DNA of 64,000 nt from Mariniblastus fucicola (GTDB taxonomy: Bacteria; Planctomycetota; Planctomycetia; Pirellulales; Pirellulaceae), in contig NZ_CP042912.1 of NCBI RefSeq assembly GCF_008087665.1, forward strand, positions 4,154,001-4,218,000, in the 5' to 3' direction. The notes under the pieces were generated by a model. The model ran no database searches, was not told the DNA's origin, and saw nothing but the letters and a program-made list of their open reading frames with translations. Every line of letters begins with the position of its first letter. Positions within the stretch are counted from its first letter, which is position 1. Below are positions 1 through 64,000 of the stretch, one piece after another. Made by a program: the position numbers and the translations under genes.

Positions 1-2
1 TG

Positions 3-1934
3 CTCGCCGGCAACATCGACGGAGCTCATCGCGAGTTCGCCAAAGCGACCAACGATCATCGGGCAGACCCTCCGGCGAGCCTGTTGATCCGACTGGCCCT
101 GGCGACTGAATTGAGGGGTGACCACGAGAACGCCAATCACTTTTATCGAGAAGCAGTACGCAGATCGACGAACGGGTCGACGGCTCAAATTCTCGGGCTG
201 ACTGGAGTCGCGAGAACGTGGCAGGCCACAGGTCACCCGGTGGAAGCCCACGAGATGCTTTCCGAACTTTTCCTGCGATATATCTGCAGCGAACAGTTGA
301 ATGAAGAAGTCAAATACCAAATCGCTTGCCAACTCGGCGACGTCATTCAGCAGAAGTGCCTGGAAGGTTTGAAAGCACGCGGCGCAATGGATCAGTTGGA
401 GTTCCATTGGCCTGAACCAAGCCTCGATGCGATGGTGGAATTGTTGCAGGACGAAGGCGACGCTCGACCTGCAGCAGCACCGAACAACGCAGACGATCCG
501 CCCTTGGCGAAGTTCCAGGTGTTGCAGCGTCCGTCTCCGGATGTGAATCTGATCGCCGTGGACTCACACGTGCGGCTGACCCAGATCGATGAGATTTTGT
601 ACGCATTTGCACAACAGGCAGATCTCGATTTCGAAGCCTCTGTCCTCGCGAGAGACGTGATTACAGGCCGATCATCGCGACTGGATGTTTCCGGAATGCC
701 GCTGGCGATGGTTTTGGATCAGCTCCTTTCTCCGCTGGGATTGATATGGATTCAGCGAAGCGAAACAATTCACATCTACCTGGAATCGGAAGCCGTCGCT
801 GAATCGAGAGACTTCCAGTTTGCAATCGCCGATCGAGTGCTGCGAACGATCGAGCTTGTTCTTTCCCGGGATATCCGCCGGGACGCTGCGATTCTTCATC
901 GCGGCAACATCGCGTTTCTACAACAGGACATCGACACGGCAGCAACCCGCTATGCCGAACTTGAGAAACTGGTACCCAACGATGAACTGGCGGCCCAACT
1001 CTCATTCAATATGGCGATCGTAAGTGTTGCGAACGATCAAAACGATGAGGCTATCAGACAAATGTTTTACGCGGTCGACCAATCGCTGGACCAACGATTG
1101 CAAGCAAAGAGCTATGCCTGGATCGGTCGACTGGAATTGCAAAACGGTCGATCCGACAAAGCCGTTTACGCCCTCTCGCGCGGACTTGCACTATCAACAA
1201 ACGCGCAAGTTCGAGAGGACGCGTTGATGAATCTGTCCAAGGCCTATCTGTTGGCCAGCGACCCGTTTTCCGCGAATCGCGTCCTTTTCAATCACGCCGA
1301 CGCGGTAGTCGACAAATCGCAACGGAGGAAAGCGGCCGTTTTTTCTGCTTACGCACGCTACCTTGGCATGGCAGCCGGAGACGGGTTGCGGAATGAAGCC
1401 GAACGGATGGTGGTTGCCCTCGCTTCGATTAGTCCGGAAGACACGGTGGGGTTCGTGGACCGTTTGCTGATCGGGCGAGCATTCTACGAAGTCGGATTCA
1501 AGAGTCGGTCTACGGAGTTCCTTCAACTGGCTCTCGAAGCGGCGCCAAATGAGCACTGGAGGCGTCGTGTTGCGTTCGAGCTAGCAACGAATCAGTATCG
1601 CGCTGGCGAGCTTTCCGCCGCGGCTGAGCACTACCAGTCACTGGTCGGTTCGACTCCTGACGCGACCAGCCTGTACGCCCAATTGAAGCTTGCTGACATC
1701 GCATTGTCTCAGAGAGATCCGGAAAAGTGCCTGACGATTTGCCGGGAAATTTGGCGGCAGAATATTAGCGAGCCGCAGAAAGCTGAAACGCTTTCCTTGA
1801 TGGGCCGCGCCTACCAGCGACTGGGCCGGCATGAAGTTGCCGCACTTTGTTTCTCCGGGTTACTCCCTCACAAAGTCGTCGAAGCTACTTCGCCGGTTAA
1901 CCGTCGCCGTTTGCCCACCTATATAGAAAACTAA
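3..1934 (+). CDS. TPR protein with a secretin-N/STN-like domain (5' end outside window)
   Basis: The reading frame is open to the left edge, so the true start lies upstream; the first start-like codon in view is TTG at 84. Counting from that TTG, residues 1-95 are helical repeats. Residues about 155-235 look like an STN/secretin N-terminal domain, with the pattern VDSHVRLTQIDEIL, then DVSGMPLAMVLDQLLSPLGL, then a beta strand. Residues about 255-600 are tandem TPR-like helical pairs. STN domains normally occur in secretins and TonB receptors in the periplasm, so an envelope location is inferred. The stop is 7 bases before the next gene, suggesting co-transcription with the flagellar genes that follow. 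No secretin pore domain is visible in this part. Function is unknown; a scaffold for envelope or flagellar assembly is one guess. Confidence 0.75.
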   Translation, partial: LAGNIDGAHREFAKATNDHRADPPASLLIRLALATELRGDHENANHFYREAVRRSTNGSTAQILGLTGVARTWQATGHPVEAHEMLSELFLRYICSEQLNEEVKYQIACQLGDVIQQKCLEGLKARGAMDQLEFHWPEPSLDAMVELLQDEGDARPAAAPNNADDPPLAKFQVLQRPSPDVNLIAVDSHVRLTQIDEILYAFAQQADLDFEASVLARDVITGRSSRLDVSGMPLAMVLDQLLSPLGLIWIQRSETIHIYLESEAVAESRDFQFAIADRVLRTIELVLSRDIRRDAAILHRGNIAFLQQDIDTAATRYAELEKLVPNDELAAQLSFNMAIVSVANDQNDEAIRQMFYAVDQSLDQRLQAKSYAWIGRLELQNGRSDKAVYALSRGLALSTNAQVREDALMNLSKAYLLASDPFSANRVLFNHADAVVDKSQRRKAAVFSAYARYLGMAAGDGLRNEAERMVVALASISPEDTVGFVDRLLIGRAFYEVGFKSRSTEFLQLALEAAPNEHWRRRVAFELATNQYRAGELSAAAEHYQSLVGSTPDATSLYAQLKLADIALSQRDPEKCLTICREIWRQNISEPQKAETLSLMGRAYQRLGRHEVAALCFSGLLPHKVVEATSPVNRRRLPTYIEN

Positions 1935-1941
1935 ATTCCAG

Positions 1942-3024
1942 ATGACGCGAGTCCTGACAACGATCTTTGCCACGATTTCCATGATGTCCATCATGGCGGG
2001 ATCGGCGTGCGCTCAGCTGCAGCGGAACGATGGCAACGTTGCGAGAATCGTTTTCAATCAGGATGTGGTCAGCCAGGACGTGTTTGATCAAAGCCTGTTT
2101 AACGAAGTCAGCCAATCGAATCAGGACATTGCAATCGAATCTCAACCACCCAGTCGTTCATCTGATCTCAAATCGGCGCTAAAAGCTTTGATGCAGGAAA
2201 CGCAACAGCTTCAATCGTCCACACGTTCTCCTGCCAATGATACAACCCCAGGTGAATCGGGCGACGAATGGTCCATGAACCAGCGCCCGAGCATTTCATC
2301 GGCGCCACAGGATCTCCGCCCTGCGATGCCTGAAGAGGCAGTCGAGGGGATCGGAAACACGGATGACATCGTCCAACGGATTGAATTGCTCAAGCAGATC
2401 TATGCGCAAAAACGAATCGAAGAACAGGCGGTCTCGCAGGCAGACCTGCAACTGCCTTCAAGGTCGATCGCGTCAGCACCGCCAACGACCGCTGCGGCAG
2501 AAACAATACCGGGCAACAGTCGCAATTCGTTCAGCCAAAGAACAAACAACCGGATGCCAATTCCTCGGGACGCACGAGCGATGCCAGCTCCTGCAACGAC
2601 CAACGCACAGCCGACCGAACAGACCGTCTCCGATCCATCGAGAGCGTCTCCGTCCAATGCCAACCGTATTTTCCCTGACCCCGTCAACTTGTTTGAGCTT
2701 GGCAACAGCCTCTACCAGACTGGCGAATTGCAAACGGCTCTCGAAGCCTACTCGCAAGTCGATCGCAGTGAAATCACGGCAGCGGAGGCTGTTTGGTTGG
2801 ATTTCATGATGGCAAGCTGCTATCGAAGAATGGGCAGCTGGGAAAATGCAACCAGCCTGTACAGAGAAGTCGCGAACCAATCTTCGGCTCCGAACCTCGC
2901 CAAGCCGGCTCGGCGTTGGTTGAAACAATTGGATCTTCTTTCCAATTCAAAATCATCTTTTGCGCAGATAGAAACTGAAATCAGTTCACTTATTGAAACG
3001 GCCAAAGAACATGTCAAACAATAA
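1942..3024 (+). CDS. Secreted TPR-containing protein, function unknown
   Basis: The 360-residue product begins with a signal peptide ending near ACAQ at residue 25. A long low-complexity stretch rich in Ser, Pro, Gln and Asn (residues about 45-245) follows. The C-terminal 100 residues form two TPR-like units, including LFELGNSLYQTGELQTALEA and CYRRMGSWENATSLYREVA. This layout of a disordered linker with terminal TPRs suggests a periplasmic protein-protein adaptor. It lies 7 bases after the TPR/STN gene and overlaps the next start by 14 bases, so the three genes are probably translated together. No enzymatic motif is visible. Confidence 0.7.
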   Translation: MTRVLTTIFATISMMSIMAGSACAQLQRNDGNVARIVFNQDVVSQDVFDQSLFNEVSQSNQDIAIESQPPSRSSDLKSALKALMQETQQLQSSTRSPANDTTPGESGDEWSMNQRPSISSAPQDLRPAMPEEAVEGIGNTDDIVQRIELLKQIYAQKRIEEQAVSQADLQLPSRSIASAPPTTAAAETIPGNSRNSFSQRTNNRMPIPRDARAMPAPATTNAQPTEQTVSDPSRASPSNANRIFPDPVNLFELGNSLYQTGELQTALEAYSQVDRSEITAAEAVWLDFMMASCYRRMGSWENATSLYREVANQSSAPNLAKPARRWLKQLDLLSNSKSSFAQIETEISSLIETAKEHVKQ

Positions 3025-3409
3025 CCTTGAACAGTTCCACAATCTGGTTCTGCAATTGCTCGATCAGTACAAGATCGTGGACCAAACCGTTCAACAGGTA
3101 CGAACAAAACCAGAAACCGAATCACCCATCGATACGCTTGAAACGATCAAGCAACTGCTGGATCATGTCAAGCAAACTGAAGCCCGGATTCAACCGATTC
3201 GCGATTCATTGCAAGCTGCGAATGCGACGATCCCACGACCAACGCAACAGCTGATCGATGAAACGGTGACGATCGTTACTTCGCTGATTCCGAATATTGG
3301 AGCTCTGGAGAAAGACGCTGTGGAATCGAGAGAGAAGCTGGCTCCGATCATTCGCGAAGGAGTTCGAGCGGTGAAGATGAAGTCAGCTTATGCCAAACAG
3401 ACGTCATGA
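3011..3409 (+). CDS. Small helical protein in flagellar operon, possible chaperone
   Basis: I chose the ATG at 3011 (MSNNNLEQF), which overlaps the preceding gene by 14 bases; an alternative start at 2993 adds six residues. The 132-residue product is almost entirely helical and hydrophilic, with Gln/Glu-rich amphipathic segments and no signal peptide or membrane segment. Size and composition resemble flagellar export chaperones of the FlgN/FliT kind, but no diagnostic motif is seen, and a clearer FlgN candidate lies at 25227-25769. It is the last gene before the sigma-54 activator. The assignment is inference from context. Confidence 0.6.
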   Translation: MSNNNLEQFHNLVLQLLDQYKIVDQTVQQVRTKPETESPIDTLETIKQLLDHVKQTEARIQPIRDSLQAANATIPRPTQQLIDETVTIVTSLIPNIGALEKDAVESREKLAPIIREGVRAVKMKSAYAKQTS

Positions 3410-3477
3410 ATCAGTCCAAAAGTTTCAAATCCTCGTAACGCAAACCAGAGACTCCTTTCGTATCATTTGGATCGCCT

Positions 3478-4563
3478 GTGAAATTCTCAATTCCGAAGAC
3501 TGACGATTCGCGTCTGCCAGAACCCAACGCCATATCTGATTCCAACTCCAATATGCACACATCAAAAACTCAGACCTCACAGCCGCCGATGCTGATCACG
3601 CAGTCATCAAAGATTCGTGTTCTGAAGAAGCTTTCAACTCGCGTCGCGAACAGTTCGGCATCCGTCCTGCTTAGTGGCGAAAGCGGCACTGGCAAAGAGT
3701 TATTCGCACAACTGATCCACCACGCCAGTCAGCGTTCGGCCAACGCGTTTGTACGAGTCAATTGCGCGGCGTTGCCCGAAAGCCTGATCGAGAGCGAACT
3801 GTTCGGTCATGAGAAGGGCTCGTTCACCGATGCGGTTCAGGCCCGAGTCGGACGATTCGAATTGGCCAATGGCGGCACGCTGTTGCTGGACGAAGTCACG
3901 GAAATTCCTCTTGCCACCCAAGCTAAACTGTTGAGGGTGCTGGAGGAAAGCGAGTTTGAACGCGTTGGCAGCAACGAGCCAATCCAAACCGATGTGCGGG
4001 TCATCGCGACCTCCAACCGGGACCTGCTACAGGAAGTTGAAAAGGGTAACTTCCGGCTGGACCTTTACCATCGCCTCAACGTCGTAGCGATCGAGATTCC
4101 GGCACTTCGCGAACGCCTGATCGACGTTCCGCTTTTGGCGATGCATTTCGTGAACCGCTTCCAACATGAAAACGACATCCGTATCCAGGGCTTCACTGCG
4201 ACCGCGATGCAAGCTCTGTCGCAACACGACTGGCCGGGTAATGTTCGCGAGCTTCGCAACCTTGTGCATCGAGCTTGTATCCTTACAACGCAGTCATTGA
4301 TTGACGTCGACTGTTTGGACTCGCTGAAATCAAGCTCCGCACCGAGCCAACCGGTGTCAATGCCGGACCAATGGCTGCACACGAAACTGGCTGACATCGA
4401 AAAACAGATCATTATCGCGGCCTTGCAAAAGTACGGCAGCAAACGGGTCGTGGCAGAAAAGCTGGGCGTGTCAACTCGCACGCTGACCAACAAGCTTCGG
4501 ATCTACAGGGAACAATCCGACGGAGACGGCGACGAACTTCTGGGGCGGCCGAAAGCCGCCTAA
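3478..4563 (+). CDS. Sigma-54-dependent activator without receiver domain
   Basis: This is a bacterial enhancer-binding protein of 361 residues from a GTG start. Residues 1-40 are a short unstructured N-terminus with no response-regulator, PAS or GAF domain. The AAA+ domain spans about 40-265, with Walker A GESGTGKE (67-74), Walker [10 protein letters not shown] (132-140), arginine fingers near FRLDLYHRL (192-200) and sensor [10 protein letters not shown] (252-259). The sigma-54-contact loop reads GSFTDA (114-119) instead of the usual GAFTGA. A Fis-type helix-turn-helix lies at 320-345. It sits 240 bases before a good sigma-54 promoter that drives fliK, so it is probably the flagellar class activator, an analogue of FlrC/FlgR/FleQ. 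With no sensory domain, activity is likely set by expression level or a partner protein. Confidence 0.93.
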
Positions 4564-4567
4564 TGCC

Positions 4568-4603
4568 AATCAGCTGCCTGATTAACTCGAAGGGTTTGCC
4601 CTT
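4568..4603 (+). other. Two adjacent short hairpins after the activator gene
   Basis: AATCAG-CTGC-CTGATT (4568-4583) and AAGGG-TTTG-CCCTT (4590-4603) form perfect 6- and 5-bp stems just after the activator stop codon. Neither is followed by a T-run, so an intrinsic terminator cannot be claimed. They may protect the 3' end or weakly terminate before the sigma-54 promoter. The rest of 4604-4752 shows nothing definite. Confidence 0.35.
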
Positions 4604-4752
4604 TCGCTCCCAGGAAAAACATTCTCTCGCCAGGCAATCGTTTCCGGCAGTCCGCCCGCGTGCAGCGGAGACTCTACTGATTGCGACGGTAAGCTGATCT
4701 GCCAAGCCTGCAAAGTCCAACGTCCTTCCCAATTGTCCACTGATATCACGAT

Positions 4753-4768
4753 TGGCATCGCATTTGCT
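4753..4768 (+). promoter_or_regulatory. Sigma-54 promoter for fliK-flgD-flgE
   Basis: The sequence TGGCATCGCATTTGCT has the invariant GG (4754-4755) and GC (4766-4767) at the required spacing and matches the TGGCAC-N5-TTGC consensus at nearly all positions. Transcription would begin near 4779, 24 bases before the GTG start of fliK. The gene encoding the probable activator is immediately upstream. Confidence 0.85.
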
Positions 4769-4802
4769 TTAGTTTAAATCCTTCCATTCGCAGAGGGATT
4801 TA

Positions 4803-6227
4803 GTGAACAGTTTTCCTGCCAATTTATTCGTCGGTGCCAACACCACCGTTGCCGAAACCGAATCGGGTTTGGGAGAAGACGATGTTGCAGCGCCGATCTC
4901 GTTTGAGTCGATCCTGGCGGAACTGGAACTATCGAATGGAACTTCTGCAGACGCCGCGGCCGAACGCGGCGACGAGGACGGAGACCTGCCTCCCGAGTCC
5001 GGATTCTTCTCTCAAGCGCTTCAGTTTTCAGATCTGTTGGCTTCGCCTGGAACAGATTCTGAGCTCAGTGTCACCGGCGGAACTCAAGGAACGTCCACTG
5101 ATGCGACAACTCGCGTTGTTGATGCTGAGACGACTGCCACTACTGACCAATCCGATGAGTCAAATCCACCAGAAAACGCGGCGACCGGGGAGACGGCTGA
5201 CGCGGAATTGCTCGACCAGCCTGAGATTGAGCCTTCTACAAATGATGAAATGCAGCAAAACACGGACGAGTTAGGGGCAACAGCATTAGAAGAGGGCGAC
5301 CAGCAATTGGCTGATTCGTCGCAGCAGCAAACGCAAACCGCTGCGGCTCAGTCAACGGGTACGACAGAAGCAACGAACGATTCTTCGTCACCGCAAGACT
5401 ACGCAGCGATCGCCGTGGCCCAGCAGGAAGCTCGAGTCGCAAGCGAGGACGCCGAATCTACGTCAACCGACCAGGGTGTGACCGCCAATGCCATCGGATC
5501 CGATGACGAATCGGACGCAAACCTCGAACAAAATTCGAACTCCGAACGACAAGCTAACGCCGATGCCCAGCCGTTAAACGGGGATCAATCGAATCCATCC
5601 TTGCATGATCCAGGCAACCCAAACACGCGGTTCGATGCAAGGTCATTGCCAGAAGATTCTGTCGACCCCACCACGTCGGTTGGACCGTCAGACCACTCGG
5701 CCGGCATCGACTTAACGCCGGGAACTTTGCCCAGCGGTGCGGAAGTTGGCATGCTGACGGACAGAGCCACGACGATCAACGAAGCTTCAACAATTGCAAA
5801 GTTCGCTCCCGAAATCAGAACGAGTTACGCCGTTGCGTCTCAGGCTAGTCAGGCAATCCAAACCAAGTTTGCTTCGTTCAAAGACGAGGCGTCACAGACC
5901 ATTTCGCTCACACTCCACCCAGCGGAACTTGGCCAACTGCAGATCACGATCGAGCAAACGTCGGATCAGATGGTCGCTCAGATCACTGCATCCGACTTTA
6001 ACTCGACAGAGATGTTGCTGCAGGAGAAAGACTTTCTGTTGGAATCGCTTTCCGAGCTTGGCTTTGGCGAAACGTCGCTCGACATTTCACACGGTGGTTC
6101 GGATCAGGAACCAATGAACGACGAACAGGATACGAACTCATCACCAAGTTTCACAGCAACGGAAACCGCGGCGGATACCCCCACCGTAGTCCACACACAA
6201 ACGACGGGCGTCAATTTCGTCGCCTGA
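4803..6227 (+). CDS. fliK: Flagellar hook-length control protein FliK
   Basis: FliK acts as the secreted ruler that sets hook length and switches the export gate, via FlhB, from hook to filament substrates. The 474-residue product begins at a GTG. It has a very long, acidic, Gln/Thr/Ser-rich disordered region (1-350), as expected of the ruler part, then a compact C-terminal Flg_hook domain (about 355-440). That domain contains LTLHPAELGQLQITIEQ and the helix LLQEKDFLLESLSELGF, which match the family core. It is followed by flgD and flgE, the hook cap and the hook, as in many flagellar clusters. Expression should depend on sigma-54 from the promoter at 4753-4768. Confidence 0.92.
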   Translation: MNSFPANLFVGANTTVAETESGLGEDDVAAPISFESILAELELSNGTSADAAAERGDEDGDLPPESGFFSQALQFSDLLASPGTDSELSVTGGTQGTSTDATTRVVDAETTATTDQSDESNPPENAATGETADAELLDQPEIEPSTNDEMQQNTDELGATALEEGDQQLADSSQQQTQTAAAQSTGTTEATNDSSSPQDYAAIAVAQQEARVASEDAESTSTDQGVTANAIGSDDESDANLEQNSNSERQANADAQPLNGDQSNPSLHDPGNPNTRFDARSLPEDSVDPTTSVGPSDHSAGIDLTPGTLPSGAEVGMLTDRATTINEASTIAKFAPEIRTSYAVASQASQAIQTKFASFKDEASQTISLTLHPAELGQLQITIEQTSDQMVAQITASDFNSTEMLLQEKDFLLESLSELGFGETSLDISHGGSDQEPMNDEQDTNSSPSFTATETAADTPTVVHTQTTGVNFVA

Positions 6228-6264
6228 AATAGAACATCACTCACCAATAGCGTAAGGAATCGAA

Positions 6265-6633
6265 ATGCCCAGCATCTCATCGCAAGTCGCGACCGTTGAC
6301 TATTTGCAATTGTTGACCGTACAGCTTCAGAACCAGGACCCGATTGATCCCGTCGATCAGGAGGGAATGATCAGTGAACTTGCCCAGTTTTCAATGCTCG
6401 AAGGCGTCGAAGACCTTAACGGTTCGTTTGCCGACATGCTGAGGTTGCAGGAAGTCACTCAAGGCGTTGACCTGGTCGGGAAAGAAGTCAGCTATGAAGA
6501 CGACATCACCGGCGAAGTCAAAACGGGTACAGTGGATGAACTGTTCACTTCGCAGGACTCGATCAATCTGTTGGTCAACGGCGAAACGGTTTCGATTGGG
6601 AAGATCGTTGGCGTAGCGACTTCTACCGCTTAG
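6265..6633 (+). CDS. flgD: Short flagellar hook-capping protein FlgD
   Basis: The 122-residue product carries the conserved FlgD N-terminal export and assembly region: DYLQLLTVQLQNQDPIDPVD (11-30), then the helix ISELAQFSMLEGVEDLN and the segment VDLVGKEVSYED. FlgD is the cap under which hook subunits fold. Typical proteobacterial FlgD is about 220-230 residues and has additional tudor-like and FnIII-like domains. Here the chain stops after one small beta domain, so those parts are largely missing. The gene sits 37 bases after fliK and 130 bases before flgE. Confidence 0.92.
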   Translation: MPSISSQVATVDYLQLLTVQLQNQDPIDPVDQEGMISELAQFSMLEGVEDLNGSFADMLRLQEVTQGVDLVGKEVSYEDDITGEVKTGTVDELFTSQDSINLLVNGETVSIGKIVGVATSTA

Positions 6634-6638
6634 ACAAC

Positions 6639-6680
6639 TCTGGCCGGTAACGTTCTGCCCAGTAACGTTCTGGCCAGCCA
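6639..6680 (+). repeat. 15-bp tandem repeat after flgD stop codon
   Basis: Units are TCTGGCCGGTAACGT (6639-6653), TCTGCCCAGTAACGT (6654-6668) and a partial third beginning TCTGGCCAG (6669-6677). The array starts five bases after the flgD stop codon. It lies in the 130-bp gap before flgE and overlaps a weak sigma-54-like site. Confidence 0.7.
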
Positions 6681-6686
6681 AACGCT
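6671..6686 (+). promoter_or_regulatory. Weak sigma-54-like promoter before flgE
   Basis: TGGCCAGCCAAACGCT keeps GG and GC at exact -24/-12 spacing but departs from consensus in the CAC and TT positions. It would initiate near 6697, 67 bases before flgE. It may be fortuitous because it overlaps the tandem repeat; flgE can also be read from the fliK promoter. Confidence 0.3.
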
Positions 6687-6763
6687 TGGGGATGACAACG
6701 CGATTTGGTACCGCAACTTGATACTGCAACACCGCATACATACTTTCAACTGAGACAAAAAAG

Positions 6764-8404
6764 ATGAGCGCACTGACCACCGGAGTCTCCGGACTTCGAG
6801 CACACCAACAACAACTCGACGTGGTGGCCAATAACCTGGCCAACATGAATACGACCGGGTTTAAGTCGCAGATGGCAGCGTTTGCCGACCTGACCTACAA
6901 CACGGTTCAATCCGGATCTGGAGCCAACGACGCAAACGGCGGCGTCAATCCGCAACAGATCGGATCGGGAGTCCGCGTGAGCCAGATTTCGCGAAGTTTC
7001 GGACAGGGCTCACTCGAAACCACTGGAGAACTGCTGGACTTTGCAATCCAGGGCGAAGGATTCTTTGTCCTTGAAGCAGCCGATGGGCAAAACGTTTACT
7101 CTCGAGCGGGATCATTCTCACTCGACGAACTCGGCAATCTTGTCGATCCAGCGACGGGATTCCAGGTTCAACGAACAGGAGACGTCGGGGAAAGCAGCGA
7201 CGAAAACTTTGGATTCCAGGTCGAAGGAACGAATTCGATCAACGTTCCGCTGGGAGCAGCGATACCCGGAACGATTACCGAAACGGTTGACTTTCATGGA
7301 AACCTGCCGACGTTTGCCAATCCACCCGGCGTTGAAGTTTTGACTTCAGCTGAACCGTATGCCACGACGACGGGACCTGCCGACGCGACGACTCTGTTGA
7401 GTGATCTGACGATTAACACAACAGACTATGTCGTCGGGGACACCGTTGAGATTTCGGGAACCAATCCGGACGGCACACCGTTTACCGCGTCGGTGGATGC
7501 CGTCGCGGCGACGATGCAAGACCTCGTCGACGAGGTCAATTCGGTACTCATCGGCGCAGTCGCTGAACTCAACCCCAATGGCACACTGGAGATCACCGCT
7601 GACGAAACTGGCGAGGCGTTCGCAAGCCTGACGCTTCAGGACGGTTCTGGCAACGTGGGCGAGACGCAATTCGCAAGAACATCGATGGTCGTTTCCAACG
7701 AAGGAACTGACGGTGATTCCTATGAAGTCTCCGTGGAGTTGTTCGACAAACGTGGCACAGACCACCGGGTCGGTTTTGAGTTCTTCAAGCAGTCCGACAA
7801 CAGTTGGAACCTGGTCGCCACTCTCGAATCCAACTCCGGCGAAACGTTCGACGCCGAAGTCAATAACATCTTCTTCAACGAAGACGGGACGTTTTCGATC
7901 GCGGGCGAGACAGGTGACGGAGACACCAACATCGAGCTCAATTTTGATACTGTCGTCGAAACCCAGGTGATTGAACTTTCGTTCGACAACATGAACCATA
8001 TGGCGACCGACTATTCGCTATCTGTTGTTCAGGATGGCAGCCCTCCCGGAACCCTGGTATCACTGGCCGTTGACGGAACGGGGGAACTTACCGGGCTCTC
8101 TTCCAGCGGCAAAACATTCGCGTTGGCTCAGCTTTCGATTGCCAGTTTTGCCAACGTCAACGGACTCGAGGGATTGGGCGGCAACTTTTATCAGGAATCG
8201 GTCAACAGTGGAGCGGCCTCGATCGGCACCGGACTTTCAGGTGTCCGAGGCCAGGTGATCGGTAACCAGCTGGAAGGCTCGAACGTTGATCTCGCACTGG
8301 AATTCACCCGCTTAATCGTGGCACAGAGAGGTTTCTCTGCGAACGCAAGAACGATTACGGTCGCCGATGAAGTGCTTGAAGAGCTGACCAGTATCGTCCG
8401 ATAG
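6764..8404 (+). CDS. flgE: Flagellar hook protein FlgE
   Basis: FlgE polymerises into the hook that couples rod and filament. The 546-residue product starts MSALTTGVSGLRAHQ and has the rod/hook N-terminal signature VVANNLANMNTTGFKS (about 22-37). The C-terminal helix contains GSNVDLALEFTRLIVAQRGF (about 505-524) and ends VADEVLEELTSIVR. The middle is a large acidic beta-rich region forming the outer hook domains, longer than in E. coli FlgE (402 residues) but usual for planctomycetes and other phyla. It follows fliK and flgD in one plus-strand unit and is likely sigma-54 controlled. Confidence 0.95.
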   Translation: MSALTTGVSGLRAHQQQLDVVANNLANMNTTGFKSQMAAFADLTYNTVQSGSGANDANGGVNPQQIGSGVRVSQISRSFGQGSLETTGELLDFAIQGEGFFVLEAADGQNVYSRAGSFSLDELGNLVDPATGFQVQRTGDVGESSDENFGFQVEGTNSINVPLGAAIPGTITETVDFHGNLPTFANPPGVEVLTSAEPYATTTGPADATTLLSDLTINTTDYVVGDTVEISGTNPDGTPFTASVDAVAATMQDLVDEVNSVLIGAVAELNPNGTLEITADETGEAFASLTLQDGSGNVGETQFARTSMVVSNEGTDGDSYEVSVELFDKRGTDHRVGFEFFKQSDNSWNLVATLESNSGETFDAEVNNIFFNEDGTFSIAGETGDGDTNIELNFDTVVETQVIELSFDNMNHMATDYSLSVVQDGSPPGTLVSLAVDGTGELTGLSSSGKTFALAQLSIASFANVNGLEGLGGNFYQESVNSGAASIGTGLSGVRGQVIGNQLEGSNVDLALEFTRLIVAQRGFSANARTITVADEVLEELTSIVR

Positions 8405-8419
8405 TGTCCGTTTTTTGCA

Positions 8420-8460
8420 ACGCCGAGACGTGAAGGGAATTCCCTAATTCGTCGCGGCGT
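8420..8460 (+). other. Large inverted repeat between flgE and sthA
   Basis: The arms ACGCCGAGACG (8420-8430) and CGTCGCGGCGT (8450-8460) pair at 10 of 11 positions. The loop contains the palindrome AGGGAATTCCCT (8434-8445). A second small stem, GCGTAG/CTACGC, follows. There is no T-run on the downstream side, so a classical terminator is not supported; it could be a processing or attenuation structure separating hook genes from sthA. Confidence 0.5.
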
Positions 8461-8556
8461 AGGCGGTTTTCTACGCGACACGCAAAACCAAAATCTACTT
8501 TTGCTTCCCCGACGAGGCCGACTTAGCGTCGACGTCAAAAATACAAGGAAGCTATT

Positions 8557-10053
8557 ATGCATTACGATTTGGTCGTCATTGGAACAGGTCCTTCAGGACA
8601 AAAAGGTGCGATTGCCGCCGCGAAAATGGGCAAAAAAGTCGCCATTGTGGAGCGCAATCGCAAAGCTGTTGGCGGCGTATGCCTGCATACCGGGACGGTC
8701 CCGTCAAAGACCATCCGCGAGGCGATTCTGTTCCTGACGGGCTATCGGCAGAAAGAAGTCTACGGCGAGCGATATAGCCGAAAGCGACACATCCAGATGG
8801 ATGACCTACGGAAAAAGCTGTCGGAAGTCGTCGGGCGCGAACGCCGCGTTATCCTCGACCAACTCGAACGGAACTTCATCGACATTTACGACGGTGAAGC
8901 TGCTTTCGTCAATGAAAATGAAATCGAAGTCGCCAACAAAGACCGTAGCGTTCGCCTGACGGCTGACTACACGTTGCTGGCGACCGGATCCAAACCGCAT
9001 CGCCCGACTCACATCCCTTTCGATGGCGAAACAGTTTTCGATAGCGATGAAATCCTGACCATCGAGCGAATTCCCCGCTCGATGATCGTCATCGGTGGTG
9101 GAGTGATTGGAATTGAATACGGAATCATGTTTGCGGCGCTTGGCGTGAAAATTACGATCGTCGACGGCCAGGACACGCTGCTTGGTTTCTGCGACAGTGA
9201 GATCGTGGATCATCTGATGTTCACAGCCCGGTCTCTGGGAATCACTTTCCGGACTGGTGAGAGCGTCCGTTCGGTCAAACAAGCCAGTCGCAATCGCGTC
9301 ATCGTGGAACTGGAGAGTCAGAAAAAGATCGTCGGTGAAACGGCGTTTTTTAGCGTCGGGCGAAAAGGCGACACTGAGTTCCTGAACCTCGCTGCCGCCG
9401 GAGTAGAAGTCGACAAACGAGAGCGAGTCAAATGCAATGAAAACTACGAAACCTCGTCTCCGTGCGTCTTTGCTGTCGGTGATGTGATCGGTTTTCCGGC
9501 GTTGGCCAGCACTTCGATGGAGCAGGGCAGGCAAGCGGCAAGTCGCATCTTTGAGCGTAAGAAAGTTTCGACGGGTGAGATTCCTTACGGACTGTTCACG
9601 ATTCCGGAAATCGCGATGGTGGGCAAAACGGAGCAAGAACTAACCGCGGAGAAAATTCCATTCGAAATCGGCGTATCAAGATTTGAAGAGTTGGCGAAAT
9701 CGCAAATCTGCGGCGGCCATGACGGTCTGTTGAAACTGCTCTTTCATCGAGAGTCCCGAAAACTTCTGGGAGTCCATTGCATCGGCGATACGGCAACGGA
9801 AATCATCCACATCGGTCAGACCATCATGGCATTTGACGGCACCATCGACTACCTCGCCAACGCAATTTTCAACCATCCTACGATGGCCGAAAGCTACAAA
9901 GTGGCTGCGTTTGACGGTTTAAACCGATTGTGCGCCGACGTCGATGATTGCCTTGGCACGCTCTTTGAAGATGCCTCCGAACACGATGTTGATCCCGTCG
10001 CAATTCCAGCGACAGTAGTCGACACAACCCTGGAAACGACCTCAGTCAGTTAG
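8557..10053 (+). CDS. sthA: Soluble pyridine nucleotide transhydrogenase SthA
   Basis: This FAD enzyme transfers hydride between NADPH and NAD+ in the cytoplasm. The 498-residue product has the FAD-binding GTGPSG (9-14) and the redox-site motif GGVCLHTGTVPSKT. In that motif only the first cysteine (Cys42) remains and the second is Thr47; this is the hallmark separating SthA from dihydrolipoamide dehydrogenase. A second Rossmann motif, VIGGGVIGIEYG, lies near 176-187, and the dimerisation domain occupies the C-terminal third. The start is supported by AAGGAAG six bases upstream. It lies 152 bases after flgE and ends 9 bases from the convergent flhB. It probably has its own promoter, and a flagellar role is not implied. 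Confidence 0.93.
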   Translation: MHYDLVVIGTGPSGQKGAIAAAKMGKKVAIVERNRKAVGGVCLHTGTVPSKTIREAILFLTGYRQKEVYGERYSRKRHIQMDDLRKKLSEVVGRERRVILDQLERNFIDIYDGEAAFVNENEIEVANKDRSVRLTADYTLLATGSKPHRPTHIPFDGETVFDSDEILTIERIPRSMIVIGGGVIGIEYGIMFAALGVKITIVDGQDTLLGFCDSEIVDHLMFTARSLGITFRTGESVRSVKQASRNRVIVELESQKKIVGETAFFSVGRKGDTEFLNLAAAGVEVDKRERVKCNENYETSSPCVFAVGDVIGFPALASTSMEQGRQAASRIFERKKVSTGEIPYGLFTIPEIAMVGKTEQELTAEKIPFEIGVSRFEELAKSQICGGHDGLLKLLFHRESRKLLGVHCIGDTATEIIHIGQTIMAFDGTIDYLANAIFNHPTMAESYKVAAFDGLNRLCADVDDCLGTLFEDASEHDVDPVAIPATVVDTTLETTSVS

Positions 10054-10062
10054 AACTTACGT

Positions 10063-11136
10063 TCAGGCAGCGCCGGACTTTCGGTTGATTCGACTGACGT
10101 AGTTAATGATCTCCGCGACCGCCTGGTAGAGTTCGAACGGAATCTGATTGCCGACTTTTGTGTTGGCATACAGGAACCGGGCGACTGGTTTTCTTTCCAC
10201 AACCGGGACGCCGTTTTCTTTGGCGATGGCAATGATTTTTTTGGCCAGATGATCCGCTCCTTTGGCCAACACAATCGGTGCGTCCATATTGTCGCCGTCA
10301 TATTGAACGGCAACGGCGAAGTGAGTCGGGTTGGTGATAACAACGCTGGCTTTGGGGACGTCTGCCAGCATTCGGTTGCGGCCCATTTCAGCCTGCAGCC
10401 TTTTGATCCTGGCTTTTACCAGCGGGTCACCTTCGTTTTCTTTGTGTTCGTCTTTGATCTCCTGAATGCTCATCTTCAGGTCCTGGGACTGTTTCCATTT
10501 CTGGAACGCGAGGTCCGCGACGCCCAGCACGGCAAGCGTCGCCGCAATTGCAATCGAAGCCTGCAGCAAAATCTTGCACATGACGAACATCATGCTTTTG
10601 AATGACGTAAACGCTACCATCTCCATCGCGTCAAACTGGGATCGCCCCAAGTAGTACAGGATTCCGACGATGATCGCGGCCTTTCCGATCGAGAATGCTC
10701 CTCGAACCACGCTGCTGATTGAAAAAATTCGTTTGAACCCCGAAGGCACACTCATCTTTTCCCATTTCAACGTCATCGACTTGAAGGTCACGTTGAAGTT
10801 CGTTTGCAAAGCGCCACCCAGCAATGCCACGATGAACAGAGGCAGCATCAATCCGAGGACGACCATGCCCGTCTTGATCACGTCGGAGCTGAGCGCGTCC
10901 GCGATCGAAAGCGGATCCTCAATCATCGGTCGGAAATAGGTGACGCGGAACCGAATATTGTCGCCTAGCGAGCCAAACATCCATTCGCCGACCATCCAGA
11001 AATAGAAAGCTCCAACAGCCAACATCACGCCGCCGATTAGGTCTGCGCTATAGCCGATCTGGCCTTCTTCGAACGCCTTGCTAATGCGTTGCGGCGTTGC
11101 CTGTTCTGTTTTTTGATCGCGATCCTGATCAGCCAT
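10063..11136 (-). CDS. flhB: Flagellar export switch protein FlhB
   Basis: FlhB is an inner-membrane part of the flagellar type III export gate; its cytoplasmic domain controls substrate class. The 357-residue product opens with the conserved KTEQATPQRISKAFEEGQ. Four membrane segments lie between about 30 and 210. The cytoplasmic domain carries the autocleavage motif NPTH (269-272), with Asn-Pro as the cleaved bond. It is the last gene of the long minus-strand basal-body operon. FlhB communicates with FliK, encoded nearby on the other strand. Confidence 0.96.
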   Translation of the reverse strand: MADQDRDQKTEQATPQRISKAFEEGQIGYSADLIGGVMLAVGAFYFWMVGEWMFGSLGDNIRFRVTYFRPMIEDPLSIADALSSDVIKTGMVVLGLMLPLFIVALLGGALQTNFNVTFKSMTLKWEKMSVPSGFKRIFSISSVVRGAFSIGKAAIIVGILYYLGRSQFDAMEMVAFTSFKSMMFVMCKILLQASIAIAATLAVLGVADLAFQKWKQSQDLKMSIQEIKDEHKENEGDPLVKARIKRLQAEMGRNRMLADVPKASVVITNPTHFAVAVQYDGDNMDAPIVLAKGADHLAKKIIAIAKENGVPVVERKPVARFLYANTKVGNQIPFELYQAVAEIINYVSRINRKSGAA

Positions 11137-11168
11137 TTTTCAATCGGACGTTCAAACGTGTTTCAATG

Positions 11169-11954
11169 CTATTGCGACGCAATCGTGGTCAGGACTTCTT
11201 CCACATCGGCCTGCATTCGATAGAAGTAGGCCTGAATTGCACCGAAAATTACCGGGCAAAACACCAGCAGGCAGAAAATACCGAATCCGCTACGTATCGA
11301 CATGCCAACCGAAAACAAATTAAGCGTCGGTGCTGCTTTGTTGAGATACGCCAGCCCAAGCGTCACCAGCATGAACAGAATCGCAACCGGCCCAACGATC
11401 AAAAACCCGTAGTCATTCACGCGGTTCAACAGGGCAACCAGTTCTTCAGTCGGCAAACGAAGAACATCGATTTTCCCAAACAGTTGATCAAACGATCCGT
11501 GGATGACCAAAATCAGAAAGTGATGCATGTTGATGCCAAAGAAAATCAGAATGGCAAACGCTTCGCAAACTCTTGAGATCAACGTCGACGAATCCTGCGA
11601 TCCCGGGTCGGATATTGATGCCAGTGACAGCCCCAGTTCCTGACCGATGTACGATCCGGCGATTTTGGCTGGAAGAAAAAACAGCCCAAGCGCGATCGAC
11701 AGCACAACTCCAATGGTGACTTCTTGCATCATCAGCAACGTACTGGAAACGATGTTCAAGTCGGTCACCTGTTGTGGATTCAAGTTCAGTTTCGCTTCCA
11801 CCATCCCGTACCAAAACCACGTAAGCCCAACAGCCAAGCCGACTTTGACAGTGTTTGGGATTTGACGTTTGGCAAACAGCGGAAAGAACGCAACGAAAGC
11901 GGAAACCCGGGCGAGTACCAAAACGAAAGCAACGACTTGAACTTCAGAAATCAT
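11169..11954 (-). CDS. fliR: Flagellar export gate protein FliR
   Basis: This 261-residue protein has about six hydrophobic segments and the FliR pattern, including the early RVSAFVAFFPLFAKRQIPNT and a central GQELGLSLASISDPGSQ. FliR joins FliP and FliQ in the helical export gate inside the MS ring. Its start overlaps the fliQ stop by four bases (ATGA), indicating translational coupling, and flhB follows 32 bases later. FliP is not in this operon; it is encoded at 33905-34636. Confidence 0.95.
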   Translation of the reverse strand: MISEVQVVAFVLVLARVSAFVAFFPLFAKRQIPNTVKVGLAVGLTWFWYGMVEAKLNLNPQQVTDLNIVSSTLLMMQEVTIGVVLSIALGLFFLPAKIAGSYIGQELGLSLASISDPGSQDSSTLISRVCEAFAILIFFGINMHHFLILVIHGSFDQLFGKIDVLRLPTEELVALLNRVNDYGFLIVGPVAILFMLVTLGLAYLNKAAPTLNLFSVGMSIRSGFGIFCLLVFCPVIFGAIQAYFYRMQADVEEVLTTIASQ

Positions 11955-12220
11955 TTCGCATAGCTAACCATTTCAGTCAGCACTCCTTGCGTATAGTTCT
12001 TCAGCGTCTCGATGTACCACGGCAACAGCCAGATCATCAGCAGCACAACAGCCACGATCCGGGGAGCAAACGAAAGCGTCTGTTCCTGAATACTGGTCAC
12101 CGTTTGGCCAATACTGATTAGCAGTCCGACGGCAAGGCTGACCAGGACGACGGGGGCGACCAACAGCAATGCGATTTCGAGGAAGCGTTGCCCCATAGCA
12201 ACGACGTCATAAAATTCCAT
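11951..12220 (-). CDS. fliQ: Flagellar export gate protein FliQ
   Basis: The 89-residue protein has two transmembrane helices around the conserved core LAVGLLISIGQTVTSIQEQTLSFAPRI, matching FliQ in length and sequence. It is the small lateral subunit of the FliPQR gate. It follows motE after a 17-base gap and overlaps fliR by four bases. Confidence 0.95.
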   Translation of the reverse strand: MEFYDVVAMGQRFLEIALLLVAPVVLVSLAVGLLISIGQTVTSIQEQTLSFAPRIVAVVLLMIWLLPWYIETLKNYTQGVLTEMVSYAK

Positions 12221-12237
12221 TTTCAGCTCCTTAAACG

Positions 12238-12981
12238 TTACTTGGCCTTTGGCGGTACTCGCAGCGCAGTGACCAATTGCTCTACCAACACCGGGTCGGC
12301 GAGTTCAGCCAGAATTTTCGATTTTTGCCGAGTCGGCATTTTGTGCAGCAAACCGGCTGCGAAATCGAGTTTGCCGTTGTTGGCAAACTCTTTGAGATAG
12401 TCTGCCGCCTGCTGTGATTCAAGGTTCTCGAACCAGCTTTTGACGAAGTTGATCTTGTTATCCAACTCTTCCAACTTCGACTCTTCATCGACTCCGACGT
12501 CTTTCTCCATCGTCGCCAACTCAGCCTTCTTCGTATCAAGCGTCGCCAACAACTGCCTCAACTCCGCCGTCATTTCAGACAACGCCGCGACTTTCGCATC
12601 GATGCCTTCGCTGAAAGCCTGCAGTTGATCCTGCTCAGTTTCGATGTCCACGAACAGCAATTTGACGCGCTGTTCTTCCTTGGCCAATCTCATTTCCCGG
12701 AGACGAAGATTCTCCTCCATCTGCTTGACCGAATCGCTCATCTGCAAAACGGCTTCGAGCGACATCGAGTTTTCCGGGCGGTGAGCAACCGGCATCTGAT
12801 CGACCTTTCCGATCTCCGATTCATGCGGCGGCAAAGTCGACGATTGATCAACCGTTTCCTCTTTGGCCACGACAGCCTCGTCCGGTTCTGAGGCCTCCAT
12901 GTCCATGTAGTATTTGGAGGCCGCAAACGAAACTCCAAACAGAATCATGCAAGTGATTACTGCAGCAACGACAGACTTCAT
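12238..12981 (-). CDS. motE: MotE-like coiled-coil membrane protein
   Basis: The 247-residue product has an N-terminal membrane anchor (residues about 4-21) and a long acidic coiled coil (about 75-170). Its C-terminal helical domain ends with MPTRQKSKILAELADPVLVEQL, which resembles the MgtE N-terminal/FliG-like fold found in MotE proteins. MotE proteins are encoded next to fliJ in several phyla and help flagellar motor or stator function. Its ATG overlaps the fliJ stop by four bases. The fold and position support the name; the exact role in planctomycetes is unknown. Confidence 0.75.
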   Translation of the reverse strand: MKSVVAAVITCMILFGVSFAASKYYMDMEASEPDEAVVAKEETVDQSSTLPPHESEIGKVDQMPVAHRPENSMSLEAVLQMSDSVKQMEENLRLREMRLAKEEQRVKLLFVDIETEQDQLQAFSEGIDAKVAALSEMTAELRQLLATLDTKKAELATMEKDVGVDEESKLEELDNKINFVKSWFENLESQQAADYLKEFANNGKLDFAAGLLHKMPTRQKSKILAELADPVLVEQLVTALRVPPKAK

Positions 12982-13430
12982 TTCGTTCTCCTCTGATTCG
13001 CGGACAGCTTCCCAAGGACTCGATCGTCCGCTTCAAACATGGCTTCCTTTTGCATCGACGCCATTTCTTCGGCTTCGATTTTCTCCAACAGCACGGTCCA
13101 ACCCTCGACTTTGACTCGCTGTTGGCGAACCTTCTCGAGCAGCTGACTCCGCAGCTCATCCAACGACTCAAGATGTTCATCGAGTTGAGCCAACGTTGAC
13201 TGCATCCTGTCAGCCCACTCAACGGTATGATTCTTTAGCTCCAACGAAGCCGAATTCTCAAGCTCGGTCAGCGACTCGCGCAAACGAAGCAGTATCGAGT
13301 TTCGAATTTGCTTACGTTGCTCGATTGTTTGGTAGCATTGCCGAAGCTCGTTGATGGATGCGTCGAGTCGTTTTTGGTCGAGTGATTCGATACGTTGAAA
13401 GCGTTTCTTGCGTGCTTTTTCCATCTTCAT
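12978..13430 (-). CDS. fliJ: Flagellar export protein FliJ
   Basis: This 150-residue, highly charged protein is predicted to be nearly all coiled coil, like FliJ, which inserts into the FliI ATPase ring like the gamma stalk of F1 ATPase. Sequence identity to known FliJ is not obvious; the call rests on length, coiled-coil character and position directly after fliI. The fliI stop abuts the start codon. Confidence 0.8.
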   Translation of the reverse strand: MKMEKARKKRFQRIESLDQKRLDASINELRQCYQTIEQRKQIRNSILLRLRESLTELENSASLELKNHTVEWADRMQSTLAQLDEHLESLDELRSQLLEKVRQQRVKVEGWTVLLEKIEAEEMASMQKEAMFEADDRVLGKLSANQRRTK

Positions 13431-14744
13431 CTACGCCGCCCCCATTTGCTTCGACGCCATCAAATAGGCTTTGGCGATGTCGCCAAGTCGTTGCGTGGTC
13501 TCGTCAAACCCTGACGGTTGGCCAACGGCCTGTTGCAGGAACTGGTTGACTGTCGGCAGTGCCGCGACCGCAGCGTCTGTCGCGGGGATGGCACCTTTTT
13601 GATATGCGCCAATCTGAATCAGGTCCTCGACGTCTCGAAAGCTGGCCACGATTTGTCGCGCGGCGATCGCTGCCTGCTGGTGTTCGTCGCTGGCGACTTC
13701 GGTGAACAGACGACTGGCGCTTGCAAGAATGTCAATCGCTGGAAAGTGACCTTTGTGAGCGAGCTTTCGATCGAGAACGATGTGACCGTCAAGAATCGAA
13801 CGGGCTGCGTCAGCGATTGGTTCATTCATGTCGTCGCCGTCCACCAGAACCGTAAGAATTCCGGTGATCGAGCCTTTTTTCGAAGTACCAAGCTGTTCCA
13901 ACAGGACAGCCATCTTTTGAAAAACGCTTGGCGTGTAACCGCGGGCCGTTGGCGGTTCCCCCAGCAACAATCCGAGTTCGCGTTGCGCGTTCGAGAGGCG
14001 AGTCAGGCTGTCCAGCATCAACAGGACGTCCTTTCCCTGTTCGCGAAACCAACTGGCAATGACGACTGCGGTTTCGCTGGCACGCACGCGAGCCAATGGC
14101 GATTGGTCAGAAGTCGAAACGATCAGAACTGATTTCTTTAGCCCTTCTTTTCCCAACGCCTGTTCGACAAACGGGCGTACTTCGCGTCCGCGCTCTCCGA
14201 TCAAAGCGACGACATTGACGTCCGATTCCGCGTTGCGAGCGATGTCTCCCAGCAACGTGCTTTTGCCGACGCCGCTTCCTGCAAACAGCCCAACGCGTTG
14301 CCCGCGGCCCATCGTGTTCAATCCGTCGATCGCACGGACACCGGTCACAAAAGGCAACTCGATGTTGGTGCGATCAAGCGGATTGGGTGTTTCAAATTTG
14401 ACGTCAACGTGATCGCTGACTCGCAGTTCTCCCAGTCCATCGATGGGGGCGCCGACTGCGTTTACAATTCTTCCCAGCATCGAAAAACCGACTGGAATTT
14501 TCATTCTGCGGCCAAGCCCAATGACCTGATCGTCACGCTGGACGTTGTTGTCAGGCTCGAAAGTCATAATCTGAATCTCGTCGCCATCGAAACCGATGAC
14601 TTCGGAATCGATCGACTGACCATCCTGTGTCTTGATCGTCACCAGTTCGCCGACAGACGCCTTGAGTGACGCACGGATCATGCCCTGAGCACTTCGAAGC
14701 CGTCCGATTTCCTGATACATTTCACCTGGCGAAACGTTGATCAT
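13431..14744 (-). CDS. fliI: Flagellum-specific export ATPase FliI
   Basis: FliI is the F1-beta-like ATPase that energises and unloads export substrates. The 437-residue product contains Walker A GSGVGKST (156-163), the Walker B region DVLLMLDSLTRLSNAQREL, and the type III ATPase signature LLGEPPTARGYTPSVF. The N-terminal beta barrel (1-110) and the C-terminal helical domain are present at normal length. It overlaps fliH by four bases and is followed immediately by fliJ. Confidence 0.97.
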   Translation of the reverse strand: MINVSPGEMYQEIGRLRSAQGMIRASLKASVGELVTIKTQDGQSIDSEVIGFDGDEIQIMTFEPDNNVQRDDQVIGLGRRMKIPVGFSMLGRIVNAVGAPIDGLGELRVSDHVDVKFETPNPLDRTNIELPFVTGVRAIDGLNTMGRGQRVGLFAGSGVGKSTLLGDIARNAESDVNVVALIGERGREVRPFVEQALGKEGLKKSVLIVSTSDQSPLARVRASETAVVIASWFREQGKDVLLMLDSLTRLSNAQRELGLLLGEPPTARGYTPSVFQKMAVLLEQLGTSKKGSITGILTVLVDGDDMNEPIADAARSILDGHIVLDRKLAHKGHFPAIDILASASRLFTEVASDEHQQAAIAARQIVASFRDVEDLIQIGAYQKGAIPATDAAVAALPTVNQFLQQAVGQPSGFDETTQRLGDIAKAYLMASKQMGAA

Positions 14745-15331
14745 GACAAGCCTTCCTCACGTTTGGCGCGGACGGTTTGCATCAGCCTTGATTCCACCAG
14801 TTGCAACTGCTGCTCCAAGGAAGCCAGCCGCAGGTTTTGGCCGACATCAACCGAACAATCACCGGGCGAAAGTTGATCATCGACAAGGACTTCCGGAGTG
14901 CAGTTGAACCTGGTCGGAATATCGCTTTCGAGAATCCATTTCTGCATTGAGCTGTGACAGCTTGAATGCACTGAAACCTTGAGCACCTCCAATGGGCCAG
15001 GCTGATCGAGCATTCGCAGGACGTTGTCACGAAGCCGCTGCTCGATAACTTCATCCGACGAAATCAGGAAAACACGCAGGATTTCCACGGCATACCTCGC
15101 CGCAAACTCGTGTAGTTCTGACTGTTGAGCCTTGAGTTGGTTCACCACTTCGCCCAACGCGGACTCGACCGCCTCGGTTGAGATCGTAGTCACAGCGACG
15201 GGCTCTGGCTCTTTCCTGACCGCTTCTTCAATTGCTTGAGCAGTCTCGACCGGTTTACCCACGCGGCAGCCTTTGCCAACTACCTGGACGGATTGCACGG
15301 GAGCAGTAAATTGTACTGAGAAGTTCGTCAT
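14741..15331 (-). CDS. fliH: Flagellar assembly protein FliH
   Basis: I chose the ATG at 15331 (MTNFSVQF), one base after the fliG stop codon; a start at 15364 would run 33 bases into fliG. The product is 196 residues. It has a Glu/Gln-rich helical centre (about 70-120) and a C-terminal alpha/beta domain with SSDEVIEQRLRDNVLRML and SPGDCSVDVG, typical of the V-ATPase E-like FliH fold. FliH binds FliI as a peripheral stalk and regulates its ATPase. The C-terminus overlaps fliI by four bases. Confidence 0.9.
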   Translation of the reverse strand: MTNFSVQFTAPVQSVQVVGKGCRVGKPVETAQAIEEAVRKEPEPVAVTTISTEAVESALGEVVNQLKAQQSELHEFAARYAVEILRVFLISSDEVIEQRLRDNVLRMLDQPGPLEVLKVSVHSSCHSSMQKWILESDIPTRFNCTPEVLVDDQLSPGDCSVDVGQNLRLASLEQQLQLVESRLMQTVRAKREEGLS

Positions 15332-15332
15332 G

Positions 15333-16358
15333 CTATTCCAGTGTGATCGTTCCAGCTTCATCAAGCTCAGTCAGGGCACGCACGACTTCGGCGCGTCCCA
15401 TATCGATTTCATCCTGCTTGACGTTTCCTTTGAAACTGAGTTCTTCTTCGAAAGCCGCTCGAGCACGTTTCGACATGTTGCCAAGGATCTTTTCCATCAG
15501 GTCGCTGTCGATTCCCTGAACTGCCGACGCAAGAGAATCCGTGCTGGTCTGGCCAAGCACCTGCTGGAGGTCTCGGTCGCTCAATAGGCTGAGATCATCG
15601 AACTGATACATCTGTGCCTTAACTTTGTTGCTCAATTCTTCGTCTGTCTTTTGTAACTCGTCCAGAATCGGGCCGCGGATGTGTTTCGGAACCGAGCGAA
15701 TCAGCGTCACCATTTGCTCCGCAGCGTCCACAACGTTTTCGCGTTTCTCGACCCGTTTGGCGATCTGAACAGCTGTTTCCAAAATTCGTTGCAACACTTC
15801 GTTAGAAACCGTGCAAGGTTGGGCAAGTTGCAGGAATACGGCCGGACGGAGCGTGTCTGGCAGGAATTCGAGCGTCTTCGCGGCATGCTCAGTGGCCAGG
15901 TTCCGGATCACGATCGAGATGATCAGAGCGTCTTCGTTTCGGATCGCATGGGCCACCTGATACGGATGTAGCCGCGTCAAATCCTGAATATGATTGCCTG
16001 TTTCCTTCAGCGGCAGAAACTTTTTCTCCGGCTCGATCTCGACTTCGAAATCTTCTTCAGCCAGTTGCATGATTTTGGGAGCCGGCGTTTCGTCTTCTGG
16101 CTCTTCGGAGTCCGCGGAATCGTCCTGAGCCATTTTCTGGTCCACAGTCTTCATCGCGAACCGAAAGTACTTCACAAAATCGTCGACCACGTATTCGACT
16201 TCGTCCTGGGTCGGCGGATGAGTCTTGAACTCCTCAAGCGTCGCTTTGACCTGTCTAGAAGTCTCTTCAGGGATGCCTGAGAGCGCAGAACTTGCTGCTT
16301 CTCCCCCGACCAGATTCAGGAGCACAGCCAGCATTTCGGATTGCGGAAGTGAATTCAT
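15333..16358 (-). CDS. fliG: Flagellar motor switch protein FliG
   Basis: FliG is the rotor protein contacted by the stator. The 341-residue product has the three armadillo-like helical domains. The N-terminal FliF-binding domain begins with MLAVLLNLVGGEAASSAL. The middle domain includes DLTRLHPYQVAHAIRNEDALI, a variant of the EHPQ motif read here as LHPY. The C-terminal torque helix region contains MSKRARAAFEEELSFKGNVK, keeping alternating charges needed for stator interaction. The gene lies between fliF and fliH with near-zero spacing. Confidence 0.95.
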   Translation of the reverse strand: MNSLPQSEMLAVLLNLVGGEAASSALSGIPEETSRQVKATLEEFKTHPPTQDEVEYVVDDFVKYFRFAMKTVDQKMAQDDSADSEEPEDETPAPKIMQLAEEDFEVEIEPEKKFLPLKETGNHIQDLTRLHPYQVAHAIRNEDALIISIVIRNLATEHAAKTLEFLPDTLRPAVFLQLAQPCTVSNEVLQRILETAVQIAKRVEKRENVVDAAEQMVTLIRSVPKHIRGPILDELQKTDEELSNKVKAQMYQFDDLSLLSDRDLQQVLGQTSTDSLASAVQGIDSDLMEKILGNMSKRARAAFEEELSFKGNVKQDEIDMGRAEVVRALTELDEAGTITLE

Positions 16359-16360
16359 CG

Positions 16361-17878
16361 CTAGGCCGCCCGCTGATCGTCTTGATCATCTGAACTACCG
16401 GCGGCTCCGGCCCAGCTTTGCACGATCTGTGCGAACAACTCAGGATTGTTCTTCATCAACGATGTCAACTGATCCACAGTTTCTAAACGGTTGTCATCAA
16501 GACGAACGACGGTTTCGGAAACCGTGGGGGCAGGGCTGACTTTCCGCAGCACCATGAATCCAATCACAAACGCGACGATCGCACCGATTGCCAACGACGC
16601 GTTTCGCACCAACTCGTTCCATTGAGTCCAGTCGTAGGGCGGCACGTACGTGTCCTCAACCAACTCTTCTGTTGGAAAAGGAAACAGCTCAACAGATATC
16701 GTGTCCGTTGAATCCTTGTATCCGACCGCGTTCTCGACGATGGCCTTCACGCGATCCGAAATGCCAGGCAGCAGAGTTCCGTCTGCTTGAGTTAGAGCTT
16801 CCGCGTTTGAGTTAACCAAAACGCTGACGGTCATAAAGTTACGAACTGGCGTCGTGTTCGACTGGGTTTCTTCGGTTGTCGGAACGAGGTAAGTCGTTTT
16901 AATGTTTTCCATTTTGCGTTCAACCGACTCGTTCTCGCGACGGCCTTGCTGCAAGTTCGCCTCGACACCCGCCGCACCACCGGGACTGGAGTTGGTCGTC
17001 GTTTCCGTATTCAGGTCTTCTTCCGTCGGCACTTTGCCTTCACCGTCGTACTTCGTGACTTTGGTTGAGCCATTGGTGAACGTCAGGTCGAGGCTCACTT
17101 GCACGCTCGCGTTCCCATGGCCAAGAAAATGCACCAGCTGGGTTTCGGCTTTGCGAGCCAGCTTTCTCTCGTTCTCGGTCGTGTATTCAATCTGGCTGCT
17201 AACGTGTTGCATGCCCTGATCCGAAATCGTGTAATTGCGCCCATCTTTGTCGGTAATCTGCACGGCTTCCGGTGCCAGATCTTCGACCGCAAAGGCAACC
17301 AGCGACGCGATCGACGACGCCTGTTGTTCGTTCAGCTGGGCACCGGGAGAAATCGTCAGCAAAACGCTGGCTGTCGGTTTTGAAGTCTTTCGCTCGAACG
17401 GGCCCTTGTCCGGCACGTTCAAATGGACATCCGCGTAGTCGACGGCGTTGAGTTTGCGAATCGTTTCGGCGAGGCGTTGCTGCTGCTTTAGCAACGCAAT
17501 GCGACGGCGATCGGAAGGGCTGCCGAAGGCTCCAGTCATCCCAAACGCTCCTGCCGTTTCCGATTCTGCGACGCCTGCACCACGAGCCAGCATTCTCGCT
17601 TTGGAGAAATCACTTTTGGAAACTCGCAAATTTCCGCCTGCACCGGAAAGGTCGTAGCTGATGTTGGCTTTGTCGAGCGCATCGATAACGCGATCCATTT
17701 TCTGTGGGTCGACATCGCTGACCAACGTCACGTACGTTGGCTGAGATGACCAATAGCCGACTCCCACGATCGCGGTAACGCAGATGACCATCAACAGCGC
17801 GATCCCGATACGTGCTGCCGGCGCAGCATCGTTCCAGATCTCGATGGAGGAATCTACAAATGTTCGAAACGTGTTCAA
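16361..17878 (-). CDS. fliF: Flagellar MS-ring protein FliF
   Basis: FliF forms the MS ring in the inner membrane. The 505-residue product has a first membrane helix (about 22-45), the periplasmic YscJ/FliF domains with VDPQKMDRVIDALDKANISY and YADVHLNVPDKGPFERK, and a second membrane helix near 430-450. A C-terminal cytoplasmic tail, VDQLTSLMKNNPELFAQIVQ, binds FliG. The start used is TTG; no upstream ATG fits, and the next internal ATG would remove part of the first membrane helix. Confidence 0.95.
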   Translation of the reverse strand: MNTFRTFVDSSIEIWNDAAPAARIGIALLMVICVTAIVGVGYWSSQPTYVTLVSDVDPQKMDRVIDALDKANISYDLSGAGGNLRVSKSDFSKARMLARGAGVAESETAGAFGMTGAFGSPSDRRRIALLKQQQRLAETIRKLNAVDYADVHLNVPDKGPFERKTSKPTASVLLTISPGAQLNEQQASSIASLVAFAVEDLAPEAVQITDKDGRNYTISDQGMQHVSSQIEYTTENERKLARKAETQLVHFLGHGNASVQVSLDLTFTNGSTKVTKYDGEGKVPTEEDLNTETTTNSSPGGAAGVEANLQQGRRENESVERKMENIKTTYLVPTTEETQSNTTPVRNFMTVSVLVNSNAEALTQADGTLLPGISDRVKAIVENAVGYKDSTDTISVELFPFPTEELVEDTYVPPYDWTQWNELVRNASLAIGAIVAFVIGFMVLRKVSPAPTVSETVVRLDDNRLETVDQLTSLMKNNPELFAQIVQSWAGAAGSSDDQDDQRAA

Positions 17879-17917
17879 GCTACTCTCATTGCCAGACGAT
17901 CAATCGCGCGATAGCGA

Positions 17918-18238
17918 CTAGAAACTCATTCGCATCAGTTCGTTGTAAGAATCGATCAGATGATTTCTGATCTCCATGAACAACTGAAACGACATCTCCG
18001 CTTTGGCAACCGCCATCACGACTTCCTGAACGCTACCGGCTTTACCTTCAACCAAATCTTTGACAGCCTGATCGGAGCTCTGCTGGTCGAGATTGGCACT
18101 CTCCAGAAAGCCTTTGAACAGGTTCGATCCGCCTGATTCCTTGACGCTATCGTTGCCCGCTGGCGCAACGCCAGACGGCTGAATTGGATTGACATTTCCA
18201 AAACCAGAAATGGGTGGAATCGGTGAGACAGGATTCAC
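17918..18238 (-). CDS. fliE: Flagellar hook-basal body protein FliE
   Basis: FliE is the first rod component, joining the MS ring and export gate to the rod. The 106-residue product carries the C-terminal FliE core VVMAVAKAEMSFQLFMEIRN, ending LIDSYNELMRMSF. The start is a GTG overlapping the flgC TAG stop, supported by AAGGAGG seven bases upstream. The N-terminal 45 residues are Pro/Gly-rich and disordered, as usual. Confidence 0.95.
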   Translation of the reverse strand: MNPVSPIPPISGFGNVNPIQPSGVAPAGNDSVKESGGSNLFKGFLESANLDQQSSDQAVKDLVEGKAGSVQEVVMAVAKAEMSFQLFMEIRNHLIDSYNELMRMSF

Positions 18239-18672
18239 TAGCTACCTCCTTGCAGCAGGCGAAGCGATTGTTCGACCATTTCCTGGAACATCGTGATCGA
18301 ACTCAGGTTCGCCTCGTACGATCGGCTGGCCGTGATCATGTCCACCATCTCAGTCGGTATTTTCACGTTCGGCATTCGCACCATTCCGTCTTCGTCGGCA
18401 TGGGGATGGCCGGGGTTGTGGACCATGGGAAAGGCCGTGTCATCCGATTCAATGCCAACGACTTCCACGCCCGCAAACCCACTGGCAAGCGTATAGCGTC
18501 CCTCTTTCTGAAGCTCGCTGGAAAACACAACGGACTTCCTGCGATACGGATCGCCGTTCTCTGTTTTGGTCGTGTTTGCGTTTGCAATATTGTTTGCCGT
18601 GGTTTCCATCCGCAGGCGTTCGGCAGCCAAGCCCGACGCGCTGATGTCCATTGCTGAAAATAGCCCAGACAT
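18238..18672 (-). CDS. flgC: Flagellar basal-body rod protein FlgC
   Basis: Proximal rod protein of 144 residues. It has the rod signature MDISASGLAAERLRMETTAN followed by NIANANT, and the C-terminal helix TASRSYEANLSSITMFQEMV. An AAGGA ribosome site lies upstream of the ATG. It lies between flgB (83-base gap) and fliE (overlapping codons), the usual flgBC-fliE arrangement. Confidence 0.97.
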   Translation of the reverse strand: MSGLFSAMDISASGLAAERLRMETTANNIANANTTKTENGDPYRRKSVVFSSELQKEGRYTLASGFAGVEVVGIESDDTAFPMVHNPGHPHADEDGMVRMPNVKIPTEMVDMITASRSYEANLSSITMFQEMVEQSLRLLQGGS

Positions 18673-18755
18673 GATTAATCCTTGTAGTTAAAGATTGGGT
18701 GATTGCAGAGGAAGTTTTTTGGTGTTTCGTTTTATGAAGGCCGAAACGGGATCCG

Positions 18756-19109
18756 TTAGCCTGTCATGGCCTTTCGCATCGTGGACATCTTTGCCGCCAA
18801 CAGCTGGGACCAGGACTGGAACAACAACGCGTTCTTTTTCAGGTTGGCAACCTGTTGGTCAAAGTCCACGTTGTTTCCGTCGACGCGTTCGACAAGCCCT
18901 TCGACCAGCGTGGTGGGAATCTCGTCGATAAATCCCTGATTAGATTCACCGCTTTTGACTCGCTTCATGTAGTCCTCGAACGACAGTTCACGCGTCTGAT
19001 ATCCAGGCGTGTTCACGTTCGCGATGTTTTGGCTGACGACGCGGTGGTTCTGTTCCGCGTTGCGGAGCGCGTTGCCGAGTAGGTAGTACTGTGAAGGTAT
19101 TCCGGTCAT
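18756..19109 (-). CDS. flgB: Flagellar basal-body rod protein FlgB
   Basis: Proximal rod protein of 117 residues with the family motif NHRVVSQNIANVNTPGYQTR (20-39) and a C-terminal amphipathic helix QVANLKKNALLFQSWSQLLA. It is the first gene of the twelve-gene minus-strand operon ending in flhB. The 263-bp gap to motA must carry promoters for both directions; I found no sigma-54 site there with correct spacing. Confidence 0.96.
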   Translation of the reverse strand: MTGIPSQYYLLGNALRNAEQNHRVVSQNIANVNTPGYQTRELSFEDYMKRVKSGESNQGFIDEIPTTLVEGLVERVDGNNVDFDQQVANLKKNALLFQSWSQLLAAKMSTMRKAMTG

Positions 19110-19372
19110 GCCAGATTCATCGGTAAGCGAGGTTCTACCTCTTGAGCGACGAGCATCGACTTCTATCGCTTTGCTCCGCGAACAGTAAATTCCCCGGGAA
19201 AGGCCGGTGGAGGGTTTTCCCTTTCCAGTAGCATTTCACCCCATCAAGAAAGAAAAGAGAGTTTGAGCGCCGCAGCTGAAACCTACTTTTAATCGTCAAT
19301 GTTGTTTCCCCTGAACGTCGAAACAGCCCACGTTGTTTTCACCCCGTTTCAACAACAAGCCCAGATAGAAGA

Positions 19373-20149
19373 ATGGATATCGCAACAATCATCGGACTGA
19401 TCCTCGGATTCGGTCTCATCTTCGCCTCCATAGCAATGGGTGGCGGCGGCTTGTCTCCCTTCATCGACGCCCCGTCCATGATGATCGTGTTTGGCGGTTC
19501 GATCTCTGCCGCATTGATCAACTTTCCGCTTAAAAACGTGCTGGGTTCATTTAGCGTCGTCCTAAACTGCTTCTTTCAGAAAATCCCGGAACCAAAAGCA
19601 CTCATTGGCGAATTCAAGGAACTTGCTCAACTGGCCCGCAAAGACGGTCTGTTGGCTCTGGAACAAAAGTCGGACAGTATCGAAGACGACTTCATGAAAC
19701 GCGGAATCGAATCATTGATCGGCGGAACACCTGCCGACGAACTGCGCGAAACCATGGAGACGGAACTCGGATGCATCGACGAGCGACACTCGATGGGAAA
19801 GAAATTCGTCGACGCGATGGGTGCTGCCGCCCCCGCCTTCGGGATGATTGGAACGCTGATCGGCCTGGTTCAAATGCTTCAATCGCTGGATGACCCCAGC
19901 AAGATCGGCGGCGGTATGGCTGTTGCTTTGTTGACGACGCTGTACGGTGCTGTTGTGGCCAACGTTGTCTGTATTCCGCTGGCCGGAAAACTGGAAGCTC
20001 GTGCCAAAGAAGAAACCGTCGTGCGTGAGATGATCATCGCAGGAGTTGCCGCAATCGGCGGAGGAGCGACACCGCGTGCCGTTGAAGAACAATTGGCAAC
20101 TTTCATGGCCCCGAAAAGTCGTGCGGACGTTGGCGCTGAGGCAGCATAA
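19373..20149 (+). CDS. motA: Flagellar stator protein MotA
   Basis: MotA is the five-copy ion-channel and torque subunit of the stator. The 258-residue product has four membrane segments: about 1-22, 32-53, 145-170 and 180-203. The MotA/ExbB core is GKKFVDAMGAAAPAFGMIGT, followed by LIGLVQML. Its length and its lack of the long MotA cytoplasmic insertions resemble PomA/short MotA proteins. Its stop overlaps the next ATG (TAATGG), and it diverges from flgB. The coupling ion cannot be decided by reading. Confidence 0.94.
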   Translation: MDIATIIGLILGFGLIFASIAMGGGGLSPFIDAPSMMIVFGGSISAALINFPLKNVLGSFSVVLNCFFQKIPEPKALIGEFKELAQLARKDGLLALEQKSDSIEDDFMKRGIESLIGGTPADELRETMETELGCIDERHSMGKKFVDAMGAAAPAFGMIGTLIGLVQMLQSLDDPSKIGGGMAVALLTTLYGAVVANVVCIPLAGKLEARAKEETVVREMIIAGVAAIGGGATPRAVEEQLATFMAPKSRADVGAEAA

Positions 20150-20799
20150 TGGCGAGGGAGAAACCACCCGAACCACCTCCGGAAGACATTCCTGTCTGGT
20201 TCATGACCTACAGCGACGTGATCACTCTGTTGATGACATTCTTCATTCTGTTGCTGACGTTTTCCACAACGGAACCAGAAAAGTTTGACAAGGTGCAACC
20301 CAGTTCGTTCGGTTCGTCCGGAGCGACAGGCATCGTGGGACACGTGCACGAACGCATGGACAACAAGTCGTGGGTGGAACGAATCCGACCACGAGCAGCA
20401 CGCATCGCGATCAACGGTTCGGAGATTCCTCCAATGAATACGGCTCCACAGGACAGAGCATCCGGGCTTGGCATCGAATCGGCTTCCGAGGAAGAGGCAG
20501 AGAAGGATGTTATGACGACAAATTCCTTCAAGATGAAGTTCAATCGACTGGTCAACAATAATGGAAACGTAACGCCGCGAGGAATTGCCCTGGCTTCACT
20601 TTTGACACAACAACTCAGATCAATGCCGGTGCACTGCTCCATTCGTTTTGCGAATCAGGGCGATTCCAAACGGGCGACCGCGTTCCTGTTACATCTTTAC
20701 GAAGTCCACGGAGTCCGGCCGGGACAGGTCGGGATCGGTTGGGCGGACAACCTTCAGTCTGACTTGGTTGCATTCGACATGGAGAGGTACGAGCAGTAG
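20149..20799 (+). CDS. MotB-like stator subunit 1, short
   Basis: The 216-residue protein begins with a cytoplasmic Pro-rich tip, then one membrane helix containing the essential proton/sodium-binding aspartate (Asp23) in VWFMTYSDVITLLMTFFILL. A plug-like segment follows. The C-terminus keeps only the second half of an OmpA-like peptidoglycan-binding domain (DSKRATAFLLHLYEVHGVRP, about 165-185) and ends soon after. E. coli MotB is 308 residues. It is coupled to motA by overlapping codons and followed two bases later by a second MotB-like gene. Confidence 0.85.
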   Translation: MAREKPPEPPPEDIPVWFMTYSDVITLLMTFFILLLTFSTTEPEKFDKVQPSSFGSSGATGIVGHVHERMDNKSWVERIRPRAARIAINGSEIPPMNTAPQDRASGLGIESASEEEAEKDVMTTNSFKMKFNRLVNNNGNVTPRGIALASLLTQQLRSMPVHCSIRFANQGDSKRATAFLLHLYEVHGVRPGQVGIGWADNLQSDLVAFDMERYEQ

Positions 20800-20801
20800 T
20801 C

Positions 20802-21560
20802 ATGGCGAAAAAGCAAAAGAAAATTGATGCTGGACCGAGTAAGGCGTATCTACTGTCTTTCGGAGACACGATGACGGCGTTGCTTGCGTTCTTCATCGTT
20901 TTAAACTCGTTGGCGGAGGACCAAACGGGAGCCAACATGCATGCCGGCACTGGTTCTTTTGTCAACGCGTTTGCCAAATCCGGAATGCCTGGCGGCAACC
21001 CTGGCAACCGCTCTTCGGACATGATTCAACAAGCCAGCCAGGCTCCGATTTATGCGTTGGGCAAGAACCTGGACAAGAATGAAAAGCAAGGATTGAGCGA
21101 ACCGGAAGGCAAAATCGGACCTGACGACGCGGACTCAAAAGACCGAGTGCTCGATCGGGAAAAAGAAGAGTTCCAAAAGTTCCTGTACGCCATGGAAAAA
21201 AAGTTTGGCCTCGAGACGAAGCCCCCGATCTCCAACCAGGTCGTTTTCGATTCGTTCCAGCGGTTCAAGGAAAAGGACGGAACACTTGGCGATCACGCGA
21301 TCAAACTGGCCGCCGAACTGATCCCGAAACTTCGTCAAAACGGTTCGAAACTTGAAATCATCATTTGGGCAAGAATGCCCAGCAGCGGCGAAGTCAATCG
21401 CGAGCTTTCGAAAAGCTTCGACGTCAAGAAAGAGATCGAAAAGCTGTTCTGGCTCACGCCGGCGATGAAAAACCAGATTCGATACACCGTAAAACCATGG
21501 CTGTTCACGGACGCAAAACGACCTGTAGTCTCGTTCGTCATGTCGGAAACCGAACGATAA
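20802..21560 (+). CDS. MotB-like stator subunit 2, divergent
   Basis: This 252-residue protein also has one membrane helix with the conserved aspartate (Asp22) in AYLLSFGDTMTALLAFFIVL. After a low-complexity linker rich in Gly, Asn and Asp, the C-terminal 120 residues look like a strongly diverged OmpA-type domain: LAAELIPKLRQNGSKLEIII and then NRELSKSFDVKKEIEKLF. The typical arginine and glycine signature of peptidoglycan binding is weak. It begins two bases after the first motB-like gene. Both copies keep the channel aspartate, so a mixed B-subunit dimer is possible. Confidence 0.82.
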   Translation: MAKKQKKIDAGPSKAYLLSFGDTMTALLAFFIVLNSLAEDQTGANMHAGTGSFVNAFAKSGMPGGNPGNRSSDMIQQASQAPIYALGKNLDKNEKQGLSEPEGKIGPDDADSKDRVLDREKEEFQKFLYAMEKKFGLETKPPISNQVVFDSFQRFKEKDGTLGDHAIKLAAELIPKLRQNGSKLEIIIWARMPSSGEVNRELSKSFDVKKEIEKLFWLTPAMKNQIRYTVKPWLFTDAKRPVVSFVMSETER

Positions 21561-21651
21561 ACGGAAACCGAACGATAAACGGGAACCGAACGATAAACGG
21601 GAACCGAACGATAAACGGAAACCGAAGGTTAAACGGAAACCGCAGCTTAAC
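21545..21651 (+). repeat. 18-bp tandem repeat spanning the stop codon of the second motB
   Basis: Six head-to-tail units follow GGAAACCGAACGATAAAC: 21545-21562, 21563-21580, 21581-21598, 21599-21616, 21617-21634 and a diverged last one to 21651. Unit 1 encodes the last codons and the TAA stop, so each later unit repeats an in-frame stop. The array fills most of the gap to the convergent flgL gene. Confidence 0.9.
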
Positions 21652-21717
21652 TACAGCAACATCGACCCAAGCTTCCGCGACGTGGGCTCTGGTGACCGAG
21701 TGTGACCAAACGAAGTT

Positions 21718-23175
21718 TTAACGCAGAAAATCAAGCAGCCCTAACGACGAGATCTGAGCCGTCACTGCGTAGGTGTACTGCAGCAAAGCACTTGAGTTCT
21801 CCATCTTCAAAATGGCTTCCGGGATGTCAGTCGCCTGAACATCGGCCAGTTGAGTCTGCACAGAGATCTCCAGGTCTTCGAGGCGATAGTTGAGATTCTC
21901 AAGCGTCGACAAAGAAGTCGATTGCTCGCCAAGAATCGAATAGGCATGGTCGCTCATCGCATCGAGTTCCCCGAGTCGACGATCGAGCGAGTCGGTCAAA
22001 TCACCGTTGCTCAAACCTCGCTCATTTCTGAGGTCGATCGCCAGTCCATGCAACAACTGAAACGCGTCAGACGTTCCAGGAAATTCGAGACTGTTCGTGC
22101 CGACAGAGTTTACGTCACTTGTATCGAGGATCGCAAACCGTCCCGAGTGCGAATCTGTCACGATTTGATCCGCCGAAAAATCGATTGGCGTTTGGCTAGC
22201 GCCACCGTCAACGCTCAAATTTCCAGTCGCTCGAACATCGACCGTGCCGTTAAATCCCGGAGTAATCGCCGAAGCGTCCACGTAAACCAGTTCTCCCGAC
22301 GATCCGGTGATCTGCAAGTTCGTGTCGGTATTTGTGTAGTCGACTGGCGGACCTCCGTTGAACGAAATCGTTCCGGCCGACCCGTCACCAGATGTGTCAG
22401 CGATCGAGATTGAGTACGTGCCAACGTCCGCGATGATCGTGTCGAGCGACTGTGAATCGGTTCCAGGCAGCAAGCCAGATCCGCCAAGATACTCGGTTGT
22501 ATCGTGAGTGATTTGCAATTCGGCGCGACCGATCAACGTGTCAGTGCCTTGCCCGGATTTAACTCCCGTGTTACCGAAGACAATTGTTTCTCCGCGATCC
22601 GGGTTGGAGAAAACTTCTTGCCCTGAATAGTAAGTATCGACCGAAACAGCTTCGCCAACGTAAGCGCGACTATTATTTTCTGATCCATGGTAGGTCACCG
22701 AAAGCGGGCCGCCGTCGGACGTTGGTTCACCAAAACTAAACGGCGTATGGTCGGATCGCGTGCCTCCGTAAATAAACGCGGCGTCGAATGTCGCCTGAGA
22801 AATATCTTTTAGCTGATTGAAGAGTCCGTCGACTTCCAAAGCCAGAGCTTCCCGCTCGTTGTTGTCGAGCGCTTGAATACCCTGCTGAGCCAAACCTTTT
22901 GCCTGAGAGATGATGCTGCCGAAGTCCTGAATCTGCACCACACTGGCGCTCAAAACGGATTTCGCACTGCTAAGGGATTGTTGGTCAGCTGCCAGTTCCG
23001 TCAGCCGGGATGTCAAACTGGTGACCTGTCGAAATGCGATCGGATCGTCGGACGGACGCTGAAGCTTGACTCCTGATGAAATCTGTTCCTGATACTTCAG
23101 AATCGCTGCGTTGTGCTTTGCCTGAAACTGGATCGCACGTGAACCGATGGCAAAGGAGGTAACTCGATAGTTCAT
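21718..23175 (-). CDS. flgL: Hook-filament junction protein FlgL
   Basis: FlgL (HAP3) links hook and filament. The 485-residue product has a flagellin-like N-terminal coiled coil with ISSGVKLQRPSDDPIAFRQV (31-50) and a C-terminal helix including LENLNYRLEDLEISVQTQLA. A beta-rich central insertion makes it longer than E. coli FlgL (317 residues). It is the last gene of the flgF-to-flgL operon, 82 bases after flgK. The longer central region probably forms exposed domains. A flagellin role is less likely, given its position and its Arg-Pro-Ser-Asp-Asp-Pro motif. Confidence 0.9.
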   Translation of the reverse strand: MNYRVTSFAIGSRAIQFQAKHNAAILKYQEQISSGVKLQRPSDDPIAFRQVTSLTSRLTELAADQQSLSSAKSVLSASVVQIQDFGSIISQAKGLAQQGIQALDNNEREALALEVDGLFNQLKDISQATFDAAFIYGGTRSDHTPFSFGEPTSDGGPLSVTYHGSENNSRAYVGEAVSVDTYYSGQEVFSNPDRGETIVFGNTGVKSGQGTDTLIGRAELQITHDTTEYLGGSGLLPGTDSQSLDTIIADVGTYSISIADTSGDGSAGTISFNGGPPVDYTNTDTNLQITGSSGELVYVDASAITPGFNGTVDVRATGNLSVDGGASQTPIDFSADQIVTDSHSGRFAILDTSDVNSVGTNSLEFPGTSDAFQLLHGLAIDLRNERGLSNGDLTDSLDRRLGELDAMSDHAYSILGEQSTSLSTLENLNYRLEDLEISVQTQLADVQATDIPEAILKMENSSALLQYTYAVTAQISSLGLLDFLR

Positions 23176-23257
23176 CTGGTTGTTCTTTCAGGAAAACGAC
23201 TCGCCAAAGTAAGCGGCAGAGGTGGGGCGAAAATCGATTGATCAAGCGGCACCGGAA

Positions 23258-25225
23258 CTATCGCAACACCGCAAACAGTTCATCAAGCATCGCTTCTGCA
23301 GTCTGGATGACTCGGACGGAAGCTTCGTACTGCTTCTGAAACTGCTGCAAGTAGACAAGCTCTTCATTTAAATCGACGCCGGAAACGGCATCGCGTTCCT
23401 GTTCGTATCGGGTTTGAAGATTACCCAAACTGGAGCTCAATTGTGTGCTGTTCTGGACTTGTATGCCGATCGTTGTGGTGACTTCGTTCACGAATTCTCC
23501 AAACGATCTTGTTCCATCGGACATGCCACGAGACTGTTGCAGCTCAATCATGACGAAAAGGTTTGAGGTGTCGGCAAGATCCGAAGAAGTTCCAGACGCG
23601 AACCGCTCTGAATCTTCCAGGATCTCGTCATTGACAGCGATCGTTGATGCGTCGACGCCCTGGAAAAAACTATTGAGCCCCAGCGATGCCAGGAACCCTG
23701 TCTCGTCCGGAGTCGTCACAAGCTCCGACTCGAAGGAGTCTGAATCGACGACGGTTCCCGATGCGAATGAAAGTTTCACGCCCTCAACAACATCCAACTC
23801 GCTTCCTGCCTCGTATCCTTCTCCGATATTGAGTCGAGCCAATTGTGTTCCCTGTTCGTCGTAAACGTTAACGAACAGGTCATCAGAGACACCAACGTTT
23901 CCGGATCCTGAGATTTCGTAGCTTAACGTCTGACTGGTGTCGCCAAGGTAGCGTCCTGAAAACGCAGGAACTGACGTCCCGGAAACGTTGTCGAGATTTG
24001 GCGTCGATTCGAGGCTCCCGGAAAAGTCAAATTCATATCCCGGCGTGGCGATAACCTGAAACTGATTCGTTTGAGAATTTATCGAGGCATGCAGATCATC
24101 GAAGGCAGAAATCGCTGTAGCAACGTCTGTCAGCGATTGAGTTTCCGGATCGATGTAAACAGATTCGGTGCGCCGATTGCCATCCGGATCGGTGATCGAA
24201 ATGTGCAGTTCGCCGGCTTCGATCGGAAACGGCACTCCGGATTCGCTCAGCGGAACATCAGGATCGACAACGTTGCGAGTACCATTTAGCAACGAAAATG
24301 ATCCGCCAGGCCCGGTTCCAGTGGCATGCACCTGATCAAACTGCTGAATCATTCCGGCGGCAAGTTCGTCCAGTTTTCCCATAAATTCAGGGATAACATT
24401 GTTGTACGCGTCAAGCAACGCCGGGAGTCGCCCACCTTCGAAAACAGCCGCTTTGTCTGAATCGCCAACAGAAACCGCGAGCTCGCCGCCTTCGGTTGTG
24501 AACGTACTGTAGAGCGTCGGGCGGATTCCCTGCTGGATGACGGAATCGCCAAACGCGAGTGTGCTGCCAACACGATATTGCTCGTTGCGTCGCACATCGA
24601 CGACTTCTGCGATTTGATTCACCAACGCATCAAGCTCGTCTAACTCATGGCTGACATCTGTAGAATTCTGATACTGATTGATGCGAGCGTTGAGGTCACT
24701 CATCGCAACCATCTTCTCGTTCAACGAAGCAACTTCCTGCTCGACCTGATACCCAATCGCGGTTTTCAGCTCCGTCAGCTGTCCTGCAATCTGCGAAAAC
24801 ATCTGAGTCATCTGATCGGCTTGTTGGACAACCGCCGTCCGCTGAGTAGGCTCGCCCGGTGTCGATGTCAGTTTCGTCAGCTCTCCAAAAAAGTCATCGA
24901 TCAATTCATGAATCGACCCTTCGCCTGACTGAAACAGCGATTCTACCTGCCGCTCGATCTCCAACGTTTGATCGACGCGACTGACGTCCGAAATCGCAAG
25001 CGTCAACGAAGACTCGGTAACCTGATTTCGAATTCTTTCGATGTAGTCAATCGAAACGCCTGTTCCGATCTGCATCTGACCGTAAGCGTTGGGAGTGTTC
25101 GCCTCGAGATGCACACTACGACGGTGATAGCCCTCGGTATCAGCGTTGGCAATGTTGCTGGAAACGACTTCCATCGCGTATTGGCTGGTGCGCAGAGCAG
25201 ACAACCCTGTCATGAAATTCGTCAT
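23258..25225 (-). CDS. flgK: Hook-filament junction protein FlgK
   Basis: FlgK (HAP1) sits between hook and FlgL. The 655-residue product starts MTNFMTGLSALRTSQYAMEV with SNIANADTEGY (about 23-33), the rod/hook/HAP signature. It has the FlgK-specific second helical region around FFGELTKLTSTPGEPTQRTA. The C-terminal helix contains VDLNEELVYLQQFQKQYEAS, near the end. The middle holds two or three beta domains. It begins one base after the flgN-like gene, consistent with its need for the FlgN chaperone. Confidence 0.95.
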   Translation of the reverse strand: MTNFMTGLSALRTSQYAMEVVSSNIANADTEGYHRRSVHLEANTPNAYGQMQIGTGVSIDYIERIRNQVTESSLTLAISDVSRVDQTLEIERQVESLFQSGEGSIHELIDDFFGELTKLTSTPGEPTQRTAVVQQADQMTQMFSQIAGQLTELKTAIGYQVEQEVASLNEKMVAMSDLNARINQYQNSTDVSHELDELDALVNQIAEVVDVRRNEQYRVGSTLAFGDSVIQQGIRPTLYSTFTTEGGELAVSVGDSDKAAVFEGGRLPALLDAYNNVIPEFMGKLDELAAGMIQQFDQVHATGTGPGGSFSLLNGTRNVVDPDVPLSESGVPFPIEAGELHISITDPDGNRRTESVYIDPETQSLTDVATAISAFDDLHASINSQTNQFQVIATPGYEFDFSGSLESTPNLDNVSGTSVPAFSGRYLGDTSQTLSYEISGSGNVGVSDDLFVNVYDEQGTQLARLNIGEGYEAGSELDVVEGVKLSFASGTVVDSDSFESELVTTPDETGFLASLGLNSFFQGVDASTIAVNDEILEDSERFASGTSSDLADTSNLFVMIELQQSRGMSDGTRSFGEFVNEVTTTIGIQVQNSTQLSSSLGNLQTRYEQERDAVSGVDLNEELVYLQQFQKQYEASVRVIQTAEAMLDELFAVLR

Positions 25226-25226
25226 T

Positions 25227-25769
25227 TCAGCAAGCCTTTCGAACGAGATTGCCAGGTTTGACGCCCGAAGCCTGCCCGGTCATCGAGTACTGGTTTTCAT
25301 CGGTTTCGCTATTAAATAGTCCGGCAACCATTTTTCGGTAGAAGTCGAATGAGTAAAACATGACCGCCTGGTTCCCGATCAAAGTCGCGTGAGCTTCGAC
25401 CAGCCGATCGAGTATCTTCATGCGTAGATTCTCAAGCCGTTGTCCACTCGCAGAGTCCAGCGTCTGAATGAACTCTCGAATTGAAAGCGTTGGCAGTCCG
25501 TCATGCAACGAATTGACAGCAAGCAGAACGTTCGTTCGCCTGGCCTTCAATCCTGCCGACGTTTGCGACAGATCTTGAGCCATTTGATCAAGCAAATCAG
25601 TTTGCGACGGAGACAGACCTTTCGATCCAGATGCTTCAAGCGTTTCTTTCACCGTCTGGTTGAGCTGATCGAGCTTGTCCATCAATTCCAACTCAGAACG
25701 CAGGTGTCGTTCAACCACCACGATCAATTTTGGCAACTCGACGGCTGCCGCATCTTGGGTTCTGCTCAT
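25227..25769 (-). CDS. flgN: FlgN-like export chaperone
   Basis: The 180-residue, mostly helical protein has LPKLIVVVERHLRSELELMD at the N-terminus and a coiled-coil middle, the pattern of FlgN chaperones that escort FlgK and FlgL. Its location immediately upstream of flgK and flgL supports the name. The C-terminal 40 residues contain YSFDFYRKMVAGLFN, which could be the substrate-binding helix. Primary-sequence support is moderate, so context carries weight. Confidence 0.78.
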   Translation of the reverse strand: MSRTQDAAAVELPKLIVVVERHLRSELELMDKLDQLNQTVKETLEASGSKGLSPSQTDLLDQMAQDLSQTSAGLKARRTNVLLAVNSLHDGLPTLSIREFIQTLDSASGQRLENLRMKILDRLVEAHATLIGNQAVMFYSFDFYRKMVAGLFNSETDENQYSMTGQASGVKPGNLVRKAC

Positions 25770-25789
25770 TTGAAGTGCCTTTCTGGCGA

Positions 25790-26224
25790 CTAAATGGTGA
25801 TTGAAATTGGGACGGGAACATCAACGGATTCCCCGTCTGCCGATTGGGCGGGATCGACTGATGTCGATTGTTCGGCGACGGGATTGGACTGTTGTCTGGA
25901 GTAATTTTTCACGAGCATGTCCGCGATCCCGAGAGGACTTGATTTGGCCATATCCTGTCCGACGAACATGTCAAACATTCCGCCATAGGTATCGCTGGTT
26001 TCTTCACCGAAGAAACCGCCGTCTTCGAGCGTGTTTCGCATTTCTTTGAGCATCAGCGACAGAAATACGCCTTCGAACTCCTGTCCCAAAGACTCCATCT
26101 TCGCAAGCATCGCGTCCGACTCCGATGACTTGCCGGCGGAATTTATCGAGGCATACTTTTCGATGCCTGTACCAACGAAATTGGCACTGCTGATGAGGCT
26201 GGACGAGTTTCCGATTTGATTCAT
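25790..26224 (-). CDS. flgJ: Rod-binding protein, FlgJ N-terminal type
   Basis: The 144-residue product contains the rod-binding core LGQEFEGVFLSLMLKEMRNT (47-66) followed by FDMFVGQDMAKSSPLGIADM. It has no C-terminal glucosaminidase domain, so it corresponds to the single-domain FlgJ found outside gamma-proteobacteria. It caps the growing rod; peptidoglycan cleavage must come from another protein. It lies 9 bases after flgI. Confidence 0.9.
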   Translation of the reverse strand: MNQIGNSSSLISSANFVGTGIEKYASINSAGKSSESDAMLAKMESLGQEFEGVFLSLMLKEMRNTLEDGGFFGEETSDTYGGMFDMFVGQDMAKSSPLGIADMLVKNYSRQQSNPVAEQSTSVDPAQSADGESVDVPVPISITI

Positions 26225-26233
26225 GGACCTCTC

Positions 26234-27382
26234 CTATTCGATTACCAGTTCGGCCTGCAAAGCGCCCTGGTTTCTGAGTGTCGTAAATATATTGATCATC
26301 GAGTTCGGCGAGACTGCCAATGTGTTTAGAGCCTGTGCCAAATCGCCGACGGTGAGTCCCTCTTGCCATACGTTGTATGTACCTCCGGACTCAAAAATAT
26401 CCACCGCAGAACGAGGAAGCACGACGGTTTCTCCTTGGCTAAACGGGGCAGGCTGGGAGGCAACCGGGGTTTCCGCTGTTGAGATTACGATGTTCTCGCT
26501 GGCGAATAGAACGCGTGAAATCTTGACGTGCTTGCCCATTACGATCGTCCCGGTTTTCTGATTGATCACCACGCGAGCCCGTTGATCCGGCTTGATCCGC
26601 AGTTCCCCAACCATCGAAATAAACGCCGGCAGAGACCGTTGAAAACTACGCGGCACTGCAATCTCGACCGTCCCGGCATCCAATGCTCGAGCGGTGTTCG
26701 GAAAGACCATATTCAGCGCGTTGGAAATCTGTGTTGCCGTGGAATACTCTTTGTTTCTCAGCACCAATCGAAGGCGACCGTTGACCAACAATTGTTCCGG
26801 ACAGATCTCTCTCTCGACAATCGCCTCACAGACTCCGACGGTAGGATGATTCTTGGTAACCGATGCCGCGGCTCCTCCGGCAGCGACTCCGCCACCGATG
26901 ATTGGGCCTTGTGCGATCGCATAAATTTCATCGTCGATCCCCCGCAACACAGCTTGATGCAGCGTACCGCCGCGCAGACTGGTCGCGTCGTCCGCTACGG
27001 AAACGTTGATCAGAATCGTCTCTCCCTTTCTGGCGTACGGAGGAATTTTTCCCGACACCAGTACGGCCGACATGTTCTTTGTTTCCGCCTGGTCGACTCG
27101 AATTCCCTTGTGCAAGAAGTAGCTGCTGGCCATCGACCGAGTTTGTTCGGACTTGCCACCCGTACCGCTGAGACCAAACACCAGCCCGTCGCCAGAGACG
27201 TGATTGTTACGATCACCGTCGACGAAAGTAATATCCTTAACGCGTACCGACGGATCGAGCTGACCGCGAACATACGAGTTACGCGGCGCTGCCGGCGCAG
27301 GAGCAACCACTTGCGATGACGCTGTTGTGACACTGCAGAAGCAACAACACAGGACTATCAAAATATCAGGTATCAGTTTCAC
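26234..27382 (-). CDS. flgI: Flagellar P-ring protein FlgI
   Basis: FlgI forms the bushing in the peptidoglycan layer. The 382-residue product has a signal peptide (about 1-24) and the family segments VKDITFVDGDRNNHVSGDGL, VFGLSGTGGKSEQT and KNMSAVLVSGKIPPYARKGE. The C-terminal TVGDLAQALNTLAVSPNSMI is also conserved. Length and motifs match the family. The presence of flgI and flgH implies a diderm envelope with peptidoglycan. It follows flgH after 33 bases. Confidence 0.96.
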   Translation of the reverse strand: MKLIPDILIVLCCCFCSVTTASSQVVAPAPAAPRNSYVRGQLDPSVRVKDITFVDGDRNNHVSGDGLVFGLSGTGGKSEQTRSMASSYFLHKGIRVDQAETKNMSAVLVSGKIPPYARKGETILINVSVADDATSLRGGTLHQAVLRGIDDEIYAIAQGPIIGGGVAAGGAAASVTKNHPTVGVCEAIVEREICPEQLLVNGRLRLVLRNKEYSTATQISNALNMVFPNTARALDAGTVEIAVPRSFQRSLPAFISMVGELRIKPDQRARVVINQKTGTIVMGKHVKISRVLFASENIVISTAETPVASQPAPFSQGETVVLPRSAVDIFESGGTYNVWQEGLTVGDLAQALNTLAVSPNSMINIFTTLRNQGALQAELVIE

Positions 27383-27415
27383 GGAATCACGAAAAGTTGA
27401 GTGGATGAGGACGCA

Positions 27416-28060
27416 CTAGAACGGCCACAGTCGATTGATTCTTCTGCTGAAAGAACCTTGCTTGTTAAACTTTTGCTCGGTCCCCTTACCAGACAGTCGA
27501 ATGTCGAGATTGGCGACAAACCGGGACGAGATCGAATTGTCAGGAAGCAAATCAATTTGCCGCACAACGCCCGACAGACGCAGCGTTCTCGAATCACCCT
27601 GGACAGAGATATTTCGCTCGCCGGAGATCACAAGATTGCCATTGGGCTGGACGTCAATCACCGTCACGGTGAATCGGTCTAGAAATTGGCGCTCGCTGCG
27701 GAACTCCGAATCTCCCGTAAATCCCCGACTGCTGGAACTGGACTGATTCAATGCTCCGTCGCCAGTTGCACCGCCAAGTCCACCGCCAAGGCTGTAGCTC
27801 AATCCACCCGAGATATTTGAGTTGCCGGATTTGTCCAACGATCGTTCGTCGCGATTTTCAACATCAGTGCTTTCGCTGATCACCACAGACAGCAAATCGC
27901 CCCGCTGCCGGGCCGCGTAGTTGCGATATTGATCAATCTGGTTGGCGGAACGACGCTCGAAAAGACTTTGGGCTTTCGCAGTTTCCGGGCTGGTCGTCAG
28001 CACGAACAGACTTGCGACGATCGCCATTAGCAGGATGGATTGTTTTCGATGGTTTATCAT
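27416..28060 (-). CDS. flgH: Flagellar L-ring protein FlgH without lipobox
   Basis: FlgH forms the ring in the outer membrane. The 214-residue product has a signal peptide cleaved around AKAQS (residues 28-32). The L-ring core includes RQRGDLLSVVISESTDVENR, then a Gly/Ser-rich loop and VIDVQPNGNLVISGERNISV. Most FlgH proteins are lipoproteins with a Cys at the cleavage site; no cysteine is present here, so acylation is unlikely. It is followed by flgI and preceded by flgA. Confidence 0.93.
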   Translation of the reverse strand: MINHRKQSILLMAIVASLFVLTTSPETAKAQSLFERRSANQIDQYRNYAARQRGDLLSVVISESTDVENRDERSLDKSGNSNISGGLSYSLGGGLGGATGDGALNQSSSSSRGFTGDSEFRSERQFLDRFTVTVIDVQPNGNLVISGERNISVQGDSRTLRLSGVVRQIDLLPDNSISSRFVANLDIRLSGKGTEQKFNKQGSFSRRINRLWPF

Positions 28061-28074
28061 TTTTACTGTTCGAT

Positions 28075-29073
28075 CTATTGAGTTACCACAACGGTCGTCC
28101 TGTCATAGACGACAGCGTTGATTTCTTTGTTGCTGTTGGTGTTGAGCACTCTCACCATTTCGCCTCTGGCACCACTGGTCATCACCTTGGCATTTTTGAC
28201 TCGCACTCTTAACCGCCCCTGCATCAACACGATGTCAACCAGGTCATTTCGTTTCACAAGCACCTGTTTCCGAACCGGGCGACGACTGAGATGACGCGAG
28301 GTAACGATTTGATGCGGGGCAATATCACGGCTGGCAACACAGCCAACGCATTCGGCGCCGGCAAGTTCAATTTTGCCATCCATCAAGGGCCGTTTGATGT
28401 TCTGCACGTGTCCGGCAGTGATGACAGTTCCTTTTGATATCAGGCCTGAGGTGACGAAAACGTTCTGCATCACGACAATTTGAACGTGCGTCCTGTGCGT
28501 CACACGATTCCCACTGGAGTCCGAGTATTCGACCTGAATGTACTTGTCACCCAAAGGTAGTTGAGCAGGAAAGAAGGCGAGGATTTCGAAGTCGCCGGTG
28601 TTTATGGAGTCTCGCAATTTGGCAATTACGTCAAGGTTCAACAGTCGGACGCGAACATCGTCGACACCAATTCCGAATTGAAAACTCAAGTCGTGGCCAA
28701 GTTTTGCTTCGAGACGTTCCTGTAACTTTTCGTTTGGAATCAAATTAACCGTGGTCTTTTCAGGTCCGGAAAGAGAAATAGACGTTCGGGCCACGCCGTC
28801 CAACGCAATCCGAATCGCGACCTGTTGCCTGGATACAACCGTCGACTTGCCTGCAACGACCAAGTCCAGATCCAGCGTCTTGATCCTGTTTCGCAACAGC
28901 GGCGATCCGCCTCGAACATCGCAAACGTCGCCGATTGAAAGTTCTCCATCGGCAACTGTCAGTTGGTTCGAACGCACGATGACCTGAACTACTTCGGAAG
29001 CATGCAGCGAAGTCGACAATGCGATTAAGCCGATGATCGCAGCAAGGATTCCGGTTTTTGCTTTACGGATCAT
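28075..29073 (-). CDS. flgA: P-ring assembly chaperone FlgA
   Basis: FlgA is a periplasmic chaperone for FlgI. The 332-residue product has a signal peptide (1-26), an N-terminal beta domain, and a C-terminal SAF domain. That domain contains FVTSGLISKGTVITAGHVQN, VASRDIAPHQIVTSRHL and the final VRVLNTNSNKEINAVV. It is longer than E. coli FlgA (219 residues) because of the N-terminal region. Its start codon abuts the flgG stop. Confidence 0.92.
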   Translation of the reverse strand: MIRKAKTGILAAIIGLIALSTSLHASEVVQVIVRSNQLTVADGELSIGDVCDVRGGSPLLRNRIKTLDLDLVVAGKSTVVSRQQVAIRIALDGVARTSISLSGPEKTTVNLIPNEKLQERLEAKLGHDLSFQFGIGVDDVRVRLLNLDVIAKLRDSINTGDFEILAFFPAQLPLGDKYIQVEYSDSSGNRVTHRTHVQIVVMQNVFVTSGLISKGTVITAGHVQNIKRPLMDGKIELAGAECVGCVASRDIAPHQIVTSRHLSRRPVRKQVLVKRNDLVDIVLMQGRLRVRVKNAKVMTSGARGEMVRVLNTNSNKEINAVVYDRTTVVVTQ

Positions 29074-29853
29074 TTATCGCACCAGGTCACTAGCAGTTGA
29101 CAGCATCTCATCGCCGGCCCGAATTGCGCGCGAGTTAATCTCGTAGGCTCGCTGGGCAGTAATCAGTGAAACCAGTTCCGAAACGACCTCGACGTTGGCG
29201 CCTTCAAGGAAGTTGTTTCGAATTCGCCCCAGCCCGTCGACTCCAGGCTCTCCTAGCGTTTCCGCGCCTGAGGCTTCGGTTTCGAGGTAGAGATTGCCCC
29301 CGAGGTTCTGTAGCCCCGCAGGATTGGTGAACCGGGCCAACTGGATCGAAGGCCCTGTCGTCGATACACCGTCCAACTGATAAGTCACGATGCCTTCGCC
29401 CGAAATGTTAATGTTCGTCGCCAGCGGTGGAATGGTGACTTGAGGGTCCATCAGATAGCCGTCTCCGGTAACCAATTGCCCTTCCGAATCAGTTACAAAA
29501 GAACCGTCGCGTGTGTATGCTGTGGTGTCGCCGCGAGTTACCTTGAAGAAGCCATCGCCTTCAATCGTCATGTGGGTCGCGATGCCAGTTTCCGTGGGTG
29601 GCCCCTGGCTGAACACGCTGGTCGTGCCGACCGCTCGCACCCCGCTACCAATTTGCAATCCGATTGGCTTCGTTTGTCCATCAACTGCTGCCGCGCCCGG
29701 TGCAGCAATCGTGTCGTAGATCAGGTCGGCAAAGTTGATATGCTTCTTCTTGAAACCCGTCGTGTTCACGTTGGCAAGATTGTTGGCCGTGTTGTCGATC
29801 AACAACTCCTGAGCCCGCATGCCGGTCGCACTTGAATAGAACGCTTTTAACAT
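29074..29853 (-). CDS. flgG: Distal rod protein FlgG
   Basis: The 259-residue distal rod protein starts MLKAFYSSATGMRAQELLID with NTANNLANVNTTGFKK. The central beta domain contains IEGDGFFKVTRGDTTAYTRD. The C-terminal helix has GANVEVVSELVSLITAQRAY, followed by EINSRAIRAGDEML. Length and motifs match FlgG closely. It follows flgF by 28 bases. Confidence 0.96.
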   Translation of the reverse strand: MLKAFYSSATGMRAQELLIDNTANNLANVNTTGFKKKHINFADLIYDTIAAPGAAAVDGQTKPIGLQIGSGVRAVGTTSVFSQGPPTETGIATHMTIEGDGFFKVTRGDTTAYTRDGSFVTDSEGQLVTGDGYLMDPQVTIPPLATNINISGEGIVTYQLDGVSTTGPSIQLARFTNPAGLQNLGGNLYLETEASGAETLGEPGVDGLGRIRNNFLEGANVEVVSELVSLITAQRAYEINSRAIRAGDEMLSTASDLVR

Positions 29854-29881
29854 ATTGAATAGTTCCCTGTTGGATTAGGCG

Positions 29882-30598
29882 TTAAGCCCGAATGTGCTCG
29901 CGCATTGCTTCTGAAATGGCTGTCGTGGCTTTCTGGACGGCCTCGTAATGCCTCGTCCCAATGACCATCGCGATCATCTCGGAAACTGCATTTCCGTTCG
30001 AATATTCCTGGTTGAATTGAGTCACGACGGCCGTCGCATCAGTCTGAACCGAGTTCTGTCCAGCTTTGAAAAACGATTGGCTGACGCGTTCCAGCGACTG
30101 ATTGTCCCTAAACCCGACGACAGCCAGTTTTCCGAATTGCTGGCCTTTGCCGCTGACAGTTCCGTCTTCGCCGATAACGATTTCGCTGTCGGCTATGTCA
30201 GCGGGAATATTGATGGGGCCAGACTCGCCAAGAACCGGGAGGCCTTCATTGCTGACCAAAGTGCCTGAATCGGGACTGCGGTAGAAGTGACCTGCACGTG
30301 AGTACAACGTTCCATCCGGACTCTCAAAGGAGAAGAATCCGTCTCCGACCAAACTCGCATCGAGCGGCCGATCGGTCTGGTGAAGCCGTCCGTTCTCAAA
30401 GCTCGTGAGAACCTCCAGACTCTCCGGTCCAAGCTCATTTCTGGGGTTATTGGGCTGAGGGTTTTCCCTTTGGTTGACGACCAGTTGGGCGCTTCGATAG
30501 CCGCTCGTATTGAGATTCGCCAGGTTTGAGGAAATAACTTCCTGTTGCCTCGTGATCACATCGAGAGCGGCTGCACCGTTGTACAAACCACGAATCAT
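29882..30598 (-). CDS. flgF: Proximal/distal rod protein FlgF
   Basis: The ATG at 30598 (MIRGLYNGAAALDVITR) is preferred over a start at 30637 because AGGAGG lies just upstream. The 238-residue product shows SSNLANLNTSGYRS, the central VGDGFFSFESPDGTLYSRAG, and the C-terminal EMIAMVIGTRHYEAVQKATT. These are features of the FlgF/FlgG rod family. It leads the nine-gene operon ending in flgL and is probably transcribed from the sigma-54 promoter at 30685-30700. Confidence 0.92.
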   Translation of the reverse strand: MIRGLYNGAAALDVITRQQEVISSNLANLNTSGYRSAQLVVNQRENPQPNNPRNELGPESLEVLTSFENGRLHQTDRPLDASLVGDGFFSFESPDGTLYSRAGHFYRSPDSGTLVSNEGLPVLGESGPINIPADIADSEIVIGEDGTVSGKGQQFGKLAVVGFRDNQSLERVSQSFFKAGQNSVQTDATAVVTQFNQEYSNGNAVSEMIAMVIGTRHYEAVQKATTAISEAMREHIRA

Positions 30599-30684
30599 TG
30601 TTGTTCCTCCTGACCAACAAACCAAATCGCAAACCAAATTGGCACGGGAAATTGCGGGATCCTCGGCCGAACCGAATCAGTTCC

Positions 30685-30700
30685 GCAAACAGCATGCCAA
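30685..30700 (-). promoter_or_regulatory. Sigma-54 promoter for flgF operon
   Basis: Read on the minus strand, TGGCATGCTGTTTGCG has GG and GC at exact -24/-12 spacing and the TTTGC core. Transcription would start near 30674, about 76 bases before the flgF ATG. It matches the fliK promoter closely (both TTGGCAT...TTTGC). Confidence 0.85.
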
Positions 30701-30801
30701 CCATTTACAGTTCGCCGTCAGTTTTTGCTGCGGCAGGCGAACCGCGGCGTGACAATTCTTCGAAAGCGCGAAAACTCAAAAGTGGTAGCGATTGAACCAG
30801 G

Positions 30802-30830
30802 AAATTATTGCGTGTCAGTGGCAACAATTT
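30802..30830. promoter_or_regulatory. Dyad, candidate activator site between flgF and fliL
   Basis: Arms AAATTATTGC (30802-30811) and GCAACAATTT (30821-30830) are inverted repeats matching at 9 of 10 positions, separated by 9 bases. The centre lies about 115 bp upstream of the flgF -24 element, a normal distance for an enhancer-binding protein site. Ownership by the activator at 3478-4563 is inference. Confidence 0.45.
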
Positions 30831-31033
30831 TCCGGTGACGCCTCTCAAGTGCCCAAGGGGCAAGGCCGATAGGCTTTAACGACTCTAACAATTATTAGTG
30901 TCAGGCGAACTCTGCACCAATGTAACAATTTAATTGCACTGAACCAGAAAACGAAACTCGCCTTTTATCCTTCGTTCAATCGACATCGCAGTGAACCACC
31001 TCGCTTCCGGTGTCCAACAAAGCACATTCAGGT

Positions 31034-31561
31034 ATGGCTGAAGAAAACGAAACACAAGACACACCACCGAAAAAATCGGGATTCCTCGGAAAGCTGATCG
31101 TGTGGGGCATCATCTTCGTCATAGGTGCAGGAGCAGGCTTTGCCGTCCCCATGCTCACGGGTCCGGGAGAAGTTCCGGACAAGGGGGTGAACCCTGGCGT
31201 CGTTGGCGTAAAGCTAATGGACTTCCCGGAACCGGTTGAGGAGAAAGCTTTCATCGATTTCGATGAAGTGGTTGCCAACTTGAACGACCCGCGAGCATCA
31301 CGATACGTGAACTGCACGTTGACGCTACAAGTTTCCAAGTCTCAGGAAGACGCTTTGACCAAACTGGTCGAAGAAAAAAACGTCCTGCTGAAGAACTGGC
31401 TGATCGCACATCTTCGCGACAAAACGCTTGAAGAAGTACGCGGCAAGTACGGCCACAATTTGCTCCGTCGTGAAATCCATGGCAAGTTCAATGAGATGCT
31501 GTTTACCGATGGCATTGAGCGGATTGAAGACATCCTGTTCAGCGATTTCAAGATTCAATGA
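31034..31561 (+). CDS. fliL: Flagellar basal-body protein FliL
   Basis: FliL surrounds and stabilises the stator. The 175-residue product (ATG at 31034; a GTG at 31010 would add eight residues) has a cytoplasmic tip and one membrane helix (about 23-45). The periplasmic stomatin-like domain includes NLNDPRASRYVNCTLTLQVS and ends EMLFTDGIERIEDILFSDFKIQ, a clear FliL tail. Its stop overlaps the fliM start by four bases. It is the first gene of the right-hand plus-strand operon. Confidence 0.92.
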   Translation: MAEENETQDTPPKKSGFLGKLIVWGIIFVIGAGAGFAVPMLTGPGEVPDKGVNPGVVGVKLMDFPEPVEEKAFIDFDEVVANLNDPRASRYVNCTLTLQVSKSQEDALTKLVEEKNVLLKNWLIAHLRDKTLEEVRGKYGHNLLRREIHGKFNEMLFTDGIERIEDILFSDFKIQ

Positions 31562-32433
31562 GTGATCCTCAATATACTGTTTACGATTTTCGCCAGGCGG
31601 AATCGACCGATGAATCGGCGAACGCGTTTCGACTGTGGATCGCAAAGGCTTCACAAGCGTTCTCGGACCATTGGGTTGGCATCGCGGGAAGTGAAGGCAG
31701 TTTGTACGCCAACAACATCCGTACTCAATCCCTTGAATCCGCGGTTGAAAATACTGCCGCGTCGGATTTCTGCTGTACGTTCAACATCACGGACGAAAAC
31801 ACACAGTCTATCTGGTACATCTCGGAGCACGATGCTCATCAGATCGTCGCCGAGCTGCTTCATGCTCCTGAAGGAGCTGAAATTGCGGAGCGACCCCTGA
31901 CCGATATCGAATCGGTGGTTGCGAAGACTTTTTTTGAAACGCTTGCCAAGTCCGTGCGACAAGGCTGGCTCGGGACGCTGGCATTGAATTGCGATATCGA
32001 AGCGATCTCTACCAACCCCAAGCGAGTCCGACTTTGCCGCGGCAAAGACCTCGTGATTACGGGCAGCCTGCACATGCAACTGGCACGTGGCGAGACAACC
32101 GTTCATTGGATTTCGAAAAAGCAGGAGATGTCGGAATTGCTCGAGCAAGTTGTCGATCGCAGGGCGTCTACGGGAACGAGCAACGATCCGCGGGCGACAG
32201 TTGAGCGGCTTCCAATCGAAATCGTTGGCTTGTTGGGACAGGCCAGCATCCCGATGCGACGTTTGGCCAGCATCACAGTCGGTGACATCGTACAACTCGA
32301 CCAGAGAATTGACCAACCGATTGTGGCCTCTGTCGCCGGCCGTCCGTTCTTTGAATGTTGGCCCGGAAAAATCGGCAAGACAGTGGGACTCGAGATCTCA
32401 AAGTGCATTGGGCCCAACGGCAGCGCGAGCTAA
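31558..32433 (+). CDS. fliM: Flagellar motor switch protein FliM, CheY-site lacking
   Basis: FliM forms the wall of the C ring. The 291-residue product has a recognisable middle domain (about 20-195) with RPLTDIESVVAKTFFETLAK and a C-terminal SPOA domain (about 220-285) containing IPMRRLASITVGDIVQLDQR. The usual N-terminal CheY-P docking peptide (LSQ-EIDALL type) is absent; the chain starts MSDPQYTVYDFRQAES. The protein is about 40 residues shorter than typical FliM. Position between fliL and fliN supports the assignment despite divergence. Confidence 0.85.
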   Translation: MSDPQYTVYDFRQAESTDESANAFRLWIAKASQAFSDHWVGIAGSEGSLYANNIRTQSLESAVENTAASDFCCTFNITDENTQSIWYISEHDAHQIVAELLHAPEGAEIAERPLTDIESVVAKTFFETLAKSVRQGWLGTLALNCDIEAISTNPKRVRLCRGKDLVITGSLHMQLARGETTVHWISKKQEMSELLEQVVDRRASTGTSNDPRATVERLPIEIVGLLGQASIPMRRLASITVGDIVQLDQRIDQPIVASVAGRPFFECWPGKIGKTVGLEISKCIGPNGSAS

Positions 32434-32479
32434 CTGACCAACCACGTTTCATTTGCAAACGCAAAGAGAAAGCACCCCC

Positions 32480-32878
32480 ATGGCTGACGAAAACACAGAA
32501 GACGATTCTCCAGAAGTCGAAGAAGCAGGCGCTGCGGCAACTCAAACCGCCAACGCGCCGGCTGATGCAAGCGAGGACGACGTACGCACTCCCGAGTTTC
32601 CAGACTTGAAACAAACGCCAGTTGTGGCCGGTGCTCCAGGAGAACTGAATCGCCTTTACGACGTTCAGGTTACGGTTGCCGCTGAGCTTGGACGGACCAG
32701 CGTTCCAATCCAGAAACTTTTGGGACTGACCGAAGGGTCTGTGTTTGAACTCGATCGCAGCATCAGCGCTCCTATTGAACTGGTTGCTCAAGGCGTTCCC
32801 CTGGGCAATGGAGAGGTTGTCGTTGTTGATGATTCCTTCGCGATTCGTATCAAAGAAATCTACGCCAATCCGTCGTAA
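32480..32878 (+). CDS. fliN: Flagellar motor switch protein FliN
   Basis: The ATG at 32480 (MADENTEDD) is preferred over an upstream start at 32453. The 132-residue product has an acidic disordered N-terminus (1-50) and a C-terminal SPOA domain with LYDVQVTVAAELGRTSVPIQ and ELVAQGVPLGNGEVVVVDDS. FliN forms the base of the C ring and binds FliH. It follows fliM after 46 bases. Confidence 0.94.
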   Translation: MADENTEDDSPEVEEAGAAATQTANAPADASEDDVRTPEFPDLKQTPVVAGAPGELNRLYDVQVTVAAELGRTSVPIQKLLGLTEGSVFELDRSISAPIELVAQGVPLGNGEVVVVDDSFAIRIKEIYANPS

Positions 32879-32945
32879 ACAAAATGCGAACTACTGACGC
32901 CATAGCAACATGATGTTGCTTTAGAGACGAAGGGATTCAGTCAAA

Positions 32946-33908
32946 GTGTTGATCAAATCAAAAACTCGTGCTTCGAACCAGCAAAGATGTTTTGCACCGC
33001 GGTTCCGTTCGTCGACAACAACAACATTCGCATCTGGTTCGTTTCGTGCACTCGCTGCAATGTTCGTCGTTGCGTTGTTGCTGGATTCGTCTGCGGTGGC
33101 TCAGACGTTTCGGAATAACGACTATCAAACCGGCAGCGCAGTGGATCGACTGATCGGGTCTGAGCCAACGAGCCTGAGAAACGCTGGACTGCGACAAGAC
33201 CGACAGGTTGTCCCAACGGCCTACGACCAATCGCCGCCTGCGAGAGTTATGCCATCGGAAGCTTTCAACGGTGGCGATGCGAATGAGATTCCGGGATACT
33301 CCAAGGTCCCGCAGCGTCAACGAGATTCGGAGATGCCGAACTTCATCGAACGGGAGAAAGAAGCTGATAGTACTGCGGACGCGACATCAGAGACGCCAGC
33401 GAAGAAGCAACATTTCGGCCAATTGATTGCCACCATGGGCATGAATCTGGCTTTTGTCCTGATGGTCGGAATCGGATTCATCGTGTTTGCCAAGCAATGG
33501 ATCAAACCGCAGGGAACAAACAAAAAAGAAACGACGAACGAACGATCGTCGTCGCTCAAGATCAAGGAAGAATTGGTACTTGATGACAACAGCACGATTC
33601 GTGTAATCGACTGGAAGGGTTCGGAGGTACTCGTGGCAAGCGATGCCAACGGAGTGAAGTCGATGATTGCGGTGGCGCCAAACTTCGCTGAAACTCTTGA
33701 CCAAATCGCTTCAGACACCGAGCCTCGCGAGATCGAGGCTCCTCCCCAGCGGTCAGATCGCCCCAAAAAGAAACGTACGCCGACTGTCTCACAGACGCAA
33801 GAAACCGACCACGGTGCGGTTGACGATCGCTTGATCCAGATGTTGTTGGATAGTGCCAACCGTTCGGCTGCTGCCTCAAAGACTTATTCAGCCAAGGACA
33901 GGGCATGA
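32946..33908 (+). CDS. fliO: FliO-like flagellar export gate assembly protein
   Basis: The 320-residue product (GTG start) has an N-terminal hydrophobic signal-like segment (about 35-52) and a 100-residue disordered region. A membrane helix follows (about 160-180: GMNLAFVLMVGIGFIVFAKQ), then a small cytoplasmic beta domain with KEELVLDDNSTIRVIDWKGS and LVASDANGVKSMIAV, typical of FliO. FliO helps assemble FliP. The long N-terminal extension with its own signal sequence is unusual, since E. coli FliO has 121 residues. Its TGA stop overlaps the fliP ATG. Confidence 0.85.
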   Translation: MLIKSKTRASNQQRCFAPRFRSSTTTTFASGSFRALAAMFVVALLLDSSAVAQTFRNNDYQTGSAVDRLIGSEPTSLRNAGLRQDRQVVPTAYDQSPPARVMPSEAFNGGDANEIPGYSKVPQRQRDSEMPNFIEREKEADSTADATSETPAKKQHFGQLIATMGMNLAFVLMVGIGFIVFAKQWIKPQGTNKKETTNERSSSLKIKEELVLDDNSTIRVIDWKGSEVLVASDANGVKSMIAVAPNFAETLDQIASDTEPREIEAPPQRSDRPKKKRTPTVSQTQETDHGAVDDRLIQMLLDSANRSAAASKTYSAKDRA

Positions 33909-34636
33909 ACATTCTGCTGTTGGCACAATTAGCTGAAACGCCGGCGCAGGATCCGGGAGCGTTGTCGAATCTGACACCGCCGATACAGATCGCATTGCTG
34001 CTTGGCGCGATGAGTTTCGCGACGGCGCTAATGGTTTGCGTCACCGCGTTCACGCGAATCATTATCGTTCTTTCGTTCGTGCGACGAGCGCTATCGACTC
34101 AAGAAATTCCGCCCAACCCGGTGATGCTGGGGCTCGCGTTGTTTCTGACTCTGTTCGTCATGGCGCCGACGTTTGAGTCGATCAACGAGAAAGCCATCCA
34201 GCCGCTGCTTGAGGCTCAGGAGATTCAAGCCAAAGATCCAACTGCGACTCCCGAGTTTGATTTCCAGCAAGCCTGGGACATCACGGTTGTCGAGCTGAAA
34301 ATGTTCATGATGGCGAATACGCGGACGGATGACCTGGAACTGTTTTTCGATCTTGCAGAGACCGAACCTCCGTACGAACGACTGGAAACGCCGCTCAAGA
34401 TTGCCGTTCCGGCGTTCATTATTAGCGAGCTAAAGACCGCGTTCATCATGGGTTTTTGCATCTACATTCCATTTCTCCTGATCGACCTTGTCGTGTCCAC
34501 GATTTTGATGTCGCTGGGAATGATGATGATGCCGCCAGTTGTCGTTTCAACGCCGTGCAAAATTCTGCTGTTCGTTTTAGTCGACGGATGGCAACTGATC
34601 TGTAAGTCGCTTGTTTCCAGTTTTGTCGCAGTCTGA
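33905..34636 (+). CDS. fliP: Flagellar export gate protein FliP
   Basis: FliP is the main subunit of the FliPQR export gate. The 243-residue product shows the family signatures FTRIIIVLSFVRRALSTQEI, PPNPVMLGLALFLTLFVM and IPFLLIDLVVSTILMSLGMM. Like FliP elsewhere, it has an N-terminal hydrophobic segment and four membrane helices. It overlaps fliO by four bases and precedes flhA by 11 bases; fliQ and fliR lie in the other operon. Confidence 0.97.
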   Translation: MNILLLAQLAETPAQDPGALSNLTPPIQIALLLGAMSFATALMVCVTAFTRIIIVLSFVRRALSTQEIPPNPVMLGLALFLTLFVMAPTFESINEKAIQPLLEAQEIQAKDPTATPEFDFQQAWDITVVELKMFMMANTRTDDLELFFDLAETEPPYERLETPLKIAVPAFIISELKTAFIMGFCIYIPFLLIDLVVSTILMSLGMMMMPPVVVSTPCKILLFVLVDGWQLICKSLVSSFVAV

Positions 34637-34647
34637 CGTCCCGCCGA

Positions 34648-36810
34648 ATGAGCTCCGCAATTACATCTCAAGACCCCAACTATGGGTTCATGCAACGAAG
34701 CGAAACGTGGCTGTCGGCTACGTTTCTGCTGACGCTTGTCGTCTTGATCATTCCGCTGCCGACGATTTTGCTTGACATGTTTTTGGCTTGCAACATCGCC
34801 GCCGCGGTAATGCTGTTGCTGATCACACTTGGCGCCAAACGGCCACTCGACGTATCGGTATTTCCATCGATGCTGCTGTTGCTGACGCTGTTTCGACTTT
34901 CTTTAAATGTCGCGACGACGCGTCTGATCCTGCTTGATGGAGACGCGGGAAAGATCGTGCTTACGTTTGGCGACTTCGTGGTCGGCGGCAAGCTGATTGT
35001 CGGAATCGTGATCTTTCTGATTTTGGTGACGATCCAGTTTATCGTTATCACCAAAGGTGCGACTCGTATCTCGGAAGTCAACGCAAGGTTTACCCTCGAT
35101 GCGATGCCCGGCAAGCAAATGGCGATCGATGCGGAGCTCAATGCGGGTGCGATTAGTGAAACTGAAGCCAAAGAACGCCGCTCTACATTGACTCGCGAAG
35201 CCGAATTCTACGGAGCCATGGATGGTGCCAGTAAGTACGTTCGCGGTGACGCGATTGCTGGCCTTGTGATCATGGTCGTCAACATCCTTGGTGGCGTCAT
35301 GTTGGGAATGGGTAACGGTCAGTCGATGATCGATGCGCTGCAGATCTATTCAATCCTGACGATCGGCGACGGACTGGTTTCGCAAATCCCGGCTCTGATC
35401 ATCGCTACCAGTGCCGGTATCCTGGTCACCAAGTCCGCTTCCGAGTCGAGCCTCGGCGACGAAATCAACTCGCAGGTCAAACGGGGACACCAATCGCTGT
35501 TTGTTGGAGCGATCATCATGTTTCTGATGGCGTTCACGCCCGGATTTCCCAAGCTTCCGTTTATCGCCATTGGCGCCGGAATTTTGATCTTTGTTTCGCG
35601 CACGAAACGTCAGGAAGAAGTTGAAAAGCAGGAACAGGTCCGGACGGAACAACAGCAAGCGGAAGAGAGCGAACCTGGCGAAAGCCTCGAACAGCAGAGC
35701 TTGAATCAGTTTTTGCAAAGCGATCGAATCGTGATCGAGATTGGCGCCGGGCTGATTCCTTTGGTCGAACCTGAAAAAGGAAACGGCATCGCTGCCAGAA
35801 TCGCAAAAATGCGGGAGGACGCGGCGAAAGAACACGGGTTCTGGATTCCACAGGCTCGGATCCGCGACAATTTGCAAATCAATGTTTCCGAATATCGATT
35901 TCTGATCTCAGGGCGAGAAGTTGCGCGGGGAGAGCTGATTGTGGACCAGTACCTCGCCATCAATCCGGGCTCAGTCAACGTCGACATCGAAGGCGTCGAA
36001 ACTCGCGACCCGGCGTTCGATCTTGCGGCAAAGTGGATTGGTGAAAGCAACCGGCGTCGGGCGGAGATGGTTGGCTACACGGTGGTCGATGCTCCAACAG
36101 TTCTGATCACTCACCTCAGCGAATGCTTGCGATCGCACGCTCATGAGCTTTTAAGCCGTGAAGACTTGCAGAAGATGCTGGACAAACTAAAAGAGATCGC
36201 GCCGACGACGGTCGACGAATTGAAACCGGACACGGTACGACCATCGGTGCTTCATCAGGTGCTCGTGCGTTTGCTGGCCGAAGGGATTCCGATTACTTCG
36301 CTGCAGAAGATTGTCGAATCAGCCATTCACCACGGCCCGACGAACAAGGACCTGGTTCAGCTTACGGAAAAGATCCGAAGTAGCATCGGCCATTTGATCT
36401 GCGATCGTTTCCGCGACGCTCAAGGGCGCGTTCGTGTCATCATCCTCGAACCTAGACTGGAACATCAGTTTCGCCAACTGAACCAGAACAATGCGATCGT
36501 GCTTCAGCCGAAAAGCCTGGAGCGACTGGTGCAGAGCCTGCAAACCAAATGGGAAACGTCGCGCATCAAGGACGAACCCGCCGCGGTGCTGGTGGATTCC
36601 TCAATCCGCTACGCGTTGCGTCAAACGATCTTTCGCTCCCTTCCTGAGCTTTCGGTGATCGCCTACAGCGAGATTCCGAACGGCTTGCTGATCGAGTCCA
36701 CGAACATCGTTCGCTACAGCGAAGTTTTGGAAGGGACCGAACCGGAACCTGACCTTTCATTCCTTTCCCAAGCCAACGAGAACTCAGATACGCCGGAGGT
36801 TGAACGATGA
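34648..36810 (+). CDS. flhA: Flagellar export gate protein FlhA
   Basis: FlhA forms the nonameric export-gate ring and ion channel. The 720-residue product has about eight membrane segments in residues 15-330. The FHIPEP-type signature region includes SLNVATTRLILLDGDAGKI, and KGATRISEVNARFTLDAMPG is also conserved. The large cytoplasmic domain (about 350-700) binds chaperone-substrate complexes. Length and motifs are standard. It overlaps the following small gene by four bases. Confidence 0.97.
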   Translation: MSSAITSQDPNYGFMQRSETWLSATFLLTLVVLIIPLPTILLDMFLACNIAAAVMLLLITLGAKRPLDVSVFPSMLLLLTLFRLSLNVATTRLILLDGDAGKIVLTFGDFVVGGKLIVGIVIFLILVTIQFIVITKGATRISEVNARFTLDAMPGKQMAIDAELNAGAISETEAKERRSTLTREAEFYGAMDGASKYVRGDAIAGLVIMVVNILGGVMLGMGNGQSMIDALQIYSILTIGDGLVSQIPALIIATSAGILVTKSASESSLGDEINSQVKRGHQSLFVGAIIMFLMAFTPGFPKLPFIAIGAGILIFVSRTKRQEEVEKQEQVRTEQQQAEESEPGESLEQQSLNQFLQSDRIVIEIGAGLIPLVEPEKGNGIAARIAKMREDAAKEHGFWIPQARIRDNLQINVSEYRFLISGREVARGELIVDQYLAINPGSVNVDIEGVETRDPAFDLAAKWIGESNRRRAEMVGYTVVDAPTVLITHLSECLRSHAHELLSREDLQKMLDKLKEIAPTTVDELKPDTVRPSVLHQVLVRLLAEGIPITSLQKIVESAIHHGPTNKDLVQLTEKIRSSIGHLICDRFRDAQGRVRVIILEPRLEHQFRQLNQNNAIVLQPKSLERLVQSLQTKWETSRIKDEPAAVLVDSSIRYALRQTIFRSLPELSVIAYSEIPNGLLIESTNIVRYSEVLEGTEPEPDLSFLSQANENSDTPEVER

Positions 36811-37037
36811 ATCAACTGCTCGCCGAAAGACGACAGCGACATCGTCGCAAACAACGGCAACGTCCCTATGCAGTTCTGGCCGCCATGCTTACGGGCTGCA
36901 TCGTGACGCTGATTGGCGTGTTCTCAAATGTTGAACCGCTGGCAGTCCTGTTTCGAGCAACGCTCTCTTCGATCCTGATGGGCGTGCTCGTTGCCATCGG
37001 CATCGGCGTCATCAAAACTGCGAACAAAGAAACCTGA
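36807..37037 (+). CDS. 76-aa membrane protein between flhA and fliA
   Basis: The product has a very basic N-terminus (RRQRHRRKQRQRP) and two membrane helices, YAVLAAMLTGCIVTLIGVFS and ATLSSILMGVLVAIGIGVI. It overlaps flhA by four bases (ATGA), showing translational coupling. In many bacteria this position is taken by flhF and flhG, which are absent here. I do not recognise the family. A small membrane partner of the export gate is an inference from position only. Confidence 0.75.
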   Translation: MNQLLAERRQRHRRKQRQRPYAVLAAMLTGCIVTLIGVFSNVEPLAVLFRATLSSILMGVLVAIGIGVIKTANKET

Positions 37038-37135
37038 ATCAACCAGAACCACAAATCCAAATGGCTCGTTCGTGACGTCTATGGCGTTTCGAAGGCGAGC
37101 CTCCATAGAACCAGAGACCTGTTACCAGATCGTCA

Positions 37136-37846
37136 ATGAATTCCGCATCCAACACTTACAAACGAACAGCATCCGGCGCCGACCGCGAGCGCCTGATTCT
37201 TGATAACGTGGACTACGTTGGAAAAATTCTCAGCACGATTACCGTGGCGACCAACGATCCGGACGAAAGAGAAAATCTCAAATCTGCGGGTATGGTGGGC
37301 TTGATTGAATCCGCTAACAGCTTCGACATCTCGCTCGGCATTTCGTTTCGCACGTTTGCTTTCCCGAGAATCCGTGGTGCGATCATTGATGAACTGCGAA
37401 AGCTTGCTCCCGTTTCGCAAAAGATGCTGCATCAAATCGGACTGATCAAAAAAGCCTGGCAACTGCTTCAGCCACCGGTAACGCCGGAACAGCTGGCGAA
37501 AAAAACGGAACTGAGCCTCGATCAAATTGAAGCATCCTTGGAGGCAATGCGATTCCTTGAACCCGAAGACTGGAACGACTTGTCCTGCATTGTGCATCAG
37601 AGCTGGAAGTCGGATGAGTTCGCACCGGAACACGAAATTGAAAAGCTTGAGATGAAGGAACTGCTCGCCGAATCGATTGGCGAGCTGCCTGAAAAAGAGC
37701 GACTCGTCGTGACGATGTACTACTCCGACGAGCTAAACCTGGCAGAAATCGGAGCGGTTCTGTCGCTGTCGGAATCGAGAGTATCGCGAATCATGGCGGC
37801 GGCGAAGTTCCGGCTGAAAGAGCAAATTCTTGCTCGGCTCAAGTAG
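37136..37846 (+). CDS. fliA: Flagellar sigma factor FliA (sigma-28)
   Basis: FliA directs RNA polymerase to late flagellar genes. The 236-residue product contains region 2 (MVGLIESANSFDISLGISFR, TFAFPRIRGAIIDELRKL), a region 3 (LLQPPVTPEQLAKKTELSLD) and region 4 with LPEKERLVVTMYYSDELNLA, then EIGAVLSLSESRVSRI. All are typical of sigma-28. It lies 99 bases after the 76-aa gene and is presumably part of the fliL operon. No anti-sigma factor FlgM gene was recognised in the window. Confidence 0.94.
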   Translation: MNSASNTYKRTASGADRERLILDNVDYVGKILSTITVATNDPDERENLKSAGMVGLIESANSFDISLGISFRTFAFPRIRGAIIDELRKLAPVSQKMLHQIGLIKKAWQLLQPPVTPEQLAKKTELSLDQIEASLEAMRFLEPEDWNDLSCIVHQSWKSDEFAPEHEIEKLEMKELLAESIGELPEKERLVVTMYYSDELNLAEIGAVLSLSESRVSRIMAAAKFRLKEQILARLK

Positions 37847-37918
37847 TAAACGAGTACCGTCCAACATTCCACTATCCCGAAACCACATCGAGCAACTTTC
37901 CATCCACTGGAAGCGATC

Positions 37919-38137
37919 ATGAATCATCCAACTCAAAACAGTGCCTTCTCAAGCACTCGAATCGACCCATCCGCGATGCTTCACTCCCGAGTTCGCGTTG
38001 GCCGCGACGCCAATCACAGCAAGGAAGCCACCGTCAAATTGAACAAGAATGGCTCGACGATTGAGTCCATTCATATCACCTGCGCTTGCGGCGAAGAGAT
38101 TGTCGTCAACTGCATTTACCCGGATGACCAATCATGA
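37919..38137 (+). CDS. 72-aa protein with CxC-x9-C motif
   Basis: The 72-residue product ends with ITCACGEEIVVNCIYPDD, giving Cys spaced C-x-C then nine residues and C. This resembles half of a metal-binding ribbon. The first 35 residues look disordered. It starts 73 bases after fliA and overlaps the next gene by four bases, so it is co-expressed with the two envelope proteins that follow. No family is recognised; metal binding is a guess from the cysteines. Confidence 0.65.
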   Translation: MNHPTQNSAFSSTRIDPSAMLHSRVRVGRDANHSKEATVKLNKNGSTIESIHITCACGEEIVVNCIYPDDQS

Positions 38138-39375
38138 TCTTCACATCCACGCGACTATCGTTGCGATACATGCACAGCGGCGCGAATCAAGTTTCGCGTT
38201 GCGCGCTCGTTTGCCTGATTGGCTTCCTGGTCTCATGCAACGTCGCCGTCGGACAGAACAGCTACCAGCAAAACCAACAGCCGGCCAAGAAATCGGCTCT
38301 GGAGAAGCTTGCTGAGCTGAACCAAAAACTGAAACGCAGCGTGAAGCAGAATCTGTTTGGCGGGGACGACGCTCAAGCTTCGCAATCACGAGAGATCGCT
38401 GAACGTAACGGCTATGAACGACCTCCGGCACGTTACGAATCACGCGGGCAAGAAGTTGATCGACGCCAGGATGACTATCATCAACAGCCTTACGACCCCC
38501 GCACTCGTCCACCGGCCAGCAGGCACGACGCCACTCAGGCTCAGTATCAACAGGACGTCGACTACCCGTCGGACGCACCCCCGTACAACAATCGCCAACA
38601 GAATCCGTACCGCGATTCCGCTCCCGTGAATCTGGACGACTACCAGTTGCCAGCGCGTGACTACGACGAGCCAACGCCACCAAATGGACAGTATCCGAAC
38701 GAGCGCCAATATTCAAATCAGAATCAGCAGCGACCGTACAACGACATGCCTGACATTCAACCTCCCGAACCTCAGTACTATCAGCCTCCGCAACGGAATC
38801 AGAACCAGCACGATTCGCGTGGTCCAATCGGTGAACATTACGGAGCACGTAGCGGGATGCAAGCTCCGCCACTGCAGCAACCGTATCAATCTCAGCCGGC
38901 GTATCAATCTCAGCCGGCGCCTCAAGCTCAACGCCAACCGCCAATGCAAGCGGCGGCTTACCAGCAACCCGTTCGTCCAAATCGCGATCAGGATTATCGC
39001 TCCGGTCACTACCAAAATGCGACCGGGATGACACAGCAGCAATTTGATCGACAGGAAACTGCGACGCAGCGGCTGTTGAGAATTTCGGCCGAGAACCAGT
39101 CGTTGCTGCGAGCACGTCAATCATTGACGGCCGAAAACGCGAGGCTGAAGACGCAATTGCAGGAAAAGACCAGTTTGCTGGAAGAGATCGAAGTGGCCAT
39201 CAATACGGCTCGATCCGAGATCCAGAACGCCAACGCGAGAAACGCAAGCTTGAATCAGCAAATCGTGACGCTGGAGTCAGAGAAAGCGTTGCAACTTCGT
39301 GATTCGACGCGTCAACTGAACTCGATTCGCAAAAAACTGGACGACGTTTTGATGTTGGAGATGACCAGCAAATAG
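38134..39375 (+). CDS. Secreted Gln/Pro/Tyr-rich coiled-coil protein
   Basis: The 413-residue product has a hydrophobic signal-like segment (about 21-41: SRCALVCLIGFLVSCNVAVG). A disordered region rich in Gln, Pro, Tyr, Asn and Arg (about 45-305) includes the short repeat YQSQPA, and a C-terminal coiled coil spans about 305-410. The Cys at residue 35 is within the hydrophobic segment but the context (VSCN) only loosely fits a lipobox. A long flexible linker ending in a coiled coil suggests a periplasmic tether. It lies in a post-fliA unit with a lipoprotein. No homologous family is recognised. Confidence 0.7.
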   Translation: MIFTSTRLSLRYMHSGANQVSRCALVCLIGFLVSCNVAVGQNSYQQNQQPAKKSALEKLAELNQKLKRSVKQNLFGGDDAQASQSREIAERNGYERPPARYESRGQEVDRRQDDYHQQPYDPRTRPPASRHDATQAQYQQDVDYPSDAPPYNNRQQNPYRDSAPVNLDDYQLPARDYDEPTPPNGQYPNERQYSNQNQQRPYNDMPDIQPPEPQYYQPPQRNQNQHDSRGPIGEHYGARSGMQAPPLQQPYQSQPAYQSQPAPQAQRQPPMQAAAYQQPVRPNRDQDYRSGHYQNATGMTQQQFDRQETATQRLLRISAENQSLLRARQSLTAENARLKTQLQEKTSLLEEIEVAINTARSEIQNANARNASLNQQIVTLESEKALQLRDSTRQLNSIRKKLDDVLMLEMTSK

Positions 39376-39406
39376 TCCTTCGGGGCAGAGCTGAACGGAT
39401 CAAGTC

Positions 39407-40084
39407 ATGATTAAAATCCAACGAACGAAATGGATGATTCACATCCTGATTGCCTCGATGGTTGCCATCGGAGGGCTTGCCGGCTGTCGATTTATTCCGT
39501 CACGCCGCGCCGCGCTACCAGTCGCCGTTCCGCAAGAACCCGCTTGCTCCACGCCAGCGAACGTTTTGGTTTCGCGATACTACCGACAACTAAAACCTCG
39601 CCGCATCGTGATTGTGACTCCTGTCAGCCGCACGAATCGGCTACAGGAACAGACAATGTTCGCCAAGTCGCTTGCCGAGTCGCTGCGTCAAGCGGGTTTT
39701 GCTGACGCTGTATTGGCGCCTCCGTGTTCTTGCGACACGCATTCAATTCGCAAAGGAAAGTTCAACCTGCAACAACTGGTGGACCTTTCGACCCAGTACT
39801 CTGCAGACGGAGTTCTATACTGTGACGTCGTTTCGCTTTCAGCCTACGCACCACTACAGGCTTCTGTCTCAATGACGCTGGTCGACGCCCGCGAGTCAAT
39901 TGCGATCATGGCGGTCGATGGAAACTGGGATCTTCGAAATGGTCAAACGCAAAACGCTTACCGGAAATACCTTTCGCGTGTTCCCGAAAACAGCGATTTC
40001 GAGAGTGGCGTTAAATTCCAGTCGCCAATGGAGTTTCTGAATTTTGTGTCTGTTGATATCGCGAACTTTATGCGTCAACAATAG
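39407..40084 (+). CDS. Lipoprotein with TolB/CsgG-like N-domain fold
   Basis: The 225-residue product carries a lipobox LAGC (Cys27), so it is probably an outer-membrane lipoprotein. The body reads RRIVIVTPVSRTNRLQEQTM, then FAKSLAESLRQAGFADAVLA, then LSTQYSADGVLYCDVVSLSA, a pattern like the GNA1162/CsgG/TolB-N alpha/beta fold. Related folds occur in FlgT of the vibrio H ring and in other envelope assembly proteins. Together with its place at the end of the flagellar block, this suggests an outer-membrane flagellar accessory, but that is inference. Confidence 0.72.
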   Translation: MIKIQRTKWMIHILIASMVAIGGLAGCRFIPSRRAALPVAVPQEPACSTPANVLVSRYYRQLKPRRIVIVTPVSRTNRLQEQTMFAKSLAESLRQAGFADAVLAPPCSCDTHSIRKGKFNLQQLVDLSTQYSADGVLYCDVVSLSAYAPLQASVSMTLVDARESIAIMAVDGNWDLRNGQTQNAYRKYLSRVPENSDFESGVKFQSPMEFLNFVSVDIANFMRQQ

Positions 40085-40130
40085 CCGCAGTCCTCGCTAT
40101 TTGGGACACCTGAACACTTCATTGAGCGAC

Positions 40131-41489
40131 CTAAGCCGCATTGCTTTGTTCGTCGTTCAACGTTTCGGAATCGAAATCGCGTTCCGTGATCAACCGAGCC
40201 GAGCGGTTGAATGTAAAATAGTTCCAGGCCCACTGGAGGAACACCAGTACACGGTTTTGAAACTGAGCCAGCGACATGATGTGTACGAACAGCCAGATCA
40301 ACCACGCAAAAACACCACTGAACTTCAGCTTGCCCAGATCGGCAACTGCGGAACTGCGCCCAATCGTCGCCAAAGCTCCTTTGTCGAAGTATCGAAAAGG
40401 CGAAGCTTTTGACTTGCCATCCAGTTGATTCGCGATCGACCGCCCGACGTACTTGCCCTGTTGAATCGCCACTTGAGCGACTCCCGGCAAAGGCTTTCCC
40501 GATTCGTCGTGGCTCATCGCCAAATCACCAACCACAAAGATTTCTGGATGGTTCACGATCGACAAATCTGCCTCGACCGGTATTCGCCCGCCACGATCGA
40601 CTTCCACGCCCGTAACCGCCGCAATTCTTTTCCCCAACGGGACTCCTGCAACACCCGCGGCCCACAAAACCGTTGGCGTACGAATCTCTGAATGCTGATC
40701 GTCAACCGAAACCGCGACCGAGTTACGATGGATGGCGGTGACATGAGTTCCTGTACGAATCTCGACGCCCAAACGCTGCAACGATTTTTCGGCTTTGCGC
40801 GAGAGCTTTGGATCAAATCCATTGAGAATTCGTTCTTGCCCGTCGACGATGATGATGTTCGCATCGAGCGGATTGATGTTACGAAAATCGTTCTTCAGCG
40901 TTTGCCCGGCCAGTTCCGCAATCGCCCCGGCCAATTCGACGCCGGTCGGCCCGCCTCCAACTACTACAAATGTCATGAGCTCGCGACGGCGGGCCTCGTC
41001 AGACTCCTGCTCCGCAGCTTCAAACGCACCGAAAACTTTCCCGCGAATTTCAGTCGCATCTTCAACTGTTTTTAATCCGGGTGCCAGTTTTTCCCACTCG
41101 TCGTGCCCAAAATAGCTATTTGTCGAGCCGGCAGCAACGATCAGCCAATCGTACTTGATCGTCGCCGCCTGTTCCTGTTCTTCACCCGGTTCAATGTGAT
41201 GGACGACGAGCGAACGCGATGTCGGATCGACCGATTCGACATTTCCCAGCATGACGCCGACGTTTTTCTGGCGTCGAAAAATTGAACGTAGGGGCGACGC
41301 GATATTGGCCGGCGATAGCCCACCGGTCGCCACTTGATAAAGCAACGGTTGAAACAGATGAAAATTCCGACGGTCGATCAGAGTGATGTCCACCGGAGAC
41401 TTTCGAAGCGCCCGAGCGGCATTCATTCCTCCGAAACCACCACCAACGATGACGACATGTTTGCGTGCTTGATTCAAATTCTTACCCAC
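40131..41489 (-). CDS. ndh: Type II NADH dehydrogenase
   Basis: This is a peripheral membrane flavoenzyme that passes electrons from NADH to quinone without pumping ions. The 452-residue product has the FAD motif VVIVGGGFGGMNAARAL (12-28) and the second nucleotide motif FVVVGGGPTGVELAGAIAEL (about 173-192). The FAD-binding signature IFVVGDLAMSHDESGKPLPG and the downstream VAQVAIQQGKYVGRSIANQL are also typical. A C-terminal amphipathic region (VFAWLIWLFVHIMSLAQF, about 393-410) anchors it to the membrane. It converges on the flagellar lipoprotein gene and diverges from the protease gene. Confidence 0.93.
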   Translation of the reverse strand: MGKNLNQARKHVVIVGGGFGGMNAARALRKSPVDITLIDRRNFHLFQPLLYQVATGGLSPANIASPLRSIFRRQKNVGVMLGNVESVDPTSRSLVVHHIEPGEEQEQAATIKYDWLIVAAGSTNSYFGHDEWEKLAPGLKTVEDATEIRGKVFGAFEAAEQESDEARRRELMTFVVVGGGPTGVELAGAIAELAGQTLKNDFRNINPLDANIIIVDGQERILNGFDPKLSRKAEKSLQRLGVEIRTGTHVTAIHRNSVAVSVDDQHSEIRTPTVLWAAGVAGVPLGKRIAAVTGVEVDRGGRIPVEADLSIVNHPEIFVVGDLAMSHDESGKPLPGVAQVAIQQGKYVGRSIANQLDGKSKASPFRYFDKGALATIGRSSAVADLGKLKFSGVFAWLIWLFVHIMSLAQFQNRVLVFLQWAWNYFTFNRSARLITERDFDSETLNDEQSNAA

Positions 41490-41861
41490 TAAATTTCGTT
41501 CTGAACTTTAAAAAATCAAGTTCGGTTTTCGTAAACCCAGTTTGCCAGACCCAGGAACACCGACAAACTGTCAGGATTCAATTCGGTCCTGTCACTTACC
41601 TATTTATTTCAATTTGAGTCCAAATTTTCGACAGCCGAAAGTGTGTTTGCGAACTCACAACCGTATCCATTTTTCTTCCGTGGTTGAGCCGTTTTTTCGC
41701 CAGCTTTGAACCTGCCGGCAAGAGTTGCCGTAAACCGGGAGAAGCGGTTTGGCACGACGCTTGCGATGTCAGGCCGTTGTCCGCAAGACACGTTTTGGGC
41801 CCATCTTTCGTGCGATGCACGATCCCATTTCGACTCTTCGGTTTTAACAGAAGGTGTTTTA
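41490..41861. other. 372-bp divergent region between ndh and the DegP-like gene
   Basis: The region holds the sigma-54 promoter at 41750-41765 and a perfect small inverted repeat CGGCAA-GAG-TTGCCG (41716-41730) directly upstream of it. It is locally AT-rich at 41490-41660. A reading frame starting at 41706 crosses the promoter and encodes no signal peptide, so it is not taken as coding. Confidence 0.6.
41750..41765 (+). promoter_or_regulatory. Sigma-54 promoter for DegP/HtrA protease gene
   Basis: TGGCACGACGCTTGCG matches the consensus TGGCACG-N4-TTGC exactly, with GG and GC at the required spacing. The predicted transcription start is near 41776, 86 bases before the ATG of the protease gene. 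Confidence 0.9.
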
Positions 41862-43352
41862 ATGAAGACTCTTTTAAACAATACACGCCTTGAGAAATGG
41901 ATCGCATTGCCGATTGTCGCAGTGCTAATTCTACCTCAATTGGCTTCCGCTGATACGCTGACTCACCGTACGAATCCGTTTCTGAACAGCGCGCAGACTG
42001 CCGGTATCAATCAACTCGATCCCGACCAATCGGTCGCCCGTGCGAAGGATCTGTCAAACGCTTTTCGAGCCGCTTCAAACAAAGTCCTCCCATCGCTTGT
42101 CGCGATCGAGACTCGCGTTGAAGCTTCGAAGTCATCTCGATCCGGACGCCAGAATCCGTTTGCGCAAAAACCATCTAATCGACCGGCGACGGGAATCGGA
42201 TCTGGAGTCATCATCGATGAATCGGGTGTCATCATCACCAACAACCATGTCGTCATGGACGGCAAGGGCGAGGTGACCGTTCGCCTCAATGACGGCCGCG
42301 AATTCTCTGCTGCGGAAGTTTTGACGGACCCCAAAACTGACATCGCGGTCATTCGCCTTGAAGGAGCCAGCGGTTTGACGGCGACGCCAATGGGTGACAG
42401 TGACAGTGCTGAAATCGGTGACTGGGTGCTGGCTTTGGGTCAGCCGTTCGGTCTCGAAAGCACCGTGACCGCGGGCATTATCAGTGCCAAACAACGCGGG
42501 ATCGGCATGAACGAGCGCGAAAGTTACATTCAAACGGACGCTGCGATCAATCCCGGCAACAGCGGCGGTCCTTTGGTAAATCTCAATGGAGAAATTGTCG
42601 GAATCAATACCGCGATCTCTTCACGTAGCGGCGGCAACGAGGGAATTGGATTTGCCGTCCCGATCAATCTGGCTCGCTGGGTTGGCGGTCAACTGATGAG
42701 CCATGGAACGGTAAAACGAGCCTACATCGGCGTCGGAGTTCAGGAACTCGATGCGACGTTGGCGAACCAGTTCGGAGTTTCTCCCAGAGGCGGCGTGGTG
42801 CTGACGATGGTCCAACCGGATAGTCCAGCCGCGAAAGCCGGACTGAAGACGGGTGATGTTCTGGTTTCTTTTGACAACATCAAGATTTGGGAACCCAGCC
42901 AATTGCAATTGGCTGTCGAGCGTTGCGAACCGGGCCAATCGAAGAAACTGAACGTTGTTCGCAACAAACGTTCGATCAAGCTCTCGATTGTTCCCAACCA
43001 GATTTCGATTGGCAGTTTGGAGATTGCACCGAAAGTTAAACGTAAGGTTCCAGTTTCGAAAGCAACGTCGAGCCTCGGTTTACGAGTTGAGTCGCTCGAT
43101 GCTGAAACCGCAGAACGACTTGGCGTTGACGATATCGACGGCGTCGTCGTAACGGGAATCGCACGAGGCGGTTTGGCTCAGCAATCGGGACTCAAGCCCG
43201 GTTATGTGATCGCGGAAGTTAATCATCGTTCGGTCAAGAACATGGACGAATTTACGGACGCGATGAAAAACGCCGATGGCAAGGACGGTATCCTGCTGCT
43301 GGTTCGAGCCGGCGAGGGAAGTCGCTATTTGGTCCTCAAGTCCCCGGCCTAG
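41862..43352 (+). CDS. degP: Periplasmic serine protease, DegP/HtrA family
   Basis: This protease/chaperone degrades or refolds damaged envelope proteins. The ATG at 41862 is chosen because it gives a signal peptide (MKTLLNN to ASADT, about 1-31) and lies downstream of the sigma-54 promoter. The 496-residue product has the catalytic His129 in ITNNHVVMDG, Asp160 in DPKTDIAVIRL and Ser234 in PGNSGGPLVN. PDZ1 (about 275-360) contains VVLTMVQPDSPAAKAGLKTG. PDZ2 (about 400-490) contains VVTGIARGGLAQQSGLKPGY. All catalytic residues are present. An intrinsic terminator follows. Confidence 0.95.
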   Translation: MKTLLNNTRLEKWIALPIVAVLILPQLASADTLTHRTNPFLNSAQTAGINQLDPDQSVARAKDLSNAFRAASNKVLPSLVAIETRVEASKSSRSGRQNPFAQKPSNRPATGIGSGVIIDESGVIITNNHVVMDGKGEVTVRLNDGREFSAAEVLTDPKTDIAVIRLEGASGLTATPMGDSDSAEIGDWVLALGQPFGLESTVTAGIISAKQRGIGMNERESYIQTDAAINPGNSGGPLVNLNGEIVGINTAISSRSGGNEGIGFAVPINLARWVGGQLMSHGTVKRAYIGVGVQELDATLANQFGVSPRGGVVLTMVQPDSPAAKAGLKTGDVLVSFDNIKIWEPSQLQLAVERCEPGQSKKLNVVRNKRSIKLSIVPNQISIGSLEIAPKVKRKVPVSKATSSLGLRVESLDAETAERLGVDDIDGVVVTGIARGGLAQQSGLKPGYVIAEVNHRSVKNMDEFTDAMKNADGKDGILLLVRAGEGSRYLVLKSPA

Positions 43353-43376
43353 AACAACGGCATTCCAATTCTCACA

Positions 43377-43409
43377 AGCCGTCGCGGCTCAAACTGCGAC
43401 GGCTTTTTT
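43377..43409 (+). terminator. Rho-independent terminator after degP
   Basis: The arms AGCCGTCGC (43377-43385) and GCGACGGCT (43396-43404) form a perfect 9-bp stem followed by a run of T up to 43409. It begins 25 bases after the protease stop codon. Confidence 0.93.
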
Positions 43410-43573
43410 CGCGAACGACGGTACGTTGATCGTCGACTTTCTCAATGGCGCGGTTTCCGTCTTCTGATACTTGGATCGTCTAACATTTCGATACTTCGCA
43501 CTGGAGTTTCACTAACTCAGTTCGTGGTCAATGTGCAAATGTGAGCGGTCCCTGCGCAGCCGCCCATCGGTCT

Positions 43574-43587
43574 AGGCGTCGACGCCT
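43574..43587. promoter_or_regulatory. 14-bp palindrome, candidate enhancer site for hdeD-like gene
   Basis: AGGCGTCGACGCCT is a perfect palindrome about 130 bp upstream of the sigma-54 -24 element, a typical location for an enhancer-binding protein. The protein that binds is unknown. Confidence 0.45.
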
Positions 43588-43718
43588 CGGAGCATTCAGC
43601 CAAACCTTCGCACTTTTCCGCAGGAGTGATCCCGCTATATGCGTCATAGCGCTGCCGCGTCGCACAGTTTTGGCTCGCATTAAGATTCAATTCGCGGTTT
43701 TGAGCCAAAGTTTCGACT

Positions 43719-43734
43719 TGGCACGGCGATTGCA
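43719..43734 (+). promoter_or_regulatory. Sigma-54 promoter for hdeD-like gene
   Basis: TGGCACGGCGATTGCA is a perfect match to the sigma-54 consensus, including the final A. The transcription start would be near 43745, 82 bases before the ATG at 43827. Confidence 0.92.
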
Positions 43735-43826
43735 ACGGAAGCTGCAGCCTGCAGTGGCTGACGTCCGAGTTGAAACCGAGCTGATCACTGCCCGAGGAAA
43801 TTTCACTTTTTAAACGAGCTCCAGCA

Positions 43827-44393
43827 ATGAACGAAGTACTTGCAAACGAAGAAATGCCGAACGGCGATCCAGCTGTTTTCATGAACAAGGTTGCCAAATG
43901 GGGAACCATCATTGGCGGCGTGTTGTGTACGCTGGGCCTGTTCAGTTTGCTGCTGCCGACCGTGATGGCAATCGCGATCGAGATTTGGTTGGCGGTCACG
44001 CTGTTGTGTGTTGGGGCGTCGCTACTGGCGTTGGCATTTCAAAACCGCGGGTACGGCTCGGTGGCGTTCGAAGCGATTTGGGGCACGATCTATGTGATTG
44101 CCGGATTGGCTCTGCTGCTAATGCCGATGTCCGGCGTGATCACGATCGCCTTGATTCTGGGCGTTGTCTTTATTCTCGATGGCATTGGACGAATCATTTT
44201 TGCGTCTCAGGCTTTTGCTACCGAACGCAAAGTTTGGTGGATTTTTGACGGCGTAGTCGCAATCCTGCTCGGCGGAATCATCCTCGCCAACTGGCCAGGC
44301 GACTCGGCATGGATCGTTGGAGTGCTGGTTGGATTGCGTCTACTGTTCACTGGAGCCATCACGATTCTCGTTTCGAGCCTACTGCGAAAGTGA
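43827..44393 (+). CDS. HdeD-like (DUF308) membrane protein
   Basis: The 188-residue product has six hydrophobic segments arranged as three pairs (residues about 24-180), with GSVAFEAIWGTIYVIAGLAL and ALILGVVFILDGIGRIIFAS, the pattern of HdeD/DUF308 proteins. E. coli HdeD is an inner-membrane acid-resistance protein; the function elsewhere is not well defined. The gene stands alone between degP and a convergent sulfatase gene and is led by a strong sigma-54 promoter, suggesting a stress or envelope role. Confidence 0.88.
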   Translation: MNEVLANEEMPNGDPAVFMNKVAKWGTIIGGVLCTLGLFSLLLPTVMAIAIEIWLAVTLLCVGASLLALAFQNRGYGSVAFEAIWGTIYVIAGLALLLMPMSGVITIALILGVVFILDGIGRIIFASQAFATERKVWWIFDGVVAILLGGIILANWPGDSAWIVGVLVGLRLLFTGAITILVSSLLRK

Positions 44394-44445
44394 CGCTTAG
44401 CACGCTTTCAAGAGCTCGACCAGGTTTACAGGCGAATCGCAATTG

Positions 44446-46554
44446 CTAGTCATGTGATTTCGAGGGCAGGAACCAAACCGCCAGCCCTTCGGCAACCAAC
44501 AGATGGCCGGCGTAGTTTGGGTGGTTGCCTTGTGACATCAGGTCTTTGTATCCGTCACGCCGCGTCGCGTGATCGCGGAAGATTTGATAGCTATCGACGA
44601 TGCCGACTTCATGCTCAGCAGCCAGTTCACGGATCTGTTTCGCATGTTGACTGAGCGGGTCCGATTCGTCAAAAATGTTGGCGTTCAGATCACCCGTTGG
44701 CGTCATCAAAACTACCTTTACCCCGTTCGACTTGGCCATCTTGATCATCGAAGCCCATGCTTCACGCGTCGCTTTAAGACCAACGCGCCGATCATTCAAA
44801 CCATAATCAATGGTCACGACGTCAGGCTTCAACGCCAGCACGTCGTCCGCGAAACGTTTGACTCCTACGACGGCAGTTTCGCCACCGACACCAGTTGGAA
44901 TCATGTTGACGACCGAATTGGGATAGGCCTCTGCGATCTTCTGATGCAGCAAATGCGGGTACGCTTTGAACGTTTCGACTTTGCCATCGCGAAAGTAGCC
45001 AGTTGGCACACTGTGACCGTGAGCGACAATTCTAACCGTTCGGTTGTTTGGCCAGCGACGCTGGAGCTCGGTTCTGAGCGGTTGGAGATAGGTCTCAACG
45101 TTTGCGAAAGACTTCGCGAGCGCGGCATGTTCCGGGGAGTTCATTGAACGCATTTGCTTCAAACCCGTGTCGCCGGTTTCCTTGAGCCATCTGTCCATTT
45201 GCTGGCGAAGCGAGCTCAATTTAACCGCGTGTTTCGGGTCGTCGGCGAGGTTTTTGACTTCGTGCGGATCAGACTCAATGTCGTACAGCTCCTCACGCGA
45301 CTTGACGGTTTTCAAAATGAGTTGCTGAGCCGGCGACAATTCCCCCAATCGTCCAAGCTCCTGAATCGCGGCGAGCATTGGGCGATTGTGCTGAACGTAC
45401 CAACATTCACGGTATCCATTTTCCGGATTGTAGTTGCGAATGTATTTGTACTTCTTTGTCCTCACGCAGCGGATTCGATCCATCACTTCGTCGATGAGGT
45501 CGCGAGCACCAAAGATGGCTTTCCTCGGTTCATAGTCTGACGCGACCAACGAATGACCGTCCAGATATTTTGGAAGTTTTACTCCGGCCAAATCCAAAAC
45601 CGTTGCCGAGATATCGATCGTGCTTACAAGATCAGAATCGGTTGAACCAAGAGCTTTATCCTTGAGCCTTCCCACGTATGAGGCAGGCAATTGCAGAATA
45701 AAAGGCACCTTCAGTCCCGCATCGTAGAGCCAGCACTTTCCTCGCAAGTGACAGCGACCGTTGTCTCCGATAAAAATAACAACCGTGTTGTCGGCAATGC
45801 CTTCGGACTCAAGCCGGTCCATCAAACGCCCAAATTTGGCGTCAATCGATTGAATGGATTCGAGGTAACGCGACCAGTCCTCTCGAACGGTTGGATGATC
45901 TGGAAAGTAGGGCGGTAACTGAACGGCGTTGCGGTCGATAGGCGCCGTTTGCGCTTCGGTAACCTTTTGCCAATTGTCCGCATGCCGATGGGAATCGTAG
46001 AGCGTTATCTGAGCGAAAAACGGTTGGTTCGGCTTCCGATGCTTCCAGTCTTTACCGTCGAAGAGGCCTTCTGTTTCGAAGTTGAGATCCAATTTCCGAC
46101 TGAATCCGCAACCGAGTGCCGTGTAGTATCCGCTTTCCTGCAGCAGTTTGGTAATCGGCCTGATCGGAGACGGTAGCTTGATCCCGCGGCGGCGCTGATC
46201 CTGCGTGTCAGTTCGATTCTGATAGACGCCCGTCATCATCGCATTCCGCGACGGCGTACATGAAGCAGCCGTACAAAACGCGTTGGTGAATCGAATCCCG
46301 TTACGAGCGAGTTCATCAAAGTTCGGCGTTTTCACCGCGGGATGGTCGTAGCACGAAAGTTCCGTGCTCATGTCTTCGCCCATCACCCAAACAATGTTTG
46401 GGCGTCTGGCACGCGTGCTGTCGTTCGAATCGGTAGCCTGTAAATTCGACGTCGTGATTAGCGTCGACAGAACAACCAATGCAACGATCAGCAGCAAGTT
46501 TGGAAACCGGACAGCCGAAACCGATCGTCCAGGCAGAAACGTTTTAAGGTACAA
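44446..46554 (-). CDS. Sulfatase fused to an SGNH-hydrolase-like domain
   Basis: The 702-residue secreted protein has a signal peptide/anchor (about 15-40). The sulfatase domain (about 50-470) has the formylglycine site CTPSR (Cys99-Arg103) and metal ligands in NIVWVMGEDMS and VVIFIGDNGRCHL. From residue 500 an SGNH/GDSL-type hydrolase domain begins. It has the nucleophile block as GHS (Ser515, with His in place of the usual Asp), a Gly block TGVGGETA, the Asn block GLND (Asn587) and the His block GNHPNYAGH (His678). The Asp normally three residues before that His is Gln. This suggests one polypeptide that removes sulfate and an acyl ester from a glycan. It is the last gene of the DUF1549/DUF1501 series. 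Confidence 0.9.
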   Translation of the reverse strand: MYLKTFLPGRSVSAVRFPNLLLIVALVVLSTLITTSNLQATDSNDSTRARRPNIVWVMGEDMSTELSCYDHPAVKTPNFDELARNGIRFTNAFCTAASCTPSRNAMMTGVYQNRTDTQDQRRRGIKLPSPIRPITKLLQESGYYTALGCGFSRKLDLNFETEGLFDGKDWKHRKPNQPFFAQITLYDSHRHADNWQKVTEAQTAPIDRNAVQLPPYFPDHPTVREDWSRYLESIQSIDAKFGRLMDRLESEGIADNTVVIFIGDNGRCHLRGKCWLYDAGLKVPFILQLPASYVGRLKDKALGSTDSDLVSTIDISATVLDLAGVKLPKYLDGHSLVASDYEPRKAIFGARDLIDEVMDRIRCVRTKKYKYIRNYNPENGYRECWYVQHNRPMLAAIQELGRLGELSPAQQLILKTVKSREELYDIESDPHEVKNLADDPKHAVKLSSLRQQMDRWLKETGDTGLKQMRSMNSPEHAALAKSFANVETYLQPLRTELQRRWPNNRTVRIVAHGHSVPTGYFRDGKVETFKAYPHLLHQKIAEAYPNSVVNMIPTGVGGETAVVGVKRFADDVLALKPDVVTIDYGLNDRRVGLKATREAWASMIKMAKSNGVKVVLMTPTGDLNANIFDESDPLSQHAKQIRELAAEHEVGIVDSYQIFRDHATRRDGYKDLMSQGNHPNYAGHLLVAEGLAVWFLPSKSHD

Positions 46555-46661
46555 GCGATCGCCCTATGAAGTGTTCTCAGAAATTTAAAGCTCAGCCGCA
46601 CTCACCATCGGCGGCTTGGACCAGACGCATCGCCCAGAGGCAGAAGAAGCTGCTGACTGGC

Positions 46662-48092
46662 TCAGGAAACGATGCCGCGAACGACGCTGGCGGGCTCAAC
46701 TCCGGTCAGGCGTTGATCGAGTCCCTGGAACGGGAACGTCAACTTTTCATGGTCGATTCCCAACAGGTGCAACATAGTCGCGTGCAAGTCACGCACATGG
46801 ACCGGGTTCTCAACAACGTTGTATCCGAACTCATCCGTCATTCCGTACTCGATGCCACTTTTGACGCCGCCACCAGCCAACAAAGCGGTGAAGCAACGAG
46901 GGTGGTGGTCGCGTCCATAAGTCTCATTGGTCAAGGTGCCCTGGCAGTAAACCGTTCGCCCGAATTCACCGGCGAACACAACGAGCGTGTCCTCCAACAG
47001 GCCTCGTTGATCGAGGTCCTGAATCAGTCCCGCTGTTGGTTGGTCGACGTCCTGACACTGAGCCGCAAGATTTTTCGGCAGGGCAGTGTGATGGTCCCAA
47101 CCGCGATGAAACAGCGAAACGAAGCGAACATTTTCCTCAGCCATTCGACGCGCCATCAAGCAATTACGAGCAAATGAGCCGGGCTTGGTGACTTCCGGCC
47201 CGTACAGGTCAAGTGTCTCCTGTGTTTCGTTTTCAACGTTAATCAACTCCGGCACAGACGTCTGCATTCGAAACGCCATCTCCTGCTGGGCAATCGTTGT
47301 CAAAATCTCAGGGTCATGCTGTTCCGAAAAATGTTTCTGGTTCAGCTGAGCCAACGAGTCCAACATTCTGCGGCGAACTTTTCCGTCGACTCCAGGTGGA
47401 TTGGAAAGAAATAGAACTGGATCGCCGGCGGCCTGAAAACTGGTTCCTTGATGCTTCGATGGGAGGAATCCGCTTCCCCACAACCGGGAGTAGAGGGCTT
47501 GAACGTTGACTCGTCCGCCCCAATAAGCCGAAGGCATCACGATATAGTCAGGTAAATCCTTGTTCATCGAACCCAAGCCATAACTCAACCACGCTCCGAT
47601 GCTTGGCTTGCCAGGAATTTCGGATCCGGTGCAAAAGGATGTTTTGCCGGGGTCATGGTTGATCGCGTCGGTGCGAAGCGACTTGACCATGCAGAACTTG
47701 TCAATCTGGCCGGCAATATTCGGCAGAAGCTCGCTTACCCAAATGCCATTTTCGCCATGCTGATTGAATTTGAACTTCGAGGGCGCAATCAGCTTCTCTT
47801 TCCCCTTCGTCATCGCCGTCACACGTTGGCCATCACGAATCGACTCAGGCAACTCTTCGCGAAACCGCTTGGCCAGATCGGGTTTATAGTCGAACAGGTC
47901 CAACTGGCTGGGCGCTCCGGCCATAAACAGAAAGATGACTCGTTTGGCTTTCGCCGGCAACGACTTTGCGTCCGAAGCTTTCGCGAATTGCGGCAGCAGC
48001 CCCGCCATCGCAGACGCTCCCAGCCCCATTCCGCTGTTGAGCAGGAAACGTCGCCTCGATTGGGCAAATTCCGGATGTTGGTTTCCAGCCAT
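46662..48092 (-). CDS. DUF1501 protein with Tat signal
   Basis: The 476-residue product starts with a twin-arginine leader (SRRRFLLNSGMGLGASAMAG), so it is probably exported folded. The DUF1501 body, an alkaline-phosphatase-superfamily relative, includes KRVIFLFMAGAPSQLDLFDY near the start, VVFAGEFGRTVYCQG and GRDHHPRCFTALLAGGGVKS. It follows the DUF1549/DUF1553 gene by six bases, the standard planctomycete pair. Its biochemical role is unknown; such pairs are thought to act together at the cell surface. Confidence 0.92.
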   Translation of the reverse strand: MAGNQHPEFAQSRRRFLLNSGMGLGASAMAGLLPQFAKASDAKSLPAKAKRVIFLFMAGAPSQLDLFDYKPDLAKRFREELPESIRDGQRVTAMTKGKEKLIAPSKFKFNQHGENGIWVSELLPNIAGQIDKFCMVKSLRTDAINHDPGKTSFCTGSEIPGKPSIGAWLSYGLGSMNKDLPDYIVMPSAYWGGRVNVQALYSRLWGSGFLPSKHQGTSFQAAGDPVLFLSNPPGVDGKVRRRMLDSLAQLNQKHFSEQHDPEILTTIAQQEMAFRMQTSVPELINVENETQETLDLYGPEVTKPGSFARNCLMARRMAEENVRFVSLFHRGWDHHTALPKNLAAQCQDVDQPTAGLIQDLDQRGLLEDTLVVFAGEFGRTVYCQGTLTNETYGRDHHPRCFTALLAGGGVKSGIEYGMTDEFGYNVVENPVHVRDLHATMLHLLGIDHEKLTFPFQGLDQRLTGVEPASVVRGIVS

Positions 48093-48098
48093 ATCAGA

Positions 48099-50558
48099 TC
48101 AATCTCGATTCTTGGTAATGTCCATATTGAAAAGCGTGTTCGCCACAACGGTCCACGCCGCAAGCTCAACATTCGACTCGACGTCGTCCGACGCGGCCTC
48201 GATCTGTTTCGCCAATTCGGGCTCGCTGGAATACGTTTGGCTCAGATCGTCCAACAATTTCTCCATAACAGCGACCTCATTTTCATCCGGCAGCTTCCCG
48301 GTCACGGATTCCCAGGCGAATGCAATTCGCTCGTCTTCCGGTTTCTGAAGCACGCGACGCGCGAACTTTCCGGCCGCTTCAAAGTAGGCTTGTTCGTTGA
48401 GCAAAAGCAAAGCCTGAGAGGGCGTGTTGGTGCGTTCGCGGCGAGCCACACAGGCGTCGCGCGTCGGAGCATTGAGAATCGTCATCTGTGGAGGCGGCAT
48501 TCCGCGTTTCCAATACGTGTAGATGCTTCGACGCTTCGTTGCATCACCTTGGTCGGCTTTGTATCGCTCACCAATCATGGTCACGGACTTCCAGAGCCCG
48601 TCAGGTTGCGGCGGTTTGACGCTCGGGCCGTACATCTCATCGCACATTTCACCGCTCACGAACAGCAATTGATCCCGAATGACTTCCGCATCAAGCCGAT
48701 GTCGACTGGCTCTGGCCAAATCCCGATTGCCAGGATCTTCACGGTACGCCAACTCGTCAGCGACAGACGACTGTCGATAAGTTTTCGACGTCACGATCAG
48801 CTTCACAAGTCGTTTTGTATCCCAACCGTTGCGGCGAAAGTCGTCAGCAAGAAAATCCAACAGTTCGGGGTGACTCGGCGGTGTACCTTGGGCTCCAAAA
48901 TCTTCCGTCGACCTTACCAGGCCGGCACCCATCAGCGATTGCCAGATCCGATTGACAGCGACTCGACTGGTTAGCGGATGATCTTCCGCGACAAGCCATT
49001 CGGCAAGATCGAGCCGACTTGGATTCGACGTTCTTGAATTCAGCGGAGGCAGGAAACCTGGCGTATCCCGCGGAACTTCATCGGAAGGCTTGTCGTATTC
49101 GCCTCGATCCAAAAGATACGTCTTTCGCAACTGTTCACGCTCTTTGGCGACCAATGCGTACGGCACGTTTCGATCAAAACGCTTCCGTTTGGCTTTAAGT
49201 TTTTTCAACTGAGCTTCCCGATTTCGTTTTTCGGCTTTTAAATCCTTGCTCTTTGCCTTGAGCGCGACAGGCTTTGCTCCCGAAGCCGTTTGTGCGTCGA
49301 CCTTCGCAATCTCGGCGACCAATTCATTGATTTTGGTCTGCGCAGATTGAATCTCGCGATCAAACTTCTCCAACGTTGATTTCTGCTCGGGCGACGCAAG
49401 CGAAATGTAGGGCTTCTGCAAACCGTTTTCCGGCCAGCCCGGCGTTTCCGGCTTCACATCGAAATTATTGAAGAACGCGTACATCGAGTAAAAGTCTTTT
49501 TGCGTGATCGGATCATATTTGTGATCGTGACACTGAGCACACTGCATCGTCAGGCCGAGAAACGCTGTGCTCACGGCGGTCACACGGTCGACCACGTTCT
49601 TGTGATGACTTTCTTCAGGCAACGCTGTGCCGACGTCAATGATCAGATGCAGCCGATTGAATGCCGACGCGGTCAGCTGATCTTTGGTCGGTTTGTCCAA
49701 CAGATCACCCGCGAGCTGAGCGGTCAAAAACTCGTCGTAGCCCAGGTTCTCATTGAACGATCGGATGACCCAGTCGCGATAGGCAAAGTGATTCCTGTAG
49801 AAATCTTTATGCATTCCGTTGGTGTCGGCGAACCGAACGAGGTCCAACCAGTACCGCGCCATGTGTTCGCCGTAGCGAGGTGATTCAAGAAGCTGATCAA
49901 TCCAAGTTTCCCACGCAGCCTCGCGTCCGATCTCTTCCTCAAGTCGCAGTTGTTCCGCGATTTGTTCAGGAGTCGGCGGCAAGCCGATGATGTCGAGACT
50001 CGAGCGACGAACCAACTTCCGGAAGTCGGCCTCTGGTTGTGGATGCTTGTCAGACTCTTTCAGCGCCGACGCGACAAACGCATCGACCGGATTGTTTTGC
50101 CATTGAGCGTCGACGTCTTTCGGCACCGGAGCTGGCTGAGGTTTTTCAAACGCCCAAAACCGCTCATACTTCGCTCCCTGCTCGATCCATCGCTTGAACA
50201 AATCAAGCTCGGCTTCGGTGAACGGTGGCTTGTGCGCATGCGGCGGAGGCATCTGATCGCCTTCGTCATCGGAAATGATGCGAGCCCAAAATTCGCTGTC
50301 TTCCGTCGAACCCGGCACGATCGCTGACTCATGTGCCGGCTCTTCCAAATCCAGCCGCAAGTCTGCTTCACGAGAATTGGAATCCGGACCGTGGCAAGAG
50401 TAGCAACGGTCCGACAGCAGAGGTCGAATGTCCTGGTCGAAAGAAACCGCATCGTCATCTTGAGCCGCGACAGGCATCGCGACCAACAGTGACATGACGA
50501 CCGGAACCAGTCGGCAGAATTTGGTAACTAACATTGTAAACAACCGTTTTTGCCTCAT
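48099..50558 (-). CDS. Planctomycete cytochrome C / DUF1549-DUF1553 protein
   Basis: The 819-residue product has a signal peptide (about 1-32; a start at residue 9, MLVTKF, is equally possible). A c-type haem motif C-YS-CH lies at 52-56. DUF1549 (about 160-365) has PEADFRKLVRRSSLDIIGLP and CAQCHDHKYDPITQKDFYSM, which includes a second CxxCH. A coiled-coil linker (395-475) follows, then DUF1553 (about 515-760) with LTSRVAVNRIWQSLMGAGLV. The haem motifs suggest electron transfer in the periplasm. Genes of this kind are amplified in planctomycetes and sit beside sulfatases and glycoside hydrolases. Its stop is six bases before the DUF1501 start. Confidence 0.93.
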   Translation of the reverse strand: MRQKRLFTMLVTKFCRLVPVVMSLLVAMPVAAQDDDAVSFDQDIRPLLSDRCYSCHGPDSNSREADLRLDLEEPAHESAIVPGSTEDSEFWARIISDDEGDQMPPPHAHKPPFTEAELDLFKRWIEQGAKYERFWAFEKPQPAPVPKDVDAQWQNNPVDAFVASALKESDKHPQPEADFRKLVRRSSLDIIGLPPTPEQIAEQLRLEEEIGREAAWETWIDQLLESPRYGEHMARYWLDLVRFADTNGMHKDFYRNHFAYRDWVIRSFNENLGYDEFLTAQLAGDLLDKPTKDQLTASAFNRLHLIIDVGTALPEESHHKNVVDRVTAVSTAFLGLTMQCAQCHDHKYDPITQKDFYSMYAFFNNFDVKPETPGWPENGLQKPYISLASPEQKSTLEKFDREIQSAQTKINELVAEIAKVDAQTASGAKPVALKAKSKDLKAEKRNREAQLKKLKAKRKRFDRNVPYALVAKEREQLRKTYLLDRGEYDKPSDEVPRDTPGFLPPLNSRTSNPSRLDLAEWLVAEDHPLTSRVAVNRIWQSLMGAGLVRSTEDFGAQGTPPSHPELLDFLADDFRRNGWDTKRLVKLIVTSKTYRQSSVADELAYREDPGNRDLARASRHRLDAEVIRDQLLFVSGEMCDEMYGPSVKPPQPDGLWKSVTMIGERYKADQGDATKRRSIYTYWKRGMPPPQMTILNAPTRDACVARRERTNTPSQALLLLNEQAYFEAAGKFARRVLQKPEDERIAFAWESVTGKLPDENEVAVMEKLLDDLSQTYSSEPELAKQIEAASDDVESNVELAAWTVVANTLFNMDITKNRD

Positions 50559-50779
50559 TCAGGTTTCCGATTTTGCAGATTCAGTTACGGCACTCACCGA
50601 AACACGCTCGCCAACTTTTGCTGTCCCGCAAGGCAACTTGCTCGCGAACAGAACATTTGTTTTGCATGGAAGCACGGGCACGTTTGCATTCTGCCTACGG
50701 CTACGCCGACTCAATTTTGCAAGCGGACCACAGTCTGTCAAACCGCAGCCCGCAAGCCAAGTTTCGTTTTAGGCCAATG

Positions 50780-51487
50780 TTAAACCCGACGCCGACGCGT
50801 AAACGCAGCCAATCCAAACAACGTGATGCACGCCCCAGTTGCAGGCTCCGGCACCGCTGAGATTTGATTTTCGTAGCCGATACCTGTGATTGCAAACTGT
50901 GCTCCCGCCTGATCCGTGTCCGTCACCGACATGGAAAGCAGCTGCCCATTGCTCGATGCAGCATCAAAATTGATATCCACATCGTTACCGTTGAACAAAC
51001 TGCCGGGAATATTGATTCGAACGCTTCCAGCTACAGCATCATACTCGGCGAACAGGTTCGCGTTGGAGACGCTAAAAGTCACTCCCGGATCAGACAGAAA
51101 ACCCGAGATGATTACACCATCTTCAGGCCCAGTCCCATCCGCTCTGGAGAAATCGTAAGCGATGCGAGTCAATCCGGCGTTGGCGACAAAGCCGAACGTC
51201 AAACGTTCTTCATTGCCGTTGCCAGGATCGGTATCGGAGTCATTGAAAGCATTCGCGTTTGCAGTTCCGGTTGAGTCAATTCCCAACCGAACCGCGTTGT
51301 TGTTGAACGTATCCTGAGTGTTCCCGATGAACGGAGTGAGCGAAATTGTTCCGTCGGTGAAGAATGACGTATCCGTGCTGCCTTGGCTAATATCGCCCGG
51401 CAGAAGGTTTACTTCATCAGCCATTGCTGCAACGGCCATCGACAGCGTCAGCAAATAGGCCAGCGCATATTTGAACGTGATTTTCAT
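50780..51487 (-). CDS. PEP-CTERM sorted extracellular protein
   Basis: The 235-residue product has a signal peptide (about 1-23), a beta-rich body with Asn/Asp/Gly-rich loops, and a C-terminal sorting tail. In the tail, VPEPATG is followed by a hydrophobic stretch (ACITLFGLAAF) and a basic end RRRRV. This is the PEP-CTERM signal cut by exosortase before transfer to the surface. The body contains DGTGPEDGVIISGFLSDPGV but no recognised domain. It lies between a lipoprotein gene and the DUF1549 gene, in the same direction. Confidence 0.9.
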   Translation of the reverse strand: MKITFKYALAYLLTLSMAVAAMADEVNLLPGDISQGSTDTSFFTDGTISLTPFIGNTQDTFNNNAVRLGIDSTGTANANAFNDSDTDPGNGNEERLTFGFVANAGLTRIAYDFSRADGTGPEDGVIISGFLSDPGVTFSVSNANLFAEYDAVAGSVRINIPGSLFNGNDVDINFDAASSNGQLLSMSVTDTDQAGAQFAITGIGYENQISAVPEPATGACITLFGLAAFTRRRRV

Positions 51488-51552
51488 AAGCTTTTCCTGA
51501 TAGAACGAGGTGTGGAAGTCATTGGTGAAAGTGGAAGTTTTTGTAGCGAGAG

Positions 51553-52005
51553 CTACCTGGATTCAAGTTCGAAAACGAAGTCGTTGTCTGATCCGCGTGC
51601 GACCTCGACTTCAAGTCCGGATTCTTTCGGCTTGCCGTATTTTGCGGGGATAGGAGCGACGTACTTGCCTTTCTTTCCTGGCTCCGCACCTCCCGGACTT
51701 GAGACTTCATCGCCCGGCATCGGCGGAGGAGTCTTGGGCGTGATCGCGACATAGTGCTCGCCGATCAAGGCACCGTCTCCGGAAGAAAAAGTCGTTGCCG
51801 AATCAAATCTTCCGGTCTCATCGGTGATTGCGTTGGCGACTCGTCGGTTGTCCTTCGGCATCAGCGTAACTTTGGCGTCCGCAAGTGGCTGACCATCGAG
51901 AGTTACTGTGCCGCTAACCGGCAACCGAGCCTCTTCACCGTCGCTGCAACCAGGCTGCAGTGAAACCAGTAAAAAACAAATGGCCAGGGGAACAAAGAAT
52001 TTCAT
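51553..52005 (-). CDS. Lipoprotein with carboxypeptidase-regulatory-like domain
   Basis: The start is set at the ATG 52005, which yields a lipoprotein signal with LQPGC (Cys20). The 150-residue product has a transthyretin-like beta fold: VSGTVTLDGQPLADAKVTLM, then AITDETGRFD and EHYVAITPK. Planctomycetes have many such small lipoproteins directly behind DUF1559 genes, as here. The C-terminal part, PPPMPGDEVSSPGG and IPAKYGKP, is typical of that group. The role is unknown. Confidence 0.88.
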   Translation of the reverse strand: MKFFVPLAICFLLVSLQPGCSDGEEARLPVSGTVTLDGQPLADAKVTLMPKDNRRVANAITDETGRFDSATTFSSGDGALIGEHYVAITPKTPPPMPGDEVSSPGGAEPGKKGKYVAPIPAKYGKPKESGLEVEVARGSDNDFVFELESR

Positions 52006-52091
52006 TCGGGATTCCAAATTGGTGTTCGATCGATGCAGGTCCGTCAACAAGGACCCGCGCGAATGATGATGGATTTCGAAACAGGGCTTCA

Positions 52092-53024
52092 TCAAAACGT
52101 TTCGACTTCGCCGCCTTGAAGCGTCCCCATTGCGTAGTAGACGTCGGTCGCAACCGAATCGGCAACGAACTGGGTGCTTCCGTCGCAACGACCGAACACA
52201 ACGCCGCCCGGATGACTGGAAGCAAATCCATATGAGACTCGCCAGTCGCCTGCAAACGGGTCACGATCCTCGACGGTCTTGTAGAGATTCAGCGGAATGG
52301 CCATCGTCGCGATAGTTCCGTTGTCATCTACCCATGCCGAGTCGTCACACCACTGAGGCAACGTCTCTCCGATCGCAACTGTGTTGCTGGAACCATCCTT
52401 CATGTCTCCGAATCCCGTGTCCACGTAATCTGACGGACGGGAAGGGCGGTTGAATTTGTTTCTTGGGAACACTCCATCACCCCACTCAAGATCGATCATC
52501 GGACCGTTGTAGCGACCGACGCCATCGCGTTGATAGGGAGCACCAAGCCAGTTGGAGCCGTTAACGCCTTTATAGTTCGTGCATCCGAGCGATTGATTCC
52601 ACCACCATCCCGCTCGAAGAACATTTCCTCCCGGAATCAGTTTTCCGTCGTATCCCGATGAGTCAGCCGGACAAACGAGAAAGCTCAATGCGTTCTGGCC
52701 AGCCGGCACCTGTGCGGCAGTGAAAACGTTGCGTGGAATCATGTTCGCAACATTTTGTTGCTCGATGAATGGCAGGATTTTGATAATCCAGGTCGTATGC
52801 TGGCCCCACGTAAACTGCTGTCCATTTGGAAAAGCCTGATGAGCAGAATCGTAGTTGTGCATCGAAAGCACAATCTGTCGCGTGTTGTTCATGCAGACGG
52901 TGCGACGTGCTGCTTCACGCACTTGCTGAACCGCAGGCAATAACATGCCTATCAAAATACCGATGATCGCAATAACGACCAACAACTCTACCAGGGTAAA
53001 CGCCGAGCGGTAAATTCTGTTCAT
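52092..53024 (-). CDS. DUF1559 protein with type IV pilin-like leader
   Basis: The ATG at 53024 gives a short basic leader and the prepilin motif [20 protein letters not shown] (9-28), cut before Phe9 by a prepilin peptidase. The 310-residue product continues with the DUF1559 segments [13 protein letters not shown]-type helix, [15 protein letters not shown] and [20 protein letters not shown] near the C-terminus. These pseudopilin-like proteins are a hallmark of planctomycetes and are present in large numbers. It is followed by its typical partner lipoprotein. The 294 bases upstream (53025-53318) show no gene. Confidence 0.93.
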
Positions 53025-53318
53025 AGGACAAGGCTTCCGAAATGGTGATGGAATAAAGTCGCAGATAATGACTCTGTGCTTGCCCACAACTCAGGACCGA
53101 AGTCGCGAAACAGGAGCAACACTTAAGAGATAATAATGAGCCACAGTTCAGCCCCAATGGGCAGATCGCGCCTGTTGGCTGGACTATCTGACACTCCGAG
53201 CTTTGGCCAATACCATGAAATCGGTTCCAGGCGAACACTTGCTTTTCCGAATGCAGCAAGTGTTAGTTTCGAGAATACTGCAGTGGAAGAGGAGCCCTGG
53301 CTCGCTTCGTTGCGAATG

Positions 53319-56066
53319 CTACTTGAATAGAACTTCAAGCTGAGACTTTGTTATTTCGTCGGCGGGATCGAAAGCATCACCGTTCATGTAGTTATGAATT
53401 GCGTTTCGCAAAGCTGCAGCCACGGGTCGTCGATCAAGATCTTTTTCGATGTCGAGCGTGCAAACAAAGAGCTTGCCGCGACCAATTTTTGCTTCCCACA
53501 GAATCGCTGGAAGCGCGTTGCGGTTGAACTTGTCGATGAACCTCATGATCGGAAGCGAACGCCCTTGGGCGACTTCAGTCATGTCGACCGATGTCGATTC
53601 TGACAACAGCTCCCACCACTGCCAATTCGTATGGCTGTCCGTCGGGAATCGATCGAAAACCGGATGATCGTTTTTGATGATGGTGCCGTGTGTCGGCGAC
53701 TGTTTCGGAAAGTGAAGCGGGCTCCAGAAAACCGGCACGAATCGACCGTCGATTGGATGACGAATTGATTCTCGCTGTGGCAAGAGAAGCACAGACTCAC
53801 CACGTTCCAATGCCTGCAACATCTCCGAACCGAGCTGATTGAAAACTTTGACCTCCTGAACCCGTTCTCGTTCACCAGGATACACCCAAACCGACCAGCG
53901 GTTTTCGAGGTCTCGTTCCGGACAAAGGACAGAAATTTCCAGCTGGCTTGGACGAGTTATCTTGCCAAGAGCAAATTCGATTTGGCCAATGTCAATCGCA
54001 TTGCCGATAGCAATGTCCACGCCTGACCACTGCTTTTGAAACAGTGTTTCGTCTTGCCGCTTGATGATGCACATCCAGTCCGTGTCCTGCATCGGCTTTG
54101 CACCAAAATGCCCAACCTGAACTTTCGCACGCAAGGTCTCCGACGCAGTAAAGCTACGTTTCTCGAGCCGTAACAACGGAACACTGACGCTGCAAAAGTC
54201 ACGGAACGTTTCAGGTTCTACCAGTCCTTTCGAATCCCAGAACGCATCCAGAATCCCAACGGTTGCCGTGCCCTGGCCAGAGAAATCCTGCAGACTGAGC
54301 AACTGAAATCCATCCTGGCCGGGAGTGCGGATCGCTCGTTCAATCTCTTCCTTGTAAAGCGTTAACGCAAGCTTTCCAGAATTGTGTGTCGCAAGTTTGG
54401 CGTCAGACACCCGGCCTTGCGATTCAAGATTCGCTTGAATGGCTTCCAGAGCCAACGGCCGAAGGTTGCCATCGTACTTTCCAATCTCTTCAAGGTTCGG
54501 GAACACAGAATACTGGCCAATTTCGTGACTGATCAACGGCTGCGAAACGGGAGAGACTCCGGCATTGAAATCGCCAACAGTCTCTGGCGCGTTCTGATTA
54601 AAAAATCCCTGGCCTCGCACCCAACCGGACTCCGTTCGCTGCGAAACGAAGAACTGGTCCTGTGGCCCCGGAACTCTACCCCGTCTTGAAAACGAAAACG
54701 AAGTGCTGGTCATCAGGATGTGTTCCGCTTTGGTTCGAAAGCCTGACAACATCTGATCCATCAGTTTGAAATCACCTTTAAGCTCGTTCCCCAAACTAAA
54801 AAACATAAACGACGGATGATGGGAATAGCTGTGAAAGATGCGTTCGCCTTCCGTTTGAAAAAAGCGATTGACTTGCGGGTCCTGTCCCATTTGGTTGGTC
54901 CAGCAAGGCAGTTCGACCTGCAAGTAAATGCCCAACCGATCTGCCGCAGCGAAGGCGGCTTCGGGCGGACACCATGAGTGAAACCGAACGTGATTCAGGC
55001 CATAAGACTTCGCGACTTTGAATTGCCTGGTCCACGACTCCACGTCGGTCGGCGGGTACCCTGTTTTTGGAAAGATGCAGCAGTCCAGCGTGCCGCGCAT
55101 AAAGCTTCGTCGTCCGTTGATCAGGATTTGCGAGTCTTCAACAGCGAGCTTTCGAAAGCCAGTCGTCACGGCGACTTGTTGCGCGTCCAATTCGCAAACG
55201 ACTTCGTACAAGTGTGGTGAAAATTCAGACCAGAGCTGCAAATCCTTCGCAGGAACCTCGACGTTGACGGTTTGACGCCCCGCAGGAATCTCCCGGCTCA
55301 AATCGATCTGTGTCTCAGACTTTGACGATTGCGTTGAACGCACTTTCACGGACAACGGCAGCGACACCGTTTCGCCAGTTCGATTGTCGACCTCAACGGA
55401 GACTCGAATGGCATTTCCTACCGGAGTGGGCGTCACACTCAATCGCTCAATCGATACCGAGGGCTTGGCACTGAGCTGTATTTTACCGATCAACCCGTTC
55501 CAAATCGTTTGGGTTTCCTCAGTGTAAGCATGGCTAAGAGTGCCCATCGGAACTTGCTCGCGATTGTCGACACGCACAACGATCTGGTTCTTTCCAGCGC
55601 GTAGAACATTGGCAGCCGAAAACTGATGAGCAGTCGACAGCGACGATTGCGTCCCGAGGCACACGCCGTTGACCCACACTTTTGACTCCCACAAAACACG
55701 CTCCAGAGTCAGCGTGGCATCGCGATCGGTGAAGGTTTCGGGCAGTTCAAACTCTCGCTGATACCACGCCGCACCCAGATAGCTTCGACGTTGATGCAGA
55801 TGCTGATAGGCTTTCGGCAGCCGAACGATCTCCGCATCCAACGGCTTTCCCAATCCAGCTTCCGTGCAAATTCCAGGCAGTTCAATTTCCGTTCCGGTGA
55901 ACCCGTCGAACCACTGCTCCTGTTCGCCACGGTCGTCGGGATCTAACTTGACGGACCAACGCCCCGCCAAATCGATGGGATCCACAGGCTCACTGGCCGC
56001 CAAAATCAGCGGCAGCCAACTCAACGCGATGACTGCGAGAACGAGTTCAACGATGCGGGATTTCAT
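53319..56066 (-). CDS. Glycoside hydrolase family 2 protein, secreted
   Basis: The 915-residue product has a signal peptide (1-24), a sugar-binding jelly-roll domain (about 30-200), a beta-sandwich domain (205-310) and a TIM barrel (about 315-620). The acid/base Glu428 is in SLGNELK, and the likely nucleophile Glu is in LISHEIGQY (near 535). A C-terminal beta domain and a ThuA/GATase-like part follow. GH2 enzymes act as beta-galactosidases, beta-glucuronidases or beta-mannosidases; the exact substrate is not readable. It overlaps the sugar porter gene by four bases, indicating linked uptake and degradation of an oligosaccharide. Confidence 0.9.
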   Translation of the reverse strand: MKSRIVELVLAVIALSWLPLILAASEPVDPIDLAGRWSVKLDPDDRGEQEQWFDGFTGTEIELPGICTEAGLGKPLDAEIVRLPKAYQHLHQRRSYLGAAWYQREFELPETFTDRDATLTLERVLWESKVWVNGVCLGTQSSLSTAHQFSAANVLRAGKNQIVVRVDNREQVPMGTLSHAYTEETQTIWNGLIGKIQLSAKPSVSIERLSVTPTPVGNAIRVSVEVDNRTGETVSLPLSVKVRSTQSSKSETQIDLSREIPAGRQTVNVEVPAKDLQLWSEFSPHLYEVVCELDAQQVAVTTGFRKLAVEDSQILINGRRSFMRGTLDCCIFPKTGYPPTDVESWTRQFKVAKSYGLNHVRFHSWCPPEAAFAAADRLGIYLQVELPCWTNQMGQDPQVNRFFQTEGERIFHSYSHHPSFMFFSLGNELKGDFKLMDQMLSGFRTKAEHILMTSTSFSFSRRGRVPGPQDQFFVSQRTESGWVRGQGFFNQNAPETVGDFNAGVSPVSQPLISHEIGQYSVFPNLEEIGKYDGNLRPLALEAIQANLESQGRVSDAKLATHNSGKLALTLYKEEIERAIRTPGQDGFQLLSLQDFSGQGTATVGILDAFWDSKGLVEPETFRDFCSVSVPLLRLEKRSFTASETLRAKVQVGHFGAKPMQDTDWMCIIKRQDETLFQKQWSGVDIAIGNAIDIGQIEFALGKITRPSQLEISVLCPERDLENRWSVWVYPGERERVQEVKVFNQLGSEMLQALERGESVLLLPQRESIRHPIDGRFVPVFWSPLHFPKQSPTHGTIIKNDHPVFDRFPTDSHTNWQWWELLSESTSVDMTEVAQGRSLPIMRFIDKFNRNALPAILWEAKIGRGKLFVCTLDIEKDLDRRPVAAALRNAIHNYMNGDAFDPADEITKSQLEVLFK

Positions 56067-57442
56067 AATTCCAACTTTGCCTCCAGCATTTCAAGCGACT
56101 TTCCTTTCGTCTCCGGCAGCACGAAAAACATCAGGACCGCACCTGTCAGGCAGATCGCACTGTAGAGCCAAAACGTACTGGCGATTCCCATCGCTACGCT
56201 CATTGGTTTAAACGTGATTGTGAGCAGAAAACATGCGACCCAAAGCGCTGACACGCTCCAGCTCAACATTTGACTTCGATGTTCAATCGGAAACAGTTCC
56301 GAAAGTAGAACCCAGGTGATGGGCGCCAACGTCGCTGCGTAAATGGAGATTGAAACTAAAAGAAGCAGCAGAAAAATGACGCCAGCCTGCTGGCTGAAAA
56401 ACAGGAAACCCAAAATGGAAAACGCAACGAACAAGCCCATCGCTCCGCCAATCATCAAGGTCCGCCTGCCGATTCGGTCCACCCAACGCATCGCCAATAT
56501 CGTGAACAGCAGATTTACAGTTCCCGTTAAAACGATACTGAACATCAACTCGCCGAGCGCGAAATTGGCCGCTTGAAAAATTTCATCCGCGTAATTGAAC
56601 ACAATATTGATACCGCACCACTGCTGAAAGACAGCCAAAAATACGCCCAACCACAATCTCGCACGATGGACAGGGCGTTGGTCAATTTTGACGCTGGACC
56701 GTTGGTCGAAAATGTTTGAAATTTCCTGCAGCGTAGCATGTGCATCACGGCCAACAAGTTTGTTCAGAATCGACTCCGCTTGTTCCTTGCGACCATTCAT
56801 GTAGAGCCATCGAGGAGATTTTGGAAGCATGAAGCCCAGCCCAAACAGCAGCACGGCGGGCACCGATTCCGCTGCGAACATCCACCGCCACCCTGCTTGC
56901 CCAGCCCACGTTTTACCGACCGCTGCATCCGTGTATTCGATTGGAACGGGCGAAGATTGATAGATGCACAGGTTGACGATCTGAGCCAGAAGAATGCCAA
57001 CCACAATCGCCAATTGGTACACCGCGACCAGTGAACCCCGGTGTCGCGCCGGAGAAATCTCGGCGATGTAGAGTGGTGAAATTCCAGACGCGATGCCAAT
57101 CCCGATTCCCCCGAAAACTCTCGAGCTTACAAAGCTCCAATACTCTCCGCTGACCGCGGTCCAAAGCGATGACGAAAGAAAAACTAACCCGGCAACAACC
57201 AGCAAGTTCCTCCGCCCCCAACGCTGTGCAAGTTTTCCGGAACTCAATGCTCCCAACAAACATCCAACCAACGCGGAGCTGACCGCAAAACCGGATGCCC
57301 AAGCTTGCTCGGAACCCGACAGTCCGAAGTACGGTTCGTAGAAGGGCTTTGCACCCGAGATCACGACCCAGTCGTAGCCGAATAGCAACCCACCAAGCGA
57401 CGCGATCGCAGTGCATTGCAGCACGTAGGGCAGGTTACTCAA
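56063..57442 (-). CDS. Sugar porter, major facilitator superfamily
   Basis: The 459-residue product has twelve predicted membrane helices and the sugar porter signatures GGLLFGYDWVVISGAKPFY in helix 1 and LPKSPRWLYMNGRKEQAE after helix 6. WVDRIGRRTLMIGG lies after helix 8 and VLPETKGKSLEML after helix 12. This family imports hexoses, pentoses or small oligosaccharides by proton or sodium symport. It is the first gene of a unit with the GH2 hydrolase and is transcribed away from the AraC-type regulator, which probably controls it. Confidence 0.94.
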   Translation of the reverse strand: MSNLPYVLQCTAIASLGGLLFGYDWVVISGAKPFYEPYFGLSGSEQAWASGFAVSSALVGCLLGALSSGKLAQRWGRRNLLVVAGLVFLSSSLWTAVSGEYWSFVSSRVFGGIGIGIASGISPLYIAEISPARHRGSLVAVYQLAIVVGILLAQIVNLCIYQSSPVPIEYTDAAVGKTWAGQAGWRWMFAAESVPAVLLFGLGFMLPKSPRWLYMNGRKEQAESILNKLVGRDAHATLQEISNIFDQRSSVKIDQRPVHRARLWLGVFLAVFQQWCGINIVFNYADEIFQAANFALGELMFSIVLTGTVNLLFTILAMRWVDRIGRRTLMIGGAMGLFVAFSILGFLFFSQQAGVIFLLLLLVSISIYAATLAPITWVLLSELFPIEHRSQMLSWSVSALWVACFLLTITFKPMSVAMGIASTFWLYSAICLTGAVLMFFVLPETKGKSLEMLEAKLEL

Positions 57443-57784
57443 AACGCTTGTCCCGGCTTTGTTCGCGTTTGCCCTGTTCGCGTTTTATCACAGAAACCTA
57501 TCCCATTTCGATGTTGTCGCCGCACACTAAACGACCTGAAAGCGAAGTCAGCTCGCCAGAACCGGGGATTTCCGGCTGCCGGCTGACTTGAATAAGCGAC
57601 TATTTGATCTGAAAAAACTGTCGGGCAAATGTACTTAAACCGCCCAATGATGGATTATCTTCTTCTTATTGACCTGATCCCGAACACTATGAATAAAATT
57701 CGGGTGCAGATTTCCCGCTACCAAATCGTCCTATTTTAATGTGCGGATCCGCCCAACGGGCACGCAGAGCGAAAAGAGATTCAA
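57443..57784. other. 342-bp divergent control region, MFS and AraC genes
   Basis: No gene is seen. The perfect 10-bp palindrome GCGGATCCGC (57742-57751) and the adjacent hairpin GCCC-AAC-GGGC (57751-57761) lie just before the AraC start and may shape its leader. No sigma-54 site with correct spacing was found in either direction. Promoters for both genes should lie in the AT-rich part, 57590-57740. Confidence 0.45.
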
Positions 57785-58663
57785 TTGCGAGTTCGAGAAG
57801 GTTTTCCGAATCAGCGTCTGGTCGTTTTGCCGGCCAACATCATTCAGCGATGCCGCCAGTTGCCTCTGGTGAGTCAGCTTTACGTGACGGATATCGGGGC
57901 GTATCCGACGGCTCCATTTCACTATGTGAAAAGAGAACAAGGCATCTCTCAGGTGGTAGTTATCGGCTGCCTTTCCGGGCTTGGCGAAGTAGAGATCGAA
58001 GGGGAGTCGCATCGTGTGCTGCCTGGTCATGTGCTACTGATTCCGCCCAACACGCCTCACATCTATAAAGCTGACCCAGTCGATCCGTGGTCAATTTTCT
58101 GGATCCATTTCGGCGGTCTGCAAATTGACGCCAGTTTGCAAACGCTGAACGTCAACCGTCAACGTCCGCTCGTTTTCGTGCCGGATATCGGCAAAGTCAA
58201 AGCGACTTTCGAAGACGTTTACGCGTGCCTGAATTATCACTATAGCGACAGTGGACTACAGGCAATGTCCGCGGAGTTGCTTCGACTGCTCAGCCACATT
58301 CGATTGCTGCGCGGTCGCAGTGAGCCTCGTCATCAATCGGCAGATGCCAAAATTGTGGAAACGATAGAGTTCATGGCCGAGCACTTGAATATGCCGATCA
58401 AGCTTAAAGACCTTGCCGCGCATTCGGGTCATTCGGTCAGCTACTTTAGCAAGTTGTTCAAGCTTCGAACGGGTCAGTCGCCACAGAACTATTTCATTCA
58501 GCTAAAAGTTCAAAAGGCGTGTCAACTTCTCGACGATACGGATATGTCGATTCTTGAAATTTCGGCACAGCTCGGATACGAAGACCCATACTATTTCAGT
58601 CGGCTATTCAAAAAAATCCAGGGCCACTCTCCGGCGAACTACCGGAAGATGATCAAAGGTTAG
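57785..58663 (+). CDS. AraC-family regulator with cupin domain
   Basis: The 292-residue product has an N-terminal AraC cupin-type ligand domain (about 25-160) with GCLSGLGEVEIEGESHRVLP and HVLLIPPNTPHIYKADP. The C-terminal double helix-turn-helix (about 195-290) contains MPIKLKDLAAHSGHSVSYFS, KLFKLRTGQSP and ISAQLGYEDPYYFSRLFKKI. The start is TTG, the only start near a purine-rich AAAAGAGA. A frame starting at ATG 57739 is in another frame and is not coding. It probably responds to a sugar and activates the divergent porter-GH2 unit. Confidence 0.92.
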   Translation: MRVREGFPNQRLVVLPANIIQRCRQLPLVSQLYVTDIGAYPTAPFHYVKREQGISQVVVIGCLSGLGEVEIEGESHRVLPGHVLLIPPNTPHIYKADPVDPWSIFWIHFGGLQIDASLQTLNVNRQRPLVFVPDIGKVKATFEDVYACLNYHYSDSGLQAMSAELLRLLSHIRLLRGRSEPRHQSADAKIVETIEFMAEHLNMPIKLKDLAAHSGHSVSYFSKLFKLRTGQSPQNYFIQLKVQKACQLLDDTDMSILEISAQLGYEDPYYFSRLFKKIQGHSPANYRKMIKG

Positions 58664-59022
58664 GACTTACCGTTCCCGACAACGGCTGACCTCGAAAGGC
58701 ACCGGTTTCATCGCGTTCCATTCGATCGCCCAACGTGACTTCGGTCGATTTCTCGCGCTGAAGAGCCGATTAAAGAGCCGATAGGCCTCCAGTGCTCATG
58801 ACGAGATTCACGACGCGGCTGAAGTAAAATGTGCCGCAGCGTGCGCCAATTTGATGCGCGAATCGCGAAGCCGTTCAAAGCAAATACTGCTACGATTTGA
58901 TTCGCCCCAAAACCGATAGAGACTCGGTCATTCACAGGGCGCCGAGAGCCGTAATGTCGTTGCCGATCGCTCTTCTTGCGTCAAACGACTTAATATCAAC
59001 TCAATCATCGAGCTTCCAGAAC
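58664..59022 (+). other. 359-bp region before the second sulfatase
   Basis: No gene, terminator or strong promoter is visible. A direct repeat of AGAGCCGAT occurs near 58757-58783. A reading frame from 58897 adds 42 residues to the sulfatase but lacks signal-peptide character, so the later ATG is used. Confidence 0.4.
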
Positions 59023-61452
59023 ATGAAAATTTGGCCCCAACGAATCTTGCTGCTTGTTCTCTGTGTGTTGCTGTTCGCACCAGTTTCGACCGGCGCAACC
59101 AACGTGGGAAACGGCAAGCCGAACATCATCCTGGTCATGGCAGACGATCAGGGCTGGGGCGACACGGGCTACAACGGTCACCCTTTTGTGCAAACACCAA
59201 CGCTTGATTCGATGGCAGACAATGCTTTCGTGCTGGATCGTTTTTACGCGGCGGCTCCAGTGTGCTCTCCCACCCGAGCTTCGGTCATGACGGGCCGAGC
59301 TCCTGTCAGAACCAAAGTCACCAACCACGGACGGTACATGCGTCCTCACGAACAAACGCTTGGCGAGACTTTGAAAGCTGCCGGTTACGTGACGGGCTTT
59401 TTCGGCAAGTTTCATTTGGGTTCGGGGCAGCGTGATTCGCCTTGCAATCCAACCGGCATGGGATTTGACGAATGGTCGATGGGATTGAACTTTTTTGACA
59501 ATGATCCGTTCCTGAGTCGAAATGGAAAGATCGAACATCGGAAAGGGAAGGGCTCCGTGCTGGCGGTCGACGACACGATCGAGTTTCTTAACAAGCACAA
59601 GCATGGAGAGCATCCGCTGTTTGCCGTGGTCTGGTTTCCGTCACCGCATGATCCGCACCAGGAAGTTCCGGACGGTGAGTCACTTTACGATGGCAAGAAG
59701 CACGCGGGATACTATCGGGAAATCACGTTGCTCGATCAGCAACTTGGACGATTGCGTGCGGAACTGAAAAAGAATGGAATCTCCGAGAACACGATTCTCT
59801 GGTACTGCAGCGACAACGGTGGACTCGTTGAAGAAACTTCTGGCGGACGCGGCAGAAAAGGAAGCATCTACGATGGCGGTCTACGCGTACCTTCCATCAT
59901 CGAGTGGCCTGCCCGAAAACTAAAAGGAAGATCGGAGGTTCCGGCATGGACATGTGACATCTATCCGACCGTGTTGGCGATGGCAGGCGTTGAGCACGAC
60001 GCTCCTCACCCGCTCGACGGAATTGACATCAGCAACATCTTGTTCGACAACGCCACGACGCGAGAAAAACCGATGGGTTTTTGGCACAAGTTGCAGGACG
60101 GGCAAACGACCTGGAACGACCGAATTCTAAAATCCGTGATGGAAAAGCAGAAAGCAAACGCACCGTTGCCTCACAACGAGCATCGCATTCGCAAAGACGT
60201 CGATGAGTTCCCTCAGTTTGCTGAAGATACTTCCAAAGGTCATGCTGCGTGGATCGCATGGCCGTGGAAGCTCCATCGAATCAATGGCAACACGTTTGAG
60301 CTGTACAACCTGACCGACGATCCGAACGAGGCCACTGACCTTTCCGCCGAACCCGCACATCAAGACCGTCTGGTCGATTTGAAAGCGGAGCTGAACACCT
60401 GGATGAGGTCTGTGATTGGCAGCCTCAACGGGCATGACTATGTGAACGTCGGCGCCGACGCGTCCCGTGAAATTGAACCGTTCATCGCCGACTACAGTAC
60501 GTTGGCTTTCTACCCAAAACGTTGGAAGGAAGCGGGCATCGACTTTGAGATGTTGGCGTGGGAAGGCGAAGATGTCGTTCTCCTGACAAAGAAGGGTGAA
60601 TACGACGCTGCGGAAATAACAGCTTTCGTCAAACGCCTCGATGATGGCTGGACGTGCTATGCAGAGCTAGTCGGTCGAAAGCCTCGTCGATTCAAAACGA
60701 TCAACGACAAAGCAGTGATATGCGCACTCCCAAAATCAGACCTTTCTTGTGGATACGGCTGTGGGTTTGTCGGCGCAACCGGGATCGAAGCTTCCGCTTT
60801 CTATCGCGTTGACTTGCCGAACTTTCGCAAAAACCCGAACAGTTTCCAGGACTACTATTTCTACGAAATGGGCCGCAATTACTTCGTGTTTGGAGACCGG
60901 CATTCGCTGTTTACAACCGGGTACGCGGTGTTTATGCGTTACGTTTGCATGGATCGACTTGAGCTCGATGGTCGCAATTCTCAGACTCGTCGAACGATTG
61001 AAAGTTGCGAGGTGATCTACGCGAATTCCGACATCAAGTTCTTCGACGCGTTCACCAATCTGGGATCTGGCGAAAAGAGCAATCGACTCAAGGATACAGC
61101 CGGACGGGCCATCAGTCCGAGCGACCAGCCTGTCATGTACGCGACCGCGATGTTGAAATTGCGGCGCGATTTCGGTGGTGACGAATGGGTCAAAACGTTC
61201 TATCACACGCTTCGCAAATGCCGACGGTCGAAAGCCACCGACATCAAGTCGGCCAAAACCCAAGCCTTCAACTGGCTGGTATGTGCCTCCGTCGCCGCAA
61301 AAAAGGATCTCACATTTATCTTTGCCGATCGTTGGCGAATGCCAATGACCGCGAATCAACGCAGCATCATGAAGGAACAGGATTGGTCAGCAGCAGACCC
61401 GGCAGTTGCTGAACTTGTGGCTGACCTGATTGCCGACAAACCTCTTGATTAA
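59023..61452 (+). CDS. Sulfatase with C-terminal gluzincin-like domain
   Basis: The 809-residue product starts at ATG 59023 with a signal peptide (1-25). The sulfatase domain (about 30-475) has metal ligands in NIILVMADDQGWGDTGYNG, the formylglycine site CSPTR (Cys81-Arg85) and WYCSDNGG. The remaining 330 residues are not sulfatase. They include YYFYEMGRNYF (611-621) and a tail of the form AFNWLVCASVAAKKDLTFIF, then ADRWRMPMT. This layout resembles gluzincin peptidases (HExxH ... W.P), but the zinc histidines are replaced by Tyr614 and Arg618. It is probably a binding domain derived from a peptidase. The gene is 56 bases before a GATase1-like gene. Confidence 0.9.
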   Translation: MKIWPQRILLLVLCVLLFAPVSTGATNVGNGKPNIILVMADDQGWGDTGYNGHPFVQTPTLDSMADNAFVLDRFYAAAPVCSPTRASVMTGRAPVRTKVTNHGRYMRPHEQTLGETLKAAGYVTGFFGKFHLGSGQRDSPCNPTGMGFDEWSMGLNFFDNDPFLSRNGKIEHRKGKGSVLAVDDTIEFLNKHKHGEHPLFAVVWFPSPHDPHQEVPDGESLYDGKKHAGYYREITLLDQQLGRLRAELKKNGISENTILWYCSDNGGLVEETSGGRGRKGSIYDGGLRVPSIIEWPARKLKGRSEVPAWTCDIYPTVLAMAGVEHDAPHPLDGIDISNILFDNATTREKPMGFWHKLQDGQTTWNDRILKSVMEKQKANAPLPHNEHRIRKDVDEFPQFAEDTSKGHAAWIAWPWKLHRINGNTFELYNLTDDPNEATDLSAEPAHQDRLVDLKAELNTWMRSVIGSLNGHDYVNVGADASREIEPFIADYSTLAFYPKRWKEAGIDFEMLAWEGEDVVLLTKKGEYDAAEITAFVKRLDDGWTCYAELVGRKPRRFKTINDKAVICALPKSDLSCGYGCGFVGATGIEASAFYRVDLPNFRKNPNSFQDYYFYEMGRNYFVFGDRHSLFTTGYAVFMRYVCMDRLELDGRNSQTRRTIESCEVIYANSDIKFFDAFTNLGSGEKSNRLKDTAGRAISPSDQPVMYATAMLKLRRDFGGDEWVKTFYHTLRKCRRSKATDIKSAKTQAFNWLVCASVAAKKDLTFIFADRWRMPMTANQRSIMKEQDWSAADPAVAELVADLIADKPLD

Positions 61453-61507
61453 CCTCGAAACGCCGCCTGGCAGGTGGACCTATCCAACACACAGCGCGAA
61501 AGAATCA

Positions 61508-62296
61508 ATGACGAAGAAAATCTGGCATGTCGGAAATTGGTGCATCCACACGGGCAACGAGTATATCGAATCTCCGTTTCTCTCTGCGAAGAAGAACGTT
61601 GAAGTGCTCAACTACGGCCGTCCGATCGTTGAAGCTGTACAGACGATCGAAGGAGCAGAAGTCGTCAGCCAACCATCATGGGAACTTTATAAGTTGTCCC
61701 CCGAGGAATTTGAGTCCCGTCTCGACTGGGCGACCACGATCATTTTTGGCGACGTGGAAACGAAGTGCATGATGCTGCATCCAGATTTCTTCAACCGGGC
61801 CAGGTGGGAAACCGGATACGTAACTTTTCCTGATCGGTTTAACGTTCTGCGACGCTGGATCGATGCCGGCGGTCACTTTCACATGAATGGAGGCTGGTAT
61901 TCGTTTTCAGGTCAGCTTGGGAAAGGTGGCTGGGGGCGAAGCCTTCTCGCAGACGTCTTGCCCGTTGAATGCCTTCAGACAGACGACCTGTTCGAATCGA
62001 CCGAAAGTTTTCCAATCCAGGTCAATCAGCCAAATCATCCGGCGTTGGCTGGCATTGACTTTAGCACATTGCCTCCGTTGCTGGGATTCAATGAGACGCG
62101 ACCGCGTGAAGGTTGCGAAACGATCGTCGATATCCAGTTCGCCGGGAAGTGGTATCCACTTTTTGCATCGATGAATGTTGGAAGCGGGCGGGTCACCGCA
62201 TGGACCACCGGCGCGAGTCCGCATTGGGGAATCAATTTTGTGAAATGGCCGCAGTACAATCAGTTCTGGAAACAGGTTTTTGCTGCAGAGTACTGA
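61508..62296 (+). CDS. GATase1-like protein (PF07090 type)
   Basis: The ATG at 61508 (MTKKIWHVGNWCIHTGNEYI) is chosen; an earlier frame start at 61430 overlaps the sulfatase. The 262-residue product has an alpha/beta class I glutamine amidotransferase-like fold, with TIIFGDVETKCMMLHPDFF, GGHFHMNGGWYSFSGQLGKG and WTTGASPHWGINFVKWPQYN. Members of this group lack a clear catalytic Cys-His-Glu triad, and none is evident here. They are often encoded beside sulfatases and glycoside hydrolases in planctomycetes. No signal peptide is seen, so it may act in the cytoplasm; the function is unknown. Confidence 0.82.
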   Translation: MTKKIWHVGNWCIHTGNEYIESPFLSAKKNVEVLNYGRPIVEAVQTIEGAEVVSQPSWELYKLSPEEFESRLDWATTIIFGDVETKCMMLHPDFFNRARWETGYVTFPDRFNVLRRWIDAGGHFHMNGGWYSFSGQLGKGGWGRSLLADVLPVECLQTDDLFESTESFPIQVNQPNHPALAGIDFSTLPPLLGFNETRPREGCETIVDIQFAGKWYPLFASMNVGSGRVTAWTTGASPHWGINFVKWPQYNQFWKQVFAAEY

Positions 62297-62383
62297 TTGA
62301 TTGCGCTGTATTCGGCGAACTGAACTTGTTGAGCAAACAGATATCACTGTTGCGGATGGTCACGGACTTTCAGTTTTTTGACG

Positions 62384-63394
62384 TCACATTTCCCACGCGA
62401 ACCCGCTTTCCTTTTCCGATCGAACCCACAATTTTTCAATGACTGCTTTGTCGTAGGCATAAGGTTCCAACGTGCCTTTGCCGACCGGCCCGACAAACTC
62501 CATACGACCGGTGGGGCCGTAAAACGCCCGCTGTTCCAGGCCATCTTCTGTAGCACACATGACTTCCGGATAAGCGCCTTTCTCGGCACTTTGAACCATC
62601 GGCGACATCATCATGAGTCGCCAAATGACCTTCGTCACAAAGCCACCGCTTGTGCTGATGAGAGACGTTGCCGATGACCCGGGATGGCAGACATAGACTT
62701 CGACTTTCTTACCGGCTGCCTTGATTTTGTCCTGCAACTCATAGGCGAACATCATCTGCGCCAGTTTACTTTGGCTGTATGCAGGATTGGCGCTATAGTT
62801 CTGGTCCCAGTTCATATCGCCAAACTTGATCGTTCTCAGTCCCATCTTGTAGCCAAGACTTGAAACGACAACGATGCGACCTGCTGATTCTTTGATGCGA
62901 CTGAAAAGCGCGCCGCACAAAACGAAATGCCCGTAGTGATTGGTGCCAAGCTGGCTTTCAAAACCGTCAACGGTAAGCTTTTGCGAGGGAACTTGAGCGA
63001 TGGCGGCATTGCAGATCAAGGCGTCGATATGCGGGACTGTTTCCAACACTTTGGCCGCGGCTTCGCGCACACTCGCCAGCACCGCGAGATCCATGTGAAC
63101 GAAAGACACGTCGGCATTAGCGCCGAATTCCTGCTTTAGCTGCGCAATCGCAGCGGTTGACTTGTCCGGGTTGCGGTTCAGCATCACAACCTTGGCTCCT
63201 TTCGAAAGCAGGATCCGACTGGCCTCAAACCCCGTACCCGAGTTGGCACCGGTAATGATATATGTCTTGCCGGCAAGAGATCCCAATCGCTCCGGCGTCC
63301 AGCCTTGCTTTCCAAATGTTCTATCTGCCACTTTCTTTCTCCCACCAGCGTTGCCTGGCTGTTTGAATTTTTGATTAAACCGAAAGCGCTTCAT
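62384..63394 (-). CDS. Short-chain dehydrogenase/reductase
   Basis: The start is the ATG at 63394 (MKRFRFNQKF); a longer frame to 63607 would cover the operator and the TetR gene. The 336-residue product has the NAD(P) motif TGANSGTGFEASR (about 46-58) and the loop ICNAAIAQ. The catalytic Ser is in VVSSLGYK, and the catalytic Tyr and Lys are in AYSQSKLAQ. It belongs to the retinol dehydrogenase/protochlorophyllide reductase-like branch. The divergent TetR gene and the tandem operator suggest repression relieved by a small hydrophobic compound. Confidence 0.9.
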   Translation of the reverse strand: MKRFRFNQKFKQPGNAGGRKKVADRTFGKQGWTPERLGSLAGKTYIITGANSGTGFEASRILLSKGAKVVMLNRNPDKSTAAIAQLKQEFGANADVSFVHMDLAVLASVREAAAKVLETVPHIDALICNAAIAQVPSQKLTVDGFESQLGTNHYGHFVLCGALFSRIKESAGRIVVVSSLGYKMGLRTIKFGDMNWDQNYSANPAYSQSKLAQMMFAYELQDKIKAAGKKVEVYVCHPGSSATSLISTSGGFVTKVIWRLMMMSPMVQSAEKGAYPEVMCATEDGLEQRAFYGPTGRMEFVGPVGKGTLEPYAYDKAVIEKLWVRSEKESGFAWEM

Positions 63395-63482
63395 GCCATT
63401 TCCTCGCCCGGAAACAAAGAATTGACCGTTGACTTGAAAAACGCCGAACCGCGAACTACGATTACCTACTGACAGTCGCTTA

Positions 63483-63521
63483 TTAATCGACCAGTGGTAA
63501 TTTTTAATCGACCACTGGTAG
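63483..63521. promoter_or_regulatory. Tandem operator for the TetR regulator
   Basis: Two 18-base direct repeats, TTAATCGACCAGTGGTAA (63483-63500) and TTAATCGACCACTGGTAG (63504-63521), differ at two positions and are 21 bp apart, two turns of DNA. Their cores ACCAGTGGT and ACCACTGGT are also reverse complements of each other. The site lies between the SDR start (63394) and the TetR start (63557). Confidence 0.8.
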
Positions 63522-63556
63522 GCTGTCAACGGCGATTGGAATACTCGGAAAAATTG

Positions 63557-64000
63557 ATGGCTACCCAAAAGAAGAAAACCTGGAAACGCGCCCGAAACCC
63601 GGAGCAAAAGGCTGAGAGAGTCGACGCCATTCTGGAGGCTGCAGGAGTGCTGCTCGAAGCGGACGGCCTCGATGGCACAGGCCTTAATGCGATTGCAAGG
63701 CAGGCTGGCCTTTCAAAACCCAACCTCTACGTCTATTTCGAAAGTAGAGAAGCGATTCTACTTCGGCTATTGCTGAACGAAGTCAGCTTATGGTCCAAGT
63801 CGCTCAAGAAAAAACTGGAACAGGTAGACGAGCCGGGCGACGTCGACGCTGTGGCTCAGGCGTTTGCTGATTCTCTGGCCAGACGCCGTCGGTTTTGCGT
63901 GTTGTTTGGAGCCATGGCATCGACGCTCGAGCACAATGTCGAGTTTGAAACGGTTGTCGAGTTCAAGAAGGAATTCCTCGCAATCGTACAACCCGCGGTA
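63557..64000 (+). CDS. TetR-family regulator (3' end outside window)
   Basis: The gene starts at ATG 63557 and runs off the right edge; 148 residues are visible. The N-terminal helix-turn-helix (about 20-65) reads VDAILEAAGVLLEADGLDGT, GLNAIARQAGLSKPNLYVYF and ESREAILLRL, the TetR signature. The ligand-binding half is partly present and contains RRRRFCVLFGAMASTLEHNV. It is transcribed divergently from the SDR gene, with a tandem operator between them, so autoregulation and control of the SDR are likely. Confidence 0.92.
   Translation, partial: MATQKKKTWKRARNPEQKAERVDAILEAAGVLLEADGLDGTGLNAIARQAGLSKPNLYVYFESREAILLRLLLNEVSLWSKSLKKKLEQVDEPGDVDAVAQAFADSLARRRRFCVLFGAMASTLEHNVEFETVVEFKKEFLAIVQPAV

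Follow-up and report, generated by a model that had tools for sequence, protein, structure and literature searches.

The question raised by this locus is how the protease gene degP is transcribed in Mariniblastus fucicola. Elsewhere degP is usually controlled by sigma-E and CpxAR, and the earlier note had proposed a sigma-54 promoter for the copy in the window (the whole 64,000-nucleotide stretch analysed here). The sequence, a consensus scan and conservation upstream of orthologs all place a sigma-54-type -24/-12 element, TGGCACGACGCTTGCG, at positions 41750–41765 of the forward strand, where it had been claimed. Scored against the sigma-54 consensus TGGCACG-N4-TTGCW, the element matches at 11 of 12 positions, with the diagnostic GG and GC pairs both intact at the -24/-12 spacing; it had been called a perfect match, but the final base is G instead of A or T. 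The gap between the end of the element and the ATG of degP (41862) is 96 bases by our count, not 97, and AGAAGG, read from the sequence as the likely ribosome-binding site, lies at 41849–41854 (+). By its domain models the gene (41862–43352, +; 496 aa) is a Do-family (DegP/HtrA) serine protease, as had been assigned: the translation carries Trypsin_2 and PDZ domains, the triad motifs and a signal-peptide-like start, and scores 418 bits on TIGR02037, barely above the cut-off of 416.2. A short palindrome, CGGCAAGAGTTGCCG, possibly a chance occurrence, lies directly 5' of the site at 41716–41730, too near to it to resemble a usual enhancer.

Conservation of the GG/GC pair in orthologous upstream regions had been named as one of two observations on which the proposal would stand or fall, and the pair proved to be conserved. 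A first degP search covered 60 genomes including the window's own, of which 41 matched at E ≤ 1e-60; of the matching loci, 30 were examined. Seventeen of these belong to the window's family, and 16 of them have a site of at least 10/12 before degP; in 13 loci of other families, no such site was found outside coding sequence and two were found inside it. The survey was then widened to 241 genomes of the window's family. A kinase profile matched 109 times at E ≤ 1e-80, spread over 100 genomes, and a DegP profile 97 times at E ≤ 1e-140, spread over 95. A kinase of this one family lay within 5 kb of 73 of the 97 DegP matches, with 20 genera represented. In a scan that demanded GG and GC and kept the best site per locus, 60 of these 73 linked loci showed a site of at least 10/12 upstream of degP; the opposite strand of these stretches gave 4, and 50 Markov resamplings gave a mean of 2.2 (maximum 5). 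Sites of at least 11/12 numbered 37, with none on the opposite strand and a mean of 0.14 per 73 resampled regions (about 0.2% per region). The other 25 degP loci (the 24 unlinked matches, window included, plus one further locus, G028) gave 15 sites of at least 10/12, compared with 3 on the opposite strand and 0.5 after resampling. The 13 linked loci without a site include one with almost no upstream DNA (L242). Among 68 linked sites of at least 9/12, positions that the scan had not required were also nearly constant: the A of TGGCA in 68 and the first T of TGC in 67, with the two C of TGGCAC in 62 and 63.

The gene linked to degP in the relatives encodes a histidine kinase with HAMP, HisKA and HATPase_c domains (three kinases scanned) and two hydrophobic segments (three tested). 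An activator accompanies it in 67 of the 73 linked stretches; of the six stretches without one, four reach a contig end (G026, G113, G201, and G061) and two do not (G074 and G073). Receiver, Sigma54_activat and HTH_8 domains were found in the one activator scanned, and D55 and the GAFT motif are invariant in 13 aligned activators. By receiver, sigma-54 interaction motif and Fis-type helix-turn-helix, the relatives' linked activators are of the NtrC type as judged from sequence, and one activator and two kinases fell below the cut-off on their best 25 NCBIfam models, AtoC, NtrC and ZraR included. With respect to the kinase, degP lies before it on the same strand in 46 loci, divergently in 24 and behind it in 3. 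The order degP-kinase-activator accounts for 44 of the 73 loci, a divergent kinase with the activator adjoining for 20, kinase-activator-degP for 3 and the kinase alone for 6. In one locus (L139:5784–7133), a sigma-70 gene separates the kinase from degP, and the sigma-54 site of degP follows the end of the sigma-70 gene.

The linked loci also carry a candidate enhancer. The palindrome GGGGCA-N3-TGCCCC, at 10/12 or better and further upstream than the sigma-54 site, was present in 66 of the 73 linked loci (missing in 7) and in 7 of the 25 others, with a mean of 2.9 and a maximum of 7 in resampled linked regions; it was first found by eye in loci that were later counted too, and those loci are no independent test. 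Its detection needed a degenerate, promoter-anchored score. In a fixed-window count, from which L242 was dropped for its short upstream region, the palindrome was present in 69 of 80 loci whose genome has the kinase versus 2 of 17 whose genome lacks it, although Fisher's 5e-9 is overstated for rows related by descent. A second copy lay 18 bases off in 42 of 71 loci, 17, 19 or 20 bases off in 12 and farther off in 3, and was absent in 14. An exact scan for GSGGCATNNTGCCCC in 36 genomes gave at least 29 loci, of which 5 had a site of at least 11/12 about 124 bp away. These 5 are all degP loci from the genus of the window species, and in two other loci (L086 and L088) a 10/12 site lay no more than 170 bp away.

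We propose that, as the norm in the family, a histidine kinase sitting in the membrane, its sensor extracytoplasmic, would phosphorylate the NtrC-type activator encoded beside degP. The phosphorylated activator would bind GGGGCA-N3-TGCCCC, in many loci present twice at 18 bp, and its ATP hydrolysis would open the sigma-54 complex at degP. In loci ordered degP-kinase-activator, the promoter may raise the regulators as well. As under sigma-E and CpxAR, envelope stress would raise DegP; unlike there, sigma-54 and an ATP-driven activator would do so. The closest comparison that we found is the ZraP-ZraSR system of Salmonella and E. coli, which, in the parts of the article available to us (PMC4987338), likewise combines a two-component NtrC-type activator, sigma-54 promoters and a periplasmic quality-control target beside its regulators, with a divergent layout matching that of part of our loci. 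Their target is the zinc-binding chaperone ZraP whereas ours is a protease, and the zinc link is no part of the comparison. The proteins differ as well: one activator reached 433 bits against the ZraR cut-off of 760, and two kinases reached 156 and 173 bits against the ZraS cut-off of 479. In layout the degP-linked pair resembles ZraPSR, and it has the look of a sigma-54 two-component system directed at DegP.

The window species departs from this norm. A rapid support estimate of 99 backs the 76-row clade that holds its DegP together with 69 linked and 6 unlinked ones; the long end branch of the window DegP leaves its place within the clade uncertain. No kinase ortholog was found in its genome, where the best match covers part of the profile at 205 bits. 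The genome yields 18 strong sigma-54 activator matches, none of the linked type (best 454 bits versus at least 675 for linked ones), and in an activator tree the 18 and 34 linked activators (thinned from 67) lie on opposite sides of a branch with a support of 98. The palindrome is missing at 41450–41749, the stretch where relatives carry it (best 6 of 12), and the sole GSGGCATNNTGCCCC match of the genome (83,469) has no site of at least 10/12 in the surrounding 3 kb. The kinase and activator module linked to degP appears to have been lost from this genome while degP and its -24/-12 site were kept. The earlier suggestion that sigma-54 and an enhancer-binding activator govern degP held for the conserved site, whereas the activator linked to it in relatives is not found here. 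With kinase, activator and palindrome gone and the core promoter kept, we infer that another of the species' own activators most likely drives degP. Our overall reading, drawn from sequence comparison and given a probability of about 75%, is that degP is under sigma-54, through a two-component system as usual in the family and through another activator in the window species, where sigma-54 RNA polymerase would transcribe it from 41750–41765. Several findings weigh against it: 13 linked loci lack the site and 7 the palindrome, the kinase and the DegP pass their cut-offs in fewer than half of the 241 genomes, the kinase family also lies beside other genes, the window DegP is unsurely placed in its clade, and its promoter and that of hdeD show no common enhancer.

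The main competing explanation is that the element is a relic in the window species, degP having passed to another promoter after loss of the two-component system. The absences just described would fit such a history, and at about 50% identity the DegPs found in the same genus are too distant to show selection on the site. We nevertheless regard it as unlikely, because the core at degP still scores 11/12 and because neighbouring and related genes carry such sites too. The next gene (43827–44393, +) encodes a 188-aa HdeD-like membrane protein (DUF308 by domain scan; below the cut-off of the HdeD model), and 92 bases before it a consensus scan located a second sigma-54 element, TGGCACGGCGATTGCA (43719–43734, +), matching at 12/12. 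In 119 family genomes nothing else matched this gene at E ≤ 1e-15, and it was perhaps acquired. Five sites of at least 10/12 occur on the two strands of the window, and the two of at least 11/12 are TGGCACGACGCTTGCG and TGGCACGGCGATTGCA. Moreover, the second Do-family protease of the genome lies behind an hsp20 gene with an 11/12 sigma-54 site. A search of 41480–43900 revealed no sigma-70-like site, compared with 1.2 expected, which is weak evidence.

Sigma-54 sites precede many other stress genes of the window species. In 319 kb of chosen stretches of its genome plus the window, 78 sites of at least 10/12 were counted, a number that gives no rate, since the presence of exact sites or of activators had guided the choice of stretches. 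Of these sites, 21 lie inside called genes and 50 are intergenic and precede one of 49 genes by less than 320 bp. An 80-kb island (266–346 kb; L098–L101) holds 20 of the 50 intergenic sites, two of which touch a called start; many sites there stand before stress genes, those for Usp among them, and the island also encodes two sigma-54 activators. Twenty of the 49 genes, besides the window pair, were scanned with Pfam, and the matches comprised Usp (four, one fused to T2SSE), CsbD, Hsp20 (two), ferritin-like, DUF2383, the S30AE ribosome factor, ClpB, chaperonin, thioredoxin, COX1/FixO oxidase, protein kinase, CBS, TrkA channel, PRC-barrel, YetF and RpoN. As these stress and chaperone genes and the HdeD-like gene also have sigma-54 sites, our best guess for how degP would now be activated is that a wider sigma-54 stress regulon has captured it.

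A convincing enhancer common to the degP and hdeD promoters of the window was not found. Another palindrome, CGTGC-N6-GCACG (at most one mismatch), occurs near sigma-54 sites at L100:6755, 8525, 9914 and 13501 and at L101:8286 and 12577. In all stretches of this genome, 9 of its 11 intergenic copies are near a sigma-54 site and 9 more copies lie inside genes; it may be the enhancer of another activator. It was found upstream of five sigma-54 regions, compared with at most two in 30 resamplings. We rejected it as the degP enhancer: the five regions amount to three distinct places, two of them shared by divergent promoters, and none is at degP.

Another explanation is that the linked system chiefly controls itself, with degP as a neighbour or passenger. 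The order degP-kinase-activator lends itself to this idea, as a promoter before degP would also serve the regulators. We consider it improbable, for where kinase and degP are divergent (24 loci) the counted site is still directed at degP, and in other families the kinase is again paired with DegP in some stretches (L383, L385, and L388). A search of 296 genomes from the order found the kinase in 13 that belong to other families. Twenty further kinase stretches (12 outside the family and 8 inside it) were picked partly for having no DegP match, the 8 inside not having been DegP-linked before; DegP was present in four (L383, L385, L388, and L396). Other kinase neighbours were sigma-70-family factors (L386, L392, L398, and L399) and, in L385, an M50 and an M13 protease. 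Both a palindrome of at least 11/12 and a site of at least 10/12 precede these neighbour genes in L386 and L385; L392 has palindromes only, and L398 and L399 a sigma-54 site only. The sigma-70-family genes L386:9273–9773 and L392:6002–6592 (ECF-type by Pfam) lie directly behind a kinase-activator pair and palindromes, an arrangement that might form a sigma-54 to ECF cascade. In two genomes belonging to the genus of the window species, L398:4130–5314 and L399:2183–3163 mark a second pair of kinase and activator genes; there an 11/12 sigma-54 site precedes the sigma-70-family gene.

The genome of the window species (one contig, 6.57 Mb, 95% complete by estimate) has a single rpoN with all three RpoN domains, and an 11/12 sigma-54 site 50 bases before it (L137:2057–2072) hints at autoregulation. 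Near-consensus matches with at most one mismatch number 290, fewer than those of a reversed control pattern (341), and such counts were set aside as evidence, placement alone being informative. With genes called by a simple codon-usage script, 17 of the 27 exact TGGCACN5TTGCW matches have a gene in the correct direction starting no more than 320 bp downstream, versus 5.65% of random window positions. This placement, together with conservation upstream of degP above both the opposite-strand and the resampled controls, makes it very improbable that TGGCACGACGCTTGCG is a chance match, even though the genome-wide counts show no excess.

Studholme and Dixon (2004) reportedly treat, by their title, the sigma-54 activators of Pirellula strain 1, and may list one beside htrA. 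In Planctomycetia, chaperones, ATP-dependent proteases and UspA have been predicted to be under sigma-54 (PMC12316311), and the main text of that article does not contain DegP, HtrA, COG0265 or COG3247. According to the portions of the articles consulted, a double rpoN mutant of Bradyrhizobium shows changes in htrA among other genes (PMC13207237), an article on the Myxococcus activator Nla28 cites HtrA papers (PMC9765219), and the htrA gene RB12752 of Rhodopirellula baltica is induced by cold shock (PMC2754498). A literature search covering mostly open-access titles and abstracts found no sigma-54 two-component system for DegP, which leaves novelty unproven.

We tentatively suggest that these loci represent a sigma-54 envelope-stress pathway with its own operator, widespread in the family and perhaps ancestral to it, in which DegP would be the main target and, in certain lineages, a sigma-70-family factor or other proteases; in the window species it may have been dismantled, with sensor, activator and enhancer lost, and the remaining degP core promoter taken over by another activator. 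To our knowledge, little is known about how planctomycetes sense damage to envelope proteins. The system supplies a directly testable candidate kinase, activator, operator and target for such sensing. In the window species, the promoter has seemingly outlived the neighbouring regulator, which makes it a case for studying regulatory replacement. The finding would add DegP to the stress genes already predicted to be under sigma-54 in the class (PMC12316311).
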